Below, piece by piece: positions 1-64,000 of a DNA stretch of 64,000 bases. Source of the stretch: Xanthomonas sontii. Its GTDB lineage: Bacteria; Pseudomonadota; Gammaproteobacteria; Xanthomonadales; Xanthomonadaceae. Both the position numbers and the translations under genes were made by a program. A model generated the notes under the pieces. It was not told where the DNA came from and made no database searches. It saw nothing but the letters and a program-made list of their open reading frames with translations. The stretch's first letter is position 1; each line of letters starts with the position of its first letter. Location: contig NZ_CP132342.1 of the NCBI RefSeq assembly GCF_040529055.1, positions 1,233,501-1,297,500 of the forward strand, in the 5' to 3' direction.

Positions 1-1
1 C

Positions 2-574
2 AACACCCTGTACCAGCTGGTGGACGCCGGCGTGCACGTGCCGCAGCCGCGCGGCTACTTCCACGGCGTGCTGCTGATGGACCTGGTCACCGACGCCGAC
101 GGGCAGAGCGCGCCACGCCTGGGCGAGGTGGAACTGGAACCGGAGCAGGCGCGCGCCTTCCACACGCAGCTGGTCGGCGACGTGGTGAAGATGCTGTGCC
201 TGGGCCTGGTGCACGGCGACCTGTCCGAATACAACGTGCTGGTCGCCGCCGATGGTCCGGTGGTGATCGATTTCCCGCAGGTGGTCAGCGCCGCCGGCAA
301 CAACGCCGCCCGCAGCATGCTGCTGCGCGACGTGCACAACCTGCGCGACTGCCTGGGCCGCTTCGCGCCCGAGCTCAACGCCACCCACTACGGCGAGGAG
401 ATCTGGGCGCTGTACGAGAAGGGCACGCTGCGCCCGGACAGCGCACTCACCGGTCGCTTCACCTTCGACACCCGCCGCGCCGACGTGCGCGCGGTGCGCG
501 CCTCGATCGAGGACGCGCGGCAGGAGGCCATCATCCGCCAGCAGGGCCGCGAAGCCGCCGCGCAGGACGACTGA
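2..574 (+). CDS. RIO1-family atypical serine kinase, 5'-truncated by window edge
   Basis: This is the C-terminal part of a RIO-type protein kinase/ATPase. The frame is open from base 2, so the true start lies outside the window. The catalytic loop HGDLSEYNVL and the metal-binding IDFPQ motif, the RIO equivalent of DFG, are both present. They are followed by a helical tail ending in an Arg/Ala/Asp-rich segment. Bacterial RIO kinases are cytosolic and their substrates are poorly known, so no substrate can be assigned here. The roughly 190 residues seen cover the C-lobe; the nucleotide-binding N-lobe is missing only because of the cut. Confidence 0.85.
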   Translation, partial: NTLYQLVDAGVHVPQPRGYFHGVLLMDLVTDADGQSAPRLGEVELEPEQARAFHTQLVGDVVKMLCLGLVHGDLSEYNVLVAADGPVVIDFPQVVSAAGNNAARSMLLRDVHNLRDCLGRFAPELNATHYGEEIWALYEKGTLRPDSALTGRFTFDTRRADVRAVRASIEDARQEAIIRQQGREAAAQDD

Positions 575-842
575 GCCGCGTTCCGGCACGCGGCGCGCAA
601 GTCCATGCTGCGCCGCAATGTGGCGGCATCGCGTGCGCGCCCGCCGCCAGTGCGAGCCCCAAGCCGCGCAACGCCTCGCCGTGCCTGCATTGCACGCGCA
701 TCCGCGCCGTGACGATCGGCCGCCTGCCGCTGACCCGTCGGCTACCGCGCATCGGCGTTCCGGTTCGCTTATTTGCGGAAATGGTTATGGAGAATAACAA
801 TTAGCCCGACGCCGCTTGCGCAGCCGCCCGGGAGGGCCACCC

Positions 843-1802
843 ATGTATTTCGATCCAGACGTCGTCCGTTTCTTCGCCCAGGCCCAGCAGTCCGGGCAGC
901 CGCCGATGGAGGAACTGCCCTTGCCCCAGGCGCGGGCGATGATGCGCGGCGTCGCCGCGCAATTCGGTTTCCCGCGCGTGGAGATGGCCGAGGTCCGCGA
1001 CCTGCAGGCACCGGGCCCGGCCGCCCCGATTCCGCTGCGCCTGTACCGCCCGCACGGCCTCGACGCGGGCCCGGCGCCGACCTGCCTCTACGCGCATGGC
1101 GGCGGTGGTGTGGTCGGCGACCTCGATTCGCACGACGACGTGTGCCGGCAACTGGCCGCACGCGCCGGCTGCCAGGTGCTGGCGGTGGACTACCGGCTGG
1201 CGCCCGAACATCCTGCGCCGGCCGGCATCGAGGACGTGATCGCGGTGGTGCACTGGCTGGCCGCGCACCCGGGTGAGGTCGGCGCCGATCCGCAGCGCCT
1301 GGCCATCGCCGGCGACAGCATGGGCGGCGCACTGGCGGCCAGCGCCGCGCTGGACGCGCGCGATGCCGGCATCGCCCTGCGCTGCCAGATCCTGATCTAT
1401 CCGCTGACCGACGTGCGCCCGGACAATCCCTTTCCCTCGCGCGTGCACAACGCCGGCATCCCGCCGCTGACCGAAGCGGCGATGCGCTACTTCGACCGCC
1501 AGCTGCTGCCGGACCCGTCGCTGGCGTCGGACTGGCGCATCTCCCCGGTGGTGGCGCCGGACGTGGCCGGTGTCGCCCCGGCGCTGGTGGTGCTCGCCGA
1601 GCGCGACGCGCTGCACGACGAAGGCCTGCACTATGCGCAGCGCCTGCGCGAGGCGGGTGTGGAAACCCTGGTGCGCGTCCACCCCGGCATGATCCACGGC
1701 TTCATCAACATGGGCAGGGTGATGCGCGTGGCCGGCGAAACCCTGGACCTGGCCGCGCTGCTGCTGCGCCAGCGGCTGCTGCCGGTGGCCGCGCAAGAGT
1801 GA
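843..1802 (+). CDS. alpha/beta hydrolase, hormone-sensitive lipase (HSL) family
   Basis: A 319-residue cytosolic esterase/lipase-type hydrolase. The HSL-family oxyanion motif HGGG lies near residues 85-88. The nucleophile elbow GDSMGG has its Ser near residue 159. A later ERDALHDEG segment carries the acid, and an IHGF segment carries the His, completing the triad. I chose ATG 843 because the purine-rich GGGAGG stands about ten bases upstream; the frame is open further upstream but lacks an equivalent site. Such enzymes hydrolyse short acyl esters; the natural substrate is unknown. It appears to be a single-gene unit. Confidence 0.85.
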   Translation: MYFDPDVVRFFAQAQQSGQPPMEELPLPQARAMMRGVAAQFGFPRVEMAEVRDLQAPGPAAPIPLRLYRPHGLDAGPAPTCLYAHGGGGVVGDLDSHDDVCRQLAARAGCQVLAVDYRLAPEHPAPAGIEDVIAVVHWLAAHPGEVGADPQRLAIAGDSMGGALAASAALDARDAGIALRCQILIYPLTDVRPDNPFPSRVHNAGIPPLTEAAMRYFDRQLLPDPSLASDWRISPVVAPDVAGVAPALVVLAERDALHDEGLHYAQRLREAGVETLVRVHPGMIHGFINMGRVMRVAGETLDLAALLLRQRLLPVAAQE

Positions 1803-1893
1803 GTCCAACCGCAGCGCGTCCCGCTTCCCGGCAATCGTCGCCCGCGGTGGCGTGCGTTGCCCCGCCTGCCGCACTGCACCCGTCGCATCCGTC

Positions 1894-1963
1894 GTAGGTG
1901 CGGCTTCAGTCGCGACAGGGCATTGCCGATATGCGGTCCGGTCGCGGCTGAAGCCGCTCCTGC
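1894..1963. repeat. Palindromic intergenic repeat, family A (copy 1)
   Basis: A REP-like palindrome with arms GCGGCTTCAGTCGCGAC (1900-1916) and GTCGCGGCTGAAGCCGC (1941-1957), flanked by GTAGG and CTCCTGC. Related copies lie at 12009-12069, 33275-33341 and 42443-42511, all between genes. No RAYT-type transposase is in the window. Confidence 0.85.
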
Positions 1964-2053
1964 GTGCGCTGGACGCTTTGCTCACATCGACCGAGCGCAA
2001 CGCACCCGCTGCAGATCTGTAGGCTGACACGCAACCCGTCTGCCGCGCCGCCC

Positions 2054-2920
2054 TCAGCGCGGGGTGGCGCGGAGCAACTGCCGGAAGGCGTCGTCCAGCG
2101 CGCGCTGGTCGCCGCTGCCAGCGGGCAGTTGCGGGGCACCTGCTTCCATCCTGCCCAGCTCCGCGTCCAGGAAATCGCTGATCGCCGGAATCCGCGGGCC
2201 GTCTTCGACCTCGGCCGATGCGCGTTTCTTGTCCAGCAAGGCATCGATCGCCTCGCGCAGGGCGCCAGAGGGAACCAGGGCGTCCAGCAGCGACGCGAAG
2301 GCCATCGGCGGCATGCCGTGCCCACGCTCGATCCATTGGCAGGCCAGCACGGGGCGCAACACGTACAGGTACTTCTTGGTGCGGATGCGCTCGCCGCGCA
2401 GATAGCCGCGGTAATTGCCCTTGGCCATGCTGAAGTAATGCCACCAGGTCGCCACCGGCGAATAGAAGCGCTCGGCCATCTCCCGCAGCGTCGCCACGGC
2501 CGCGGCGTCCTGCCGGTACACCACCGGCGACTGCAGCCACTCCAGCAAGGTCGGGTTGGATTTGGACACCAGGCGCAAGGCCTTGCGCAGATCCCAGCCG
2601 CTGACGTCCAGGTCGCTGTCGATCGGCAACTCGATCACGTCGCGCTGCGGTTCGCCCGGCCCGGTCCGTTCGTTGACGGTGAGGTACCAGTCCGGCCGAT
2701 GCACATAGACGAAGCGCGCGTCGTAGTCGCTGTCGGGCGAGGAAAAGCCCCAGCCGCGGCTACCAGATTCGCAGGCTAGCAGGATGCGGACGTCGTGGCG
2801 CTGTTCGATGTCCTGCAGCGCGGCGAGCACGGCAGCGCGCTTGTCGGCGGCGATCGGGTGGATCGCCATGTCGGGCGAGGCGGAGGGCGCGGTCGCTGCA
2901 GCGTCGTTCGAAGGCGTCAT
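2054..2920 (-). CDS. RlaP-type nucleotidyltransferase domain protein
   Basis: A 288-residue protein of the DNA polymerase beta superfamily. The N-terminal half carries SGSRGWGFSSPDSDYDARFVY, in which the GS helix-turn and the paired Asp residues (SDYDAR) form the metal-binding signature of minimal nucleotidyltransferases. The layout matches the family proposed to act in RNA repair (RlaP, Pfam PF10127). The start at 2920 shares one base with the mnmG stop (TGATG), indicating translational coupling to a tRNA-modification enzyme. An internal ATG at 2869 (MAIHP) is a possible alternative start. What it nucleotidylates is unknown; a tRNA-related role is only suggested by the coupling. Confidence 0.8.
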   Translation of the reverse strand: MTPSNDAAATAPSASPDMAIHPIAADKRAAVLAALQDIEQRHDVRILLACESGSRGWGFSSPDSDYDARFVYVHRPDWYLTVNERTGPGEPQRDVIELPIDSDLDVSGWDLRKALRLVSKSNPTLLEWLQSPVVYRQDAAAVATLREMAERFYSPVATWWHYFSMAKGNYRGYLRGERIRTKKYLYVLRPVLACQWIERGHGMPPMAFASLLDALVPSGALREAIDALLDKKRASAEVEDGPRIPAISDFLDAELGRMEAGAPQLPAGSGDQRALDDAFRQLLRATPR

Positions 2921-4809
2921 CACGCCACCCGGCTGCGCCGCGCGCGTTCCAGGTGCACCAGTAGCAGCGAGATCGCCGCCGGGGTCATGCCGGGGATGCG
3001 CTGCGCCTGGCCCACGGTCTGCGGGCGCACGCGCTCGAGCTTCTGCTGCACTTCGGCCGACAGGCCGCGCACCTGCGCGTAGTCGAAGGCGGGCGGGATC
3101 GGGGTGTCCTCGTGGCGCTGCTGGCGGGCGATCTCGTCGCGCTGGCGGTCCAGGTAGCCGGCGTACTTGATGCCGATCTCCACCTGCTCCGCCACCTGCG
3201 CGTCGGCCACGCCCGGGCCCAGCGACGGCACCCGCATCAGCGCGGCGTAGTCCAGTTCCGGGCGCTTGATCAGGTCCAGCACGGTGGTCTCGCGGCTCAC
3301 CGCCACGCCGAGCGTCGCCGCGACCTCGCGGCCCAGCGCGTTGCCCGGCGTGGCCCACAGCGCACGCAGGCGCTCGTTCTCGCGCGCCACCGCCTCCTGC
3401 TTGGCCTGAAAGCGCGCCCAGCGCGTTTCGTCGACGATGCCCAGGTCGTGGCCGATGCCGGTCAGGCGCGCGTCGGCGTTGTCCTCGCGCAGCTGCAGCC
3501 GGTACTCGGCGCGGCTGGTGAACATGCGGTACGGCTCGCTGGTGCCGTGGGTGATCAGGTCGTCGATCAGCACGCCGATGTAGGCCTGGTCGCGGCGCGG
3601 CGACCATGGTTCCAGCCCGCGCACCTGGCGCGCAGCGTTGAGGCCGGCGATCAGGCCCTGCGCGGCGGCTTCCTCGTAGCCGGTGGTGCCGTTGATCTGG
3701 CCTGCGAAGAACAGCCCGGGCATGGCCTTGGTCTCCAGCGAGGCCTTGAGCCCGCGCGGATCGAAGAAGTCGTACTCGATGGCGTAGCCGGGGCGGGTGA
3801 TGTGCGCGCGCTCGAAGCCGCGGATCGAGCGCACCAGCTCCAGCTGCACGTCGAACGGCAGCGAGGTGGAGATGCCGTTGGGGTAGATCTCGACCACGTC
3901 CAGGCCTTCCGGCTCGACGAAGATCTGATGGCTGGCCTTGTCGGCGAAGCGCACCACCTTGTCCTCGATCGAGGGGCAGTAGCGCGGGCCGATGCCCTCG
4001 ATCTGGCCGGTGTACAGCGGCGAGCGGTCCAGCGCGCCGCGGATGATGGCGTGGGTGCGCTCGGTGGTGTGGGTGATCCAGCACGACACCTGGCGCGGAT
4101 GCTGCGCCACCTCGCCCAGGAACGACATCACCGGCAGCGGATCGTCGCCGGGCTGTTCCTCCATCGCCGCGTAGTCCAGGCTGCGCCCGTCGATGCGCGG
4201 CGGGGTGCCGGTCTTGAGCCGGTCCACGCCGAAGCGGCCGTCGCGCAGCGCCTGCGCCAGCGCGGTGGCCGGCGGATCGCCGGCGCGGCCGCCGGCGTAC
4301 TGGGTCTGGCCGATGTGGATCTTGCCGGCCAGGAAGGTGCCGGCGGTCAGCACCACCGCCGCGGCCTCGAAGCGCAGCCCGGTCTGGGTCAGCACGCCGC
4401 GCACGCGCTCGCCGTCCATCACCAGGTCGTCCACCGCGGCCTGGAACACGGTCAGGTTCGGCTGCGCCTCGACCAGGCGCCGGATCGCGCTGCGGTACAG
4501 GCTGCGGTCGGCCTGGCAGCGGGTCGCGCGCACCGCCGGGCCCTTGGAGGCATTGAGGGTCCGCCACTGGATGCCGGCCAGATCCGCGGCGTGGGCCATC
4601 GCCCCGCCCAGCGCGTCGATCTCCTTGACCAGGTGGCCCTTGCCGATGCCACCGATCGCCGGGTTGCAGCTCATCGCCCCCACCGTCTCCACGTTATGGG
4701 TCAGCAGCAGGGTGCGCGCGCCGGCACGCGCGGACGCCAGCGCCGCCTCGGTGCCGGCATGGCCGCCGCCGATCACGATCACGTCATGGCGGTAGAAGGA
4801 ATCGCTCAT
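2920..4809 (-). CDS. mnmG: tRNA uridine-5-carboxymethylaminomethyl modification enzyme MnmG (GidA)
   Basis: The FAD-dependent subunit that, with MnmE, installs the carboxymethylaminomethyl group on wobble U34 of several tRNAs. The dinucleotide-binding loop [14 protein letters not shown] is at the N-terminus, followed by the family-specific [20 protein letters not shown] region. The C-terminal helical MnmE-binding domain is complete. At 629 residues from ATG 4809 the length matches the family norm. The frame is open 15 codons further upstream, but those residues are Pro/Ala-rich and unlike the family. A -10-like TAAAAT lies on the minus strand at 4887-4882. The next gene overlaps its stop by one base. 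Confidence 0.97.
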
Positions 4810-4881
4810 CGGGGTCTCGTCGGCCGGCGCGGGGCCGGCGGCAGGGGGCGACACGGGACGTCGCCCGGGGTGTGAACAGGA

Positions 4882-4887
4882 ATTTTA
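4882..4887 (-). promoter_or_regulatory. Probable -10 element of the mnmG promoter
   Basis: TAAAAT on the minus strand, about 75 bases upstream of the mnmG start; the -35 (TCCGCA at 17 bp) is weak. It stands back-to-back with the sigma-54-like promoter reading the other way. Confidence 0.4.
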
Positions 4888-4923
4888 GCGGTTGCATCAC
4901 AAATTGCGGATCCGGGCCTCAAG

Positions 4924-4940
4924 TTGGCACGCAATCTGCA
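4924..4940 (+). promoter_or_regulatory. Sigma-54 (RpoN) -24/-12 promoter candidate
   Basis: TTGGCACGCAATCTGCA fits the consensus TTGGCACG-N4-TTGCA with one mismatch. The invariant GG (4926-4927) and GC (4938-4939) are separated by exactly ten bases. The predicted start of transcription is near 4951. No CDS follows on this strand for about 1 kb; a terminator follows about 85-115 bases later. Confidence 0.65.
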
Positions 4941-4950
4941 GATATTCCCA

Positions 4951-5066
4951 CTGCACCCAACGTGGCAATGCGTCAGGGGCGTATGACTGGAATTGGAACA
5001 GGGGCCAGTCACGCGCACGTTGGGGGAGCTGGGGGCCGGTAGTCGGGGGACTACCGGCCCTTTTTT
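4951..5066 (+). ncRNA. Candidate sigma-54-dependent small RNA (~116 nt)
   Basis: This gene-free stretch is bounded by a near-consensus -24/-12 promoter and a strong intrinsic terminator. Between them are nested complementary arms. CCCAACGTG (4956-4964) pairs with CACGTTGGG (5016-5024). Inside that, TGACTGG (4984-4990) pairs with CCAGTCA (5005-5011) around a 14-base loop containing TTGGAACAGGGG. The third stem is the terminator. The G-rich loops and exposed GGA could bind C-rich mRNA leaders or an RsmA/CsrA protein, but that is inference. Orientation rests on the T-tract and promoter. No known RNA family was recognised. Confidence 0.55.
5033..5066 (+). terminator. Strong rho-independent terminator
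   Basis: Left arm GGGCCGGTAGTC (5033-5044), loop GGGG and right arm GACTACCGGCCC (5049-5060) form a perfect 12-bp stem followed by six T (5061-5066). It terminates plus-strand transcription, where no CDS precedes it, supporting a small RNA gene. Confidence 0.9.
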
Positions 5067-5122
5067 ATGCCCGTTTTTCGCCGGTCGCCGGCGCCACCCC
5101 AGCAATGGCAAGGCCCCAACGC

Positions 5123-5150
5123 GAAAAGCCCCGGCGAACCGGGGCTTTTC
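5123..5150. terminator. Second hairpin, probably a bidirectional terminator
   Basis: GAAAAGCCCCGG (5123-5134), loop CGAA, CCGGGGCTTTTC (5139-5150): a perfect 12-bp stem with a stable tetraloop and an internal A/T run on both strands. It probably ends transcription from the minus-strand lipoprotein gene at 5319 and backs up the terminator at 5066. Confidence 0.75.
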
Positions 5151-5318
5151 GTTGTGAGGCGCCGACGCCCGACAGGGCCGGAACAGGGGGGATCCAGATT
5201 TCCCTGTCGGACATCGACATAGACGGTGGGGTCGACCCCTTCGGGTCATAAAGCGACGCAGGCGGTCACCCCGTAGGACGTAGAGTGCGTGCTGGAACAG
5301 GCGAACGCAAGCCCTTTC

Positions 5319-5843
5319 TTAGGGTTCGAGTGTGCGACGTGTCCCATTGCTGCGACCCATATTGCCGGGGCGCGGCGCCGGCGGGCGCTGCATGCCCTCG
5401 GGACGCTGCATCGCCGGCCGGGCCGGCTGCATCGATTGCGGCCGCGGTGCCGAATTGAGCGCGTCCGGACGGCGCAGGCGGTCCATGTCGCGCCACGGCG
5501 TCGGTACCCGACCACCCACGCTGGGCGGCGGCGGCGGCGGCGGCCGCGAGCCGCCGTCGTCCGGCCGCGGACGCGGTGGCGGGCGGTGGCGCGGGCCATC
5601 GTAGCCACGGTAGTAGTAATACGGCACGCCGTACCCGTAGTAGCCGTAATAGGACGGGCCGTAGCCGTAGTAGGGCACCGCGCCGTAGGGCGAGTAGTAC
5701 TCGGAGTAGCCGGCCGGGTAGCGGTATTCGACCGACGGGGCGCCACGGTAGTAGCCACCCTCGCCGCCTCCGGCGTAATCGTAGGTGGCACAGCCGCCCA
5801 GTGCGGCCAGCAGTCCAGCGGCGCAGATCAGGCGCAGTTTCAT
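5319..5843 (-). CDS. Small Tyr/Gly/Pro-rich lipoprotein, function unknown
   Basis: A 174-residue predicted lipoprotein. The N-terminus MKLRLICAAGLLAALGGCATYDY is a signal peptide with lipobox LGGC. The next ~70 residues are rich in Tyr and Gly (repeated YYGYG-like units), followed by a Pro/Arg-rich section with a run of seven prolines and an Arg/Met/Pro tail. The frame is open upstream, but ATG 5843 has GGAG ten bases before it and begins the signal sequence. The composition suggests an extended envelope-associated protein; no enzyme motif is visible. It is a single gene whose transcript likely ends at the hairpin near 5123-5150. Confidence 0.75.
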   Translation of the reverse strand: MKLRLICAAGLLAALGGCATYDYAGGGEGGYYRGAPSVEYRYPAGYSEYYSPYGAVPYYGYGPSYYGYYGYGVPYYYYRGYDGPRHRPPPRPRPDDGGSRPPPPPPPSVGGRVPTPWRDMDRLRRPDALNSAPRPQSMQPARPAMQRPEGMQRPPAPRPGNMGRSNGTRRTLEP

Positions 5844-6007
5844 GGCGTTTGCCCTCCAGCAGGCTGGCTGACAGGTTCGGTCCGTGGCATTGAATCCCCC
5901 CTTAACTCCATCGGCTGCACTTGAACGCTTAAGTTGCGCGCAACGACGGCGAACCGGCGCGAGTCGCGGGCGCTGCACGTTGGCGACGATACGCTACCCT
6001 TTCGCGC

Positions 6008-6967
6008 ATGGTCTCACGTTTTCTGCCCGAGTTCGGCGACGTCCTGGCGGCCGCCGCACGCATTGCCGCGCACGCGCGGCCGACCCCAGTGCTGCGTTCG
6101 CGGGCGCTGGACGCCGCCACCGGCGCGCAGCTGTACTTCAAGGCCGAACACCTGCAGCGCGGCGGCGCGTTCAAGTTCCGCGGTGCCTGCAACGCGGTGT
6201 GGGCGCTGGACCCGGCGCAGGCGGCCTGCGGGGTGGTCACCCATTCCTCCGGCAACCATGGCGCGGCCCTGGCCCTGGCCGCGCGCACCCGCGGCATCGG
6301 CTGTCATGTGGTGGTGCCGGAAGGCGCGGTCGCCGCCAAGCTCGCCAACATCGCCCGCCACGGCGCCACGCTGTGGCGTTGCGCGCCGAGCATCGCCGCG
6401 CGCGAGGCGTTGTGCGCGCAGGTGCAGCGCGATACCGGCGCGATCCTGGTGCATCCCTATGCCGATCCTGCGGTGATCGCCGGGCAGGGCACCGCGGCGC
6501 TGGAACTGTTGGACGTCAGCGGCGGGCTGGACCTGCTGGTGGTGCCGGTCGGTGGCGGCGGCCTGGCCGCGGGCAGCCGCCTGGCGCTGTCGGCGCGGGC
6601 GCCGCAGGCGCAGCTGCTGCTGGCCGAGCCGGCCGGCGCCGCCGACACCGCGCGCTCGCTGGCGGCCGGCGAGCGCCGCCTGGACATGGTCCCGGACACG
6701 CTCTGCGACGGCCTGCGCGGCACCCTCGGCGAACCCAACTTCGCCCTGCTGCACGGCCAGGCCGAGGTGCTGGTGGTGGAGGACGCGGCGACCGTGGCGG
6801 CGATGCGGCTGCTGTGGCAGGTGCTCAAGCAGGTGGTGGAGCCGTCCTCGGCGATCGCCCTGGCGGCGGTGCTGGCGCAGCCGGCGCGTTTCGCCGGGCG
6901 CCGGGTGGGGGTGATCCTGTCCGGCGGCAACGTCGACCTGGACGCCTTGCCCTGGGGCGCGGCATGA
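6008..6967 (+). CDS. PLP-dependent threonine/serine dehydratase-like enzyme
   Basis: A 319-residue fold-type II PLP enzyme. The cofactor lysine is in FKFRGA near residue 57, preceded by the KAEHLQRGGAF context. SSGNHGAA binds the substrate carboxylate, and a glycine-rich phosphate-binding loop PVGGGGLAAG follows. There is no C-terminal ACT regulatory domain, so it resembles catabolic serine/threonine dehydratases or serine racemases rather than biosynthetic IlvA. It probably deaminates a hydroxy-amino acid to a keto acid in the cytosol; the exact substrate cannot be read from sequence. Its stop overlaps the next start (ATGA), so the two genes are coupled. Confidence 0.85.
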   Translation: MVSRFLPEFGDVLAAAARIAAHARPTPVLRSRALDAATGAQLYFKAEHLQRGGAFKFRGACNAVWALDPAQAACGVVTHSSGNHGAALALAARTRGIGCHVVVPEGAVAAKLANIARHGATLWRCAPSIAAREALCAQVQRDTGAILVHPYADPAVIAGQGTAALELLDVSGGLDLLVVPVGGGGLAAGSRLALSARAPQAQLLLAEPAGAADTARSLAAGERRLDMVPDTLCDGLRGTLGEPNFALLHGQAEVLVVEDAATVAAMRLLWQVLKQVVEPSSAIALAAVLAQPARFAGRRVGVILSGGNVDLDALPWGAA

Positions 6968-7587
6968 GCGCGCGGGGCGGCTTCCGCTGGCTGCGCTGGC
7001 TGCTGCGCCTGGCGGCGCTGCTGGGGCTGTGGCTGCTGGGCGTGGCGATCTACATCGTCTGGGTCGGCGACCGCGACCAGGCGGCGCCGGCCGACGCGAT
7101 CATCGTGCTCGGCGCCGCGGCCTACGACGCCAAGCCGTCGCCGGTGTTCGAAGAGCGCATCCGTCATGGCCTGGACCTGTACCAGCGCGGCTACGCGCCG
7201 ACCCTGATCTTCACCGGCGGCTTCGGCAACGGCGCGCGCTTCGCCGAGTCGCAGGTGGCCCGGCGCTACGCGCTGCGCCACGACGTGCCGGCCGACGCGA
7301 TCCTGATCGAGACGGTGTCGCGCACCACCCGGCAGAACCTGATCGAGGCGCGGCGGCTGATGCGCGAACACGGCCTGCACCGGGTGATCGTGGTCAGCGA
7401 TCCGCTGCACATGGCACGGGCGCTGCGGCTGTGCCAGGAACTGCAGATCGACGCGCTGGCGTCGTCGACCCCGAGCAGCCGTTTCCGCAGCTTCCAGACC
7501 CGCTGGCGCTTCCTGCTGCAGGAGCTGTACTTCTTCCATCGCGACCTGCTGGAGCGGGGCGTTGAGCACGGCGGCGAGACCGTATGA
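6964..7587 (+). CDS. YdcF/SanA-like DUF218 membrane-anchored protein
   Basis: A 207-residue protein with one N-terminal membrane helix (about residues 10-32) and a DUF218 domain. Family marks are ADAIIVLGAAAYDAKPS, the GG-containing FTGGFG, an Asn-rich helix (RTTRQNLIEA) and VVSDPLHMARAL. Members include SanA and YdcF, implicated in envelope integrity and possibly in cofactor or lipid-carrier handling; no reaction can be assigned. ATG 6964 overlaps the preceding stop by four bases, implying co-translation with the dehydratase gene. Confidence 0.85.
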   Translation: MSARGGFRWLRWLLRLAALLGLWLLGVAIYIVWVGDRDQAAPADAIIVLGAAAYDAKPSPVFEERIRHGLDLYQRGYAPTLIFTGGFGNGARFAESQVARRYALRHDVPADAILIETVSRTTRQNLIEARRLMREHGLHRVIVVSDPLHMARALRLCQELQIDALASSTPSSRFRSFQTRWRFLLQELYFFHRDLLERGVEHGGETV

Positions 7588-7618
7588 TGGGCCTTTCCAC
7601 GGCCCGAGGGAGGCAGCC

Positions 7619-8047
7619 ATGAGCAACCACGGAGTTCCTGCGCAGGACCAGGCCATCGCCCTGGTGCAGGCCTATTACGCGGCGTTCAACCGCGGCGACT
7701 GGGACAGCATGCTGGGCATGCTCACCGACGATGTCGCCCACGATCTCAACCAGGGCGCGCGCGAGACCGGCAAGGAGGTCTTCGCCGCCTTCCTGCAGCG
7801 CATGAACGCCAGCTACCGCGAGCAGTTGCACGACATCGTGGTGCTGGCCGCGCAGGACGGCGGCCGTGCCGCCGCCGAGTACGTGGTGCATGGCGAATAC
7901 CACCACACCGACACCGGCCTGCCGGAGGCGCGCGGCCAGCGCTACGTGCTGCCGGGCGGGGCGTTCTTCGACATCCGCGACGGCAGGATCGCCCGGGTGA
8001 GCAACTACTACAACCTGGAAGACTGGATCGCGCAGGTCTCCGCCTGA
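7619..8047 (+). CDS. NTF2-like / SnoaL-type small protein
   Basis: A 142-residue cone-shaped alpha+beta barrel protein of the NTF2/ketosteroid isomerase superfamily. The N-terminal helix VQAYYAAFNRGDWDSMLGML and the later GGAFFDIRDGRIARVSNYYN strand-turn-strand are typical. Members of this fold act as isomerases, cyclases or binding modules; no catalytic residue set was identified. GAGGCAG stands before ATG 7619. It follows the DUF218 gene by 31 bases and may share its transcript. Confidence 0.75.
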   Translation: MSNHGVPAQDQAIALVQAYYAAFNRGDWDSMLGMLTDDVAHDLNQGARETGKEVFAAFLQRMNASYREQLHDIVVLAAQDGGRAAAEYVVHGEYHHTDTGLPEARGQRYVLPGGAFFDIRDGRIARVSNYYNLEDWIAQVSA

Positions 8048-8163
8048 GCCGCGTGCCGGCCTGAGGCCGGCGCGTTCGCGCTGTCGCAAAACTGTCCGCC
8101 GGCCGTCATCTGCGGCCGCAGGCGCGGTGACTATGGTCGCCGCGTCGACCGAGAGGACTGCCG

Positions 8164-9678
8164 ATGCGCGCGCTGCTTCGTTCCCCGGCCGTCGCGGTGG
8201 CGCTGCTGGCCTGCACCCTCGCGCTGGCCCTGCTGGGCGCCCGCGGCATCTGGGATGCCGACGAGGGCCGTTACTCCAATGTCGCGCTGAACATGCTGCA
8301 CAGCGGCGACTGGCTCACGCCCCGGCGCAGCGAGGACGTGGCGCACTGGACCAAGCCGCCGTTGACCTACTGGGCGATCGCCGCCAGCGTCGCCGTGTTC
8401 GGGCCGTCGCCCTGGGCGGCGCGGTTGCCGTCGGCGCTGTCCTACCTGCTGTGCGTGCTGCTGGTGTGGCGCCTGGCCGCGCGGCTGTTTCCCGAACGCC
8501 CTGAGCTGCCGGCGCAGGCGGCGCTGCTGTACGCGACCATGCTGGCCCCGTTCGGCGCGGCGCAATGGATTTCCACCGACTTCCTGCTCGCCGCCTGCGA
8601 GACCCTGGCGGTGTGGGCCTTCGTCGAAGCGCGGGCGCATCCGCCCGGACAGGGCAAGCGCTGGATCGCGGCGATGTGGGCCGGCTTCGCCCTGGCGTTC
8701 ATGACCAAGGGCCCGCCTGGCCTGCTGCCGCTGCCGGCGCTGCTGCTGTTCAACGCGGTGACGCCGGGGCCGCCGCGGCGTGCGCTGCAGCTCTCCGGCA
8801 TCGCCCTGTTCGTGGTGCTGGCGCTGCCCTGGTACCTGGCGGTGATCCACGGCCATCCGGGATTGCTGCAGTACTTCGTCGGCGACGAGGTGGTCAAGCG
8901 CGTGGCAAGCGATGCGTTCGGGCGCAACGCGCAGTGGTACGGCTGGGCGGTGGCGTATGCGCCGATCCTGGTCCTGGGCACGCTGCCGTGGACGCCGGCC
9001 CTGGCGCGCTGGGCCTGGCAATTGCCGCGGCAGCTGCGGCAGTGGTGGCGCGATCCGGCGTTGCGCCTGCAGCAGGCCGCGCCGCTGCTGCTGACCCTGT
9101 GGCTGCTGCTGCCGCTGCTGGTGCTGTGCCTGTCGCGCTCGCGGTTGCCGCTGTACGTGCTGCCGCTGTTCGTGCCGCTGGCGTTGCTGGCGGCGTGGCA
9201 ACGCGCGCAGGAGGGCCGGGCGCCGTGGCGCTGGCCGTGGCTGCTGGGCTGGTGCGGATTGCTGCTGGCGCTCGAACTGGCCGTGGCGCTGCTGCCCACG
9301 CACAAGGATGCCGGCGCCTGGGCGCAGGCGATCGGGCAGCGTGCCGATGCGCCGGTGCGCGAGGTGGTGTTCGTCGAGGACATGGCGCGCTACGGCCTGC
9401 GCCTGGAGCTGGGCGCGCAGGTACGCAAGATCCGCCTGGACCCGTTGCAGGACACGCCGCGCTTCGGTCCCGAATACGACGCCGATCTGCTCACGGTGTT
9501 GCGGCAACCGCGCGCCGGGCGGGTGTGGGTGTGCAAGCAGGAGGCCTGGCCGCAGGTGGCCGCGCGCATCGCTGCGCAGGGCGCGCAGGCGCAGGTGTTG
9601 GGGGCACCGTACCAGGGTCGGGTGCTGTTCCGGGTGCTGCCTGGCTCAGTCGCCGCGGCGGCGGATCGGGATCGCTGA
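8164..9678 (+). CDS. ArnT-like membrane glycosyltransferase (GT83/PMT superfamily)
   Basis: A 504-residue integral membrane protein with about ten to twelve hydrophobic segments. The first periplasmic loop carries the acidic motif DADEGRYSNV (residues 31-40), the catalytic-loop signature of ArnT and protein mannosyltransferase relatives, followed by WTKPPLTYW. Such enzymes move a sugar from an undecaprenyl-phosphate carrier to an acceptor on the periplasmic face, for example aminoarabinose to lipid A. No arn biosynthesis genes are nearby, so donor and acceptor remain open. The 3' end overlaps the convergent bioC gene by 33 bases. Confidence 0.85.
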   Translation: MRALLRSPAVAVALLACTLALALLGARGIWDADEGRYSNVALNMLHSGDWLTPRRSEDVAHWTKPPLTYWAIAASVAVFGPSPWAARLPSALSYLLCVLLVWRLAARLFPERPELPAQAALLYATMLAPFGAAQWISTDFLLAACETLAVWAFVEARAHPPGQGKRWIAAMWAGFALAFMTKGPPGLLPLPALLLFNAVTPGPPRRALQLSGIALFVVLALPWYLAVIHGHPGLLQYFVGDEVVKRVASDAFGRNAQWYGWAVAYAPILVLGTLPWTPALARWAWQLPRQLRQWWRDPALRLQQAAPLLLTLWLLLPLLVLCLSRSRLPLYVLPLFVPLALLAAWQRAQEGRAPWRWPWLLGWCGLLLALELAVALLPTHKDAGAWAQAIGQRADAPVREVVFVEDMARYGLRLELGAQVRKIRLDPLQDTPRFGPEYDADLLTVLRQPRAGRVWVCKQEAWPQVAARIAAQGAQAQVLGAPYQGRVLFRVLPGSVAAAADRDR

Positions 9679-10536
9679 CAGCGGCACCGCGGCGATCTCG
9701 CCGCCGCCCTCGCGGATCGGCGCGCCCGGCGGCGGCGCCCAGGCGTGCGCGTAGATCACTTCCCACGTGCTGGGCAGGGTGCCGTCGGCGCCGCGCAGCG
9801 GCTCGTAGGCGGCGCTGGCGGCGGCGAAACGGCCGCGGCCGGTGAGGGTGTGGCGGCGCGCCTGCAGCGCGTTGGTGGCGCCGATCGCGCGCAGTTCGCG
9901 CATCAGCGCGGCAAGGTCCGGATAGGTCAGGTTGAACACGTCGCGGTCCAGCACCGGATCGCGGAAGCCCGACAGCATCAGCGCATCGCCGAACTGCGCG
10001 ATCGGCGCGAAGCGGCTCACGTGCGGCGTGGTGCGATCGGCCTGGGCGAAGGCCTCGCGCAGTTCGATCAGGGTGTCCGGGCCGAAGCTGGAACACAGCA
10101 GCAGGCCGCCGGGGCGCAGCACGCGGCGGAATCCGGCGAACACCGCCGGCAGATCCTCGACCCACTGCAGGCACAGATTGCTGAAGATCACATCGACGCT
10201 GTGCTCGGCCAGCGGCAGCGCGCGCGCATCGGCGCAGACGCGGCCGAACGGCTTCCACCAACCGGCCTGGCGCTTGGCCTGCTGCAGCATCGGCAGTGCC
10301 TGGTCGAGCGCGATCACCTGTGCGCGTGGCCAGCGCTTCTTCATCGCCGCGGCGGCATGTGCCGGCCCGCTGCCTACGTCCAGCACCACCTGCGGGACGC
10401 GGTCGCCGAGGTAGTCCAGCGACTCCAGCAAGCGCCCCTGCACCTCGCGCTGCAGCGCCGCGGCGGCATCGTAACTGGCGGCGGCACGCGCGAACGCGCG
10501 GCGGATGTGCTGGGAGTCGAACGCGGAAGGATCCAT
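9646..10536 (-). CDS. bioC: Malonyl-ACP O-methyltransferase BioC
   Basis: A 296-residue SAM-dependent methyltransferase that caps malonyl-ACP as a methyl ester so that fatty acid synthesis can build the pimeloyl chain for biotin. SAM motif I is VVLDVGSGPAHAA, preceded by the BioC-type N-terminus (FARAAASYDAAAALQREV). The later SNLCLQWVEDL and RPGGLLLCSSFGPDTL segments are also typical. It lies 250 bases after the SDR gene on the same strand as bioB, bioF and bioH. The coding end overlaps the convergent glycosyltransferase by 33 bases. Confidence 0.93.
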   Translation of the reverse strand: MDPSAFDSQHIRRAFARAAASYDAAAALQREVQGRLLESLDYLGDRVPQVVLDVGSGPAHAAAAMKKRWPRAQVIALDQALPMLQQAKRQAGWWKPFGRVCADARALPLAEHSVDVIFSNLCLQWVEDLPAVFAGFRRVLRPGGLLLCSSFGPDTLIELREAFAQADRTTPHVSRFAPIAQFGDALMLSGFRDPVLDRDVFNLTYPDLAALMRELRAIGATNALQARRHTLTGRGRFAAASAAYEPLRGADGTLPSTWEVIYAHAWAPPPGAPIREGGGEIAAVPLSAIPIRRRGD

Positions 10537-10563
10537 CCGCGCATTATCGCCGCCCGCGTCGTG

Positions 10564-10787
10564 CCGCGGCCAGCGGTGACGCGGATCACCGCGTTGCGCA
10601 CTTCGCGCCGATCCAGCGGCGCGACCGCCGCTACGTACTCCCGATGCCGAATCCAGCCGGTTCCTTATCGCCGCCTTTCCCTCGCGGCCAGCGTGGTCCG
10701 CAGATCATCATGTTCTGCGCCTCGCGCCGACCAAGCGGCGCGACCGCGGCTGTGCATCCCCACTCCCGAATCCCCAATCCCGGCTCT
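10564..10787. repeat. Two diverged tandem copies of a ~100-bp intergenic unit (period ~118 bp)
   Basis: The intergenic region before bioC contains two related stretches, about 10564-10665 and 10682-10787. Both run from CGCGGCCAGCG through a GCGCC...GGCGC palindrome (TCGCGCCG/CGGCGCGA in copy 1) to a CCGAATCC-containing end. The second copy ends in the ATTCCC-type element that abuts the SDR stop codon. No ORF of interest lies here. Confidence 0.6.
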
Positions 10788-10790
10788 TCA
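10760..10790. repeat. ATTCCC-type element C (copy 1), abutting the SDR stop codon
   Basis: ACTCCCGAATCCCCAATCCCGGCTC, ending immediately at the stop codon (10790-10788) of the SDR gene. Related copies lie at 47915-47951, 48258-48281, 57304-57338 and 57394-57431. Confidence 0.75.
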
Positions 10791-11570
10791 GAATGTCCCC
10801 GGATAGCTGCCGCCATCCAGCAGCAGGTTCTGCCCGCTCAGGTAGCCGGCCTGCGCGCTGCACAGGAAGGCGCAGGCCGCGCCGAACTCTTCCGCGGTGC
10901 CGAAGCGCCCGGCCGGAATCTGCCGGCGCTTGCGTTCGGCCAGGTCGGCGGGATCGATGCCCTCACGCTGCGCGGCGTGGGCGATGTTGCCGCGCAGGCG
11001 GTCGGTGTCGAACTGCCCCGGCAGCAGGTTGTTGATGGTGACGTTGTGCGCCACCGTGCGCCGCGCCAGCCCAGCGACGAAGCCGGTGAGGCCGGCGCGC
11101 GCGCCGTTGGACAGCCCCAGGCTGTCGATCGGCGCCTTCACCGCGGCCGAGGTGATGTTGACGATGCGACCGAAGCCGCGCGCCTGCATCGCATCGACGG
11201 TGGCGCGGATCAACGCGATCGGTGCCAGCATGTTGGCGTCGAGCGCGCGCAGCCAGTCCTCGCGCTCCCAGTCGCGGAAATCGCCGGGCGGCGGTCCGCC
11301 TGCGTTGTTGATCAGGATGTCGACCTGCGGGCAGGCGGCCAATGCGGCGGCGCGGCCGGCCTCGGTGGCGATGTCCGCCGCCACCGCGACCACCTCGCCA
11401 CCGCCATCGAGCGCGCGCAGCTGCGCCGCGGCCGCCTCCAGCGCGGCCTGGCCGCGCGCCACGATCGCCACATGCACGCCTTCGCGGGCCAGCGCCTGCG
11501 CGCAGCCCAGTCCCAGCCCCTTGCTCGCGGCGCAGACCAGCGCCCACTTGCCGGCGATTCCCAGGTCCAT
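10788..11570 (-). CDS. SDR-family oxidoreductase (FabG-like)
   Basis: A 260-residue short-chain dehydrogenase/reductase. The NAD(P)-binding motif is degenerate (CAASKGLGLGCA, for TGxxxGxG). NNAG is present in LINNAGGPPPG. The catalytic Ser is in NITSAAVKAP. The usual YxxxK is not evident: the aligned stretch reads SNGARAGL, so the Tyr and Lys may be replaced, as in SDR subgroups annotated 3-oxoacyl-ACP reductase-like. The gene sits between bioH and bioC, but participation in pimeloyl synthesis is only inferred. ATG 11570 follows a GAGAG purine tract; the open frame upstream is repeat DNA. Confidence 0.82.
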   Translation of the reverse strand: MDLGIAGKWALVCAASKGLGLGCAQALAREGVHVAIVARGQAALEAAAAQLRALDGGGEVVAVAADIATEAGRAAALAACPQVDILINNAGGPPPGDFRDWEREDWLRALDANMLAPIALIRATVDAMQARGFGRIVNITSAAVKAPIDSLGLSNGARAGLTGFVAGLARRTVAHNVTINNLLPGQFDTDRLRGNIAHAAQREGIDPADLAERKRRQIPAGRFGTAEEFGAACAFLCSAQAGYLSGQNLLLDGGSYPGTF

Positions 11571-11663
11571 GCTTGCACTCTCGTTCGAAGGAACCGCGAT
11601 GATCGGACATCGGCGCTGTGGCGGCCAGCGTCGCTCCGCGACGTTGAGGACACTGAGCACGCA

Positions 11664-12069
11664 CGGCAGGTGCAGGAGCGGCTTCGCTGCGCAGCGTTTT
11701 GCTGCCTGCGTCGCGACTGAAGTAGCTCCCACAGGGGTGGCCGGCATCCTTGTGGGAGGGACTTCAGTCCCGACGCCGGAGGCTGTCGGTCGGCTTTCGG
11801 CTTCGCTTGTCGCGGCGGCACGACAGTTGAGTCCCACGGCGGAGCCGCTTGCGTCTTTCTGACGTCGGTGCGGGTCGCGTGATGCCTTGTGGGAGTCAAC
11901 TGTGATGCAGCGTGCGACGCGCGAGACGGTGTGCGCTTTCCGATGGCGCAATGCGTCGGGACTGAAGTCCCTCCCACAGTGCGCCCGGCGGGCTCGACGC
12001 AAGCGCTTGTAGAGCGGCTTCAGCCGCGACCCGACGCAACGGGCGTGTCGCGGCTGAAGCCGCTGCTAC
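11664..12069. repeat. Cluster of palindromic intergenic repeats (families A and B)
   Basis: The 531-base gap between the SDR gene and bioH is largely filled by REP-like units. Family B (TGTGGGAGGGACTTCAGTCC and its inverse) forms an inverted pair at 11710-11774, with another right arm at 11955-11978 and a partial left arm near 11887. Family A at 12009-12069 has perfect 17-bp arms (12014-12030 with 12047-12063). A partial A-like unit lies near 11670. ORFs through this stretch are products of the repeat composition. Confidence 0.85.
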
Positions 12070-12101
12070 GACAGCACCGTGGAACGCGCGGCGCGACGCC
12101 G

Positions 12102-12863
12102 CTAGTCCAGCGTCGCCATAAATCCACGCAGCGCCTCGGCGACCGTATCGGCATGGCCGAGGAACGGGGCGTGGCCGCCGCCGGCGACGATCAGCGCGCG
12201 CGCGTTCGGCGCCAGCGCCGCGGCGGCCTCCATGCCTGCGGGTGGGACCAGGCGGTCGCGCTGGCCGCCGATCCACAGGCTGGGCACGCGCAGGCCGGGC
12301 AGGGCGCGGCGCAGATCGGTACGTTCCAGCAGGGTCAGGCCGTCCTGCAGCACGTGCGGGTCGGGCGTGCCGCGGGCGTCGAGCGCCTCGCGCAGGGTGC
12401 GCAGTTCGGCGCGCGCGTGCGCCGAGCCGAGCGTATCCAGTGCCAGGAAGCGCTCGAGGGTGCCGCGATAGTCTTCGGCCAGATCGCGGCCGAACTGTTC
12501 GAACACCTGCGGCTCCACCGCGTGCGGCCAGTCGCTGCCGCGTACGAAGCGCGGCGTCGCCGCGAGCATCGCCAGCCCGCGCACCTGCGGTTGCGTGGCG
12601 GCGGCGTGCAGCGCGAACAGCCCGCCCAGCGACCAGCCCAGCCACACGGCCGGCGGCGTGGCCGCGGCGATCGCGCTGACCACGTGCGGCAATGCCAGTG
12701 GTGTGTCGTCGCCGCGGCTGTGGCCGTGCCCGGGCAGGTCCACCAGGTGCAGGCGGTACTGCGCCGACAGGCGCTCGACCAAGGGCGCGAAGATGCCGCC
12801 GTTCAACGCCCAGCCGTGCAGCAGGACCAGATCGGGGCCCTGCCCCAGGGTGTCGATATGCAT
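12102..12863 (-). CDS. bioH: Pimeloyl-ACP methyl ester carboxylesterase BioH
   Basis: A 253-residue alpha/beta hydrolase that removes the methyl group placed by BioC once the pimeloyl chain is complete. The first hydrolase motif is LLHGWALNGGIF. The nucleophile elbow GWSLGG holds the Ser. The acid lies in GGQRDRLVP and the His in GGGHAPFLGH. ATG 12863 (MHIDTLGQG) matches the family start; the open frame continues upstream with unrelated residues. It follows the small bioF-coupled gene by about 50 bases on the same strand, so it very likely belongs to the bio operon. Confidence 0.93.
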   Translation of the reverse strand: MHIDTLGQGPDLVLLHGWALNGGIFAPLVERLSAQYRLHLVDLPGHGHSRGDDTPLALPHVVSAIAAATPPAVWLGWSLGGLFALHAAATQPQVRGLAMLAATPRFVRGSDWPHAVEPQVFEQFGRDLAEDYRGTLERFLALDTLGSAHARAELRTLREALDARGTPDPHVLQDGLTLLERTDLRRALPGLRVPSLWIGGQRDRLVPPAGMEAAAALAPNARALIVAGGGHAPFLGHADTVAEALRGFMATLD

Positions 12864-12912
12864 CGTCGTCCGTCGTCGCGAAGGAACAGGAAAGGCAGCG
12901 TCGGCCGTCGCG

Positions 12913-13266
12913 TCAGTGTGCCGCGCGCTGCGCCAGCACCTGCGGCAGCAGCAGGCGCCACTGTTGGCGCGGATAGTCGCGGGTGCGCCAGGCGGACACG
13001 CGATGCGCACCGCGGCGCTGCAGGATCGCCGCGCTCAGCCAGTCGCCGTCGATGCCCTGCCAGGCGCCAGCCGGCGTCAGCAGGTTCGGCGCCAGCCGCG
13101 GATGCACGTCCTCGCGCAGCATCTGCCACAGCGTGTCGGTGGCGAACGGCGAGGCGGCGAGTACCGCGGCGATCTGCGCATGCCGCGCGTCGACCGCATC
13201 GTCCAGGTACAGCTCGGCCAGCGCGTCCCACACCGCGCGACGCGCGGCGAGGTCGGTTGCGCTCAC
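12913..13266 (-). CDS. Small DUF7079-like protein coupled to bioF
   Basis: A 117-residue soluble protein with no signal peptide. The pattern [15 protein letters not shown]...[10 protein letters not shown]...[20 protein letters not shown] resembles proteins annotated DUF7079. It starts at GTG 13266, whose GTGA overlaps the bioF stop, so it is translated with bioF. Nothing in the sequence suggests catalysis. Its position inside the biotin operon between bioF and bioH invites a role in biotin or acyl-ACP handling, but this is inference from location only. Confidence 0.7.
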
Positions 13267-14468
13267 GCCGGCACGCCGGGCGGATGCGCGGCCACGCGAT
13301 CGCGCGCCAGCGCCAGGGCATCCAGCAGCGCCTGCACCTGCGCCGGGGTGTGCAGCGCCGACAGGGTCACCCGCAGCCGCGACTTGCCCTCCGGCACGGT
13401 CGGCGGGCGGATCGCCGAGACCAGGTGGCCGGCCTGTTCCAGCGCTGCCGACCACGCCAGCGCGGTGCGCTCCTCGCCGCACAGCAGCGGCTGGATCGGC
13501 GTGTCCGAGGCCATCAGTTCCAGGCCATGGCGACGCGCGCCGCCGCGGAACAGGGCGATCAGCTCGACCAGCCGCTCGCGCCGCCACTGGTCGCGCCGCG
13601 CCAGCTTGACCGCCGCCAGCGAGGCCGCGGCCTGCGCCGGCGGCAGCGCGGTGGTGTACAGATACGGCCGCGCGGTTTCGGCCAGATGCCGGATCAGCGG
13701 GGTATCGCCGACCACTGCGGCGCCGTAGCCGCCCAGTGCCTTGCCCAGGGTCACCAGTTGCAGCGGAACGTCGCCGACACCCAGCCCGGCCTCGGCGACG
13801 CTGCCGCGCCCCTGCGGGCCGACCACGCCGACGCCGTGCGCGTCGTCCACGTACAGCAGCGCCTGTTGCGTGCGCGCCACCAGCGCCAGCGAGCGCAGCG
13901 GGGCGACGTCGCCGTCCATGCTGAACACGCCATCGGTGGCCAGCATCGCCGCACCGTCGGCGGCGTGCTTGAGCTGGCGCATCGCGCCTTCGGCATCCAG
14001 GTGCGGGTAGCGACGCAGGCGGCAGCCGGCCAGGCGGCTGGCGTCGAGCAGGCTGGCGTGGTTGAGCCGGTCCTGCACGCACACGTCCTCTTCCTCGCTC
14101 AGCAGCGCCTGCTGCACCGCCAGGTTGGCGATGAAGCCGCTGCCGAACAGCAGCGCCTGCGGATAGCCGAGCCAGTCGGCGATCTCGCGTTCCAGCGCCT
14201 CGTGCAGCGCGTGGTGGCCGCACACCAGGTGCGAGGCGGTGGCGCCGGCGCCTTCGCGCGCGGCCGCGTCCTGCAGGGCGGCGACCACTTCGAACTGCTG
14301 CGCCAGGCCCAGATAGTCGTTGCTGCAGAAGCCGGTCAGCCAGCGGCCGTCCACTTCCAGGCGCACGCCGTCGCGGCGGCCGACGCTGCGGCGCACGCGC
14401 AGGCGCCCCTGCGCTTCGCGCAAGGCGCGCGCGGACTGGATGCGGTCGTGCAGGTCGGGACGGGCCAT
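13263..14468 (-). CDS. bioF: 8-amino-7-oxononanoate synthase BioF
   Basis: A 401-residue PLP enzyme that condenses pimeloyl-ACP/CoA with L-alanine. The cofactor lysine is in [13 protein letters not shown]. The substrate loop [11 protein letters not shown] and the HASLLD, FSMDGD and DDAHGVG motifs are all present in family order. ATG 14468 (MARPDL) gives the normal length. The stop overlaps the GTG of the next small gene, and bioB lies about 100 bases upstream on the same strand, consistent with one biotin operon. Confidence 0.95.
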
Positions 14469-14569
14469 GGGCGCGGGACGGGCATCTGGCGGGCTAGCGT
14501 AGCGCGTCCCCGGCCGGGCCGGGCGCCGCCGGCGATGGACGGCCGGATCGGCGGACGGACGCCCCAGGC

Positions 14570-15613
14570 TCAGACCAGCGCGGCGGCGATCGCCGGTGTG
14601 GGCTGGGCGGTGATGTCCGCGTGCACGGTGCCGGGATGGTCGTGCGCGTCGGCATCCACCATCACCTGCATCGGCCGCAGCCCCAGCCGCGCGAACAGCG
14701 CCTGGTCGCGCTCGGTGTCCGGGTTGCCGGTGGTCAGCAGCTTCTCGCCGTAGAAGATCGAGTTGGCGCCGGCGCAGAAGCACAGCGCCTGCAGTTCGTC
14801 GCTCATGCTCTCGCGCCCGGCCGACAGCCGCACCATCGCCCGCGGCATCGCGATGCGGGCGACGGCGATCGTGCGCACGAACTCGAACGGATCCAGCTCG
14901 ACCGTGCCGTGCAGCGGGGTGCCGGCGACCTGCACCAGGCGATTGATCGGCACCGAGTCCGGATGCACCGGCAGGTTGGCCAGCGCCTGCAGCAGGCCGG
15001 CGCGCTGGTCGCGCGACTCGCCCATGCCGACGATGCCGCCGCAGCAGGTCTTCAGGCCGGCGTCGCGCACGTGGGTCAGCGTGTCCAGGCGGTCCTGGTA
15101 CTGGCGGGTGTGGATGATCGAATCGTAGAAATCCGGCGCGGTGTCCAGATTATGGTTGTAGTAGTCCAGCCCGGCCGCCTTCAGCGCTTGCGCCTGGGTG
15201 CCGTCGAGCATGCCCAGGGTGGCGCAGGTCTCCAGGCCCAGCGCCTTCACCTCGCGAATCATCTCCGCCACCTTCGGGATGTCGCGGTCCTTGGGCGAGC
15301 GCCAGGCTGCGCCCATGCAGAACCGCGAGGCGCCGGCGGCCTTGGCCTGGCGCGCCTTGTCCAGCACCGCCTCGGTGCTCATCAGCTTCTGCGCCTCCAC
15401 GCCGGTGGCGTAGCGCTGCGCCTGCGGGCAGTACGCGCAGTCTTCCGGGCAACCGCCGGTCTTCACCGACAGCAGCGTGGACACCTGCACCTGCGCCGGA
15501 TCGAAGTGCTCGCGGTGCACGGCGGCGGCGCGGTGCAGCAGTTCCGGGAACGGCAGGTCGAACAGGGCGAGCAATTCCTGGCGTTGCCAGTCGTGTCGGA
15601 CGACAGCGGACAT
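14570..15613 (-). CDS. bioB: Biotin synthase BioB
   Basis: A 347-residue radical SAM enzyme that inserts sulfur into dethiobiotin. The radical SAM cluster motif is [10 protein letters not shown] (CxxxCxxC). The YNHNLDT segment and the [10 protein letters not shown] region that holds ligands for the second [2Fe-2S] cluster are intact. ATG 15613 is the first start after the divergent comF. A BirA-like operator lies 60-93 bases upstream, so the gene is probably repressed when biotin is plentiful. It is first in the bioB-bioF-small protein-bioH run. Confidence 0.97.
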
Positions 15614-15662
15614 GGGGGTTTCCTGACGGTCAGCGGCTGGGAAAGCGGGCAGTCTGGTAAGC

Positions 15663-16394
15663 ATGCAACGTCCTGTCAACTTCACGATGGCTGGTTTGGT
15701 TGACGGCGGTTGGCGCTGGCTGCAGCGCCGCGTGCTGCCGGAACGCTGCCTGGTGTGCGGGGAGCCCGGCGCGCCGGGCCTGGACCTGTGTGCCGCCTGT
15801 CGCGACGATGTGCCCTGGAATGCGGCGGCCTGTTGCCGCTGCGCGCTGCCGTTGCCGGCGCTGGATGCCGAGCAGGTCTGCGGCACGTGCCAGCGTCGGC
15901 CGCCGCCGCTGGAGCGGGTGGCCAGCGCCTGCGTGTACGCCGCGCCGGTCGATGGCCTGTTGCGCCGCTTCAAATTCCATCAGGATCTGGCCGCCGGGCG
16001 CCTGCTCGCCGCATTGCTGCAGACACGCTGCGCCGCCTTGCCGCGGCCGCAGGCGCTGCTGCCGGTGCCGCTGCATCCGGCCCGGCTGCGCCAGCGCGGT
16101 TACGACCAGGCGCTGGAACTGGCGCGGCCACTGGCGCGCGCACTGGCACTGCCGCTGTGCCTGGAATTGCAGCGGGTGCGGGCGACCGCGGCGCAATCCG
16201 AACTGGATGCGCGCGCACGCCGGCGCAACCTGCGTGGTGCGTTCGCGGTGCCGGATTCGGCGGCGCTGCCGGCGCACGTGGCGCTGATCGACGACGTGAT
16301 GACCACCGGCGCGACCCTCCACGCCGCGGCAAAGGCACTGCGCCGTGCCGGCGTCGAACGGGTCGATGCCTGGGTGGTGGCGCGGGTGCCGTGA
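15663..16394 (+). CDS. comF: ComF-family phosphoribosyltransferase-like protein
   Basis: A 243-residue protein with an N-terminal zinc-ribbon-like region: CLVC, then CAAC, CCRC and CGTC Cys pairs within the first ~80 residues. The C-terminal PRTase fold carries the PRPP loop [14 protein letters not shown]. ComF proteins are required for DNA uptake in naturally competent bacteria and are cytosolic; the reaction is unproven. The first start is ATG 15663. A second in-frame ATG at 15687 (MAGLVDGG) would place most of the BirA-like operator in the leader. comF next to bio genes is a conserved gammaproteobacterial arrangement. Confidence 0.9.
15673..15706. promoter_or_regulatory. BirA-like biotin operator candidate
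   Basis: CTGTCAACT (15673-15681) and GGTTGACGG (15698-15706) form an imperfect palindrome separated by exactly 16 bases. This matches the architecture of the enterobacterial BirA operator TTGTAAACC-N16-GGTTTACAA. It lies 60-93 bases upstream of bioB and within the first codons of the annotated comF. Confidence 0.5.
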
Positions 16395-16503
16395 GCGCTG
16401 CACCGGCTGCGCCTGCACCGCGTGCGGACCCGTGGCTATCGCGTGGCCTGTGGCCAGGGCGTTGTTGCGCGCCGCCGAAGCGGGCTGCCGAACCGCGTCG
16501 GTG

Positions 16504-17406
16504 TCAGCCGGCGCGCAGCGCCAGCGCCGCAGCGATGCCGGCGAAGATCGCCAGGCCGACCCAGTTGTTGTGCAGGAAGGCGCGGAAGCACGCCGCGCGT
16601 TCGCGGTGCCGGGCCATGCGGAATTCGACGACGACCAGCAACGCCGCCACGCCCAGCCCGGCCCAGTACCACACGCCCAGGTCCGCGCGATGCCCGACGA
16701 AGGCGAGAGCGACGAACATCAGCGCGTACAGCACGCCCTGGATGACCAGGTCGAGTTCGCCGAACAGGATGGCGGTGGACTTGGAGCCGGCGCGCAGGTC
16801 GTCCTCGCGATCGACCATCGCATACCAGGTGTCGTAGGCGGTGGCCCACAGGATATTGACCGCGTACAGCAGCCAGCCCAGCGCCGGCACCTCGCCGCGC
16901 ACCGCGGCGAAGGCCATCGGAATGCCCCAGCCGAAGGCCATGCCCAGGTAGACCTGCGGCAGGTAGGTGTAGCGCTTCAGGTAGGGATAGCTGGCGGCCA
17001 GGAACAGCCCGACCACGCTCAGGCCGATGGTCAGCGCGTTCATGGTCAGCACCAGCGCGAACGCCACCAGCATCAGCACCGCGAACACCGCCAGCGCTTC
17101 GCGGCCGCTGACCGCGCCGGTGGCCAGCGGCCGGCTGCGGGTGCGCTCGACCTGCGGGTCCAGCCAGCGGTCGGCGTAGTCGTTGATCACGCAGCCGGCC
17201 GAGCGGGTCAGCCACACCCCGGCGGTGAACACGAACAAGGTCCACAGCGGCGGTATCCCATCGGCGGCCAGCCACAGCGCCCACCAGGTCGGCCACAGCA
17301 GCAGCAGCACGCCGATCGGCCGGTCGCCGCGCAGCAGTTTCCAATACTGGCCCAGGCGCTCGCGCGGCGGCAGCGCGGCAGGCGTTTCGTAGCGTTCGTA
17401 ACCCAT
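16504..17406 (-). CDS. ubiA: 4-hydroxybenzoate polyprenyltransferase UbiA
   Basis: A 300-residue inner-membrane prenyltransferase with about eight or nine helices that attaches the polyprenyl tail to 4-hydroxybenzoate in ubiquinone synthesis. The two Asp-rich Mg-diphosphate motifs are visible: NDYADRWLD (helix 2 end) and YAMVDREDD. The N-terminus [16 protein letters not shown]...WPTWWALW is typical. ATG 17406 (MGYERYETP) gives family length; the upstream open frame has no membrane character. It reads toward comF, leaving a ~110-base convergent gap. Confidence 0.95.
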
Positions 17407-17662
17407 CGCGCAAGGGTAGCAGCCGCGTGGTGCCGGCGGCGCGTCGCGGAGGTGGATGCGCCGTGTCCTGCGTTGGTTGGCCGAGCGCCGCAGGACGCGG
17501 ACGGGCGCCAGGCGTCCACGGCGAGGTGGCCGCCGTGCCGGCCGCGCCGTGCCGCATGTCGACGCAAGGTGCCGGTGAGCGGACGGCGGCGGCCGCATGC
17601 CCATGACGCGCGCGCCGTCGCCGGGCCGTGCGAATGGGGGAGACGCGGACCACGAATGCCGT

Positions 17663-17668
17663 TAGAAT
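17663..17668 (+). promoter_or_regulatory. -10 box of the tRNA-Arg promoter
   Basis: TAGAAT lies 11 bases before the mature 5' end of the tRNA, in the spacing expected for a stable-RNA promoter followed by a GC-rich discriminator. Confidence 0.6.
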
Positions 17669-17679
17669 GCGCGTCCGTT

Positions 17680-17756
17680 GCGCCCGTAGCTCAGCCGGAT
17701 AGAGTAGTGGCTTCCGAAGCCATTGGTCGGGGGTTCGAATCCCTCCGGGCGCGCCA
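17680..17756 (+). tRNA. tRNA-Arg (anticodon CCG)
   Basis: A 77-base cloverleaf. Acceptor GCGCCCG pairs with CGGGCGC. The D-loop region is TAGCTCAGCCGGATAGAGTA. The anticodon loop TTCCGAA has CCG at 17714-17716. The T-loop GGTTCGAATC is canonical and CCA is encoded (17754-17756). It reads CGG arginine codons. The DNA just downstream is a gene-poor stretch, and tRNA 3' ends are common integration targets, but no integrase or repeated 3' end was found. Confidence 0.97.
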
Positions 17757-18280
17757 TCCCACGCCGTGCATGCCGATCCTGTCTGGCATCGCCCGCGTCC
17801 TGTCCGCCATCTGCGCAGGCTCCTCTCTCCTCTTTCGCTTCCGCCGTCCTGCGACCGTGCGAACGCATGCGTTGCTCGCTGCCGGGCGCTGTGGCGCCGA
17901 TGCGTCATGCCCGCGCGATCCCGACCTTGTCCCAGCGCTTGGCCAGCGTCCCATCCGCTCCCAGAAGCATGGTGCGCGGCGTGCTCTGCTGGAGCCGCCT
18001 GCGCGGTGTCCGAGCAGGGCGCCAGGCGTGGTACTGGCTGCAGTACGTGGCATGGGTGCGTGCGTGTTCGGAGACGGGACGTGCGCCGGAACGCACGGAA
18101 CGAGGTGCTGCGCAACGTCATAGGTTGATGAATTTCACATTACATGTCTCCCTGTGTAGAATTTCGAAGCGGCCAGGGTAGTGTCCGCCACAGGGCCGGC
18201 ATGGGGATGCCGCTCGCAGTGCTTTCAGTGACGCCCGCCACCTGCATACGCACACGTTCGGATACAACGCCGGGTTCTTC
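17757..18280. other. Gene-poor stretch after tRNA-Arg
   Basis: About 520 bases with no convincing intact gene. The only protein-like signal is the thioredoxin-fold tail at 17905-18005 (minus). An AT-rich patch around 18124-18165 holds a TAGAAT that could be the -10 of the downstream kinase gene. No duplicated tRNA end or integrase fragment was seen. Confidence 0.5.
17905..18005 (-). pseudogene. Remnant of a thioredoxin-fold (TlpA-like) protein C-terminus
   Basis: The minus-strand frame ends in QSTPRTMLLGADGTLAKRWD followed by a short tail and stop. The STPRT segment resembles the cis-proline strand of TlpA/ResA-like thioredoxins, followed by the usual hydrophobic strand and D-G turn. Upstream residues in this frame do not continue the fold and there is no CxxC, so only a broken C-terminal fragment seems to remain. 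It may be decayed host DNA beside the tRNA. Confidence 0.35.
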
Positions 18281-20329
18281 ATGCGCCGCCGCTCGACGCT
18301 CACGCCCCTGTTGCTCCTGATCGTCCTGTTGCTTGGCGGGTGCGGCGGGATCCAGTCGGTCTCCGAGCAGGGCCGCCGCTCCATTGCCCTGGACGGGCAC
18401 GTACAGATGCTGCGCGATCGTGCCGGCACGCTCGACGTGCACGCGGTGGCGGCGCGCGGCGACCTGCAGCCGACGTCGCCGGAGTTCAGTCTCGGCTACA
18501 TCCCTGATGCGGTCTGGTTGCGGCTGCGCCTGGATCGCATGACCCGCCTGCCTCGGGTGCTGATGTTGCAGGTGGACGCGCCGCTGGCCGATACCGTGCG
18601 CCTATACGTGCCGCAGCCGGGCGGTGGCTTCCGCGAACTGCGCCGCGGCGAGGACGTGTCGCGGCGCGAGTACCCCTACCTGCTGCGGACGCCAGTGTTC
18701 CAGTTGGAAGCGCCCGATGGACGCTATCCGGAGGTCTACCTGCGCCTGACCGAGCGCAACGCGATGACGGTGGCGCTGAAGCTGTGGGAGCCGCAGGCGC
18801 TGCTCGCCCACGAGGCCTTGTCCGCCAGCCAGGACAGCATCTTCCTGGGCTTCATCCTCGCGCTGTGCATGGCCGGCACCTTCATCTGGCGACGCAGCGG
18901 CGTGGGGCCGGTGCGCTGGTATGTCGCCTACATCGCCACCAGCGGCTACAGCGTGTACAAGACCCGGGGCCTGGTCGGCCCGTTCTTTCGTCTGGACACG
19001 CACGATGGCGGCGACACCGTACTCGGCGTGGTGCTGGCGCTCAGCGTGGCCATCGCCGTGTCCTTCAGCGTGCGGTTGATGGCTTTGCACACGCATTTCC
19101 CGCGGCTGTCGCGCGCCTACGAAACCTTCGTGTGGCTGGCGATCGGCGTCGCCTGCAGCGGATTCCTGCTTGGCAGGTTCGGCACGGTGATGCCGTTCGT
19201 GCAGGGGCTGAGCCTGGTCAGCGTACCGTTGCTGCTGCTGGTGGCGGCTTACCTGAGCTGGCGCGGCCAGGCCATGGCCAAGCTGTACCTAGTGGCGTTC
19301 CTGGTGCTGTACATCGCATTCTTCCGCGGCTTCCTGATCAACCTTGGCCTGCTGCCGAACACGCCGTGGCTGCGCAATGGCGCGCCGCTGGCGGTGGGTC
19401 TGACCCTGCACCTGCTGTTGCTGACCTTCAGTTTCGCGCAACGCTTCTACGCGCTGGAGAAGCAGCGCCAAGACGCATTGGCCCTGGCGCTGGAACTCTC
19501 GCAGCAGTCCGAGGCATCGCTGGAGCAAAAGGTGCGCGAACGCACCCGCGAACTGGCCGAGGAAATCGTGCAGCGCCAGGCCACCGAGCAGCGCCTGCGC
19601 GAGAGCAAGACGCAACTGCGGCAGGCACTGGTCGCCGAGCAGCGGCTGCGCGAGGAGCAGCGCGAATTCGTGACGTTGCTGTCGCACGAGTTCCGCACGC
19701 CCTTGTCGATCATCCATGCCAGTAGCCAGATGCTGCAGGACACGGAGACCGCGCTGCAGCCGACAGGACGCCGCCGCATCGAGAAGATCCAGCGATCGGT
19801 GGAGCGCATGTCCGAGTTGATCGAACGTTTCCTCGACGATGAACAGGTGCTCTCGGACGAAGGCGCGCTCAAGCGCGAGGTGTTTGCGTTGCCCGCGCTC
19901 ATCGACGAGGTGCTGGACGCGCTCGATCCGTCACGCGAGCGCGTGCGGGCCGAACTGGCGCAGGCGCCGCTGCGGGTGGATTGCGACCGCGGCCTGCTGC
20001 GGATCGCCCTGGACAATCTGTTGGGCAACGCCCTGAAGTACTCCGGGCCGGGACAACCGGTACGGCTGACGGCCACGGCGCAGGCGCAGACCCTGATCCT
20101 CGGCGTCGCCGATCAGGGGCCCGGCATTCCGCAGCACGAGCACACCGGGATCTTCCGCAAGTTCGCGCGCGGCAGCGGCAGCGGCGGCACTGCCGGCGCG
20201 GGGCTGGGGCTGTACCTGGTCAAGCGCATCGCCCTGCGATTGGGCGGCGAGTTGACCCTGGACAGCGACGGCCGCGGCGCGACCTTCAGCCTGCGCCTGC
20301 CCCAGGCCGTCGCCACGGAGGGGCGGTGA
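18281..20329 (+). CDS. Sensor histidine kinase with 7TM-DISM input domain
   Basis: A 682-residue membrane kinase. The N-terminus is a signal-type helix ending in the lipobox-like LLLGGCGG. A periplasmic domain (about 35-175) with beta-rich segments such as DAVWLRLRLDR resembles 7TMR-DISMED2. Seven hydrophobic helices (about 185-375) follow, then a coiled coil (390-455). HisKA carries the phospho-acceptor His469 in LLSHEFRTPLS. The HATPase domain has DNLLGNALKYS (N box), VADQGPGIP (G1) and GAGLGLYLVK (G2). DISM sensors are thought to bind carbohydrates or other small molecules; the ligand is unknown. The partner regulator starts 75 bases downstream. Confidence 0.9.
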   Translation: MRRRSTLTPLLLLIVLLLGGCGGIQSVSEQGRRSIALDGHVQMLRDRAGTLDVHAVAARGDLQPTSPEFSLGYIPDAVWLRLRLDRMTRLPRVLMLQVDAPLADTVRLYVPQPGGGFRELRRGEDVSRREYPYLLRTPVFQLEAPDGRYPEVYLRLTERNAMTVALKLWEPQALLAHEALSASQDSIFLGFILALCMAGTFIWRRSGVGPVRWYVAYIATSGYSVYKTRGLVGPFFRLDTHDGGDTVLGVVLALSVAIAVSFSVRLMALHTHFPRLSRAYETFVWLAIGVACSGFLLGRFGTVMPFVQGLSLVSVPLLLLVAAYLSWRGQAMAKLYLVAFLVLYIAFFRGFLINLGLLPNTPWLRNGAPLAVGLTLHLLLLTFSFAQRFYALEKQRQDALALALELSQQSEASLEQKVRERTRELAEEIVQRQATEQRLRESKTQLRQALVAEQRLREEQREFVTLLSHEFRTPLSIIHASSQMLQDTETALQPTGRRRIEKIQRSVERMSELIERFLDDEQVLSDEGALKREVFALPALIDEVLDALDPSRERVRAELAQAPLRVDCDRGLLRIALDNLLGNALKYSGPGQPVRLTATAQAQTLILGVADQGPGIPQHEHTGIFRKFARGSGSGGTAGAGLGLYLVKRIALRLGGELTLDSDGRGATFSLRLPQAVATEGR

Positions 20330-20404
20330 GCATGCGCACGCACCGCACATGCGGCGCACGACATGGCGTCGCGCGCTGCCGCCGCGCCGGGGAGGTACGC
20401 TGAC

Positions 20405-21070
20405 ATGGCATTGATCGGTCTGCTCGAAGACGAAGTGGATCTGTGCGAGGAACTGCAGAGTTATCTGGTCGGCGCCGGACACCGCGTGGTATCCGCTGGC
20501 TCGGCTGCGGCCTTCTTCGCCGCAAGTGCCGGGCTGCGCTTCGACGTGGTGATCCTCGATCGCGGGCTCCCCGATGCCGATGGCCTGGAGATCGTGGAGC
20601 GCCTGCGCAGCGCCTCCCCGGGCATCGGCATCATCATGTTGACCGCGCGCGGTGCCAGCGAGGACCGCATCCACGGCCTGGAGAACGGGGCCGACCACTA
20701 CCTGGTCAAGCCGGTGCGCCTGGCGGAACTGGCGGCGCACGTGCGTGCACTGTTGCGACGGCTGCCGCGCGGCTGGCGTCTGGTCGCCAGCGAATGCTGC
20801 CTGTACACGCCGGAGGATGCGCGTCTGGAACTGAGCGCGCGCGAGTTCGCGCTGTTGCGGGTGCTGGCCGTGCGCGCCGGCGAGATGGCCGGCCGCCGCG
20901 AGGTGGCCGAGGCGCTGGGCTGGGACTGGATGTCCTTCGACCAGCGTCGCCTGGATACCATGATCAGCCGTTTGCGTCGGCGCTGCCGCGAGGCGTGCGG
21001 GCAGGAACTGCCAATCCGCACTGAGCACGCGCGCGGCTATCTGACCACCGATTCCATCCGCGTGGAGTAA
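20405..21070 (+). CDS. OmpR/PhoB-type response regulator
   Basis: A 221-residue regulator. The receiver domain (1-115) has the acidic pocket LLEDE, phospho-acceptor Asp52 in VVILDRGLPDADG, Thr80 and Lys102 (YLVKPV). The C-terminal winged helix (about 130-218) ends with LDTMISRLRRR and the wing IRTEHARGYLTT. ATG 20405 follows GGGGAGG; an in-frame ATG at 20363 is possible but weaker. It lies just after the kinase and 307 bases before the two-partner secretion genes, which are its most likely targets. Confidence 0.93.
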   Translation: MALIGLLEDEVDLCEELQSYLVGAGHRVVSAGSAAAFFAASAGLRFDVVILDRGLPDADGLEIVERLRSASPGIGIIMLTARGASEDRIHGLENGADHYLVKPVRLAELAAHVRALLRRLPRGWRLVASECCLYTPEDARLELSAREFALLRVLAVRAGEMAGRREVAEALGWDWMSFDQRRLDTMISRLRRRCREACGQELPIRTEHARGYLTTDSIRVE

Positions 21071-21377
21071 GCGCGCCGCGCGACGGTTGGCGACCAGGCG
21101 CCAGCGAACTCGGCGCAATGCATCGCGGATGTCGCGTGATGGGATCGTCGCTGCGTCAAAATGCCGTCGTCGCTGTCGCTCGTGCGCACTGCGTGGAACC
21201 ACGGGCGCGCCGGAAATTCGCCGAAATGCCTGCATTCCGATGCGGCGAACGACCCGCGCCTACGGTCCTTTGACGTTACGCGGCCGTGTCAGAACTCGTA
21301 AGTTTTCACACCCTCGTGATCTCCAGAATGGCGCCGATCAACAAGGGCGCGTTCTGCGCACCACACGGGGACATTGC
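21071..21377 (+). promoter_or_regulatory. Gene-free control region upstream of the tpsB-tpsA operon
   Basis: A stretch of 307 bases with no coding signal, more AT-rich near 21265-21320 (for example GTAAGTTTTCACACCC). It must carry the tpsB promoter. I found no clear repeat that would serve as a response-regulator box. The frame of tpsB is open through it, but family similarity begins only at ATG 21378. Confidence 0.5.
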
Positions 21378-23105
21378 ATGAATACCACGCGGCTGGCCAA
21401 GCTTCTTGGCCTCGGCTCGTTGCCACTCGCTGTCAATTTGGCTCTTGCGCAGACGGCGCCGCCGGACGCGGGCTCGCTGCTCAACCAGCAGCAGCGCCAG
21501 GAACGGCTGCAGCCGCCGGCCGACGATGCGGCCGCGTTACTGCAGGCGCCGTTGCCCGATGCGCCGGATGGCGGCTTCAGCGCACGCATCGACCGCGTCC
21601 GCTTCAGCGGAGCCGAGGGCGCGATCGACACGCAGGCGCTGCAGGCGGTGGTTGCCGATGCGCTGGGCAAGTCGCTGACCCACGCGCAGTTGCAGGCGCT
21701 GGCGCAGCGGGTCAGTGCCGCGCTGCAGGCGCAGGGTTATCTGCTGGCGCGCGCCTATCTGCCGCGGCAGGACCTGAGCAACGGCGAGTTGGAGATCGCG
21801 ATCATGATCGGGCGTCTGCAGAACGCGCCCGGCCGCGTGCAGGTGCTGTCCGACGATGCCGCGCTGCGCGCCCGCGCGACCGGCATCGCCGATGCGGCCT
21901 TGCCCGAAGGGCCGGTGCGCAACGACCAGTTGGAGCGCGCGCTGCTGTTGATCAACGACGTGCCAGGCGTGAGCGCGCGTGCGACGCTGGAAAAGGGCGC
22001 CGAGCCCGGCAGCAGCCGCCTGCTGATCCGTGCCGATAGTGCGCCGGCGTGGATCGGCGGCGCGAGCGTGGACAACTTCGCCAACCGCTACACCGGCGCG
22101 TGGCGCAGCAGCGCCTGGGGCGCGGTGAATCGGCCGTTCGAGCACGAGGACCTGTTCGGCGTGAACCTCAGCCACAGCAGCGGCAGTGATCTGCTGGGTC
22201 TGAACTACGCCATCGGCCTGACCTCGTCGGGTCTGCGCGCCAACGTCGCCGCCTCGTCGATGCACTACGCGGTTGGCGCCGAGTTCAAGCCGCTGGACCT
22301 GCGCGGCAGCGCGCGTACCGTCAGCGCCGGCCTCAGCTATCCGCTGTTGCGCACGCGCAAGCGCAGCCTGTGGATCAGCATGGACGCCGAGCGTCGCGAG
22401 CTGGTCGACAAGGCGCTGGGCCAGGTCCTGCGCGAGCGCAATCTGGACCGGCTCACCACCATGCTCAGCGGCAACGCCTGGGACGGTTGGTGGGGCGGCG
22501 GTTACTTCGGCGCCAGCCTGGGCTGGGTCGCCGGCCGTGTGGAGTTGGACAACGCGGCCGACCGCATCGCCGACGGGCTGAGCGCGCGCACCCGCGGCAG
22601 CTACAACAAGCTGGTCTGGCGCGTGGAGCGCAATCAGAGCCTGGGCGGCTTGAGCAACTGGGGCCTGTACGTGGGTGCCAATGGCCAGTTCGCCAGCAAG
22701 AACCTGGATTCATCGGAGAAGTTCCTGCTCGGCGGCCCGTCCGGGGTGCGCGGGCATGCGGTCGGCGAAGGCAGCGGCGACAACGGCTGGCTGGTCAATG
22801 CCGAGCTGCGCCGCGATTTTCTCGTCGCCAGGCACGTGCGTGCGCAGGCGCTGTTGTTCGCCGATCACGGTCACGTGCGCCAGCACATCGATCCGTGGGC
22901 GGGATCGGTGATGCCGTGGTCGGGCAATGCGTACGACCTGTCCAGCGCTGGTATCGGCCTGAACCTGCAAGGCGAGCGCTGGTCGCTGCGCGGTGCCTGG
23001 GCGCACCGGCTGGGCGACAACCCCGGCCGCAGCGCCGCCGGCCTGAACGCCGACGGCCTGCGCGACGACCACTACCTGTGGCTGCAGGCCAGCCTGCGCT
23101 TCTGA
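21378..23105 (+). CDS. TpsB outer-membrane transporter (ShlB/FhaC/HecB family)
   Basis: A 575-residue two-partner secretion pore. A signal peptide ends at LALAQ. The N-terminal plug-like segment and two POTRA domains (about 60-215, with RIDRVRFSG and YLLARAYLPRQDLSNGELEI) are followed by a 16-strand barrel of the Omp85 superfamily. Near residue 450 the loop segment LGGPSGVRGHAVGEG holds the conserved VRGY/VRGH-type lid-lock motif. The barrel ends with aromatic LWLQASLRF, the outer-membrane insertion signal. It secretes the TpsA encoded 34 bases downstream. Confidence 0.93.
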   Translation: MNTTRLAKLLGLGSLPLAVNLALAQTAPPDAGSLLNQQQRQERLQPPADDAAALLQAPLPDAPDGGFSARIDRVRFSGAEGAIDTQALQAVVADALGKSLTHAQLQALAQRVSAALQAQGYLLARAYLPRQDLSNGELEIAIMIGRLQNAPGRVQVLSDDAALRARATGIADAALPEGPVRNDQLERALLLINDVPGVSARATLEKGAEPGSSRLLIRADSAPAWIGGASVDNFANRYTGAWRSSAWGAVNRPFEHEDLFGVNLSHSSGSDLLGLNYAIGLTSSGLRANVAASSMHYAVGAEFKPLDLRGSARTVSAGLSYPLLRTRKRSLWISMDAERRELVDKALGQVLRERNLDRLTTMLSGNAWDGWWGGGYFGASLGWVAGRVELDNAADRIADGLSARTRGSYNKLVWRVERNQSLGGLSNWGLYVGANGQFASKNLDSSEKFLLGGPSGVRGHAVGEGSGDNGWLVNAELRRDFLVARHVRAQALLFADHGHVRQHIDPWAGSVMPWSGNAYDLSSAGIGLNLQGERWSLRGAWAHRLGDNPGRSAAGLNADGLRDDHYLWLQASLRF

Positions 23106-23139
23106 CGCCGCCACTCCACGCCTTCTGAGGACGATTCGC

Positions 23140-26100
23140 ATGAATCACATCTACCGTTTGATCTGGGACGAACTGCGTGGCGCCTACGTGGTCGCCGCCG
23201 AAATTTCCCGCCGCCGCGGCAAGCGCAGCGGCACCGTGGTGCGCGCTGCCGCCGCCGCGATCGCCATCGGCAGCGTACCGTTGTCGGCCTATGCCGTGGA
23301 TCCTGGCGCATTGCCCGACGGCGCGCAGATCGCCGCCGGCAATGCGCAGCTGGACCAGCACGGCGCCAACCTGACCGTGCATCAGGACAGCCAGCGGCTG
23401 ATCCTGAACTGGAACAGCTTCGACATCGGCAACCAGGCCAGCGTGCGCTTCGAGCAGCCCGACAGCACCGCCATCGCGCTGAACCGCGTGCTCGGTGGCA
23501 CGCCCAGCCAGGTGCTGGGCGAACTGAGCGGCAACGGCCAGGTCTGGCTGGTCAATCCCAACGGCGTGTACTTCGGCAAGGGCGCGCAGGTGGACGTGGG
23601 TGGGCTGCTGGTCAGCTCGCTTGGCATCAGCGACAGCGACTTCCTGGGCGGACACGCGCGCTTCGTCGCCAGCGGTACGGCCGGCGCGGTGCGCAACGAG
23701 GGCGCGATCCGCGCCAACGGCGGCGTGGTGGCATTGCTGGCGCCGGCGGTGAGCAACACCGGCAGCATCGCGGCGGGCCAGGTCGGCCTGGCCGCAGGCG
23801 ATCGCGTTGCGGTGGACTTCGGCAGCGACGGCCTGCTGTCGCTGGCGGTCGCCCAGGACGCGCTGAAGGCGGAACTGGCGCAGAGCGGCACCATCCGCGG
23901 CAACAACGTGGTGCTCAGCGCCGCCGGCGCCAGCGCGCTGCGCTCCAGCGTCATCAACATGGATGGCGTGGTCGAAGCGACCTCGCTGGGCGCGCATGGC
24001 GGTCGCATCCTGCTCGACGGCGGCGACGCCGGCCAGGTCCACGTCAGCGGCCGCCTCGACGCCAGTTCGGCGACCGGCCAGGGCGGCCGCATCGACGTGC
24101 TCGGCCAGCAGCTACGCCTGGACGGCGGCGCGCGCCTGGATGCCAGCGGCGCGACCGGCGGTGGCGCCATCCACGTCGGCGGCGGTTGGCAGGGGCACGA
24201 TCCGGCGTTGCGTAACGCCACCCACGTGGAGGCCGATGCCAGCGTCGCGCTCGACGCCAGCGCCGGCAGCAGCGGCAACGGCGGCGAAGCGGTGGTCTGG
24301 TCCGACGGCGACACCCGGTTCGCCGGCAGCATCGCCGTGCGTGGTGGCGCGCAAGGCGGCAACGGCGGCCGCGCCGAAGTCTCCGGCAAGCAGCAACTCG
24401 CCTACAGCGGCCGCACCGATGCCAGCGCGGCCAACGGCGCGATGGGCGACCTGCTGCTGGACCCGGACACCATCAGCATCCAAGGTGGCGGCACCGGCAT
24501 CGGTTCCCTGGGCGGAAGCACGGTATACGTGCGGGACCTGCAGGCGCAGAACGCCAACGTGATGCTGGTGGCCGACAATGGCATCACCTTCGGCGACCTG
24601 TCGCTGAACGGCGGCAACGGCCGCCTGAGCATGGCCAACAATGTCAGCCTGCGTCTGGAGAACACCAACGGCACCATCAGCTTCGCCAATCCGACCAATA
24701 CGGTGGAAGTGTTCGGGACCGGCAGCATCTACATGCAGAGCGGGCGCACCAACACCGGCTTCCTGAGCAGCATCGGCAACCTGATCGCACATGGCCCCGG
24801 CACCAATCCCGGCACGCTGCCGACCCACGACGTCACCCAGAACGGCAACGGTACCCCGGGCGCCGGCTCGATCACCCTGTACGGCGCCGACGGCATCTCG
24901 GTCAGCGGCGCGCTGACCACCAATGGCGGCTACGTGCGCATCTGGGGCGACTCGGACAACATGGGCGGCGGCGACCTGACCCTGAACTCGCCGATCTTCA
25001 GCAATGGCGGCAACGTGTACCTGTCCACCGGGCAGGGCGCGGTGACGCTGAACTCCAACATGACCCTCGGCGCCGGGCGCGTGCTGTTCAAGGCCGATGG
25101 CAGCTACACCAGCGGCGAGAAGATCCTCAACGGCCTGATCGACGCCAGTGGCGACTTCAACATCGATACCGCCTTCACCATGAAGGGCGGCGCCAGCATC
25201 TACACCAGCGGCAACATCGTGTTCGGCAACGTACCGGTCAATCTCGATACCGGCAGCGGCGTGCTGGTGCTGCGCGCCAACAAGATCGACTGGGGCTCGT
25301 CGACCCTCAACAACCTCAGCACGGCGTCGATGCGCCTGGAGCCGTACGATCCTTCGGTCAACATGGTGCTGGGCGACGCCAACGGCTTCGCCTCGGCGGC
25401 GACGCTGAACAAGTTGCCGGGCATCCGCAACCTGACCATCGGCCGCGCCGATGGCACGGGCACCATCAGCGTCTCCGGCAACTACAACTTCAACGCCAGC
25501 GGCAGCTTCGAGTTGCTCGACAAGACCCTGGACATCACCGCCGGCAGCCTCAGCAACAGCACCGGCGACGTGATCCTGACCGGCGACACCATCAACCTCA
25601 GCCAGCATGTCACCGCCAACGGCGGCAACGGCAAGGTCACGATCCGGCAGATGACCGCGGCCAACGCCCTGCATCTGGGCACCGGGCTCAGCAACGCGAC
25701 GATCGGCCAGGTCAACGCGGCCACGCTGGAAGTGGGCCGCAGCGACGGCGGCGACCTGGTGTTCGACAGCGACATCGTCACTGGCGCCAGCACCGTGAGC
25801 CTGAAGAGCGGCCAACGCGTCTTGGGAGTCAACGGCGGCGTATCTGCGGCCAAACTGGCGGTCACCGCCGGCGCTGGCGCCACCCTCAGCGACAGTACCT
25901 TCAACTTCACCACGCTGGCGCTGGACGTGGGCGGCGCCACCCAGATCGCCAGTTCCATCGCCACTTGGGGCCTGGGTCTCGCCGACACACTGACCGGCTT
26001 GAATGTGCGCGCCGGCACCACCGGGACGGTGGGGTTGAACGCGACAGGAACCTTGGGCCTGAACAGCGCGATCAACTTCAACAACAGCGCCGCCACCCTC

Positions 26101-29100
26101 GCCGCCACTGCCGGCACCGGTTTCGATGCGGCCAGCACCACGCTGAGCAATCAGACGGCAGCCACCGTGGCCTTCGCCCTGTCCGGCGGCAACCCGTTCG
26201 CGTTCGGCGGCAGCAGCACGGTCCTGAGCGGCAGCATGCTGTCGCGCTTCAACGGCGTGAGCACGTTGCGTGTGGATGCGGCGGGCAATGACGTGACGAT
26301 GGGGGCGTTCAACGTCGCCGTTGGCAACCGCATGCAGGTACAGGCGCGTCGTTTGCAGCAGACCGGCGATGTCGGCGTGAGCGGCGGCAGCCTCTATCTC
26401 AGCGCCGCGCAGGGCGGCCTGAGCCTGAACCACGGCATCAGCGCCGCGCAGACGCTGTCGCTCAACGACGTGGCCGGTACCGGCATCCAGGGCAGCGGCG
26501 CGTTGACCGCCGCGGCACTGGCGCTGCGCTCCAGCGGCGCGGTGTCGCTGACCTCCGCCAGTACCCTGGTGAACGCGATCGCGGCGCAGAGCGGCGACCT
26601 GACTTTCCGCAACAACGGCAACCTGCTGGTCGGCAGTGTCGATGGCCTCGCCGGCATCGCCTCCACCGGCGCGGTGGACGTGCGCCTGACCGGCGCCAGC
26701 GCGGACCTGACGCTGCAACAGGCGGTGAGCGCGGGCAATGCCGCGCAGCGACAGACCGGCGTGCTGCTGGCGGCCGGCCGCAACTTCATCAATCAGGCAG
26801 GCAACAGTGCCGTAAGCACCGGCAACGGCCGCTGGCTGGTGTATTCCACCTCGCCGCTCAATGACACCCGCGGCGGTCTGGCGCCGCAGTTCAAGCAGTA
26901 CAACGCCGGCACCGGCAGCACCGTGCTGGATGCGGGCAGCGGTTTCCTTTACCGCGTCGCCCCGACCGTTGCCGTCGCCCTGACCGGCGCAGCCAGCAAG
27001 ACCTATGACGGCAATGCCGCTGCCGCACTGGGCGGGATCGGCTACACGGCCAGCAGCGGTGCGATCGACGGCGATACGGTCGTCGTCACCGGCACCGCTG
27101 CGCACTACGACAGCAAGAACGTCGGCCACGGCAAGGCGGTCACCGTCGACGGTCTGAGCGTGGACCACGCCGGCAACGGCGCGGTGCGCGTGTACGGCTA
27201 CGGTCTGGCCAGCACCAGCGCCAGTGCCAACATCGGTACGATCAGCCAGAAGACGCTGCAGCTGGGGGCCGGCTCGATCCAGGGCAAGGTCTACGACGGC
27301 ACCACCACCGCCAGCCTGGGGTCGGCGGCCCTGAGCGGCGTGGTGAGCGGCGACGACGTGCGCTTCGCCGGAGCATCCGGCGCGGTGTTCGCCGACAAGC
27401 GCGCCGGCGTCAACAAGCAGGTCACCGTGTCCGGCATCGCGCTCGGCGGCAGCGATGCCGGCAACTACCTGGTCGACAGCACGGCCTATGCCGACATCGC
27501 CAAGCGCACGCTGACGGTGGCGGTCGACATCGCCGGCAAGGTGTACGACGGCGGGATCGGCGCGCAGGTGCGCAACGCCACGCTCGGCAATGCCGTCGTC
27601 GGCGACGATGTGTCCGTCGCCACCCAGGCCGCGTTCGTCGACAAGAACGTCGGCGACAACAAGAGCGTCGTGGTCGCCGCACAACTCGGCGGCACCGATG
27701 CCGACAACTACGTCATGGACGTGGCCACCTCGACGCCGCGCGGCAGTACCGCCTCGATCACGCCCAAGACGATCGACGCCGGCACGCTGAGCGTGACCGC
27801 CAAGGTGTACGACGGCAACCGTACCGCCAACGTCGGCAGCAACGGCCCGGTCGGCACGCTGAGCGGGGACGACGTGGCGCTGGTCCTGCAAGGCCAGTAC
27901 GACGACAGGAACGCAGGCACGGGCAAGCGGGTGGACGTGACGGCGGGCTTGCGCGGTGGCGACGCCGGCAACTACCAGTTGCTCGCGACGCGCCTGCAGT
28001 CCAGCGGCGACATCACGCCCAAGACGATCGACGCCGGCACGCTGAGCGTGACGGCCAAGGTGTACGACGGCAACCGCACCGCCAATGTCGGCAGCAGCGG
28101 CATGGTCGGCACGGTCGGTGGGGATGACGTCGCGTTGATCTTGCAGGGCCTTTACGACACCAAGAACGCCGGCACCGGCAAGCGCGTGGACGTGACCGCG
28201 GGCCTGCGCGGTGGCGATGCCGGCAACTATCGCCTGGTCAACACCAGCCTGCAGTCGCGCGGCGACGTGGCGGCGAAGGAACTGACCGTCGGCAATGTGG
28301 CCGTGCTGGACAAGCGCTTCGACGGCGGCAGCGACGCGGTGCTGGTACTGCCGCCGCTGCGTGGCGTGGTCGCTGGCGACGAGGTCGCGCTGCAGGGTCG
28401 GGGTCAGTACGACAATGCCTCGGCCGCGGCGGGCAAGACGGTGCAGATCGCACTGGCTCTGAGCGGTGCCGACGCGGGCAACTACCGCCTCACCGACGCG
28501 CGTCAGCAGACCGTCGCCGGCATCGAGGACCTGCCGGGCCGCAACGCGGTGGACGCGGTTTCGCAGCCGAGCATGGGGGGCAACGGCACGCAGCCGGGCG
28601 GCACCGCCGACGGCAATTCGTTGACGGCGGCGGGCGCGATTTCGGCAGCGGCCGGCGCGATGGGGGAACTGGGCGCATCGGCGCAACCGCGGCTGGGTGG
28701 AACCTCGCTCGATCCGACCGGCGCCGGCAGCACGGCATCGGGCGGCGCCGCCGGTGGCAGCGGCCTTGGCGGTAGCGCCGGTGGTTCGGGCAGTGCCGGC
28801 GGCACTGCCGGCGCTGCGATCGGCACGGGCACCGGGACCACCGCGGCCGACGGTGCCACCGGCTCGGCGGGCGCCAATGCCGGTGGCAACGGCGCAGGCA
28901 ACGTCGCCGATGCCCAGGGCGGTGCTGGCGCCGCAAGCCAGGGTGCCGGCCAGCGCGGCGGTGCCCCGGGCGATGTGGCGATGGAGCAGGTGCTGCGCAA
29001 CGGTGCCGGCGTGAGCCTCGCTACCGGTGGCGAGACCCTGGCGCAGCCTGAAGTGGCGGTGCTGACGGTGTTCGACGGCGAAGGCCGTGCGCTGGGCCGC

Positions 29101-29406
29101 CTACGGGTGGAAGACCTGGGCAGCAGCCTGGCGCTGCACCCGCTGGACGGCAGCGCGCCGACCGCGCCGAACCTGCAGCAGAACGTTCGCGCCAGCGCCC
29201 AGACCAGTGTGGCCGTCGATGCGGACGAGAACGCTACGCTGCGCCTGTCCCTGCTGGAAGACGGCACGCTCCACGTGGTGGCGCCGCGTTCGGCCGCACG
29301 CATGGACCGCGAAACGCTCAGCGCCTACGCGCTCGGCGCGCTGAAACAGCAGGCGGGCGTGTCGGTGCAGCAGGTGCGCGCGCTGGTGCTGAGCTTCGTC
29401 GACTGA
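23140..29406 (+). CDS. TpsA filamentous hemagglutinin-family exoprotein with YDG repeats
   Basis: A 2088-residue secreted protein. It starts with an extended signal peptide region (ESPR; MNHIYRLIWDELRGAY), cleaved near SAYA. The TPS secretion domain (about 50-270) contains NPNG at residues 139-142. A beta-helical stalk of Gly/Asn/Ser-rich repeats runs to about 1280. Six YDG-type modules (about 1285-1790) recur as KVYDG units of ~85 residues. A Gly/Ala-rich spacer (~1855-1945) and a non-repetitive C-terminal domain (~1945-2088) end the protein. The fold suggests a surface adhesin or matrix protein. No toxin or protease domain is visible. GAGGA precedes ATG 23140. Confidence 0.92.
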   Translation: MNHIYRLIWDELRGAYVVAAEISRRRGKRSGTVVRAAAAAIAIGSVPLSAYAVDPGALPDGAQIAAGNAQLDQHGANLTVHQDSQRLILNWNSFDIGNQASVRFEQPDSTAIALNRVLGGTPSQVLGELSGNGQVWLVNPNGVYFGKGAQVDVGGLLVSSLGISDSDFLGGHARFVASGTAGAVRNEGAIRANGGVVALLAPAVSNTGSIAAGQVGLAAGDRVAVDFGSDGLLSLAVAQDALKAELAQSGTIRGNNVVLSAAGASALRSSVINMDGVVEATSLGAHGGRILLDGGDAGQVHVSGRLDASSATGQGGRIDVLGQQLRLDGGARLDASGATGGGAIHVGGGWQGHDPALRNATHVEADASVALDASAGSSGNGGEAVVWSDGDTRFAGSIAVRGGAQGGNGGRAEVSGKQQLAYSGRTDASAANGAMGDLLLDPDTISIQGGGTGIGSLGGSTVYVRDLQAQNANVMLVADNGITFGDLSLNGGNGRLSMANNVSLRLENTNGTISFANPTNTVEVFGTGSIYMQSGRTNTGFLSSIGNLIAHGPGTNPGTLPTHDVTQNGNGTPGAGSITLYGADGISVSGALTTNGGYVRIWGDSDNMGGGDLTLNSPIFSNGGNVYLSTGQGAVTLNSNMTLGAGRVLFKADGSYTSGEKILNGLIDASGDFNIDTAFTMKGGASIYTSGNIVFGNVPVNLDTGSGVLVLRANKIDWGSSTLNNLSTASMRLEPYDPSVNMVLGDANGFASAATLNKLPGIRNLTIGRADGTGTISVSGNYNFNASGSFELLDKTLDITAGSLSNSTGDVILTGDTINLSQHVTANGGNGKVTIRQMTAANALHLGTGLSNATIGQVNAATLEVGRSDGGDLVFDSDIVTGASTVSLKSGQRVLGVNGGVSAAKLAVTAGAGATLSDSTFNFTTLALDVGGATQIASSIATWGLGLADTLTGLNVRAGTTGTVGLNATGTLGLNSAINFNNSAATLAATAGTGFDAASTTLSNQTAATVAFALSGGNPFAFGGSSTVLSGSMLSRFNGVSTLRVDAAGNDVTMGAFNVAVGNRMQVQARRLQQTGDVGVSGGSLYLSAAQGGLSLNHGISAAQTLSLNDVAGTGIQGSGALTAAALALRSSGAVSLTSASTLVNAIAAQSGDLTFRNNGNLLVGSVDGLAGIASTGAVDVRLTGASADLTLQQAVSAGNAAQRQTGVLLAAGRNFINQAGNSAVSTGNGRWLVYSTSPLNDTRGGLAPQFKQYNAGTGSTVLDAGSGFLYRVAPTVAVALTGAASKTYDGNAAAALGGIGYTASSGAIDGDTVVVTGTAAHYDSKNVGHGKAVTVDGLSVDHAGNGAVRVYGYGLASTSASANIGTISQKTLQLGAGSIQGKVYDGTTTASLGSAALSGVVSGDDVRFAGASGAVFADKRAGVNKQVTVSGIALGGSDAGNYLVDSTAYADIAKRTLTVAVDIAGKVYDGGIGAQVRNATLGNAVVGDDVSVATQAAFVDKNVGDNKSVVVAAQLGGTDADNYVMDVATSTPRGSTASITPKTIDAGTLSVTAKVYDGNRTANVGSNGPVGTLSGDDVALVLQGQYDDRNAGTGKRVDVTAGLRGGDAGNYQLLATRLQSSGDITPKTIDAGTLSVTAKVYDGNRTANVGSSGMVGTVGGDDVALILQGLYDTKNAGTGKRVDVTAGLRGGDAGNYRLVNTSLQSRGDVAAKELTVGNVAVLDKRFDGGSDAVLVLPPLRGVVAGDEVALQGRGQYDNASAAAGKTVQIALALSGADAGNYRLTDARQQTVAGIEDLPGRNAVDAVSQPSMGGNGTQPGGTADGNSLTAAGAISAAAGAMGELGASAQPRLGGTSLDPTGAGSTASGGAAGGSGLGGSAGGSGSAGGTAGAAIGTGTGTTAADGATGSAGANAGGNGAGNVADAQGGAGAASQGAGQRGGAPGDVAMEQVLRNGAGVSLATGGETLAQPEVAVLTVFDGEGRALGRLRVEDLGSSLALHPLDGSAPTAPNLQQNVRASAQTSVAVDADENATLRLSLLEDGTLHVVAPRSAARMDRETLSAYALGALKQQAGVSVQQVRALVLSFVD
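27761..28270 (+). repeat. In-frame tandem duplication of an 85-residue YDG module inside tpsA
   Basis: Two successive 255-base units begin CGCCCAAGACGATCGACGCC at 27761 and 28016. They are nearly identical over the first ~90 bases and clearly related over the whole unit. Flanking YDG modules are much more diverged. The spacing is a multiple of three, so copy-number change would preserve the frame. Confidence 0.85.
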
Positions 29407-29417
29407 CGGAGTGGCGA

Positions 29418-29450
29418 GGGACGCAGGGGCGGCTGCCGCCTCTGCGTCCC
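29418..29450. terminator. Long hairpin after tpsA
   Basis: GGGACGCAGGGGCGGC (29418-29433) and GCCGCCTCTGCGTCCC (29435-29450) are complementary across 16 positions with one G-T, 12 bases past the tpsA stop. There is no T-tract, so it may stabilise the 3' end or assist termination rather than act as a classical terminator. Confidence 0.55.
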
Positions 29451-29959
29451 GGCGGCCTGGCTGATCGGGGGAAAGGCCAGGCCGGGTTCGACCGTCTCGG
29501 CGCGGGTGATGCGCCTGAGGCGGAGGCAGCGGCGTCCGCGGTGCGATGGTGGCAAGCGCGGAGCACCCTTGCGGTGAGATCGAGGTCATCGCCTCGCCAT
29601 CGTCGCGCCGCGGACGCGCCACATTCTGGAGGTGTGATTGCCTGATGCATGCAGGGTGCGACACAGCGCGACCCTGCGTCGCACAAGCCCTCATGCGGGA
29701 GTGTGCTCTGGCAGCCTTGTAGGTGGGAGGCTGCCGCCGCCGTTCCGGTGCGTGTGCCACGCGGCCAGCGCGATGCTGTGCCGCCGATCGCCACCGCATC
29801 GCTGCAGTGTCGCCGCGCCGGGGCGATACGGCTATCGTATCGGGATGCCGAGCGCTTCCCCACTTCCCTTTCGACGCAAACGGCGTGTTGCTTGCGCGGC
29901 GATGGCGTTGTTGGCCGCTGGCTGTCGGCGTCGCTGGCGGTAGTCGCGGTGTCGCACGC
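29451..29959. other. Gene-free stretch between tpsA and the hydrolase gene
   Basis: About 500 bases without a supported gene. Frames through it have irregular composition and no recognisable motif. The open frame of the downstream hydrolase extends back to 29723, but the fold begins only after ATG 29960. No repeat of families A-C was found. Confidence 0.5.
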
Positions 29960-30799
29960 ATGATCGCGACGAGCAGTTCGCGCACGCCCCTGCCCAAGCC
30001 GGCCGTCCGCCGGCTCGGCGCGGACGACGCGCTGGCCTATCTGCGGGTGGGCGAGGGTGCGCCGGTGCTGCTGGTGCACGGGGCCCTGTGCGACTACCGC
30101 TACTGGGCGCCGCAACTGCGCGGCCTGGCCGACCGCTTCCAGCTCAGCGCGCTGAGCCTGGGCCAGTACTACCCGCGACTGCCGTCGGCGTCGCGGCATG
30201 CGTTCGGCTGGCGCTGGCATGCGCAGCAGCTCGCCGCCTTCATCGCCGAGGAAGCGCGGCCGGTGCATCTGGTCGGCCATTCCCGCGGCGCCGCCGTGGC
30301 CTGGCAGGCGGCGCTGTTGCGGCCGGACGCCATCGCCAGCCTGACCCTGTTCGATCCGGGCGGCCCGCAGCCGCAGGGCCTGCCGGCCGACGTTCAGGCG
30401 GTCCGCGCGCAAGCGATCGCGTTGCTGCAAGGTGGCCAGGTCGAGGCCGGCCTGGAATGCTTCGTCGATTCGGTCAGCCAGCCCGGCGCCTGGGCGCGCA
30501 GCAGCGCGAGCTTCCGGCAGATGGTGCGCGACAACGCGCAGACCCTGGTGCCGCAGATTGCCGACGTGCTGCCGGCGTACCGGCCCGAGCAGGCCGCTGC
30601 CCTGGCGATGCCGGTGTTGCTGGTCGCCGGCGAACGCAGCCCGGCCCAGTACCGCGACAACGCCGCCGCGTTGGCGGCCTGGCTGCCGCAGGCGCGCCAC
30701 GAGGTGCTGGCCGGGGCGTCGCACGGCATGACCTTTACCCATGCGAGGCGATGCAATGCCTTGATCGCCGAGTGGGTGGACGCTGCGGCGAGGAGCTGA
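29960..30799 (+). CDS. alpha/beta-fold hydrolase
   Basis: A 279-residue hydrolase. VLLVHGALCDYRYW forms the oxyanion region, GHSRGAAVAW the nucleophile elbow, and LLVAGERSPAQYRD carries the probable acid. ASHGMTFTH supplies the His near the C-terminus. The protein resembles MhpC/haloperoxidase-type esterases; the substrate is unknown. ATG 29960 (MIATSSSRTP) begins just before recognisable sequence. It appears to be a single-gene unit with no coupling to its neighbours. Confidence 0.83.
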   Translation: MIATSSSRTPLPKPAVRRLGADDALAYLRVGEGAPVLLVHGALCDYRYWAPQLRGLADRFQLSALSLGQYYPRLPSASRHAFGWRWHAQQLAAFIAEEARPVHLVGHSRGAAVAWQAALLRPDAIASLTLFDPGGPQPQGLPADVQAVRAQAIALLQGGQVEAGLECFVDSVSQPGAWARSSASFRQMVRDNAQTLVPQIADVLPAYRPEQAAALAMPVLLVAGERSPAQYRDNAAALAAWLPQARHEVLAGASHGMTFTHARRCNALIAEWVDAAARS

Positions 30800-30879
30800 G
30801 CGCGTACGGCAGAGTGCTGCGCTCAGCGGGCACGACTGGGTGCAGACTGGATGCGGCGCACGCCGGCTGCGGCTCGGCG

Positions 30880-32433
30880 TCATCCTGCCAGGCGGCGTGC
30901 CCCGGGTGGCGTCGGACCCACGGCGTTCGCCGTCGCCTCCCCGCGATCCAGTTGCCGGTACGCGATGGCCTCGGTCAGGTGCGCGGTGGCGATGCGCTCG
31001 CTGGCGTCCAGGTCGGCGATGGTGCGGGCCACGCGCAGGATCCGATGCAGCGAGCGCGCCGACAGCCGCAGGCGCTCGATGGCCTGTTCCAGCAGCGCCT
31101 CGTCGCGCGGTTGCAAGCGGCAGTCGCGCAGGGTTTCGCTGTGGCCGAGCTGGCCGTTGGGCCGGCCGGCGCGGGCCTGCTGGCGTTGCCGCGCCTGCTC
31201 CACGCGCTCGCGCACGACGGCGCTGGCTTCGCCGGGCGGCGCATCGGCGCGCAGCGCCTGTGGCGGCAGCCGCGGCACTTCCACGTGCAGGTCGATGCGG
31301 TCCAGCAGCGGGCCGGAGATGCGAGCGCGGTAGCGCCGCACCGCGTCCTCGCTGCAGCGACAGCGGCCGCTGGGGTCGCCGGCCCAGCCGCACGGACAGG
31401 GGTTCATCGCCGCCACCAGTTGGAAGCGCGCAGGGAACTCGGCGCTGCGCGCCGCGCGCGACACGGTCACCTGGCCCGATTCCAGCGGCTCGCGCAGCAC
31501 TTCCAGCGCATGCCGGTTCCACTCCGGCAGTTCGTCCAGGAACAGCACGCCGTGGTGCGCCAGCGAGATCTCGCCCGGGCGCGGATGAGTGCCGCCGCCG
31601 ACCAGCGACACCGCGCTGGCGGTGTGGTGCGGTGCGCGGTAGGGGCGTTGCCGCCAGCGTGCCGGATCCACGCCGCGGCCGCTGACCGAAGCGATGGCCG
31701 CGCTCTCCAGGGCCTCGGCTTCGCTGGCGGCGGGCAGGATCCCGGGCAGGCGCGAGGCCAGCAGGGTCTTGCCGCAGCCGGGGCTGCCGATCAGCAACAG
31801 GTGGTGATGCCCGGCCGCGGCGATCTCCAGGGCGCGCCGCGCCTGCGCCTGGCCGCGCACGTCGCTCAGGTCGGGAAAGGGGGCGGCGACCGTGGGCGGC
31901 GCGGTGGCCGCGGGCAGGGTCTTGCTGCCGTTGAGCAATCCACAGACTTCCAGCAGGGTGCGTGCGGTGTAGGCCTGCACGTGTTGCGCCAGTGCGGCCT
32001 CGGCGCCGTTGTCGGCCGGGACGATCAGGGTGCGCCCAGCCTGGGCGGCGGCCAGTGCGGCCGGCAGGACGCCGTCGACCGGGCGCAGTTCGCCGGTCAA
32101 GGCCAGTTCGCCGAGGAATTCGTACTGGCCGAGCACCTGCGGGTCGAGCTGGCCGGCGGCGGCGAGGATGCCCAGCGCGATCGGCAGGTCGAAGCGACCG
32201 CCCTCCTTGGGTAGGTCGGCCGGCGCCAGGTTGACCGTGATCCGCCGTGCCGGAAATTCGTACTGCGCGCAGAGCAGGGCGGCGCGGACGCGATCGCGCG
32301 ACTCGCGTACCGCCGCCTCGGGCAGGCCGACGATCTGCGTGGTCGGCAGGCCGCCGGACAGATGGACTTCGACCCGAACCGGAGGCGCAAGCACCCCCGC
32401 GCGGGCACGGCTGTGCACCAGCGCCAGGCTCAT
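30880..32433 (-). CDS. comM: YifB/ComM-family Mg-chelatase-like AAA+ ATPase
   Basis: A 517-residue ATPase. The N-terminal Lon-protease-like S5 fold (about 1-170, beginning MSLALVHSRARAGV) precedes a Mg-chelatase AAA+ core with Walker A GSPGCGKTLLASRL and Walker B LFLDELPEW. A Cys cluster MNPCPCGW...GRCRC is typical of the family. ComM is a hexameric helicase that promotes branch migration during natural transformation; the older protease label is unsupported. With comF elsewhere in the window this is consistent with competence functions. Genes ubiK and PII lie just upstream. Confidence 0.93.
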   Translation of the reverse strand: MSLALVHSRARAGVLAPPVRVEVHLSGGLPTTQIVGLPEAAVRESRDRVRAALLCAQYEFPARRITVNLAPADLPKEGGRFDLPIALGILAAAGQLDPQVLGQYEFLGELALTGELRPVDGVLPAALAAAQAGRTLIVPADNGAEAALAQHVQAYTARTLLEVCGLLNGSKTLPAATAPPTVAAPFPDLSDVRGQAQARRALEIAAAGHHHLLLIGSPGCGKTLLASRLPGILPAASEAEALESAAIASVSGRGVDPARWRQRPYRAPHHTASAVSLVGGGTHPRPGEISLAHHGVLFLDELPEWNRHALEVLREPLESGQVTVSRAARSAEFPARFQLVAAMNPCPCGWAGDPSGRCRCSEDAVRRYRARISGPLLDRIDLHVEVPRLPPQALRADAPPGEASAVVRERVEQARQRQQARAGRPNGQLGHSETLRDCRLQPRDEALLEQAIERLRLSARSLHRILRVARTIADLDASERIATAHLTEAIAYRQLDRGEATANAVGPTPPGARRLAG

Positions 32434-32446
32434 GGTGGCGGGTGGA

Positions 32447-32716
32447 TCAGGCGGTGGGGCTGGGCGACTGTCCGCTGCGTGCCGCTTCCAGCGCGGCGAC
32501 GCTGCGCTCCAGCGCTTCGAGCTTCTCGCGGGTGCGCAGCAGCACCGCGCGCTGCACTTCGAATTCCTCGCGGGTGACCAGGTCGAGCTTGCCCAGCCCG
32601 GCCTGCAGCGCGCTCTTGAAGGTGCTCTGCAGTTCGTCGCGGGATTGGCGCAGGCCCGGCGGCACCAGGTCGCTGAGGCGGCGGGCGAGGTCGTCGAGAT
32701 GGTTGAGGTCGATCAT
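32447..32716 (-). CDS. ubiK: Ubiquinone biosynthesis accessory factor UbiK (YqiC/BMFP)
   Basis: An 89-residue protein with an amphipathic N-terminal helix (MIDLNHLDDLARRLSDLVPP) and a C-terminal coiled coil (VQRAVLLRTREKLEALERSV). The conserved DLVTREEFEVQ hinge marks the BMFP family. UbiK forms a membrane-associated complex with UbiJ that helps aerobic ubiquinone synthesis. ATG 32716 was chosen over the longer frame because the family begins MID. It lies 13 bases upstream of comM on the same strand and divergent from the PII gene. Confidence 0.9.
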   Translation of the reverse strand: MIDLNHLDDLARRLSDLVPPGLRQSRDELQSTFKSALQAGLGKLDLVTREEFEVQRAVLLRTREKLEALERSVAALEAARSGQSPSPTA

Positions 32717-32829
32717 GGCTGTGCTCCGGCAGGTGGCGTCAGATTGCGGCACCGGAAAGGTCGGGACCATCGGGATCGGACGCGGCGCGCTGTCGGAAAA
32801 TTCCGGCGTTGGGGGCGCGCGGCCATTGA

Positions 32830-33231
<402 letters not shown>

Positions 33232-33274
33232 CGCAGTCACCGCGCCTGCATCGCCGTGGCATGGATGGTGTCGT

Positions 33275-33341
33275 GTAGGAGCGGTTTCAGCCGCGATGGG
33301 CGTTCCCGATAGAACCTGTCGCGGCTGAAACCGCTCCTGCA
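33275..33341. repeat. Palindromic intergenic repeat, family A (copy 3)
   Basis: GTAGGAGCGGTTTCAGCCGCGA and its inverse GTCGCGGCTGAAACCGCTCCTG flank a short spacer (TGGGCGTTCCCGATAGAACC). It sits between the PII gene and the frameshifted membrane protein gene, where amtB is found in many relatives. Confidence 0.85.
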
Positions 33342-33390
33342 GGCGTGGCGGGTCAGTCGGGTGGCCCGCCACGCTGCGCCAGGCGCCGAC

Positions 33391-34121
33391 TCAGACGCCG
33401 CCGTAGCCGCGGCCGAGGGTGAGCCAGAACGTCGCCACCACCAGCACCGCCACGACGACCGTGGCGCGGCTGGACGGTAGCGGTAGCGGCGCGCGCGACC
33501 GGCGCGACAGCGCGATGACCACCAGGCCGATCGGTGCCAACAGGCCTTCCTGCGCCGCCTCGCGCAATGCCGGCAGCACCGGCCCGGCATGGAACAGCAC
33601 GCTCACGCAGGCCACCGTGCCGGCAGTGGCGTAGGCCGCCAGCATTGGCCTGCCTTTCGGCAGCCACGGGGCGATGGCGCGCAGCACCTGCAGATACAGC
33701 CAGGCACCGGCCAGTCCCATCCCCAGCCGCCAGGCCCAGGCCGGCTGCAGGCCGAGATCGCGTAGGACGAAGGCGAGGTCGCCGTCATCGGTGACCGCGG
33801 AGAACAGCAGGTAGCCGGCGCCCCACAGTCCGTTGAAGGCGGCGATCAGCGCGAGCGCCAGGCGCGGCGTGTCCGCGCGACGGCGGCGTGCCGCCAGATG
33901 CAGGCTGCGGCCACGCATAGATTCGCCAGCGGGCCGGCGGCATCGACGATCGGTTGGCCGGGCTGGCAACGGAAGTACACCGACGTGAGCCAGCGGACGG
34001 TGCCGCCGCTGCCCAGGCAGGCCAGGCCATGGCCCACCGCTTCGTGGGCGACGCAGGCGACGACGAAGCCGATCGCGGCCAGCGCGCACAGGGTCCACGG
34101 CGACGTCGTCTGGGAGCGCAT
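33391..34121 (-). pseudogene. Frameshifted membrane protein with HExxH motif (M50-like)
   Basis: Two overlapping minus-strand frames together encode one membrane protein of about 240 residues. The first (from ATG 34121, MRSQTTSPW) has a helix followed by AHEAVGHGLACL, an HExxH zinc motif, and a second helix ending LCVAAACIW. The second frame continues LAARRRRADTPRLALALIAAFN with four or five further helices to the stop at 33391. The break lies near 33893-33902 and is explained by loss of one base. HExxH at the end of helix 1 suggests an M50-type or DUF-class membrane metalloprotease. A sequencing error or programmed frameshifting are alternatives. Confidence 0.7.
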
Positions 34122-34373
34122 GGCAGGCTCGCGGTGTGTGCGATGGAGGCCGGCGCATCGTCGCACGCGCCGGTCATGGCGTGCGGCATCGTTTGGCGCC
34201 TACAGCGCGCGATCGCGGCAACCGGCGAGGCGATGCCATGCGCGATGCAGCGCGCCTGTCGATTCGGATGCGCCCGCGTTGGGGGCCGGCCTTGCCGAGG
34301 GCCCCGACAGCGCCGGCGCTCCGCGGCATCGGCGCACGTCAGGCGCGCGCCGATGCCGAAGAGAACCGGGTGC

Positions 34374-35225
34374 TTAGCCGCCCAGCGCCTCGGCCACGAA
34401 CGGCGGCAGCACCTGGGTGCCGGTGTGCAGGTGCGCGCTGTAGTAGCGGGTGGCGAACGGCTTGGCCGCGGCGTCGTCCTGGCGGAAGTCGAAGCCGCCC
34501 TGCTTGCGCGCCATGGTCACGCTCCACCAGCCGGTCGGGTAGCACGGCTGCGGGAACGGCACGGTGTGGAAGCTGGCGAAGCCGGCCTTGCCCATCTCCG
34601 CACGCATTTCCTTGATCAGGTCCAGCAGCGCCAGCGGCGATTCGGATTGCTGCACCAGGATGCCGTCGTCCTTCAGCGCCTTGAAGCAGCTCTCGTAGAA
34701 GGCCTTGTTGAACAGGCCTTCGGCCGGGCCGACCGGGTCGGTGGAGTCGACGATGACGATGTCCACACTGCCGGCCGGGCAGTTGGCCATGTAGGCCACG
34801 CCGTCGTCGAACAGCAGCTCGGCGCGCGGGTCGTTGTTGGAGTCGCACAGTTCCGGGAAGTACTTCTCGGCCATGCGCGTGACCTGCTCGTCGATGTCGC
34901 ACTGGGTGGCGCTTTCCACGCCCGGGTGCTTGAGCACTTCGCGCAGGGTGCCGCAGTCGCCGCCGCCGATGATCACCACGCGCTTGGGCGCGGCGTGGGT
35001 GAACAGCGCCGGATGGCTGATCATCTCGTGGTAGAAGAAGTTGTCGCGCGTGGTCAGCATCACCGCGCCGTCGATCACCATCAGCTTGCCCCAGTCGGTG
35101 GTGTCGTAGATCTCGATCTTCTGGAACGGCGACTGCACCTCGTCCAGCTTGCCGGTGATGCGGTAGCCGATGGCCGAGCCGGTGGGCTGGAAGTGTTCGA
35201 TGTACCAGTTGTCGTTGGCGCTCAT
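34374..35225 (-). CDS. speE: Spermidine synthase SpeE
   Basis: A 283-residue aminopropyltransferase that makes spermidine from putrescine and decarboxylated SAM. The motif IIGGGDCGTLREVLKH binds the aminopropyl donor, DIDEQVTRMAEKYFPE follows, and the catalytic loop is VIVDSTDPVGPAEGLF. GWWSVTMARKQ near the C-terminus is typical. ATG 35225 gives the family length. It is divergent from speA, so the arginine decarboxylase and spermidine synthase steps share one control region. No speB, aguA or speD is in the window. Confidence 0.95.
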   Translation of the reverse strand: MSANDNWYIEHFQPTGSAIGYRITGKLDEVQSPFQKIEIYDTTDWGKLMVIDGAVMLTTRDNFFYHEMISHPALFTHAAPKRVVIIGGGDCGTLREVLKHPGVESATQCDIDEQVTRMAEKYFPELCDSNNDPRAELLFDDGVAYMANCPAGSVDIVIVDSTDPVGPAEGLFNKAFYESCFKALKDDGILVQQSESPLALLDLIKEMRAEMGKAGFASFHTVPFPQPCYPTGWWSVTMARKQGGFDFRQDDAAAKPFATRYYSAHLHTGTQVLPPFVAEALGG

Positions 35226-35297
35226 GCAGATGTCCTAGGAAAGCAAGAAAAGAAGCGACGATTCCTTCTCCCCCCCGGGAGAAGGTGGCGCGTAGCG

Positions 35298-35404
35298 CCG
35301 GATGAGGGTCGGGCGCAGCCTCGCGCAGCCGAACCACACGACTCTGTTACCGCATCCTCTCCGGATGAGGGGCGGACACAGCCTCGCGCATCCAGCCCGC
35401 ACCA
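35298..35404. repeat. Direct repeat of a CCGGATGAGG-headed ~42-bp unit
   Basis: Units at 35298-35339 and 35361-35404 share CCGGATGAGG, CAGCCTCGCGCA and a final CCGCACCAC-like end. The first is preceded by an inverted CTCCCCCCCGGGAG. The element lies in the speE side of the speE/speA control region. A related GTGAGGGTACG end with a hairpin occurs after speA (37440-37478). Confidence 0.65.
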
Positions 35405-35459
35405 CGCGCCCGCGAACCCGGCCCGGCTCCACCAGGAGCCGAGGGCGTCGGAACGGCGC

Positions 35460-35510
35460 GGATTGTAACGGACCCCACGCGTAGCAGGGGTTACAATCCA
35501 CGCCCTTTTT
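35460..35510. promoter_or_regulatory. Inverted repeat with divergent TACAAT boxes in the speE/speA control region
   Basis: GGATTGTAAC (35460-35469) and GTTACAATCC (35490-35499) are perfect 10-bp inverted arms 20 bases apart, followed by CCTTTTT (to 35510). Each arm contains a -10-like TACAAT pointing outward, one toward speA (35492-35497) and one toward speE. The same bases could form a hairpin plus T-tract 21 bases before speA. Operator, paired promoters and attenuator are all possible readings. Confidence 0.55.
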
Positions 35511-35530
35511 CCGTCAGCCGAGCCGCCACG

Positions 35531-37420
35531 ATGAGCGATTGGTCCCTCGACCAAGCCCGCAAGACCTACTCGATCCCACACTGGGCGGACGGGTACTTCG
35601 ACGTGGACGCGGCCGGCCGGGTGGTGGTGCGGCCGCAGGGCGCCGACGGCGTGGCGATCGCGCTGCCGGAGGTGGTGGACGCCGCGCGCGCGGCCGGGGC
35701 CAAGCTGCCGATGCTGGTGCGCTTCCCCGACATCCTCGGCGAGCGCCTGGGCAAGCTGCAGGCCGCCTTCGCCCAGGCCCAGGCCGACTGGGACTACAGC
35801 GGCGGCTACACCGCCGTGTATCCGATCAAGGTCAACCAGCACCGCGGCGTGGCCGGCACCCTGGCCAGCCACCAGGGCGAGGGCTTCGGCCTGGAGGCGG
35901 GCAGCAAGCCGGAACTGATGGCGGTGCTGGCGCTGTCGCGGCCGGGCGGGCTGATCGTGTGCAACGGCTACAAGGACCGCGAGTACATCCGTCTGGCGCT
36001 GATCGGGCGCAAGCTCGGGCTGCAGACCTTCATCGTCATCGAGAAGCCGTCGGAGCTGAAGCTGGTGCTGGAGGAGGCGCGCGCGCTGGACGTGAAGCCG
36101 GGCCTGGGTGTGCGCATGCGCCTGGCCTCGCTGGGCGCGGGCAAGTGGCAGAACAGCGGTGGCGACAAGGCCAAGTTCGGGCTGTCGCCGCGGCAGGTGC
36201 TGGACCTGTGGAAGACCCTGCGCGACACCGAATACGCCGACGCGCTGAACCTGCTGCACTTCCACATGGGGTCGCAGATCTCCAACGTGCGCGACATCGC
36301 CAACGGCATGCGCGAGGCCACCCGCTATTTCGTCGAGCTGTCCAAGCTGGGCGCGAAGATCAGCCACGTCGACGTCGGCGGCGGCCTGGGCATCGACTAC
36401 GAAGGCACCCGCTCGCGCAGCTATTGCTCGATCAACTACGGCCTGCACTCCTACGCCAGCAACATCGTGCAGCCGCTGGCCAGCGCCTGCGAAGAGCACG
36501 GCCTGGCGCCGCCGCGCATCGTCACCGAGTGCGGGCGCGCGATGACCGCGCACCACGCCGTGCTGATCGCCAACGTGTCCGAGGTGGAGCAGGCGCCGGA
36601 AGGCCGCGTGCCCGACGCGCACGATGACGAACCGGCGGCGATCCGCCACCTGCGCGAGATCCATGCCGAACTGGACCAGCGCCCGGCGGTGGAGCTGTTC
36701 CAGGAGGCGCAGCATTTCCATGCCGAAGGCCTCAGCGGCTACGCCCTTGGCCAGATCGACCTGACCCATCGCGCGCGCATCGACGACCTGTTCTATGCCA
36801 TCGCCCACGGCGTGCGCGCGCGGCTGAGCCATGAGGAAAAGAGCCACCGCCCGGTGCTGGACGAGCTCAACGAGCGCCTGGTCGACAAGTACTTCGTCAA
36901 CTTCAGCGTGTTCGAGTCGATTCCCGACGTGTGGGCGATCGACCAAGTGTTCCCGATCGTGCCGATCGAGCGCCTGAACGAGGCGCCGGCACGGCGCGGT
37001 GTGGTCTGCGACATGACCTGCGATTCCGACGGCATGGTCAAGACCTACGTCGAGAACGAGAGCCTGGACAGCTCGTTGCCGCTGCACGCGCTGCGGCCGG
37101 GCGAAAGCTACCGCATCGGCTTCTTCCTGGTCGGTGCCTATCAGGAGATCCTCGGCGACATCCACAACCTGTTCGGCGACACCGACGCGGTGGAAGTGGC
37201 GGTGGACGGCGACGGCTACCGCATCGCCCAGCAGCGCCGCGGCGATACCACCGAAGTGATGCTGGATTACGTCGGCTACCGCCTGGACGACCTGCGCGCC
37301 GCCTACGCCGAACGCGTCGCCGCCGCGCAGTTGCCGGCCGCGCAGGCCACGGAACTGGCCGACGCGCTCGAGGCCGGCCTGACCGGCTACACCTACCTGT
37401 CCGACGAACCGCTGGGCTGA
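35531..37420 (+). CDS. speA: Biosynthetic arginine decarboxylase SpeA
   Basis: A 629-residue fold-type III PLP decarboxylase converting arginine to agmatine for polyamine synthesis. The cofactor lysine is K100 in YPIKVNQHRG. FHMGSQISNV, the HVDVGGGLGIDYEGT phosphate-binding segment and VCDMTCDSDG with the catalytic Cys follow. ATG 35531 matches the family start MSDWS and length. It diverges from speE across a 305-base region with an inverted repeat. A perfect 10-bp hairpin follows 20 bases after the stop. Confidence 0.96.
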   Translation: MSDWSLDQARKTYSIPHWADGYFDVDAAGRVVVRPQGADGVAIALPEVVDAARAAGAKLPMLVRFPDILGERLGKLQAAFAQAQADWDYSGGYTAVYPIKVNQHRGVAGTLASHQGEGFGLEAGSKPELMAVLALSRPGGLIVCNGYKDREYIRLALIGRKLGLQTFIVIEKPSELKLVLEEARALDVKPGLGVRMRLASLGAGKWQNSGGDKAKFGLSPRQVLDLWKTLRDTEYADALNLLHFHMGSQISNVRDIANGMREATRYFVELSKLGAKISHVDVGGGLGIDYEGTRSRSYCSINYGLHSYASNIVQPLASACEEHGLAPPRIVTECGRAMTAHHAVLIANVSEVEQAPEGRVPDAHDDEPAAIRHLREIHAELDQRPAVELFQEAQHFHAEGLSGYALGQIDLTHRARIDDLFYAIAHGVRARLSHEEKSHRPVLDELNERLVDKYFVNFSVFESIPDVWAIDQVFPIVPIERLNEAPARRGVVCDMTCDSDGMVKTYVENESLDSSLPLHALRPGESYRIGFFLVGAYQEILGDIHNLFGDTDAVEVAVDGDGYRIAQQRRGDTTEVMLDYVGYRLDDLRAAYAERVAAAQLPAAQATELADALEAGLTGYTYLSDEPLG

Positions 37421-37439
37421 CAGTGGCGACCCACGCAAG

Positions 37440-37478
37440 CCCCTCTCCCCCCGGGAGAGGGGTTGGGGTGAGGGTACG
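37440..37478. repeat. Hairpin plus GTGAGGGT element after speA
   Basis: CCCCTCTCCC (37440-37449) and GGGAGAGGGG (37453-37462) form a perfect 10-bp stem with a three-base loop, then TTGGGGTGAGGGTACG. It resembles widespread intergenic palindromes and may act as the speA terminator despite lacking a T-tract. Confidence 0.6.
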
Positions 37479-37623
37479 CCCGTGCACGCAATCTTGGGGT
37501 TGGCCGCCTGGCGCCGCGGCTTGCATCTTCCAGGCGCGATCGCTTGGGCGTCGATAGACGCCCGCCGCCGCAACCGGCGATGCAGCCAGTAAGCTGCGCG
37601 CTCCCCACCGCCACCGTCCCACG

Positions 37624-38739
37624 ATGCGCTATCCCGGCCTCGACCTGCTGCGCGCTATCGCCATCGTCTGGGTGATGTTGTTCCACTCCTTCGTGGTCGG
37701 TGGGCTGGGCCCGGATTGGGAGTGGCTGTCGCGCTATGGCTGGATGGGCGTGGATCTGTTCTTCGTGCTCAGCGGCTTTTTGATCGGGGGCCAGGTGCTG
37801 GCGCCGCTGGCCCGCGGCGAGCGGCTGCGCTACGGCCAGTTCTACCGGCGCCGCGCCTACCGCATCCTGCCGGCGTACGCAGTGGTGCTGGCGTTGTACC
37901 TGGCATGGCCCGGCTTCCGCGAAGCGCCCGGGATCGCGCCGTGGTGGCTGTTCGCCAGTTTCACCCTCAACCTGGGCATCGACTACGCCAACCAGCAGGC
38001 GTTCTCGCATGCGTGGTCGCTGTGCGTGGAAGAGCACTTCTACCTGGTGTTTCCGCTGCTGGCGGCGTGGCTGCTGCGGCGGCCATCGGCGCCGCGTTTC
38101 GTGGCGCTGTGCGTGGCCGTGGTGCTGGCCGGCATCGCCCTGCGCAGTGCGATCTGGCTGCACGACAGCGCGCTGGATCGCATCGGTGCCGGGCTGCAGC
38201 GCAACTGGTTCATCGAGGATCTCTACTACCCGACCTGGAACCGCCTGGACGGCCTGCTGGCGGGGGTGGCGTTGGCAGTGCTGAAGACCTTCCGGCCGCA
38301 GCACTGGCAGCGGTTGCAGCGTCACGCCAGCGTCGTGGCGCTTGCCGGCATCGTGGTCTGTGCGCTGGCGATGTGGCTGTTCCGCGACCGCACCGGCCTG
38401 CTCGGCAATGCGATCGGCTGGCCGGTGCTGTCGTTGGGGCTGGCGCTGCTGGTCGGCGCCGGCGCCTCCACCCAGGGATGGCTGGGGCGCTGCCGGGTGC
38501 CGGGCGCGGCCTGGCTGGCCGCGGTGTCCTACAGCCTGTACCTGAGCCACAAGGCGGCGTTCCATCTGACCCAGGCGTGGTTCGGCGCGCTGCTGGACGG
38601 GCGTGGACCGCTCGCCTTCGCCGGCTATGCCGGCATGGCGCTGCTGTTCGCGGCTGTCCTGCACTACGCGGTGGAGCAGCCGTTCCTGCGCCTGCGCGAG
38701 CGGCGCGGCGCTCCGGCTGTCGCGGCCGCGCATGGTTGA
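37624..38739 (+). CDS. Acyltransferase 3 family membrane protein (OafA-like)
   Basis: A 371-residue integral membrane acyltransferase with about ten helices. The family start YPGLDLLRAIAIVWVMLFHS carries the catalytic-type His at the end of helix 1. FFVLSGFLIGG and RRRAYRILPAY follow in order, then SLCVEEHFYLVFPLL. Such enzymes transfer acetyl or other short acyl groups to periplasmic sugars of LPS, exopolysaccharide or peptidoglycan; the acceptor is unknown. No glycan cluster is adjacent. ATG 37624 directly begins the family sequence. Confidence 0.9.
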   Translation: MRYPGLDLLRAIAIVWVMLFHSFVVGGLGPDWEWLSRYGWMGVDLFFVLSGFLIGGQVLAPLARGERLRYGQFYRRRAYRILPAYAVVLALYLAWPGFREAPGIAPWWLFASFTLNLGIDYANQQAFSHAWSLCVEEHFYLVFPLLAAWLLRRPSAPRFVALCVAVVLAGIALRSAIWLHDSALDRIGAGLQRNWFIEDLYYPTWNRLDGLLAGVALAVLKTFRPQHWQRLQRHASVVALAGIVVCALAMWLFRDRTGLLGNAIGWPVLSLGLALLVGAGASTQGWLGRCRVPGAAWLAAVSYSLYLSHKAAFHLTQAWFGALLDGRGPLAFAGYAGMALLFAAVLHYAVEQPFLRLRERRGAPAVAAAHG

Positions 38740-38888
38740 ACGCACGGTTCCGATCCGCGCGGCACGTCCTGGTGAAGAGCGATGGCAATCCTTCAAGACG
38801 ATGGCCAGCGGCGGCGCCACATGCTCGTCGGCGTCCTGATCGCCAGGAGGATGCCCTGCAAGGGCGGCAAGTAAGCGCGCGGGACGTC

Positions 38889-39797
38889 TCAGCCATCCCC
38901 GACCAGCGCTGCATGCGCCGCCTGCAGGCGTTGTTGCAGGATCTCCGCCAGCCGCGCCACCGCCGGCGGCGGCACGGCGACCGCGCGATGCAGGCTCAGC
39001 CCTAGCGCCGGCAACGCGGGCAGGCCGCCGGCGCCGGGCGCCAGCAAGGCCAGTCCGGCCGGCACCCCGGCCGGGGTGCGCAGGGTGATGCCCAATCCGG
39101 CGCGGACCGCCGCCCATACGCCGCCGAGGCTGGCGCTGGTGAAGGCGATGCGCCATGGGATGCCGGCGCGGTCCAGGGCGGTGGTCGCGGCCGTGCGCAG
39201 CAGGCAGGGGGCTTCCAGCATCACCAATGGCAATGGCGCCGCGCCGCTCCAGTCGGCCACGTCCGGCGCGCTGCGGTCGCCTGCGGCGATCCAGCGCAGC
39301 GGCCACGCCGCTTGTGCCTGCCGATGCGCCGAGGCTGCGCCGGAGTCCCAGGCCAGGGCCAGATCCAGTTGCCCGGCCTCCACCCGCGCCAGCAGTTCCT
39401 GGTGGCGGGCGATGCGCGCTTCGATCCGCACCTGCGGGTGGGCGCGGGCGAAACGCCCGAGCACGTCCGGCAGCATGTGCTCGCCGAAGTCCTCCTGCAG
39501 GCCCAGCCGCACCCAGCCTTGCAGCGCCGTGTCCTGCAGGGCCACGACCGCCTCATCGTTGAGCTCGAGCAGCCGCCGCGCGTAGCCCAGCAAGGCTTCG
39601 CCGGCCTCGGTCAGGGCCAGGCCGCGGCCCTGGCGGCGCAGCACCGGCTGCCCGGCCTGCTCCTCCAGCTTCTTCAGCTGTGCGCTGATCGCAGAGGTGG
39701 AGCGCCCGCGGCGCTCGGCCGCCTTGGCGAAGCTGCCCAACTCCACGCCGGCGACGAAGCTGCGCAGCGCGTCGAGGTCGAAGGTGGTGGGGCGCAT
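38889..39797 (-). CDS. LysR-family transcriptional regulator
   Basis: A 302-residue LTTR. The N-terminal winged helix includes FDLDALRSFVAGVELGSFAKAAERRGRSTSAISAQLKKLEEQ. The effector domain runs from about 90 to 300 in the PBP2 fold (WVRLGLQEDFGEHMLPDVL). The gene is divergent from the three-gene operon at 39898; the 100-base spacer holds an AT-rich patch (TTTCGATATTTTCCGATTTT) likely to contain overlapping promoters and the LysR site. It probably controls its own gene and that operon. Confidence 0.92.
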   Translation of the reverse strand: MRPTTFDLDALRSFVAGVELGSFAKAAERRGRSTSAISAQLKKLEEQAGQPVLRRQGRGLALTEAGEALLGYARRLLELNDEAVVALQDTALQGWVRLGLQEDFGEHMLPDVLGRFARAHPQVRIEARIARHQELLARVEAGQLDLALAWDSGAASAHRQAQAAWPLRWIAAGDRSAPDVADWSGAAPLPLVMLEAPCLLRTAATTALDRAGIPWRIAFTSASLGGVWAAVRAGLGITLRTPAGVPAGLALLAPGAGGLPALPALGLSLHRAVAVPPPAVARLAEILQQRLQAAHAALVGDG

Positions 39798-39897
39798 CGG
39801 TCGATCCTGATTTACCGGACAGTTGTTTCGATATTTTCCGATTTTTCGAAAGGTTGTGCGCGACTAGGCTGTGCCCGTTCCCCTGCGAGACGTTCCG

Positions 39898-40248
39898 ATG
39901 TCCGACCCATCCACGCCGTTTCCTTCCCCGCAGGCCGCGTTCGGCGACATCGCGCCGGCCTTCGCCCGCCTCACCGACGAGGTGCTGTTCGCCGATGTGT
40001 GGCAGCGCCCGGGGCTGTCGCCGCGCGAGCGCAGCCTGGTCACGGTGGCGGCACTGGTAGCCCTGTCGCGACTGGAGCAGTTGCCGCTGCACCTGGCGCG
40101 CGCACTGGACAACGGTCTGGACCGCGACACCCTGGCCGAGGCCATCACCCACCTGGCGTTCTACGCCGGCTGGCCGTGTGCGGCGTCCGCGCTGCCGTTG
40201 CTGCGCACCGCTGCCGCGGCGCAGCCGGCCATGACGGAGCCGCGCTGA
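39898..40248 (+). CDS. Carboxymuconolactone decarboxylase-family protein
   Basis: A 116-residue all-helical protein of the CMD/AhpD fold. ERSLVTVAALVALSRLEQLPLHLARAL and AITHLAFYAGWPCAASAL are typical. The AhpD CxxC is absent; a single Cys remains in the last helix, so peroxiredoxin-reductase chemistry is unlikely. Small CMD proteins are often linked to redox or quinone/aldehyde stress. It is first in an operon divergent from a LysR gene. ATG 39898 is preferred over an upstream in-frame ATG by family alignment. Confidence 0.87.
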   Translation: MSDPSTPFPSPQAAFGDIAPAFARLTDEVLFADVWQRPGLSPRERSLVTVAALVALSRLEQLPLHLARALDNGLDRDTLAEAITHLAFYAGWPCAASALPLLRTAAAAQPAMTEPR

Positions 40249-40646
40249 TGCCGTACGCCCGCATTTCGCTGCTGCGCGGCCACGCGCCCGCCTACCTGCG
40301 TGCGCTGTCGGCCAGCCTTTACCAGGCCATGCACGACGCCTTCGAGGTGCCGGCCGGCGACTGCTTCCAGGTCATCCATCAGCACGACCCGGACGAACTG
40401 GTGTTCGACCGCCATTACCTGGGCGGGCCGCGCTCGGATCGTTTCGTGCTGATCGCCATCACCGCCGGCCGCGAACGCAGCGCTGCCTGCAAGCAGGCGT
40501 TCTATCGGCGCCTGGTCGAACTGCTGGCGATCGCGCCTGGAATTCCGCCGGAGGACGTGATGGTCACCATCGTCACCACCGCGGCGCAGGACTGGTCGTT
40601 CGGCGGCGGCCGCGCCGGCATCACGGCCCATGGAGTGCCGGCATGA
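40248..40646 (+). CDS. Tautomerase-superfamily protein
   Basis: A 132-residue member of the 4-oxalocrotonate tautomerase/MIF superfamily, larger two-repeat type. The catalytic N-terminal Pro follows the initiator Met (MPYARISLLRG). DCFQVIHQHDPDELVFDRHYLG and EDVMVTIVTTAAQDWSFGGGRA are typical of tautomerase_2 proteins. The start shares a base with the upstream stop (TGATG) and its stop overlaps the next start (ATGA), so all three genes are translationally linked. The natural keto-enol substrate is unknown. Confidence 0.9.
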   Translation: MPYARISLLRGHAPAYLRALSASLYQAMHDAFEVPAGDCFQVIHQHDPDELVFDRHYLGGPRSDRFVLIAITAGRERSAACKQAFYRRLVELLAIAPGIPPEDVMVTIVTTAAQDWSFGGGRAGITAHGVPA

Positions 40647-41197
40647 TCGCCATGCAATACAGCATCGCGTTGCCGGCGGACTACGACATGGCCGTCATCC
40701 GCCGCCGCATCGCCGACAAGGGGCCGTTGCTCGACACGCTGCCGGGGCTGCAGTTCAAGGCCTACCTGGTCGCCGATCGCAGCGATCCGCTGCTGCCCGG
40801 CCGGCAGAACCTGTATGCGCCGTTCTATCTGTGGCGCGATGCGGCGGCGATGCACGCGTTCCTCGCCGGCCCCGCGTTCGCCGCGCTGTGCGAGGCCTTC
40901 GGACGCCCGACCGTGCAGGCGTGGATGGTCGGCACGGCATGGATGTCCGCGGCGCTGCGCTCGGCGCGCTACGCCACCCGCGCGCTTCCGGCGCCATCGC
41001 CTGCCTGGGGAAACGACACCGACGACATGGACGTGCCTGACGAACGCGTGCTGGCCACGGTGTGCGGCTACGAACCGCAGGGATGGACGCGGCTGCGTTT
41101 TCATCTGTGGCGCGATCTGCCGCCGGAAGACGCCGCCGCGCACCGCTATGCCGTGCATCACCTCAGCGTGCCCGGCGTGACCGACGCCGCCCGGTGA
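40643..41197 (+). CDS. DUF4865-family protein
   Basis: A 184-residue cytosolic protein matching DUF4865: MIAMQYSIALPADYDMAVIRRRIADKG, FKAYLVADR and APFYLWRDAAAMHAFLAGPAF. The sequence hints at two ferredoxin-like halves, as in Dabb/monooxygenase-type dimeric alpha-beta barrels, but no catalytic residue is clear. ATG 40643 overlaps the tautomerase stop by four bases. It is the last gene of the LysR-linked operon and lies convergent to the PNPOx-like gene. Confidence 0.87.
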   Translation: MIAMQYSIALPADYDMAVIRRRIADKGPLLDTLPGLQFKAYLVADRSDPLLPGRQNLYAPFYLWRDAAAMHAFLAGPAFAALCEAFGRPTVQAWMVGTAWMSAALRSARYATRALPAPSPAWGNDTDDMDVPDERVLATVCGYEPQGWTRLRFHLWRDLPPEDAAAHRYAVHHLSVPGVTDAAR

Positions 41198-41214
41198 TCG
41201 GCGGCGTTGGATGC

Positions 41215-42222
41215 TCAGTACATGTTCTTCTTGTAGTCGGCCTGCAGTCCTTTGCGCACCACGCCGGGCACCGAGACCGCCGCGCGCATCAGCGTGGCCT
41301 GTGCGCCGCGCGCGCCGCTGAGCCGGACGTGGTCGCGGAAGATCGCTGGCGGGTCCAGGTCGTGTGCGATGGCGACGGGCGGCCAACGGTCGAAGCGACC
41401 GAGCGCGCGGCTGTGCGTCTCTTCGAGGAGCGCCGGCAGCACCCGCACCGCCAGATGCGGAACGCGTCCATCGACGGCGAGCGCGTTGCGGATCGCCTCG
41501 TCGGTGCTGGGGCGGGCGAGCCCTTCGATGCACACGCAGCGTGCGCTGCCGGGGCGCAGTGCCAGCAGCGCGAGTTGCGGCCGCGCCAGCAGATTGCCCA
41601 GGCTGTCGACGCGACGATTGCCCGGCCGGTCGGCGAACCACCACGCATCGCGGTGGGCTTGCAGCAAGGCCCCGGCGCGATCGCCGCGCGGACTGACATC
41701 GACGCGGCCCTCGGCATCGGCGGTGGCCAGGATCAGCAGTCGGCTACTGGCGAGCAATCCTTCCGGCGTCTCCGGCGGCGTGGCGCCGGCCCGTGCCTCC
41801 GCGTGCCACCAGTCGGCGCGCAGCAGGGCCTTGGCGCAGTGCAGATAGCATTCCTCGACGGCAACGAACACGCGCGTGCCGTCGTCGCCGGCGATGCGGC
41901 CATTGATCCGCAGGGTTTCGCCTAATCCGGGCACCAGGAACAGCGAACCGAAGCCGGCGCCGACGTGCGCGTGGGCGGTGTCCAGTGCCTGCAGCGGGAT
42001 CGACAGCAAATGCGGCGTATCGCCGCGCGCGAAGCCGGGTGCACCGCTGCCCGCACTCAATGCCAGGCGCTGGCCGGCGACGCCGGCGAACAGCAAGGGG
42101 CTGGCGGCCAGCCAGCGCAGCGCATGCGCGTCCATGTGGTCGATCACCTTCATGTCGCGCGGACCGGGCAGGCGGCCCACGCAATCCTGCAGCTGCGCCG
42201 CATCGGTGACGAAGTCGGTCAT
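41215..42222 (-). CDS. Pyridoxamine 5'-phosphate oxidase-like FMN-binding protein
   Basis: A 335-residue protein with a PNPOx-like split barrel, apparently two related halves. The second half includes LLILATADAEGRVDVSPRGD, the strand pair with SPRGD typical of flavin-binding members, and WWFADRPGNRRVDSLGNLL. The first half carries FLVPGLGETLRINGRIAGDDG. The substrate is not known; relatives are annotated as pyridoxamine oxidase-family or MSMEG_1061-type proteins. ATG 42222 (MTDFVTDA) follows a GGGAGAC tract. It is a single-gene unit convergent with the DUF4865 gene. Confidence 0.8.
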   Translation of the reverse strand: MTDFVTDAAQLQDCVGRLPGPRDMKVIDHMDAHALRWLAASPLLFAGVAGQRLALSAGSGAPGFARGDTPHLLSIPLQALDTAHAHVGAGFGSLFLVPGLGETLRINGRIAGDDGTRVFVAVEECYLHCAKALLRADWWHAEARAGATPPETPEGLLASSRLLILATADAEGRVDVSPRGDRAGALLQAHRDAWWFADRPGNRRVDSLGNLLARPQLALLALRPGSARCVCIEGLARPSTDEAIRNALAVDGRVPHLAVRVLPALLEETHSRALGRFDRWPPVAIAHDLDPPAIFRDHVRLSGARGAQATLMRAAVSVPGVVRKGLQADYKKNMY

Positions 42223-42548
42223 GGCGATGTCTCCCGGAAGCGGAAGACGCCGTGGTCGAGCGAAGCGGGAGAGATCATCGCAAAGCACTCCTGTGAACGA
42301 GCGGGAGGCTTGCGCGAAGGCTGGCGACGCCTGGAACCGTACCACAGCGCGGCGGACGCCGCGTCCGGCCACTTACGATCGTCCTTGGCCAGGCAACACC
42401 GTGACAGGGCACCTCTCATCTCGCCGGGGACATGTCCAGATACAAGGAGCGGCTTCAGCCGCGACAGGGGCGTTCCCGGTGAAGCCCGTCGCGGCTGAAG
42501 CCGCGCCTGCGCAGCACGCTGTGGCGGATGCAGGTGATGCGAGGTGCC
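42223..42548. other. Intergenic region with a family A repeat
   Basis: 326 bases without a supported gene. The centre has no recognisable feature. A family A palindrome occupies 42443-42511, just past the 3' end of the first TonB-dependent receptor gene. Confidence 0.6.
42443..42511. repeat. Palindromic intergenic repeat, family A (copy 4)
   Basis: AGGAGCGGCTTCAGCCGCGAC and GTCGCGGCTGAAGCCGCGCC are inverted around a spacer (AGGGGCGTTCCCGGTGAAGCCC) whose GCGTTCCCG core also occurs in the copy at 33275-33341. Confidence 0.85.
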
Positions 42549-44612
42549 CTACAGCCGCAGTTCGAACCCGAGATAGGCCGAACGCCCGGGCGCTGGCGAG
42601 AACATCGCCTGATTGTTGCCACCCCAGAAGAAGCTGTCGTACCAGACGTAGGCGTAGCGAGCGTCGGTGAGGTTCTTGACCTGCAGGTCGAGGCTGGTGC
42701 GCGGACCGAGCTGATAGCGCACGCTGGCATCGACCACGCGGAAGCCGCCGTACTTGCCCTGCGCATTGCGCTCGTCGATGTAGTAGTCGCCTTGCGCGCG
42801 CGCCTGCACGCCCAAGGTCCAGCGCGCATCGGGCCGGTAGTCGACGCCGGCGTTGCTGATGTAGCGCGGCACCGAGAACACCTCGCGGCCGCGCAGCGAT
42901 TCGCCCGAGGCGTTGTAGGCGCTGACCACCTTGGCCTCCTGCAGCGCCTGCGACAGCCACAGCGTCCAGTGCTCGCCCAGTTGCGTGCTCAGTTGCAGGT
43001 CCACGCCCTGGCGCCGGGTCTGGCCCAGGCCCACGGTGGTGCCGGAGCTGACGTTGTTGGCCACCTCGTCGGTGGCGTCCTGGCGCCAGACCGCCACCCG
43101 CGCCTCGGTGCCGGCGGCCGGCTGCAGTTTCAGGCCCAGTTCCTTGCCGGTGTTGATCGACGGCCGCACGCCGGGCTGGCCCGGCGTCAGGTAGGCCGGG
43201 GCGGTGGAACCGGTGAGGATCTGGAAGGTGCGGCCCCAGTTGGCGTACACGCTCAGCTGCGGGGTCAGCGCGTAGATCACGCTGAGCTTGGGCTGGTCGA
43301 TCCAGCCGTAGCGCTGCAGCGGCGCGTGCACGCCGCCGGGCAGCGTGGTGTCGCCGGAAAAGCGGTCGACGCGGAACGCCGGCACGATCTTCAGCGCGTC
43401 GGTCGGCTGCAATACCGCCTGCAGGTACAGGCCGAGGTTGTCCAGCGTGTAGCGGTCGTCGTTCTGCACGCGCGCCGGCGCGCTCCAGAAATCGGTCGGC
43501 ACCGCGTAGGCATAGCGGTAGCGGCGATAGCGGTTGTTCTGGTGCTCGGCGTTGAGGCCGCCTTCCACGCTCAGCAGGTCGCTTGCCTGCCAGGTGACGG
43601 TGCTGAGCAGGCCGGTCTGGGTTTCGTCCCATTGCCGGCGCTGCCGCGGTGCGTTGCCGATCGGGTAGGGGGTGAAGGTGACGCGGCGCTCCTCGTCGTA
43701 GCGGTTGACGTACAGCGTGTTGCGCAGCTGCACACCGTCGCCGAGCTTGAAGTCGGCATGCACGCTGGCCTGGCGCAGGGTGCGCTCGCCGCCGTCGTTG
43801 GCATTCTGTGGCGGCGACTGGTCGCGGTCGTCGTTCCATTGCGCGGCGGTGAGGAAGCCGGGCGCATCGGCCTTCAGATGGTAGGCGCGGGCGATCAGGC
43901 CGATGCGTGCGGTGTCGTCGTCTTCGCCGTAGAACCACTTGCCGCCGAGCGTGTACTTGCGCGCGCTGTCGTGCGCGCGCTCGCCTTGTGTGGCCTGGGC
44001 GCCGACGAAATAGTTCTGTGCCAGGCCGCCGGCCTCATGGCCGACGGCGTACTGCAGTGCGCGCGTGGCGAAGCTGCCGTAGCTCAGCCGCAGGTCCTGG
44101 TAGTCGCCGCCCTGGCGGGTGGCGATGTTGAGGTTGCCGCCGATGTTGTGCAGGCCGTAGCGCGGGTCGTTGGTGCCGCGCACGACTTCGATGTAGGCGA
44201 TCTCCAGCGGGAAGATCATGTCGGTGAAGCGCTGGTTGCCGCTGTTGGCATCGCTGGGCACGCCATCGATGAGGATCTTGATGCCGTTGAGGTAGCCCTC
44301 GCCGTTGAAGGCGCGGAAGGTGGCCTTGCCGGATTCGGCACCCTGGCGGATCTCGGTGAGCTGCACGCCGGGCATCATGCCCAACAGCTCCCAGCCGTTC
44401 ATGACCTGCTTGTCGCCGATCTGCTCGCTGCCGAGCACGTCGACCGAACTGAGGATGTTGCGGGTGGACAGCGAGGCGGCGGTCTCGCGCCGCGCCTCCA
44501 CGGTGCCGAGGGTGGTGGTGGTCTCGGAGGTGAGGGTCTGCGCGGCGGCATGGCCGGCGGCAAGCCCGGCCAGCACGGCCAGCACGGCCAGGGCAAGGGA
44601 GTCGATCTTCAT
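42549..44612 (-). CDS. TonB-dependent receptor, downstream copy of a tandem pair
   Basis: A 687-residue outer-membrane receptor. A signal peptide ends near GHAAAQ. The plug domain (about 50-165) contains ILSSVDVLGSEQI, WELLGMMPGVQL, GIKILIDGVPSD and IEVVRGTNDPRYGLHNIGG. A 22-strand barrel ends with the aromatic AYLGFELRL insertion signal. The TonB box is probably the TTTTLGTVEA region near residue 48. It is highly similar throughout to the receptor encoded upstream (44854-46905). A Zur-like palindrome 99 bases before ATG 44612 suggests zinc-linked control, weaker here than in the paralog. Substrate unknown. Confidence 0.92.
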   Translation of the reverse strand: MKIDSLALAVLAVLAGLAAGHAAAQTLTSETTTTLGTVEARRETAASLSTRNILSSVDVLGSEQIGDKQVMNGWELLGMMPGVQLTEIRQGAESGKATFRAFNGEGYLNGIKILIDGVPSDANSGNQRFTDMIFPLEIAYIEVVRGTNDPRYGLHNIGGNLNIATRQGGDYQDLRLSYGSFATRALQYAVGHEAGGLAQNYFVGAQATQGERAHDSARKYTLGGKWFYGEDDDTARIGLIARAYHLKADAPGFLTAAQWNDDRDQSPPQNANDGGERTLRQASVHADFKLGDGVQLRNTLYVNRYDEERRVTFTPYPIGNAPRQRRQWDETQTGLLSTVTWQASDLLSVEGGLNAEHQNNRYRRYRYAYAVPTDFWSAPARVQNDDRYTLDNLGLYLQAVLQPTDALKIVPAFRVDRFSGDTTLPGGVHAPLQRYGWIDQPKLSVIYALTPQLSVYANWGRTFQILTGSTAPAYLTPGQPGVRPSINTGKELGLKLQPAAGTEARVAVWRQDATDEVANNVSSGTTVGLGQTRRQGVDLQLSTQLGEHWTLWLSQALQEAKVVSAYNASGESLRGREVFSVPRYISNAGVDYRPDARWTLGVQARAQGDYYIDERNAQGKYGGFRVVDASVRYQLGPRTSLDLQVKNLTDARYAYVWYDSFFWGGNNQAMFSPAPGRSAYLGFELRL

Positions 44613-44710
44613 GGGGTCTGCAAGCAAGTGGGGACAGCGGAGGGCTGGCGGCAACGGCGAGGTTGCGGGGCTTGCTTGTTCGGTACGCTGGGCGTACCTC
44701 GCTCCGTGAA

Positions 44711-44728
44711 GGCGATGTTATGCGATTT
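44711..44728. promoter_or_regulatory. Degenerate Zur-like site upstream of the downstream receptor gene
   Basis: GCGATGTTATGCGATTTA retains the GATGTTAT core of the site at 47004-47021 and lies at the identical distance (99 bases) from the receptor start. The second half-site has decayed. Confidence 0.4.
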
Positions 44729-44853
44729 AGCGGGGAAAATCGCGCGGTTGTCTGCGCCACGCAGGCAACCGCGCCGTGGCACCTGCGTGCCCCGGACGGC
44801 GCCGGGGGAGGCAGAGGCGCGGCCGCAGCGGACCGCGCCGACGTCGGCGATGG

Positions 44854-46905
44854 CTACAGGCGCAGTTCGAAGCCGAGATAGGCCGCGCGTCCGGGCGCCG
44901 GCGAGAACATCGGCTGGTCGTTGCCGCCCCAGAAGAAGTTGTCGTACCAGACGTAGGCGTAGCGGGCGTCGGTGAGGTTCTTGACCTGCAGGTCGAGGCT
45001 GGTGCGCGGGCTGAGCTGGTAGCGCACGCTGGCATCGACCACGCGGAAGCCGCCGTACTTGCCCTGCGCATTGCGTTCGTCGATGTAGTAGTCGCCTTGC
45101 GCGCGCGCCTGCAGCCCCAGCTTCCAGCGTGCATCGGGCCGGTAGTCGACGCCGGCGTTGCTGATGTAGCGCGGGGTGGAGAACACCTCGCGTCCGCGCA
45201 GCGACTCGCCGCTCGCGGTAAAGGCGCTGACCACCTTGGCTTCCTGGATCGCGTGCGACAGCCACAGCGTCCAGCGCTCGCCCAGTTGCGTGCTCAGTTG
45301 CAGGTCCACGCCCTGCCGGCGGGTCTGGCCGAGCCCGACCGTGGTACCGGTACTGGGCATGTTGGCCACTTCGTCGGTGGCATCCTGGCGCCAGACCGCC
45401 ACGCGCGCCTCGGTGCCGGCGGCCGGCTGCAGTTTCAGGCCCAGCTCCTTGCCGGTATTGATCGAGGGCCGGAACGTGCTCTGCCCGGGCGTCAGGTAGG
45501 CCGGGGCGGTCGAGCCGGTGAGGATCTGGAAGGTGCGGCCCCAGTTGGCGTACACGCTCAAGTGCGGGGTCAGCGCGTAGATCACGCTGAGCTTGGGCTG
45601 GTCGATCCAGCCGTAGCGCTGCAGCGGCGCATGCACGCCGCCGGGCAGCGCGGTCTCGCCGGAGAAGCGGTCGACGCGGAATGCGGGGACGATCTTCAGC
45701 GCATCGCTCGGTTGGATCACCGCCTGCAGGTACAGGCCGAGGTTATCCAGGCTGTAGCGGTCGTCGTTCTGCACGCGTGCCGGCGCATGGTCGAAATCGG
45801 TCGGCACGCTGTAGGCGTAGCGCGAGCGCCGGTAACGGTTGTCCTGGTGCTCGGCGTTGAAGCCGCCTTCCACGCTCAGCAGATCGCTGGCCTGCCAGGT
45901 GACGGTGCTGAGCAACCCGGTCTGGGTTTCGTCCCATTGCCGACGCTGCCGTGGCGCGTTGCCCAGCGGATAGCGGGTGAAGGTGATCCGCCGGTCGTCC
46001 TGGTAACGGTTGAGGTACAGCGTGTTGCGCAATTGCAAGCCGCCGCCGAGCTTGAAGTCGGCGTGCACGCTGGCCTGGCGCATGTCGCGGTCGTCGCCGT
46101 CGTTGGCGTTCTTCGGCGGCGACTGGTCGCGGTCCTCGGCCAACTCGGTGGCGGTGAGGAAGCCCGATTCGTCGGCCTCATGGTGGTAGGCGCGTGCGAT
46201 CAGGCCGATGCGTGCGGCATCGTCGTCTTCGCCGTAGAACCATTTGCCGCCGAGCGTGTACTTGCGCGAGCTGTCGTGCTGGCGATAGCCATGCGCGGCC
46301 TGCGCGCCGACGAAATAGTTCTGCGCCAGGCCATCGGCCTCATGGCCGACGGCGTACTGCAGTTCGCGGGTGGCGAAACTGCCGTAGCTCAGCCGCAGGT
46401 CCTGGTAGTCGCCGCCCTGGCGGGTGGCGATGTTGAAGTTGCCGCCGATGTTGTGCAGGCCGTAACGCGGATCGTTGGTGCCGCGCACCACCTCGATGTA
46501 GGCGATCTCCAGCGGGAAGATCATGTCGATGAAGCGTTGGTTGCCGCTGTTGACGTTGCTCGGCACGCCGTCGATCAGCACCTTGATGCCGTTGATGTAG
46601 CCCTCGCCGTTGAAAGCGCGGAAGGTGACCTTGCCGGACTCGGCACCCTGCCTGGTTTCGGTGAGCTGCATGCCGGGCATCTGCCCCAGCAACTCCCAGC
46701 TGTTCATGACCTGCTTGTCGGCGATCTGCTCGCTGCCGAGCACGTCGACCGAGCTGAGGATGTTGCGCGTGGACAGCGAGGCGGCGCTGTGGCGCCGCGC
46801 TTCCACGGTGCCGAGCGTGGTGGTGGTGTCAGGTGTCGTCTGCGCGGCGCCGTCGCCGGCCGCGAGCCCGGCCAGCACGGCGAGGGCATGGGTGTAGGTC
46901 TTCAT
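44854..46905 (-). CDS. TonB-dependent receptor, upstream copy of a tandem pair
   Basis: A 683-residue outer-membrane receptor. A shortened signal peptide (MKTYTHALAVLAGLAAGDGAA) precedes a plug domain with ILSSVDVLGSEQI, GIKVLIDGVPSN and IEVVRGTNDPRYGLHNIGG, then a barrel ending AYLGFELRL. Nearly every strand matches its neighbour; visible differences lie in some loops and a few plug positions. The start ATG 46905 was chosen because the upstream frame lacks a signal sequence. An 18-bp Zur-like palindrome lies 99 bases upstream. The cargo is unidentified; zinc or a zinc chelate is suggested only by that site. Confidence 0.92.
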   Translation of the reverse strand: MKTYTHALAVLAGLAAGDGAAQTTPDTTTTLGTVEARRHSAASLSTRNILSSVDVLGSEQIADKQVMNSWELLGQMPGMQLTETRQGAESGKVTFRAFNGEGYINGIKVLIDGVPSNVNSGNQRFIDMIFPLEIAYIEVVRGTNDPRYGLHNIGGNFNIATRQGGDYQDLRLSYGSFATRELQYAVGHEADGLAQNYFVGAQAAHGYRQHDSSRKYTLGGKWFYGEDDDAARIGLIARAYHHEADESGFLTATELAEDRDQSPPKNANDGDDRDMRQASVHADFKLGGGLQLRNTLYLNRYQDDRRITFTRYPLGNAPRQRRQWDETQTGLLSTVTWQASDLLSVEGGFNAEHQDNRYRRSRYAYSVPTDFDHAPARVQNDDRYSLDNLGLYLQAVIQPSDALKIVPAFRVDRFSGETALPGGVHAPLQRYGWIDQPKLSVIYALTPHLSVYANWGRTFQILTGSTAPAYLTPGQSTFRPSINTGKELGLKLQPAAGTEARVAVWRQDATDEVANMPSTGTTVGLGQTRRQGVDLQLSTQLGERWTLWLSHAIQEAKVVSAFTASGESLRGREVFSTPRYISNAGVDYRPDARWKLGLQARAQGDYYIDERNAQGKYGGFRVVDASVRYQLSPRTSLDLQVKNLTDARYAYVWYDNFFWGGNDQPMFSPAPGRAAYLGFELRL

Positions 46906-47003
46906 GATGGCTGCGGACAAGGGGAGTGGAGACTGGCGGCAGCGGCTGGGCTGCGGGCGAGCGGGTGGTACGCGGTCCGACATACGAACGCGGCCCCGGT
47001 CAA

Positions 47004-47021
47004 GTGATGTTATATCATTTC
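47004..47021. promoter_or_regulatory. Zur-like palindrome upstream of the tandem TonB receptors
   Basis: GTGATGTTATATCATTTC agrees at 15 of 18 positions with the alphaproteobacterial-type Zur consensus GTAATGTTATAACATTAC and has seven of nine palindromic pairs. It sits in an AT-rich island 99 bases upstream of the receptor start at 46905. Confidence 0.55.
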
Positions 47022-47157
47022 GTTAAGGAGTTGTCGGAATCCGCCTGCCGGTCGACGCGACAGGCGTCCGTCCCGCCCGTGCGGCAGAGGGCCTTCGCCG
47101 CACGGGCGCGCGCGAGACGGGATGTGGCGGGGCCGCGCGGAGCGGCCCCGCGGCCGT

Positions 47158-47913
47158 TCAGGCCGGTTGTCGCGCGACCTGGAAGCCGGCGAAGGACTGC
47201 GTCACCGGCATGATTTCCAATCGATTGATGTTCAGATGCGGCGGCAGCGTCGCCACCCAGAAGATCTGTTCGGCGATGTCCTCGGCGGTCATCGGCTGCG
47301 CACCCTGGTAGAGCGTGTCCGAGGCCTTCTGGTCGCCATGGGTGCGGACCAGGGTGAACTCGGTCTCGGCCATGCCGGGTTCGATCGCGGTGACGCGCAC
47401 GCCGGTGCCATGCAGATCCGAGCGCAGGCCCAGCGAGAACTGGCTGACGAAGGCCTTGGTGCCGCCGTAGGTGTTGCCGCCGGGGTAGGGATACAGCGCG
47501 GCGACCGAGCTGATGTTGATGATCGCGCCGCGGCGCTGGATCAGCGTCGGCAGCAGGCGATGGGTCAGCGTCACCAGCGCGGTGATGTTGGTGTCGATCA
47601 TCGTGCGCCAGTCGTCCAGTTGCGCGGCCTGCGCCGGCGCGGTGCCCTGGGCCAGGCCAGCGTTGTTGACCAGCAGGTCGATGCCGCGGAACGCCTCGGG
47701 CAGCGCCGCCAGCATCGCGTCCAGCGCGTCGGTGTCGCGGATGTCGAAGGCGGCGATGTGCACGCGCTCGGCGCCGAAGGCGTCCAGCAGCGGCTGCAGG
47801 CGCTCGGCGCGGCGGCCGGTGGCGATCACGCGCCAGCCGGCATCGACGAAGCGGCGCACGGCGGCAGCGCCGAAACCGGAGGTGGCGCCGGTGATCAGGG
47901 CGGTCTGAGTCAT
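47158..47913 (-). CDS. ydfG: YdfG-type short-chain dehydrogenase
   Basis: A 251-residue SDR. The cofactor loop is TGATSGFG near the N-terminus, the NNAG motif is in LLVNNAGLAQG, the catalytic Ser is in NISSVAALYPYPG and YGGTKAF provides Tyr and Lys. The C-terminal IFWVATLPPHLNINRLEIMP segment is characteristic of YdfG, an NADP-dependent 3-hydroxy acid dehydrogenase acting on serine, 3-hydroxyisobutyrate and malonic semialdehyde. ATG 47913 directly follows an ATTCCC-type element (CGGCCCCCC just before the start). Confidence 0.9.
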   Translation of the reverse strand: MTQTALITGATSGFGAAAVRRFVDAGWRVIATGRRAERLQPLLDAFGAERVHIAAFDIRDTDALDAMLAALPEAFRGIDLLVNNAGLAQGTAPAQAAQLDDWRTMIDTNITALVTLTHRLLPTLIQRRGAIINISSVAALYPYPGGNTYGGTKAFVSQFSLGLRSDLHGTGVRVTAIEPGMAETEFTLVRTHGDQKASDTLYQGAQPMTAEDIAEQIFWVATLPPHLNINRLEIMPVTQSFAGFQVARQPA

Positions 47914-48278
47914 TGGGGGGCCGGAAATAGGGAGTGGGGAATCGGGAATGGTAAAAGCAAAACCCGGTCGCGCGCGTCGACGGCGCGTGTGCCCGCGGGG
48001 GAAGTCGGCTTCGATGATCGATGACGCGCCAGCGCGGCGCGACGGCTCGCGGGTCCGAAGCGCCTTCAAGCCTCGTCCCGCAGAACGGGACGTGCTCGCG
48101 TCCCCATTCCAGATTCCCTGGCGACTAAGTCTTTTGCGTAGTCGCCGGCAGCACGCTGCCGTGGAACTGCAACACCATATCAAGCCAACGCGGCCCAATG
48201 TCAGCAGCGACAACGCTTCCACGCACGTACAGGTGAAAACGGCAAGAAAGCCGCTTCACCCATTCCCCAATCCCGGCT
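47914..48278. other. Gene-free stretch bordered by inverted C elements
   Basis: 365 bases between the SDR start and the SPOR protein stop. An inverted pair of ATTCCC-type elements stands at each edge (47915-47951 and 48258-48281). An isolated hairpin GGCGACTA/TAGTCGCC lies at 48120-48127/48139-48146. No coding signal was recognised in between. Confidence 0.6.
47915..47951. repeat. ATTCCC-type element C (copy 2), abutting the ydfG start
   Basis: On the minus strand, CCATTCCCGATTCCCCACTC continues as CCTATTTCCGGCCCCCC directly before the ATG at 47913. Confidence 0.75.
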
Positions 48279-48281
48279 CTA
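48258..48281. repeat. ATTCCC-type element C (copy 3), overlapping the SPOR gene stop
   Basis: CCCATTCCCCAATCCCGGCTC ends inside the stop codon of the minus-strand SPOR gene (TAG at 48281-48279). It is inverted relative to copy 2. Confidence 0.75.
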
Positions 48282-49112
48282 CTGCGCCTTGATCGCGATC
48301 GCCGACAGCCCGCTGCCGTTCAACTTCTGCTTGGCCTCGGCCAGTTCGCTGGCGGTGCCGTACGGCCCCATGCGCACGCGATAGACGGTCTTGCCGCTGA
48401 TCTGCGCCGATTCCACGCGCGCCGACAGGCCCAGCATCGCCAGCTTGGCCTTGGTCGACTCGGCATCGCCGGAGGCGCCGAACGAGCCGGCCTGCAGGAT
48501 GTAGCGCGCGTTGTCGGGCGCGGCCGCCGCCGCGGCAGTCGTCGGTGCGGTGGTTGCGGCCGGCGTTGCCGTGGTGGCCGCCGGTTTGGCGGCGGCGGGG
48601 GCGCTGGCGGCCGCGCTCGGCGTCTCCGGCAGCGGGGTCGGGTTGGCCGCCGTCGCGGTCGGTGCGGTGGCGACCGCGGCCGGAGTGGTGCCGGTGGCGG
48701 CCGTGCCTGCAGCGGCCTGCGCCTTGGCCTGGCGAATGGCCTCGGCGCGCGCGCTGGCGGCCAGTTCGGCGTCGGACATCTGCACTTCCTTGCCGGGCAG
48801 CAGGGTGTAGAAGTCGTACTGGGTCTGCGCGTCCTTCTTCGCTTCCGGCTTGGTGCTGCCGGCCGCGTTGGCGGCGGGCTTGGGCAGGTCCGGGGCCGCA
48901 TCGACGTCGGCATCTGCCACCGGCGCCGGTTGCGCGTCCGGATTGGCGCGCGGGCCGCCCACGCGCAGGAAGTCGCCGTCCTTCTTGAACAGCCCCGGCG
49001 CGCCGAGGAACACCACCGCGGCGATCGCCGCGCCGGCGATCAGCCACACCCACCCGGGCGTGCCGTTGCCGCTGTTGCGCCGGGCCTGGGTCTTACCGCG
49101 TCGTGCTGCCAT
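48279..49112 (-). CDS. SPOR-domain cell-division/envelope protein
   Basis: A 277-residue type II membrane protein. A short basic N-terminus precedes one membrane helix (WVWLIAGAAIAAVVFLG, about residues 21-38). A long Ala/Pro/Thr-rich periplasmic linker (about 60-195) leads to a C-terminal SPOR domain (about 200-275: ARYILQAGSFGASGDAESTKAKL...VYRVRMGPYG). SPOR domains bind denuded septal glycan; FtsN is the best-known member. The low-complexity linker explains the many spurious frames here. It follows argS by 15 bases on the same strand, an arrangement seen for FtsN-like genes in gammaproteobacteria. Confidence 0.88.
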   Translation of the reverse strand: MAARRGKTQARRNSGNGTPGWVWLIAGAAIAAVVFLGAPGLFKKDGDFLRVGGPRANPDAQPAPVADADVDAAPDLPKPAANAAGSTKPEAKKDAQTQYDFYTLLPGKEVQMSDAELAASARAEAIRQAKAQAAAGTAATGTTPAAVATAPTATAANPTPLPETPSAAASAPAAAKPAATTATPAATTAPTTAAAAAAPDNARYILQAGSFGASGDAESTKAKLAMLGLSARVESAQISGKTVYRVRMGPYGTASELAEAKQKLNGSGLSAIAIKAQ

Positions 49113-49127
49113 TTACCGCTTCTCCAC

Positions 49128-50816
49128 TCACATTTTTTCCGGGGCCGAGACGCCCAGGAGATTCAGACCGTTCGCCAGCACCTGCTGCGCCGCCACCGCC
49201 AGGGTCAGCTTGGCGTTGCGTTCGCCGGCGTCGTCCACCAGCACCGGGGTGCCGTGGTACCAGGTGTGGAAGGCCGTCGCCAGTTCGCGCAGGTATTGCG
49301 CGATCAGGTGCGGCTCCAGCGCATGCCCCGCATTCTCCACCACTTCCGGGTAGCGCGAGAGTTCCTGCATCAGTTCCAGCGAGGTCGCGTCGCTGAGCCG
49401 GTTCAGTTGCGCCTGGCCATCGGCCTGGTCGTAGTCCAGCTTCTTCTCCTGCGCCTGGCGCAGCAGGCTGCACACCCGGGCATGCGCGTACTGCACGTAG
49501 AACACCGGGTTGTCGTTGCTCTGTTGGCGCGCCAGGTCGATGTCGAAGGTGAGCTGGGAATCGGGCTTGCGCGCGATCAGGAACCAGCGCGTGGCGTCGC
49601 GGCCGGCTTCCTCGATCAGGTCGCGCAGGGTCAGGTAGCTGCCGGCGCGCTTGGACAGCTTCACTTCCTCGCCGCCGCGCATCACCGTGACCATCTGGTG
49701 CAGCACGTACTCCGGCCAACCCTTGGGGATGCCCAGGTCCATCGCCTGCAGGCCGGCACGCACGCGCGCCAGCGAGCCGTGGTGGTCGGCGCCCAGTTCG
49801 GTGATGGCGCGCACGTAGCCGCGCTGCCACTTGCTCAGGTGGTAGGCCACGTCCGGCACGAAGTAGGTGTAGCTGCCGTCGGACTTGCGCATCACGCGGT
49901 CCTTGTCGTCGCCGAAATCGGTGGATTTCAGCCACAGCGCGCCGCCCTCTTCGTAGGTATGCCCGGAGGTGATCAGCTTCTGCACCGCCTCCTCGACCTT
50001 GCCGTCGCGGTACAGCGAGCTTTCCAGGAAGTAGATGTCGAAATCCACGCCGAACGCGGCCAGGTCGTGGTTCTGCTCGTTGCGCAGATAGGCCACGGCG
50101 AAGCGGCGGATCGCATCGAGGTCCTGCGGATCCTTGGCGCCGGTGACCACATGGCCTTCCAGGTCGACCGCGGCGCCGGCCATGTAGGCGTCGGCCACGT
50201 CCTGGATGTAGTCGCCGCGGTAGCCTTCTTCCGGCCAGTCGGGGCTGTCGGGCGTCTTGCCCAAAGCGCGCGCCTGCACCGAGCGCGCCAGGTTCTCGAT
50301 CTGGTTGCCGCCGTCGTTGTAGTAGAACTCGCGCTTGGCATTCCAGCCGTTGGCCTCGAGCAGACGCGCCAGGCAGTCGCCGATGGCCGCCGCGCGGCCG
50401 TGGCCGACGTGCAGCGGCCCGGTCGGGTTGGCCGAGACGTACTCCACGCCCACGGTGCGGCCGTTGCCGACCAGGCTGCGGCCGTAGTCCTCGCCCTGCT
50501 TGAGCACCGCCAGCACCTCGCGCTGGTAGGCGCCGGGACCGAGATGGAAATTGATGAAGCCGGGGCCGGCGATCTCGACCTTGCTGACGTCGTCGTTGGC
50601 CGGCAGCGCGTCCACCAGCTGCTGGGCGAGGGCGCGCGGATTGGTGCGCGCGGCCTTGGCCAGCAGCATCGCCGCGTTGGTGGCGAAGTCGCCGTGCTCG
50701 CGGGTCTTGGGCCGCTCGACCACGAAGTCCGGCGGCAGGGTGTCGGCCGGCAGGGTGCCATTGGCGCGCAAGGCTTCGATGCCTTGACCGATCAGGGCGC
50801 GGAGTTGGGATTTCAC
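49128..50816 (-). CDS. argS: Arginyl-tRNA synthetase
   Basis: A 562-residue class I aminoacyl-tRNA synthetase. The N-terminal tRNA-recognition domain (about 1-110) precedes the HIGH-like motif in [14 protein letters not shown]. The KMSKS-like loop is KLSKRAG. The C-terminal anticodon-binding helical bundle ends with [20 protein letters not shown] 50816 gives the normal length. The SPOR gene follows closely and is probably co-transcribed. Confidence 0.97.
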
Positions 50817-50906
50817 GAGATCTCTGCTTGAAGCGCGGAACCGGCGATTTTACCCGACCCGCCGCCTCCCGGCCCGTCCCGGGTTCAGCCCGACCTCAGC
50901 CGCGAT

Positions 50907-50930
50907 GCCGCGACGCCGCGACGCCGCGAC
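50907..50930. repeat. Three tandem GCCGCGAC 8-mers
   Basis: Perfect octamer triplication in the 219-base gap between argS and radC; otherwise the gap holds no feature I can support. Confidence 0.6.
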
Positions 50931-51035
50931 CAGCATGCGCCTGGGGCCTGGGCCGGCTGACCGCCCGCGTGGCCTGGAGCCGGCCTTGCCGGGATCGGCG
51001 TCCGGCGACATGGCACGCCCGGCCGCCGCCTCGGT

Positions 51036-51710
51036 TCAGGCCCAGCCGCGCGAGGCCATCGAGACAGGTACGCCGTCGCCGACGATGAAGTGGTCGAGCA
51101 GGCGCACGTCGATCAGGTCCAGCGCCTGTTTCAGCCGCTCGGTGACGGCGCGGTCGGCGGGCGAGGGTTCCGGGTTTCCGGACGGGTGGTTGTGGCCGAT
51201 GATCACCGCGGCGGCGTTGAGCGTGAGCGCACGCCGCACCACCTCGCGCGGATGCACCTCGGCGCCGTCCAGCGTGCCCTGGAACAGCTCCTCGAACGCC
51301 AGCCAGCGGTGCCGGGTGTCCAGGAACAGCGCGGCGAACACCTCGTACGGCCGCGCCCGCAAGCGTTGCGCGAAGTAGCGGCCGGCGGTGATCGGATTGC
51401 TGAGGGTGTCGCCGCGCTGCAGTTCCGCGGCCAGGTGGCGCTGGCCCAGCTCCAGCGCCGCCGACAGCTGGCAGGCGCGCGCCGGGCCCAGCCCGGGCAG
51501 GCGTACCAGGTCGCCGGGCGACCGGTCCAGCAGCGTGCGCAACGGCCCGTGCCGCTGCAGCAGGTCGCGCGAGGTGCGCACCGCGTCGCTGCCGGGCAGG
51601 CCGGAGCCGAGAAAGATCGCCAGCAGTTCGGCGTCGGAAAGGGCCCGGGGACCGCGTGCCAGCAGCTTTTCCCGGGGACGTTCTTCGCAGGGCCAGTCGG
51701 AGATGTGCAT
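51036..51710 (-). CDS. radC: RadC-family JAMM-domain protein
   Basis: A 224-residue protein. An N-terminal helix-hairpin-helix region ([15 protein letters not shown]) precedes the MPN+/JAMM metalloprotease-like fold, whose HNHPSG...SPAD motif supplies zinc ligands. The early genetic link to DNA repair has not held up; the biochemical role is unknown. ATG 51710 ([16 protein letters not shown]) matches the family start; the open frame continues far upstream as an antisense shadow of coaBC. It is divergent from coaBC, a conserved pairing. Confidence 0.93.
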
Positions 51711-51806
51711 ATCGCCAGGGTGCCGGCCGACATGGCGCAACGGTATCAGGCCGCCAAAAACCATCGGGTAAGCTAATCGTCCTTGTATGGGTAGGACATT
51801 CCCGAC

Positions 51807-53084
51807 GTGACCGCGATTTTCGAGAGGCCCCTTCTGGGGCGACGTGTGCTGTTGTGCGTCGGCGGGGGAATCGCCGCCTACAAGGCGCTGGAATTGGTGC
51901 GGCGCCTGCGCGACGCCGGCGCCGAGGTGCAGGTGGCGATGACCGCCGGCGCGCAGCAGTTCGTCACCCCGCTGAGCTTCCAGGCGCTGTCCGGCCATCT
52001 CACCCGCACCACGCTGTGGGACAGTGGCGCCGAGCAGGCGATGGGTCACCTGGAACTGGCCCGCTGGGCCGAGCAGGTGGTGGTGGCCCCGGCCACTGCC
52101 GACCTGCTGGCGCGCCTGGCGCACGGGCTGGCCGACGATCTGGTGGGCACGCTGTGCCTGGCCAGCACCGCACCGCTCACCGTGTGCCCGGCGATGAACC
52201 ACCGCATGTGGCTGCACCCGGCCACCCAGGCCAACATCGCCACCCTGCGCGCGCGCGGCGCACAGGTGGTCGGCCCGAACGATGGCCCGCTGGCCGAAGG
52301 CGAGTCCGGCCCCGGTCGCCTGGCCGAACCGGAGCAGATCGTCGCCGCGCTCGTTGGGCGCACCGACCAGAACGCCGCGTCGGCCAAGCCGGCCGCGGCC
52401 GCCGTCCCGGCGCGTTCCGGCGCTGGCACCGGCACTGCCGCCCTGCGCGGCCTGCGCGTGGTGATCAGTGCCGGCCCCACCTACGAAGACCTGGATCCGG
52501 TGCGCTACCTGGGCAACCGCAGCAGCGGCAAGATGGGGTACGCGCTGGCCGCGGCCGCGGTCCGGCAAGGCGCCGAGGTGGTGCTGGTCAGCGGCCCGGT
52601 GCATTTGTCTACGCCCGACGGCGTGCAGCGCATCGATGTGCGCTCGGCCGCGCAGATGCGCGAGGCGGTGCTCGGCGCGCTGCCGGCGGACATCTACATC
52701 GGCACCGCGGCGGTCGCCGATTACACGCCAAAACAGGTGGCGGCGCAGAAGATCAAGAAGAGCGGCGAGACGCTCACCCTCGAACTGACCCGCACTCCGG
52801 ACATCCTGGCCGAGGTCGCCGCGCAGACCCAGGCGCTGAAGCTGGTGGTCGGCTTCGCCGCCGAGACCCACGACATCGAGCGCTATGCCCGTGGCAAACT
52901 CGCCGACAAGCACCTGGACCTGATCGTGGCCAACCGGGTGGGGGTGGCCGGCAACGGCTTCGAGAGCGACCAGAACGCGGCCACCGCCTATTGGCAGGAT
53001 GGCGAACGCGACTTCCCGGCGGTCTCCAAGACGCAGCTGGCCGAACAACTGCTGGACCTGATCGCGCAGAGGCTGCACGCATGA
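51807..53084 (+). CDS. coaBC: Bifunctional phosphopantothenoylcysteine decarboxylase/synthetase CoaBC
   Basis: A 425-residue enzyme for two successive steps of coenzyme A synthesis. The N-terminal FMN-dependent CoaC half starts [20 protein letters not shown] and carries the PAMN motif ([10 protein letters not shown]). A short Ala-rich linker near 185-210 leads to the CoaB half with [20 protein letters not shown] and [12 protein letters not shown]. The start is GTG 51807; the only nearby ATG is followed by an in-frame stop after seven codons. The stop overlaps the dut start (ATGA). Confidence 0.95.
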
Positions 53085-53551
53085 GCACTCCCACGCCCTA
53101 TCCGCTGCAGGTGAAGCTGCTGGATCCGCGCTTCGGCGACAGCTGGCCGCTGCCCGACTACGCCACCGAAGCCAGCGCCGGGCTCGACCTGCGCGCGGCC
53201 ACCGAGGCGCCGCTGACCCTGGCGCCGGGCGACACCGCGCTGATCCCCAGCGGCCTGTCCATCTACATCGCCGATCCGCAGCTGTGCGCGGTGGTGCTGC
53301 CGCGCTCGGGCCTGGGCCACCGCCACGGCATCGTGCTCGGCAACGGCACCGGCCTGATCGACGCCGATTACCAGGGGCCGCTGCTGATCAGCGTCTGGAA
53401 CCGCGGCCGCGAGGACTTCACCATCGCCCCCGGCGACCGCATCGCGCAGCTGGTGGTGATGCCGGTCGTGCGTGTCGCCCTGCAGGTGGTGGATACTTTC
53501 GCCGACAGCGCCAGGGGAACGGGTGGATTCGGCCATACCGGAGTGCGCTGA
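53081..53551 (+). CDS. dut: dUTP diphosphatase
   Basis: A 156-residue trimeric dUTPase that hydrolyses dUTP to dUMP, keeping uracil out of DNA and feeding dTMP synthesis. The five family motifs are in order: [39 protein letters not shown] and the flexible C-terminal [10 protein letters not shown]. The ATG overlaps the coaBC stop by four bases. The phosphohexomutase follows after 15 bases. Confidence 0.97.
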
Positions 53552-53566
53552 CAGGGGATCGTCTGC

Positions 53567-55903
53567 ATGAGCGAGGCAACACAAGCGCGGCCGGTGCCGC
53601 AGGGTTTGCGCAAGGTGGCGCCTCTGCTGACGGTGCTGCTGGTGCTGTTGGTGGTCTGGTTCGGCTGGAGCGGGGTCGAGCAATGGCGCGCCGAGCAGGC
53701 CGCCGCCACCCTGGAGCAGGCGCGCGATGCCGCGGTGACGCAGACCCAGCAGGCGCTGGCGGGCGTGGGCAAACGCCTGTCCGAACGCCTGCAGCAGCCG
53801 GCCGTGCAGGCGGCCCTGCGCCGCGGCGACGCCGCGGCCGCCGCCCAGGCGCTGCGTGCGGACTGGGCGCAGGCCGAGGACGCGCAGGTGCTGCCGGCCG
53901 ACCTGGAGCCGGGCTACACCGATGCGGCGCACTTCGGCTACGGCCGCCTGGCGCTGCTGGAGAAGGCCCTGATGACCGGCAAGCTCGCCAGCGCGGTGAT
54001 CCGCGACGGCGGCGGCCCGCGGCTGGGCCTGGCCGCGCCGGTCTCGCTGGGCGGCAACGCCGGGGTGGTGTATCTGCGCCTGCCACTGGCGCTGCTGACC
54101 GACCCGGTTGCGCAGGCATCGGTGCCGGGCACCGGCTATCTGGCCCTGCGCCAGGGCGGCTACGACGTGATCGCCGCCGGCGACAATGCGCTGCACGATC
54201 GCGCCGACGCGATGTCGCGCCCGGTCGGCGACAGCGGCCTGCGCATGGTCGCCTCGCTGCCGGATACCGAAGCCGGTCCGCTGGGGCTGGGCGCACTGCC
54301 CTGCCTGCTGGTCGCCGCCCTGTGCCTGGTGCTGGGCGCGCTGTTGTTGCTGGCCGCGCGCGGGCGCCTGCCGCAGCCGCGGGTGCGCCGCGCCGGCCCG
54401 GCGGTGGCCGAAGAACACACCCTGCAGCAGAGCCTGCAACGCCAGGAGCCGCCCCCGCCGCCTTCGTCCACCGCCGAGGAAACCGCGCCGGCCAAGCCGG
54501 TGCCGGCGTTCACGGTGGCGCCGGAGATCTTCCGCGCCTACGACATCCGCGGCGTGGTCGGCCGCGACCTCAGCCCGCAGGTCGCCGCGCTGATCGGCCA
54601 GGCGATCGGCGCGGTGATGCAGGAGCAGGGGCTCAACGAGGTGGTGGTCGGCCGCGATGGCCGCCTGTCCGGGCCGGAGCTGTCGGCCGCACTGATCGAA
54701 GGCCTGCGCCGCGCCGGCTGCCATGTCACCGACATCGGCCTGGCGCCGACCCCGGTGGTTTACTTCGCCGCCTACCACCTGCGCGCCGGCAGCTGCGTGG
54801 CGGTGACCGGCAGCCACAACCCCGCCGACTACAACGGCTTCAAGATCGTGGTCGGCGGCGAGACCCTGTCCGGCGCCGCCATCGCCGACCTGTACACGCG
54901 GATCAGCGCCGGCCGCCTGCCCACGGCCGAGGAGCCGGGCCGGCTCCAGCAGCGCGATGTCGGCGACGACTACATCCAGCGCATCGCCGACGACGTGCAG
55001 CTGGACCGCCCGCTCAAGGTGGTGGCCGATGCCGGCAACGGCGTCGGTGGCGAACTGGCGCCGCGCCTGCTGGAAGCGATCGGTGCCGAGGTCGTGCCGC
55101 TGTATTGCGACGTCGACGGCACCTTCCCCAACCACCATCCCGATCCCAGCGAGCCGCACAACCTCGAGGATCTGGTGCAGACGGTGCGGCGCTTCGACGC
55201 CGATCTCGGCGTGGCCTTCGACGGCGACGCCGACCGCCTCGGCGTGGTCACCAAGGAAGGCACGGTGATCTACCCGGACCGCCTGCTGATGCTGTTCGCC
55301 GCCGACGTGCTGCAACGCAATCCCGGCGCGCTGGTGATCTACGACGTCAAGTGCACCGGCAAGCTATCCGACTACGTGCTGCGCAACGGCGGCAGCCCGC
55401 TGGTGTGGAAGACCGGGCATTCGCTGATCAAGGCGAAGATGCGCGAGACCGACGCCGAACTGGCCGGCGAGATGAGCGGCCACTTCTTCTTCAAGGAGCG
55501 CTGGTACGGCTTCGACGACGGCCTGTACGCGGCGGCGCGATTGCTGGAGATCCTGGCCCAGCGCGAGGAATCGCCGTCGGAAGTGCTGGCCGAACTGCCC
55601 GACAGCGTGGCCTCGCCGGAGATCAAGCTGCCGGTGGACGGGCAGGACGCGCATGCGCTGGTCGCCGAGCTGGTCGCCCAGGCGCAGCAGGAGGGCTCGC
55701 CGTTCGCCGGCGCGCGGCTGCTGACCATCGACGGGCTGCGCGCCGACTTCCCGGATGGCTGGGGCCTGGTGCGCGCCTCCAACACCACGCCGGTGCTGGT
55801 GCTGCGCTTCGAAGCCGACAACGCGGCGGCGCTGGAGCGGATCAAGGCGCTGTTCCGCGCACAGCTGCAGGCCGTGCTGCCGGGCCTGGCGCCGACCTTC
55901 TGA
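53567..55903 (+). CDS. algC: Membrane-anchored phosphomannomutase/phosphoglucomutase (AlgC-type)
   Basis: A 778-residue protein. The C-terminal ~460 residues (from about 320, APEIFRAYDIRG) are a complete alpha-D-phosphohexomutase with phosphoserine loop TGSHNPADYNG, metal loop FDGDADR and sugar-binding GEMSGHFFF. This makes mannose-1-P and glucose-1-P for LPS and exopolysaccharide. The N-terminal third has a helix at about 19-37, a ~205-residue periplasmic-type region and a second helix at about 245-265, like a signalling CHASE-type input. The order coaBC-dut-mutase matches Pseudomonas algC. The periplasmic region's role is unknown. Confidence 0.92.
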   Translation: MSEATQARPVPQGLRKVAPLLTVLLVLLVVWFGWSGVEQWRAEQAAATLEQARDAAVTQTQQALAGVGKRLSERLQQPAVQAALRRGDAAAAAQALRADWAQAEDAQVLPADLEPGYTDAAHFGYGRLALLEKALMTGKLASAVIRDGGGPRLGLAAPVSLGGNAGVVYLRLPLALLTDPVAQASVPGTGYLALRQGGYDVIAAGDNALHDRADAMSRPVGDSGLRMVASLPDTEAGPLGLGALPCLLVAALCLVLGALLLLAARGRLPQPRVRRAGPAVAEEHTLQQSLQRQEPPPPPSSTAEETAPAKPVPAFTVAPEIFRAYDIRGVVGRDLSPQVAALIGQAIGAVMQEQGLNEVVVGRDGRLSGPELSAALIEGLRRAGCHVTDIGLAPTPVVYFAAYHLRAGSCVAVTGSHNPADYNGFKIVVGGETLSGAAIADLYTRISAGRLPTAEEPGRLQQRDVGDDYIQRIADDVQLDRPLKVVADAGNGVGGELAPRLLEAIGAEVVPLYCDVDGTFPNHHPDPSEPHNLEDLVQTVRRFDADLGVAFDGDADRLGVVTKEGTVIYPDRLLMLFAADVLQRNPGALVIYDVKCTGKLSDYVLRNGGSPLVWKTGHSLIKAKMRETDAELAGEMSGHFFFKERWYGFDDGLYAAARLLEILAQREESPSEVLAELPDSVASPEIKLPVDGQDAHALVAELVAQAQQEGSPFAGARLLTIDGLRADFPDGWGLVRASNTTPVLVLRFEADNAAALERIKALFRAQLQAVLPGLAPTF

Positions 55904-55952
55904 GGCGGCGTCGCGCGTCCGGCCTGGTCCGGGCGCCGGGGTGTGCGACGGC

Positions 55953-56624
55953 TCAGCCGCCGGCGGTGGTCGCGGACTGTGCCGGGCCGTTGCCCCGGGC
56001 CGCGCGATAGCGCTGCAGCACGTCCTCGATTTCCTGATCCAGGCCGAGCCGCTGCTGTTCGAAGTTCTTCTGCATGCGCAGTTGCCACAGCAGGGCGCGG
56101 TGCCGCTGCTGCACGTCGTCGGCGGTCTTGGCCGGCACGCTCTGCCCGGCCAGTTCGCGCGCGCCGGCGCCGGACAGCAGGCCGATCAGGCCCTGGCGCA
56201 GGCTCTCCACGTTGTAGCGCGCGGTCTGGATGTTGTTGTCGACGATGCCGATGCGCTCGGCGAACACCCGGCGCAGTTCGTCCTCGGTCTGGTACGACAG
56301 CAGCATCGCCTGGTCGGTGCGCTTGCGCGTCTCCAGCGCGGCCTGGTCGGCGCGCTGCTGCGCGGCGTCGGCGGCGGCAGCGGCGCGTTCCTCGGCATTG
56401 AGCGCACGCCCCACCTCGGCGCTGCGCATGCCGCTGGTGGCGTTGAACTCGTCGCGTGCCTGGTTCACCGCTTCCGGCGGCAACGCATCGCTGCAGGTAC
56501 GTTGGCCGCCCTGGTTCCAGCAGTACAGCTTCTTGGACGGCGCCGACGCCTGTTGCGCGGCGGCCGGCAAGGCGAGCAGCGCCAGCAGCGCCGGCAGGAC
56601 GCGAGTGCGTGGTCGGATCGGCAT
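55953..56624 (-). CDS. Exported DUF4124-like protein with coiled coil
   Basis: A 223-residue secreted or periplasmic protein. A signal peptide (ALLALLALPAAAQQ) leads to KKLYCWNQGGQRTCSDALPPEAV, a DUF4124-like Cys-containing motif that usually describes a short beta hairpin. The remainder (about 65-210) is charged and helical (RAAAAADAAQQRADQAALETRKR), predicted coiled coil. No enzymatic motif is visible. It follows pyrE by 18 bases on the same strand and converges on the phosphohexomutase gene. Confidence 0.78.
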   Translation of the reverse strand: MPIRPRTRVLPALLALLALPAAAQQASAPSKKLYCWNQGGQRTCSDALPPEAVNQARDEFNATSGMRSAEVGRALNAEERAAAAADAAQQRADQAALETRKRTDQAMLLSYQTEDELRRVFAERIGIVDNNIQTARYNVESLRQGLIGLLSGAGARELAGQSVPAKTADDVQQRHRALLWQLRMQKNFEQQRLGLDQEIEDVLQRYRAARGNGPAQSATTAGG

Positions 56625-56642
56625 CGTGGCAGCCCCCTGCTG

Positions 56643-57302
56643 TCAGCCAGACGAAGCGCAGCCGTAGCGGGCCCGGTAGGCCAGCAGCGGTTCGCGGAAG
56701 CCGACAAGGTCTGCGTTTCCGTCGATGAATGCAAGCAGGTCGCCCAGATGCGCGACCGAGACCACAGGAACGCCGGCCTCGGCGGCCACCGCCTGCGCCG
56801 CCGAGCGGCGGTCGTCCTCGGCGGCGATCTCCTGGCGGTCCAGCGCGACCAGGATCGCGGCCGGTTCGCCGCCGGCGGCGCGGATGATGCCCAGCGCCTC
56901 GCGGATCGCGGTGCCGGCGGTGATCACGTCGTCCACGATCAGCACCCGGCGGCCGGCCAGCGGCGCGCCGATCAGGCTGCCGCCTTCGCCGTGCGCCTTG
57001 GCTTCCTTGCGGTTGAACGCCAGCGGCAAATCGCGCCCGCGCCGCGCGTACTCGCAGGCCACCGCCGTCGCCAGCGGAATGCCCTTGTAGGCCGGGCCGA
57101 ACAGCAGATCGAAGTCGAGCCCGGCGGCGTCGGCCGCATCGGCGTAGCACGCCGCCAGCCGCGCCATGCTGGCGCCGGAGTCGAAGCGCCCGGCGTTGAA
57201 GAAATACGGACTGAGGCGCCCGGACTTCAGCGTGAACTCGCCGAAGCGCAGCGCCTCCACGTCCAGGGCCAGTTGCAGGAAACGGTGCCGGTAGTCGGTC
57301 AT
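56643..57302 (-). CDS. pyrE: Orotate phosphoribosyltransferase
   Basis: A 219-residue PRTase that joins orotate and PRPP to give OMP in pyrimidine synthesis. FGEFTLKSGRLSPYFFNAG begins the fold, the hood region holds FNRKEAKAHGEGG, and the PRPP loop is VLIVDDVITAGTAI. ATG 57302 lies directly after an ATTCCC-type element whose mirror copy precedes the divergent xthA start. The intergenic DNA can fold into a long hairpin. Confidence 0.95.
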   Translation of the reverse strand: MTDYRHRFLQLALDVEALRFGEFTLKSGRLSPYFFNAGRFDSGASMARLAACYADAADAAGLDFDLLFGPAYKGIPLATAVACEYARRGRDLPLAFNRKEAKAHGEGGSLIGAPLAGRRVLIVDDVITAGTAIREALGIIRAAGGEPAAILVALDRQEIAAEDDRRSAAQAVAAEAGVPVVSVAHLGDLLAFIDGNADLVGFREPLLAYRARYGCASSG

Positions 57303-57303
57303 T

Positions 57304-57338
57304 GGGGGGCCGGGAATGGGGAAACGGGAATAGGGAAT
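57304..57338. repeat. ATTCCC-type element C (copy 4), abutting the pyrE start
   Basis: CCGGGAATGGGGAA (57310-57323) and GGGAATAGGGAAT (57326-57338) are exactly complementary to copy 5, giving 27 paired bases with one 2-base internal loop around a 57-base spacer. Confidence 0.85.
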
Positions 57339-57393
57339 CGATAAAGCGTACCCCAGCAGGACCGCGAAGACGGAACAACCGCTATGCTTTTCA

Positions 57394-57431
57394 CCATTCC
57401 CTATTCCCCTTTCCCCATTCCCGGCTCTTCC
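57394..57431. repeat. ATTCCC-type element C (copy 5), abutting the xthA start
   Basis: ATTCCCTATTCCC (57396-57408) and TTCCCCATTCCCGG (57411-57424) end seven bases before the xthA ATG at 57432. Confidence 0.85.
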
Positions 57432-58232
57432 ATGCGCATCATCAGCTTCAACGCCAACGGCCTGCGGTCGGCCGCCACCAAGGGCTTTTTCGAGTGGTTC
57501 GCCACCCAGCAGGCGGATGTGCTGTGCGTGCAGGAGACCAAGGCGCAGGAGCATCAGCTGGCCGGGCCGGCGTTCCTGCCGGACGGCTACCGGGTCTGGT
57601 TCCGCGACGCCAGTACCAAGAAGGGCTACAGCGGCGTGGCCATCTACAGCAAGCGCGAGCCGGACGAGGTGCGGACCGCGCTGGGCTGGCCCGAGTTCGA
57701 CGAGGAGGGCCGCTACATCGAGGCGCGCTTCGGCAACCTGAGCGTGGTGTCCTTCTACATTCCTTCCGGGTCCTCCGGCGAACTGCGCCAGGGCTACAAG
57801 TTCCAGGTCATGGACTGGCTGCGGCCGATCCTGGTGGAGTGGCTGCACAGCGGCCGCGACTATGTGCTGTGCGGCGACTGGAACATCGTGCGCTCGGCGC
57901 TGGACATCAAGAACTGGAAGTCGAACCAGAAGAACTCCGGCTGCCTGCCGGCCGAGCGCGACTGGCTCAACGGCCTGTGCGCCGACAGTGCCGACGAGGC
58001 CGATGCGGCCAGCGGCCGCGGCTGGGTCGACGCCTACCGCGCGCTGCATCCGGATGGCCAGGACTACACCTGGTGGAGCAACCGCGGCGCGGCGCGCGCC
58101 AACGACGTCGGTTGGCGCATCGACTACCAGTTCGTCACCCCGACCCTGCGCGAGCGCCTGCAGGGCTGTTCGATCTATACCGCGCAGCGCTTCTCCGACC
58201 ACGCGCCGTTCACGGTGGACTACCGCACGTGA
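57432..58232 (+). CDS. xthA: Exodeoxyribonuclease III (AP endonuclease)
   Basis: A 266-residue Mg-dependent nuclease of the ExoIII/APE1 family acting at abasic sites and 3' blocked ends. ISFNANGLRSA begins the fold, VQETKAQ carries the metal-ligand Glu, DWNIVRSALDIKNWKSN holds catalytic Asp and Asn, and FSDHAPFTVDY supplies the His. ATG 57432 was chosen because the longer frame from 57384 would translate repeat DNA (MLFTIPYSPFPIPG). Its stop overlaps the GTG start of ampG (GTGA). Confidence 0.95.
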   Translation: MRIISFNANGLRSAATKGFFEWFATQQADVLCVQETKAQEHQLAGPAFLPDGYRVWFRDASTKKGYSGVAIYSKREPDEVRTALGWPEFDEEGRYIEARFGNLSVVSFYIPSGSSGELRQGYKFQVMDWLRPILVEWLHSGRDYVLCGDWNIVRSALDIKNWKSNQKNSGCLPAERDWLNGLCADSADEADAASGRGWVDAYRALHPDGQDYTWWSNRGAARANDVGWRIDYQFVTPTLRERLQGCSIYTAQRFSDHAPFTVDYRT

Positions 58233-59596
58233 TCGGCGCACTGGGCGCTTGGTGGCGGTCGCTGGACGTATACGCCAACCCGCGGGTGCGGGCGATGCTG
58301 TTTCTGGGATTTTCCTCGGGGCTGCCGTTCGCATTGGTGCTGACCACGCTGTCGGCGCGTCTGCGCCAGGCCGGCATCGACCGGACCACCATCGGCTACT
58401 TCAGTCTGGTCGGGCTGGCGTACTCGTTGAAGTACTTCTGGTCGCCGATCGTGGACCGTCTGCCGATCCCGGTTCTCTCGCGACTTGGTCGGCGGCGTAG
58501 CTGGATGCTGGTTGCACAGATCGGCGTCGTTGCCGGCCTGGTCGCACTCGCGCTGGCCAATCCCGCGCTGGACGCGCGCGCGGTGGCATTGCTTGCCGTC
58601 TGCACTGCTTTCGCCGCGGCAACCCAGGACATTGTCGTGGACGCCTATCGAATCGAGGCGGCTCAGGCCGATACGCAAGGCGCGATGGTCGCCGCCTATC
58701 AGGCTGGCTACCAGTTGGCGCTGATCTGTACCGGCGCCGGTGCCCTGACCTTGGCGGCAGAACTGGGCTGGAAGGCGTCCTACCTGATCATGGCGGTCTG
58801 CGGATTGGTCGGTCTTGTCACGACGCTCTGCATTGCCGAACCCATGACGGGCACCAGCGGTCCAATACGTCCGGTCGAACCCATGGTGGAGGCGTTCCGC
58901 ACGCGCGCGCAGCGTTGGCCGGCGTGGATCAGAGCGACGGTTGCTTGGTGCATCGGTGCCGTGATCTGCCCGTTCGTCGACTTCTTCGCGCGGATGGGCT
59001 GGAAGGTGGGCATCTTGTCCCTTTCCCTGGTGATCACCTACCGACTCAACTACACCACGATGGGCGTTGCGGCCAATACGTTCTATCTGGACATGGGGTT
59101 TACGCTGGAACAGATCGCATTGGTCTCCAAGGTCTATGGGATCCTCATGACGATCGTCGGCGCTTTTCTGGCAGGCATCCTGGTCCGTCGTTACGGCATA
59201 GCGCGGACGTTGCTGATCGGATTGGTCCTGCTTAGTGGCGCCAACCTGATCTACGCGCATATCGCCAGCATCCACCCCGGGATCGCCTGGCTGGCGACTG
59301 CGATCAGCGCCGACAACGTGGCCAACGGTATCGCCGGGACCGCCTTCATCGCTTACATGTCATCGCTGACCAGTCCGAACTACACGGCGACGCAATACGC
59401 TCTGTTCGGAACCCTGTGGAGCCTTCCCGCCAAGTCGATCGCCAGTCAATGGGGCAAGATCGTGGACGCCTGGGGCTATCCTCCGTTCTTTGTCTATACC
59501 GCTGCGATTGGCATCCTTGCGTTACCGATGATCATCTGGCTCATCTGGCGTGAGCCACGAATGAGGGAAGAGGAGGGCGTGCAGAAAACACCCTGA
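58229..59596 (+). CDS. ampG: AmpG-family muropeptide MFS transporter
   Basis: A 455-residue inner-membrane permease with about twelve helices. Family marks are MLFLGFSSGLPFALVLTTLSARL, the GYFSLVGLAYSLKYFWSPIVDRL loop and DIVVDAYRIE. AmpG imports GlcNAc-anhydroMurNAc peptides released during wall growth. It begins at GTG 58229, overlapping the xthA stop by four bases. The anmK gene lies 400 bases downstream on the other strand, so import and the anhydroMurNAc kinase step are encoded together. The second half looks slightly lower in GC than its neighbours. Confidence 0.92.
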   Translation: MIGALGAWWRSLDVYANPRVRAMLFLGFSSGLPFALVLTTLSARLRQAGIDRTTIGYFSLVGLAYSLKYFWSPIVDRLPIPVLSRLGRRRSWMLVAQIGVVAGLVALALANPALDARAVALLAVCTAFAAATQDIVVDAYRIEAAQADTQGAMVAAYQAGYQLALICTGAGALTLAAELGWKASYLIMAVCGLVGLVTTLCIAEPMTGTSGPIRPVEPMVEAFRTRAQRWPAWIRATVAWCIGAVICPFVDFFARMGWKVGILSLSLVITYRLNYTTMGVAANTFYLDMGFTLEQIALVSKVYGILMTIVGAFLAGILVRRYGIARTLLIGLVLLSGANLIYAHIASIHPGIAWLATAISADNVANGIAGTAFIAYMSSLTSPNYTATQYALFGTLWSLPAKSIASQWGKIVDAWGYPPFFVYTAAIGILALPMIIWLIWREPRMREEEGVQKTP

Positions 59597-59746
59597 TCGC
59601 TGGGTTTCTCGGCCATAGCAGCTCGTGTATACGAGGCACGTATCCGCAATTGCCTCACAGCCATTGCCGTCCAGCGATTGAAAGGCCGTCCCCGGACGGG
59701 GATGATGGGCAACGGCGCACGCGTGCGCCGCCGCCCGGGAGTCCGC

Positions 59747-59974
59747 ATGAGCGACCTTGTGTTGCGCGATATCGACCCGTTCCTGCTCGAACGCATCCGC
59801 CGCATCGCCGTTGCGCGCGGCTGGACCCAGCGCCAGGCGGTGCTGGCGCTGATCGAGCAGGGCCTGTTCTCCAGCGAGCACGACGTGCGCAGCGGGTTCG
59901 AGCACCGCGAGGTGGATGCGCTCTCGGAGGCGATCGCGGCCTTGCGCGCGCTGCCGGCCGGCAGCGGTTTCTGA
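59747..59974 (+). CDS. Small RHH-like protein, function unknown
   Basis: A 75-residue protein. The N-terminal strand SDLVLRDIDPFLLERIRRIAVARGWTQRQAVLALIEQGLF fits a ribbon-helix-helix (FitA/Arc-like) DNA-binding pattern: a short strand, then two helices. A less conserved Ala-rich helix follows. RHH proteins often serve as antitoxins or repressors, but no toxin gene is adjacent. The start ATG 59747 is favoured over the frame from 59678, which begins in poorly structured sequence. The gene converges on anmK with a 15-base gap. Confidence 0.65.
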   Translation: MSDLVLRDIDPFLLERIRRIAVARGWTQRQAVLALIEQGLFSSEHDVRSGFEHREVDALSEAIAALRALPAGSGF

Positions 59975-59989
59975 ATCCCGACGCCTCGC

Positions 59990-61120
59990 TTACGCGGGGT
60001 GGATCGCGCCGAGGATGCGCGGCCCGCGCGCGCCGCTGACCGACGGCAGGTTGCCCGGCAGCCCGGCCAGGGTCTGTCGCGCCAGCCAGGCGAAGCCCAT
60101 CGCTTCGATGTAGTCCGGGTCCAGGCCCTGCGCCTGGGTCGAGTGCACCTGCACCCCCGGCAAGCGCGCCTGCAGCCGCGCCAGCAACAGCGGGTTGTGC
60201 ACGCCGCCGCCGCACACCAGCAACTGCCGGGTCGCCGGCTGCTGCGCCAGCAGCGCATCGGCGATGGTGGCCGCGGTCAGTTCCAGCAGCGTCGCCTGCA
60301 CCGCGGCCGGCGTGGGCGCCGGGGTGTCCAGGCAGGCCTCCAGCCAGCGCAGGTGGAACTGCTCGCGCCCGGTGCTCTTGGGCGGCGGCAGCGCGAACCA
60401 CGGATCGGCCAGCAGGCGCTGCAACAGGTCGGCGTCGACCGCGCCGCTGGCGGCGAACGCGCCGCCCGCATCGTAGGGCTGGCCGCGATGGCGCTGGCAC
60501 CAGGCATCGAGCAGCGCGTTGGCCGGGCCGGTGTCGAAGCCGCGCACCGCGCCGTGCGCCGGCAGCAAGGTTAGGTTGCCGATGCCGCCGAGGTTGAGCA
60601 CGGCCCGGTCCTCGTGCGCCGTCCCCAGCATCGCCGCATGGAAGGCCGGCATCAGTGGTGCGCCATGGCCGCCGGCGGCGACGTCGCGGCGGCGGAAGTC
60701 GCAGACCGTGGCGATGCCGGTCAGTTCGGCGATGCGGTTGCCGTCGCCGAGCTGCCAGGTGAAGGCGGGGTCGGCCAGCGGGCGGTGGCGCACGGTCTGC
60801 CCGTGCGACCCGATCGCGCGGACCGCGGCCGGCGCCACCCCGGCGTCGTCGAGCAGGCGCAGCGCCGCCTCGGCGAAGGCGATCGCGACCTCTGCATCAA
60901 GCTGGCCCAGCGCGTCCAGCGAGGCGATGTCGCCGCCTTCGCCCAGCGCGATCAGCGCCGCGCGCTGCTGCGGCGCCCACGCATAGGTGCGCCCCAGCTG
61001 CAGCTGCGGGTTGCCGTCGTGGTCGAAGCGCACCAGCGCGGCATCGATGCCGTCGGCGCTGGTGCCGGACATCAGGCCCAGGAACAGGGCGTCGTCGGGA
61101 ACGGCGGAAGGCGAGGGCAT
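59990..61120 (-). CDS. anmK: Anhydro-N-acetylmuramic acid kinase
   Basis: A 376-residue sugar kinase that converts imported 1,6-anhydroMurNAc to MurNAc-6-P for wall recycling. The ASKHA phosphate-1 loop is [48 protein letters not shown] and [11 protein letters not shown] follow as in the family, with [12 protein letters not shown] in the C-terminal half. ATG 61120 (MPSPSAV) was chosen over a GTG three codons upstream. The M23 peptidase gene upstream and ampG nearby share peptidoglycan functions. Confidence 0.95.
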
Positions 61121-61209
61121 GCAAGACACCAGGCGGCGGTCGGCGCCGCAGCGTGGGCCAGGCGCCGCCGCCCGTCAATGCGCGGCGCGGCGGAACCGGC
61201 TGCCGGTGC

Positions 61210-62664
61210 TCAGCCGGCGTCGTGCGAGGCGGCGGCCTTGGACGAGGCGACGACCTTCTTCTTCTTCGCGTCCGGCTCGCCGGCATCGGCGTAGATCAGC
61301 TTCTCCACGCGCTGGATGCGCGCCAGCGCCGGCGAGGTCTGCGCACGGAACGCGGCCAGTTCGGCGCCGGCCAGCGGGGTCGGCGGCGGCATCGTCACCG
61401 AGGCCGGATTGCGCTGCACCCCGTCCACGCGGAATTCGTAGTGCAGGTGCGGACCGGTGGCCATGCCGGTCATGCCGACGTAGCCGATCACCGTGCCCTG
61501 GTTGATGCGCTGGCCGGCCTTGATCCCGCCGAAGCGCGACATGTGCCCGTACAGCGTGCTGTAGCCCTTGCCGTGATCCAGGATCACCACGTTGCCGTAG
61601 CCGCGCTGGGTGCCGACGAACTGTACCCGCGCATCGCCGGCGGCCATGATCGGGGTGCCGGTCGGCGCCGCGTAGTCGATGCCCTTGTGCATGCGCATGG
61701 TGCCCAGCACCGGGTGCTTGCGCGCGCCGAAAGTGGAGCTGATGCGGCTGTAGGACACCGGCATGCGGATGAAGCTCTTCTTCAGCGGCCGCCCGGTCAC
61801 GTCGAAGTACTCGGCCGGCTTGCCGCCGCGCTCGAAGCGGAAGCCGCTGTAGGTCTTGCCGCGGGTGGTGAAGGTCGCCGCCAGGATCTTGCTGGTGTCG
61901 ATGCGCTCGCCTTCGCGCCAGGTCTCGTCCATGACCACGCTGAAGCGGTCGCCCGGCTGCAGGTCCTTGTCGAAGTCGATGTCGTACTTGAAGATCTCGT
62001 CGGTCATCGTCGCGATCGCCGACGGCGACAGCCCGGCCTTGCGTGCGGCCACGTACAGCGAGCTGGTGATCTCGCCGCTGGTGACCACGGTGCGCGTGCT
62101 GGTCTCGCGCTCGATCACCTTTTCCTTGATGTCGTCGTCCAGCAGCGACAGTTCCACCCGGTGGGTGGCATCGCGGTCGAAGCGCAGGGCGCGTAGATCG
62201 CCCGTCGTCGCCAGGTCGAAGCCGATCTCGGCGCCCGGGCGCAGCTTGGTCAGCGCGTCGTGGGTGCCCGGATGGTCCAGCACCCGTTGCATCACCGTGG
62301 CGGGGAGGCCGAGCTTTTCGAACACCGAGCCCAGGGTCTGTCCGGATTCGATCCGCACCACCTGCCAGTTGTCGGTGATCGCAGCCTGCTGTTGCTGGGC
62401 AAGCGAGATCGGCGGCAACGGCAGCGCCAGCGTCGCCTGCGTGGTCTGCAGCGGCACGTCGATGGCGTTGGAAAAGCCCGGGACGATCGTGGCGACCATC
62501 GCGCCGATGGTGGCGAACAGGCTGGCGTGGATCCAGTGGCGGCGCGTCCAGCGGCCGGCGGGAAGATGTTCCTTCAACTTGCGATGCAGCGCAGTGTCGT
62601 GGAGAACGTGAAGGCGTTGCTGGAACCGCTGCCGGCGCGCGCGTTCCTGATCACTGTTGGGCAT
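61210..62664 (-). CDS. M23-family peptidoglycan endopeptidase with OapA/LysM-like domain
   Basis: A 484-residue envelope peptidase. A cytosolic basic N-terminus of ~45 residues precedes one membrane helix (about 47-67). The periplasmic OapA-like/LysM-like region (about 95-160, WQVVRIESGQTLGSVFEKLG) and a linker lead to the M23 lysostaphin-type domain: FGARKHPVLGTMRMHKGIDYA (HxxxD zinc ligands) and GPHLHYEFRV (HxH). It probably cuts peptide cross-links during growth or division. A TTG start at 62667 is possible; ATG 62664 is preferred. It is divergent from tyrS. Confidence 0.9.
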   Translation of the reverse strand: MPNSDQERARRQRFQQRLHVLHDTALHRKLKEHLPAGRWTRRHWIHASLFATIGAMVATIVPGFSNAIDVPLQTTQATLALPLPPISLAQQQQAAITDNWQVVRIESGQTLGSVFEKLGLPATVMQRVLDHPGTHDALTKLRPGAEIGFDLATTGDLRALRFDRDATHRVELSLLDDDIKEKVIERETSTRTVVTSGEITSSLYVAARKAGLSPSAIATMTDEIFKYDIDFDKDLQPGDRFSVVMDETWREGERIDTSKILAATFTTRGKTYSGFRFERGGKPAEYFDVTGRPLKKSFIRMPVSYSRISSTFGARKHPVLGTMRMHKGIDYAAPTGTPIMAAGDARVQFVGTQRGYGNVVILDHGKGYSTLYGHMSRFGGIKAGQRINQGTVIGYVGMTGMATGPHLHYEFRVDGVQRNPASVTMPPPTPLAGAELAAFRAQTSPALARIQRVEKLIYADAGEPDAKKKKVVASSKAAASHDAG

Positions 62665-62832
62665 CAAGGCTTCCTCACGAGCCCGAAGCGCGAGCTCAAA
62701 ACTCGGCTACCATAAACATCGTTCCACAGCGCGTCAAACCATTGAGCCGGCTCGAATTTTCACCTGGCTGCACGGTTAACTCGCTCTTAACGCCATTCAC
62801 GTTTGTTGAAGTCACTCGCCGGAGTTCCTGTT

Positions 62833-64000
62833 TTGTTCACGATCGAAGAGTCCCTTGTCCTGATCGGCCGCGGTGCCGACGAAATCCTCAAGCGTGAAGA
62901 ACTGGAGGCCCGCCTGCGCAGCGGCCGCCCGCTGCGGATCAAGGCCGGCTTCGATCCCACCGCGCCGGACCTGCACATCGGTCACACCGTGCTGTTGAAC
63001 AAGATGCGCCAGTTCCAGGACCTGGGACACCAGGCGATCTTCCTGATCGGCGACTTCACCGGGATGATCGGCGACCCCACCGGCAAGAACGTCACCCGCA
63101 AGCCGCTGACCCGCGAGGACGTGCTGGCCAACGCCCGCACCTACGAGGAGCAGGTGTTCAAGGTGCTGGATCGCACGCGCACCGAGGTCCGCTTCAACTC
63201 CGAATGGTTCGGGCAGATGAGCGCGGCCGACATGATCCGCCTGGCCGGCCAGCACACCGTGGCGCGCATGCTCGAGCGCGACGACTTCGCCAAGCGCTAC
63301 GCCGCGCAGCAGTCCATCGCCATCCACGAGTTCCTGTACCCGCTGGTGCAGGGCTACGACTCGGTGGCGCTGAAGGCCGACGTCGAACTGGGCGGCACCG
63401 ACCAGAAGTTCAACCTGCTGATGGGCCGCGGCCTGCAGGAGCACTACGGGCAGCCGGCGCAGATCGTGCTGACGATGCCGTTGCTGGAGGGCCTGGACGG
63501 GGTCAACAAGATGTCCAAGTCGCTGGGCAACTACATCGGCATCAGCGAGCCGGCGATCGACATCGTCACCAAGACCATGAAGATCGGCGACGAGCTGATG
63601 TGGCGCTGGATCGAACTGCTGTCCTTCGATATCGGCGTGAACGAAGCGCAGGCGCTGCAGCAGCAAGTGCAGGCCGGCAGCCTGCATCCGCGCGAGGTGA
63701 AGCTGCGCCTGGCGCGCGAACTCACCACCCGTTTCCACGATGCCGCCGCCGCCGAACAGGCCATCGTCGGCTGGCATGCCGTGGTGACCGGGCAGGGCGA
63801 CACCAGCGCCTTGCCGCTGCAGCAGGTCGCCGTGCCGGCGGAAGGGCTGCGGATCGCCGCATTGCTGACCGCCGCGGGCCTGACCGCCAGCAATTCCGAG
63901 GCCACTCGCAAGCTGAAGGAGCGGGCGGTGCGCGTGGCTGGCGAGGTGGTCGAGGATCCGCAGCAGAGCTTCGCGCCTGGCTTCGAGGGCGTCCTGCAGG
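62833..64000 (+). CDS. tyrS: Tyrosyl-tRNA synthetase, 3'-truncated by window edge
   Basis: A class I synthetase of the TyrRS long type; 389 codons are visible. [20 protein letters not shown] holds the HIGH motif and [10 protein letters not shown] (about residues 225-234) the KMSKS loop. [23 protein letters not shown] and [15 protein letters not shown] are typical. The sequence after about residue 340 begins the S4 RNA-binding domain. Translation appears to start at TTG 62833 ([13 protein letters not shown]), with GGAG eight bases upstream (62821-62824); no in-frame ATG gives a plausible N-terminus. The stop lies beyond the window. Confidence 0.95.

Follow-up and report, generated by a model that had tools for sequence, protein, structure and literature searches.

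Identity of the small RNA divergent from mnmG

Which RNA is encoded divergently from mnmG at this locus of Xanthomonas sontii, and on what might it act? The window (the whole 64,000-nt stretch of DNA analysed, whose numbering is used in Table 1) had been predicted to carry here a stand-alone structured small RNA of no recognised family behind a sigma-54-type promoter. An Rfam 15 search of the 64-kb window gave two matches at cut-off, one a tRNA and the other asX1 (RF02235), which extends over 4954–5067 of the plus strand and over model positions 1–115 (full length) with 117.8 bits against a gathering cut-off of 70. The candidate is therefore a member of the known sRNA family asX1, and is already catalogued. 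The original prediction was wrong in recognising no known family; the stand-alone structured sRNA has gained an Rfam identity, and the sigma-54-type promoter divergent from mnmG has gained the conservation described below. The −24/−12 element, nested stems and terminator are all present in the sequence as had been described, and the predicted 5′ end (4950–4952) lies within a few bases of the Rfam start at 4954. The C-rich RNA sX13 (RF02232), which had been flagged for exclusion, is rejected as the identity of 4951–5067, its only match in the genome being at 554276–554390.

Table 1. Known and predicted features of the asX1 locus (window coordinates)
Feature	Position	Strand	Basis
mnmG (gidA)	2920..4809	−	ORF with MnmG N-terminus; putative name, resting on sequence
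Sigma-54-type promoter of asX1, TTGGCACGCAATCTGC	4924..4939	+	−24 GG 4926–4927, −12 GC 4938–4939 (GG-N10-GC)
asX1 sRNA	4951..5067	+	Rfam match 4954–5067; probable start 4951–4954
asX1 apical loop motif GGAACAGGGG	4995..5004	+	Complement of partner loop
asX1 intrinsic terminator	5031..5062	+	Terminator scan: 14-pair terminator-like hairpin and T tract
Predicted convergent partner RNA, ~158 nt	5118..5275	−	Both ends predicted
Candidate partner-ending hairpin	5123..5150	−	Near-perfect palindrome, T4 on either strand; read from sequence
Conserved partner hairpin with covarying stem	5157..5223	−	Model R1, 75.7 bits, E 1.5e-13; sequence in training alignment
Invariant C-rich loop region GGATCCCCCCTGTTCC	5180..5195	−	14 invariant columns
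Conserved TGACCGCCTGCGTC / TGACnGnnnGCGTC, near-palindromic, at predicted partner start	5255..5268	−	Consensus TGAC.g...gCGTC in 49 loci
Predicted partner −10, CACTCT	5282..5287	−	17-nt spacer from −35
Predicted partner −35, TTGCGT	5305..5310	−	Promoter pattern

The segment 4951–5068 folds at −63.9 kcal/mol (z = −6.4), a stability equalled by none of 200 shuffled sequences. Expression of asX1 is reported, in the accessible text of the respective papers, for X. campestris pv. raphani (PMC4652430) and for Xylella fastidiosa cells (PMC12189769). A 119-codon frame exists mechanically at 4892–5251 of the plus strand, and no support for its status as a gene was found. The loop motif TGGAACAGGGG occurs eight times in the genome, against none for the reversed control; the other copies were set aside as further sRNAs, being judged mostly coding and without sRNA features.

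A 200-genome sample of the order yielded asX1 in 35 genomes, every one from the 36 Xanthomonadaceae sampled, and a wider survey of this family recovered it in 352 of 395 genomes, as a rule with one match per genome. We examined 60 asX1 loci, which cover 60 of the 352 genomes with a match and are made up of 30 of the 35 matches of the order sample and 30 of 31 matches from 30 genomes picked for diversity; half of the set was thus chosen for diversity, with scores down to 39 bits, and the loci are related to one another, so that counts over them are not independent. Divergent mnmG adjoins asX1 in 60/60, and ACAGGG is present in the apical region of all 60 RNAs. A wobble test, which gave 62 G.U against 11 A.C, agrees with the known strand of asX1.

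A conserved sigma-54-type promoter

A GG-N10-GC element lies upstream of asX1 in every one of the 60 loci. The distance from the start of its GG to the Rfam start is 27 nt in 29 loci, 28 nt in another 29 and 29 nt in 2, and 59 of the 60 carry the fuller form TGGCA-N7-TGC. Taken alone the match is weak: with at most one mismatch the promoter motif occurs three times in the 64-kb window, where shuffled sequences average 4.48, and thus shows no excess. The exact form TTGGCAYGN5TGC is found 16 times in the 5.0-Mb genome and twice for its reversed control. It is the fixed distance in 60/60 loci that takes the match beyond chance, and on this conservation the sigma-54 reading of the promoter is well supported. 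A tie to nitrogen, motility or surface functions, as suggested in the original prediction, is conjectural.

Matches to the rpoN family were found in 390 of the 395 Xanthomonadaceae genomes, with two in X. sontii, so a comparison of rpoN loss with asX1 loss is uninformative. One genome (G226) is missing rpoN, asX1 and the partner pattern described below. A search for an activator site in 24 non-redundant loci gave no conserved upstream dyad apart from matches inside the coding part of mnmG, and the words enriched at −300 to −34 in these loci overlap the mnmG coding sequence. It is very improbable that the sigma-54 match is incidental and that asX1 is driven by another promoter: the one-mismatch motif is at chance frequency in the window, the activator search came up empty and two genomes (G261 and G443, both only 86% complete) have an asX1 match and no rpoN match, but all 60 loci carry the site at its fixed distance.

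Two loci (L002 and L003) have TGTGA-N6-TCACA, which we take to be a CRP/Clp-like motif, between mnmG and the asX1 promoter, ~40–60 nt before the asX1 start.

The published search for sigma-54 promoters in Xylella was, by the accessible part of its description, confined to intergenic regions and to the coding strand of annotated genes (PMC3224663), and could for this reason miss an sRNA. The terms sRNA, ncRNA and small RNA do not occur in two RpoN transcriptome papers (PMC7970052 and PMC7280030).

A predicted convergent hairpin RNA downstream of asX1

The activator-site search revealed that a word around GGAACAGGGGGGATCC is enriched downstream of asX1, in 21 of the 24 non-redundant loci (the script scored each locus twice). 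Fifty-nine of the 60 loci have this word, 136–354 nt after the asX1 start, and there it forms part of a long hairpin's loop; L058 is without the pattern, and partner counts accordingly refer to n = 59. This putative convergent partner RNA lies outside the coordinates of the original prediction, which missed it.

The predicted 158-nt partner folds at −85.9 kcal/mol (z = −6.1; 0 of 200 shuffles equally stable), and no Rfam family reaches its cut-off on it. An alignment of 72 sequences from five families, chosen from 108 loci, has 14 invariant columns, all of them in the loop region, and compensatory changes on both sides in 12 of 17 stem pairs. Double changes that keep a pair fill 134 cells, compared with 41.6 in shuffles, none of 500 of which reach 134, and with 35 for the best slid control. 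Counted per family, further pair types in f12, f3 and f5 are not above shuffles because the stem varies little there. Elsewhere in the window the covariance model R1 has weak, probably chance matches at 20571–20633 (plus strand, E 0.041) and 28164–28229 (minus strand, E 0.11).

Since the stem can form on both strands, wobble pairs were used to call the strand. Over the pairs common to both strand predictions, A.C on the plus strand (equivalent to G.U on the minus strand) totals 44 and G.U on the plus strand 6; by family the two counts are 32 and 2 in Xanthomonadaceae (f1), 8 and 1 in f12, f3 and f5 together and 4 and 3 in f11. Folds of single sequences are more stable on the minus strand in 48/59 Xanthomonadaceae loci. 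A promoter pattern, TTGN3-N16-18-[CT]ANNNT, occurs on the minus strand in 48/59 Xanthomonadaceae loci; the plus strand has it in 5, and shuffles lead one to expect 2.6, counts that belong to a pattern picked after the consensus had been seen. In L045, moreover, the hairpin begins within a few bases of the asX1 T tract, which leaves no room for a plus-strand promoter. These observations all weigh against a hairpin RNA on the plus strand, whose G-rich loop would resemble that of asX1, with both RNAs binding a common factor or a C-rich RNA. Such an arrangement would be in keeping with the single folds of 7 of 9 sister-family loci, more stable on the plus strand, and with consensus folds of f12, f3 and f5 that are equal between the strands (−33.79 plus, −33.93 minus), and we regard it as unlikely. 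The partner RNA is very probably on the minus strand in Xanthomonadaceae, and probably so in the sister families too.

The ends of the partner are less sharply drawn. A generic promoter score gives little or no excess (in f12, 8.03 against 8.13 for shuffles), and a strict scan of the window lists no sigma-70 promoter and no terminator for it; the hairpin at 5123–5150 is likewise absent from the stricter terminator scan, which asks for at least five T. The conserved element at the predicted start (5255–5268) could be an operator or a 5′ leader structure.

Beyond the partner lies a lipoprotein-like ORF, MKLRLICAAGLLAALGGCATYDYAGGG..., rich in Gly, Tyr and Pro (5319–5850, minus strand). Many of the inspected Xanthomonadaceae loci have similar ORFs, and the sister families have other neighbours. 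That the partner is a mere part of the lipoprotein mRNA is less likely given its own promoter pattern and these different neighbours.

The partner pattern was found in 355 of the 395 Xanthomonadaceae genomes. Tallied by hand, 342 genomes have both it and asX1, 10 have asX1 only, 13 have the partner pattern only and 30 have neither. A Fisher value from this table is no evidence of function, because assembly gaps can remove both neighbours and the pattern may match elsewhere than at the locus, as does the match listed for G244. Five of the asX1-only genomes were inspected, of which four have a one-base variant of the partner pattern and one has a contig end; four of the partner-only genomes were inspected, and all show an asX1-like sequence. 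In small genomes (1.5–2.2 Mb) of the genus g7 (G388, G432, G462, G496, G502 and G508), asX1 and the partner pattern were both looked for and not found.

Complementarity of the exposed loops

Between the apical loop of asX1 and the loop of the partner, the longest run of complementary bases measures 10 nt in 40 of the 59 Xanthomonadaceae loci and 9 nt in the other 19, where mononucleotide shuffling gives a mean of 5.65 nt and 62 of 1180 shuffled controls reach 8 nt. The run lies in segments predicted to be exposed, with unpaired probabilities of 0.74 for asX1 and 0.91 for the partner loop. Complementarity of exposed segments is conserved in 59/59 loci of this family and in 6/6 of f11, in which the run is 7–12 nt long (shuffled 4.70) and reaches 11 or 12 nt in four of the six. 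It is only 6–7 nt in f12 and f3, where shuffles give 5.39 and 5.54.

The arrangement in sister families

A search of the 200-genome order sample with the pattern GGAACAGGGGGNNTCC gave matches in 85 genomes, distributed as 36/36 in Xanthomonadaceae, 33/33 in f12, 8/9 in f11, 7/10 in f3 (one of the seven, L092, being a coding match) and 1/1 in f5, with none in the other families of the sample. Among the 80 matches listed for the partner pattern, out of at least 119, the genera that predominate are Dyella, Luteibacter, Rhodanobacter, Frateuria, Dokdonella and Tahibacter, alongside many unclassified proteobacterial MAGs; we take these genera to bring in Rhodanobacteraceae. In 340 genomes of the class, model R1 under strict filters matches four, all Xanthomonadaceae, and thus none beyond the order. 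A MAG labelled Candidatus Eremiobacteraeota (L188) carries a hairpin of the f12 type and may be mislabelled or a mixed bin.

In the 49 further loci with a partner hairpin, mnmG is again adjacent and divergent (49/49). A sigma-54-type TGG...TGC site (at least 9/11) lies 90–450 nt before the hairpin in 30/31 loci of f12, 6/6 of f11, 5/6 of f3, 0/1 of f5 and 4/5 additional loci of Xanthomonadaceae, as raw counts without a shuffle comparison. Every locus that has such a site also has, between it and the hairpin, an asX1-like sequence built around a CAGGG core. The Rfam asX1 model matches at none of the f12, f11 or f3 loci tested. In f11 the asX1-like RNA would be very short, consisting of a stretch of about CAGGGGGAATC, roughly the complementary part, and a terminator-like hairpin. 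The two-RNA arrangement thus recurs in the sister families, with weaker evidence there for strand and complementarity than in Xanthomonadaceae.

A model for asX1 function

The identity of asX1, the conservation of its promoter, the structure of the partner and the complementarity of the two loops were computed directly, and from them we infer a model in which the locus would encode two small RNAs facing each other, asX1 on the plus strand and its partner on the minus strand. Synthesis of asX1 from a sigma-54-type promoter should depend on RpoN together with an enhancer-binding protein. The partner would be made from a sigma-70-like promoter, and its invariant C-rich loop could pair with G-rich Shine–Dalgarno regions in the manner of sX13. 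In its apical loop asX1 has the complement of the partner loop, GAACAGGGG, in an exposed position; it would most likely pair with the C-rich loop when the sigma-54 signal is on and so free the mRNA targets of the partner. We put the probability that asX1, under sigma-54 control, is such an antagonist, or sponge, for a C-rich, anti-Shine–Dalgarno partner RNA at roughly 60%; the RpoN dependence of asX1, the existence of a partner transcript, intracellular pairing of the two RNAs, the direction of the effect and the targets are predictions of the model. The control may also run in reverse, from the partner to asX1.

Other functions can be proposed for the same features. A sigma-54-dependent asX1 might act on other targets, with the hairpin downstream unrelated to it and the likeness of the loops a relic of an inverted duplication. 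Each RNA is conserved in its own right, and the core match of just 6–7 nt in f12 and f3 would suit such an origin; the reading is nevertheless rather unlikely, given runs of 9–10 nt in all 59 Xanthomonadaceae loci and of up to 12 nt in f11, and the confinement of the 14 invariant columns to the loop region. Somewhat more credible, if still a minority prospect, is that asX1 chiefly titrates sX13, or C-rich sRNAs as a class, with the partner as one among several. Its longest match in an exposed segment (10 nt) is with the neighbour, which argues against this; complementary runs of 8, 7 and 6 nt do exist between sX13 and the asX1 of the window, but the 8-nt run, GGGGCCAG, is partly within a stem. 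The Bacillus subtilis sponge RosA, which by the accessible text binds two C-rich sRNAs (PMC8216469), provides a precedent for such breadth. Sequestration of RsmA/CsrA through GGA motifs in the loops, as by RsmY/RsmZ or by RsmU, described in the accessible text as an RsmA-binding sRNA of X. campestris (PMC7694677), is by comparison hardly probable. Several GGA motifs are present in the window copy, but no Rsm family matches at cut-off (rsmX 24.2 bits against 56, RsmY 23.5 against 57), and it is ACAGGGG or CAGGGG, not the GGAACA form, that the sister families keep.

Returning to the sponge model, the promoter and the neighbouring complementary RNA would together give asX1 a regulator and a target, and its role would become open to direct test. 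If the model is true, the partner would be a new RNA family present in several families of this order, and RpoN control would be linked through the arrangement to the control of translation by C-rich sRNAs, known in Xanthomonas from sX13. A wider version, which we offer only tentatively, is that of an ancient two-RNA switch of Lysobacterales/Xanthomonadales in which a sigma-54-driven G-rich RNA, represented by asX1 and by relatives so far unrecognised, titrates the new family of C-rich hairpin RNAs with their invariant anti-Shine–Dalgarno loop, and possibly also sX13; by this route RpoN signals would act on the translation of many G-rich mRNAs.

Comparison with known systems

The window RNA belongs to the same family as the Rfam asX1, with a full-length match over 115 model positions. 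Neither the Rfam entry nor the accessible text of the literature found on asX1, RF02235 or a gidA–mnmG sRNA in Xanthomonas, that is, publications other than the original paper (Schmidtke et al. 2012), mentions relatives in families other than Xanthomonadaceae, a partner RNA or a promoter of the sigma-54 type, and no stated regulator or target of asX1 was found in that literature.

The partner has its nearest likeness in sX13, a stable hairpin RNA whose C-rich loops, according to the accessible text, act on G-rich motifs near start codons (PMC3771888); it, too, is predicted to be a stable hairpin with a C-rich loop. Unlike sX13 (554276–554390), it lies at a different locus, has no sequence match to it, presents one invariant loop and has a neighbour carrying the complement of that loop.

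For the pair as a whole, close parallels may be drawn, by analogy and as far as the accessible text of the sources goes, with RosA and its targets RoxS and FsrA (PMC8216469) and with CJnc180/CJnc190 of Campylobacter jejuni (PMC8687705). RosA is a G-rich sponge of C-rich sRNAs under a metabolic regulator (CcpA represses it), and its description is that of a stand-alone RNA; asX1 is likewise G-rich and a proposed titrator of a C-rich sRNA, but would be sigma-54 dependent and adjoins its partner. CJnc180 and CJnc190 are cis-antisense RNAs with extensive complementarity, whereas for asX1 and its partner the prediction is of two transcripts that do not overlap and that match in their loops only.

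Qrr and GlmY are sRNAs with sigma-54 promoters, and GlmY is, in addition, a decoy for another sRNA pathway. CrcZ belongs with them in that crcZ is a target of RpoN/CbrB (PMC8657755). The likeness drawn here between asX1 and these RNAs is that of a short regulatory RNA behind a −24/−12 promoter.

Possible targets

In the X. sontii genome the arrangement ACAGGGG-N3-10-ATG occurs 36 times, against 5 for the reversed control. Thirty of the 36 matches were inspected: several are plausible starts of genes whose products are secreted or belong to the envelope, and many others are not plausible. Ribosome-binding sites that are G-rich are, by the accessible text of the sX13 study, common in Xanthomonas (PMC3771888), and for this reason the excess indicates that the partner loop could act like sX13, not that it does. 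An exact complement of the partner loop lies directly before a start codon in two relatives, L136 and L144, and such copies are also found in L137.
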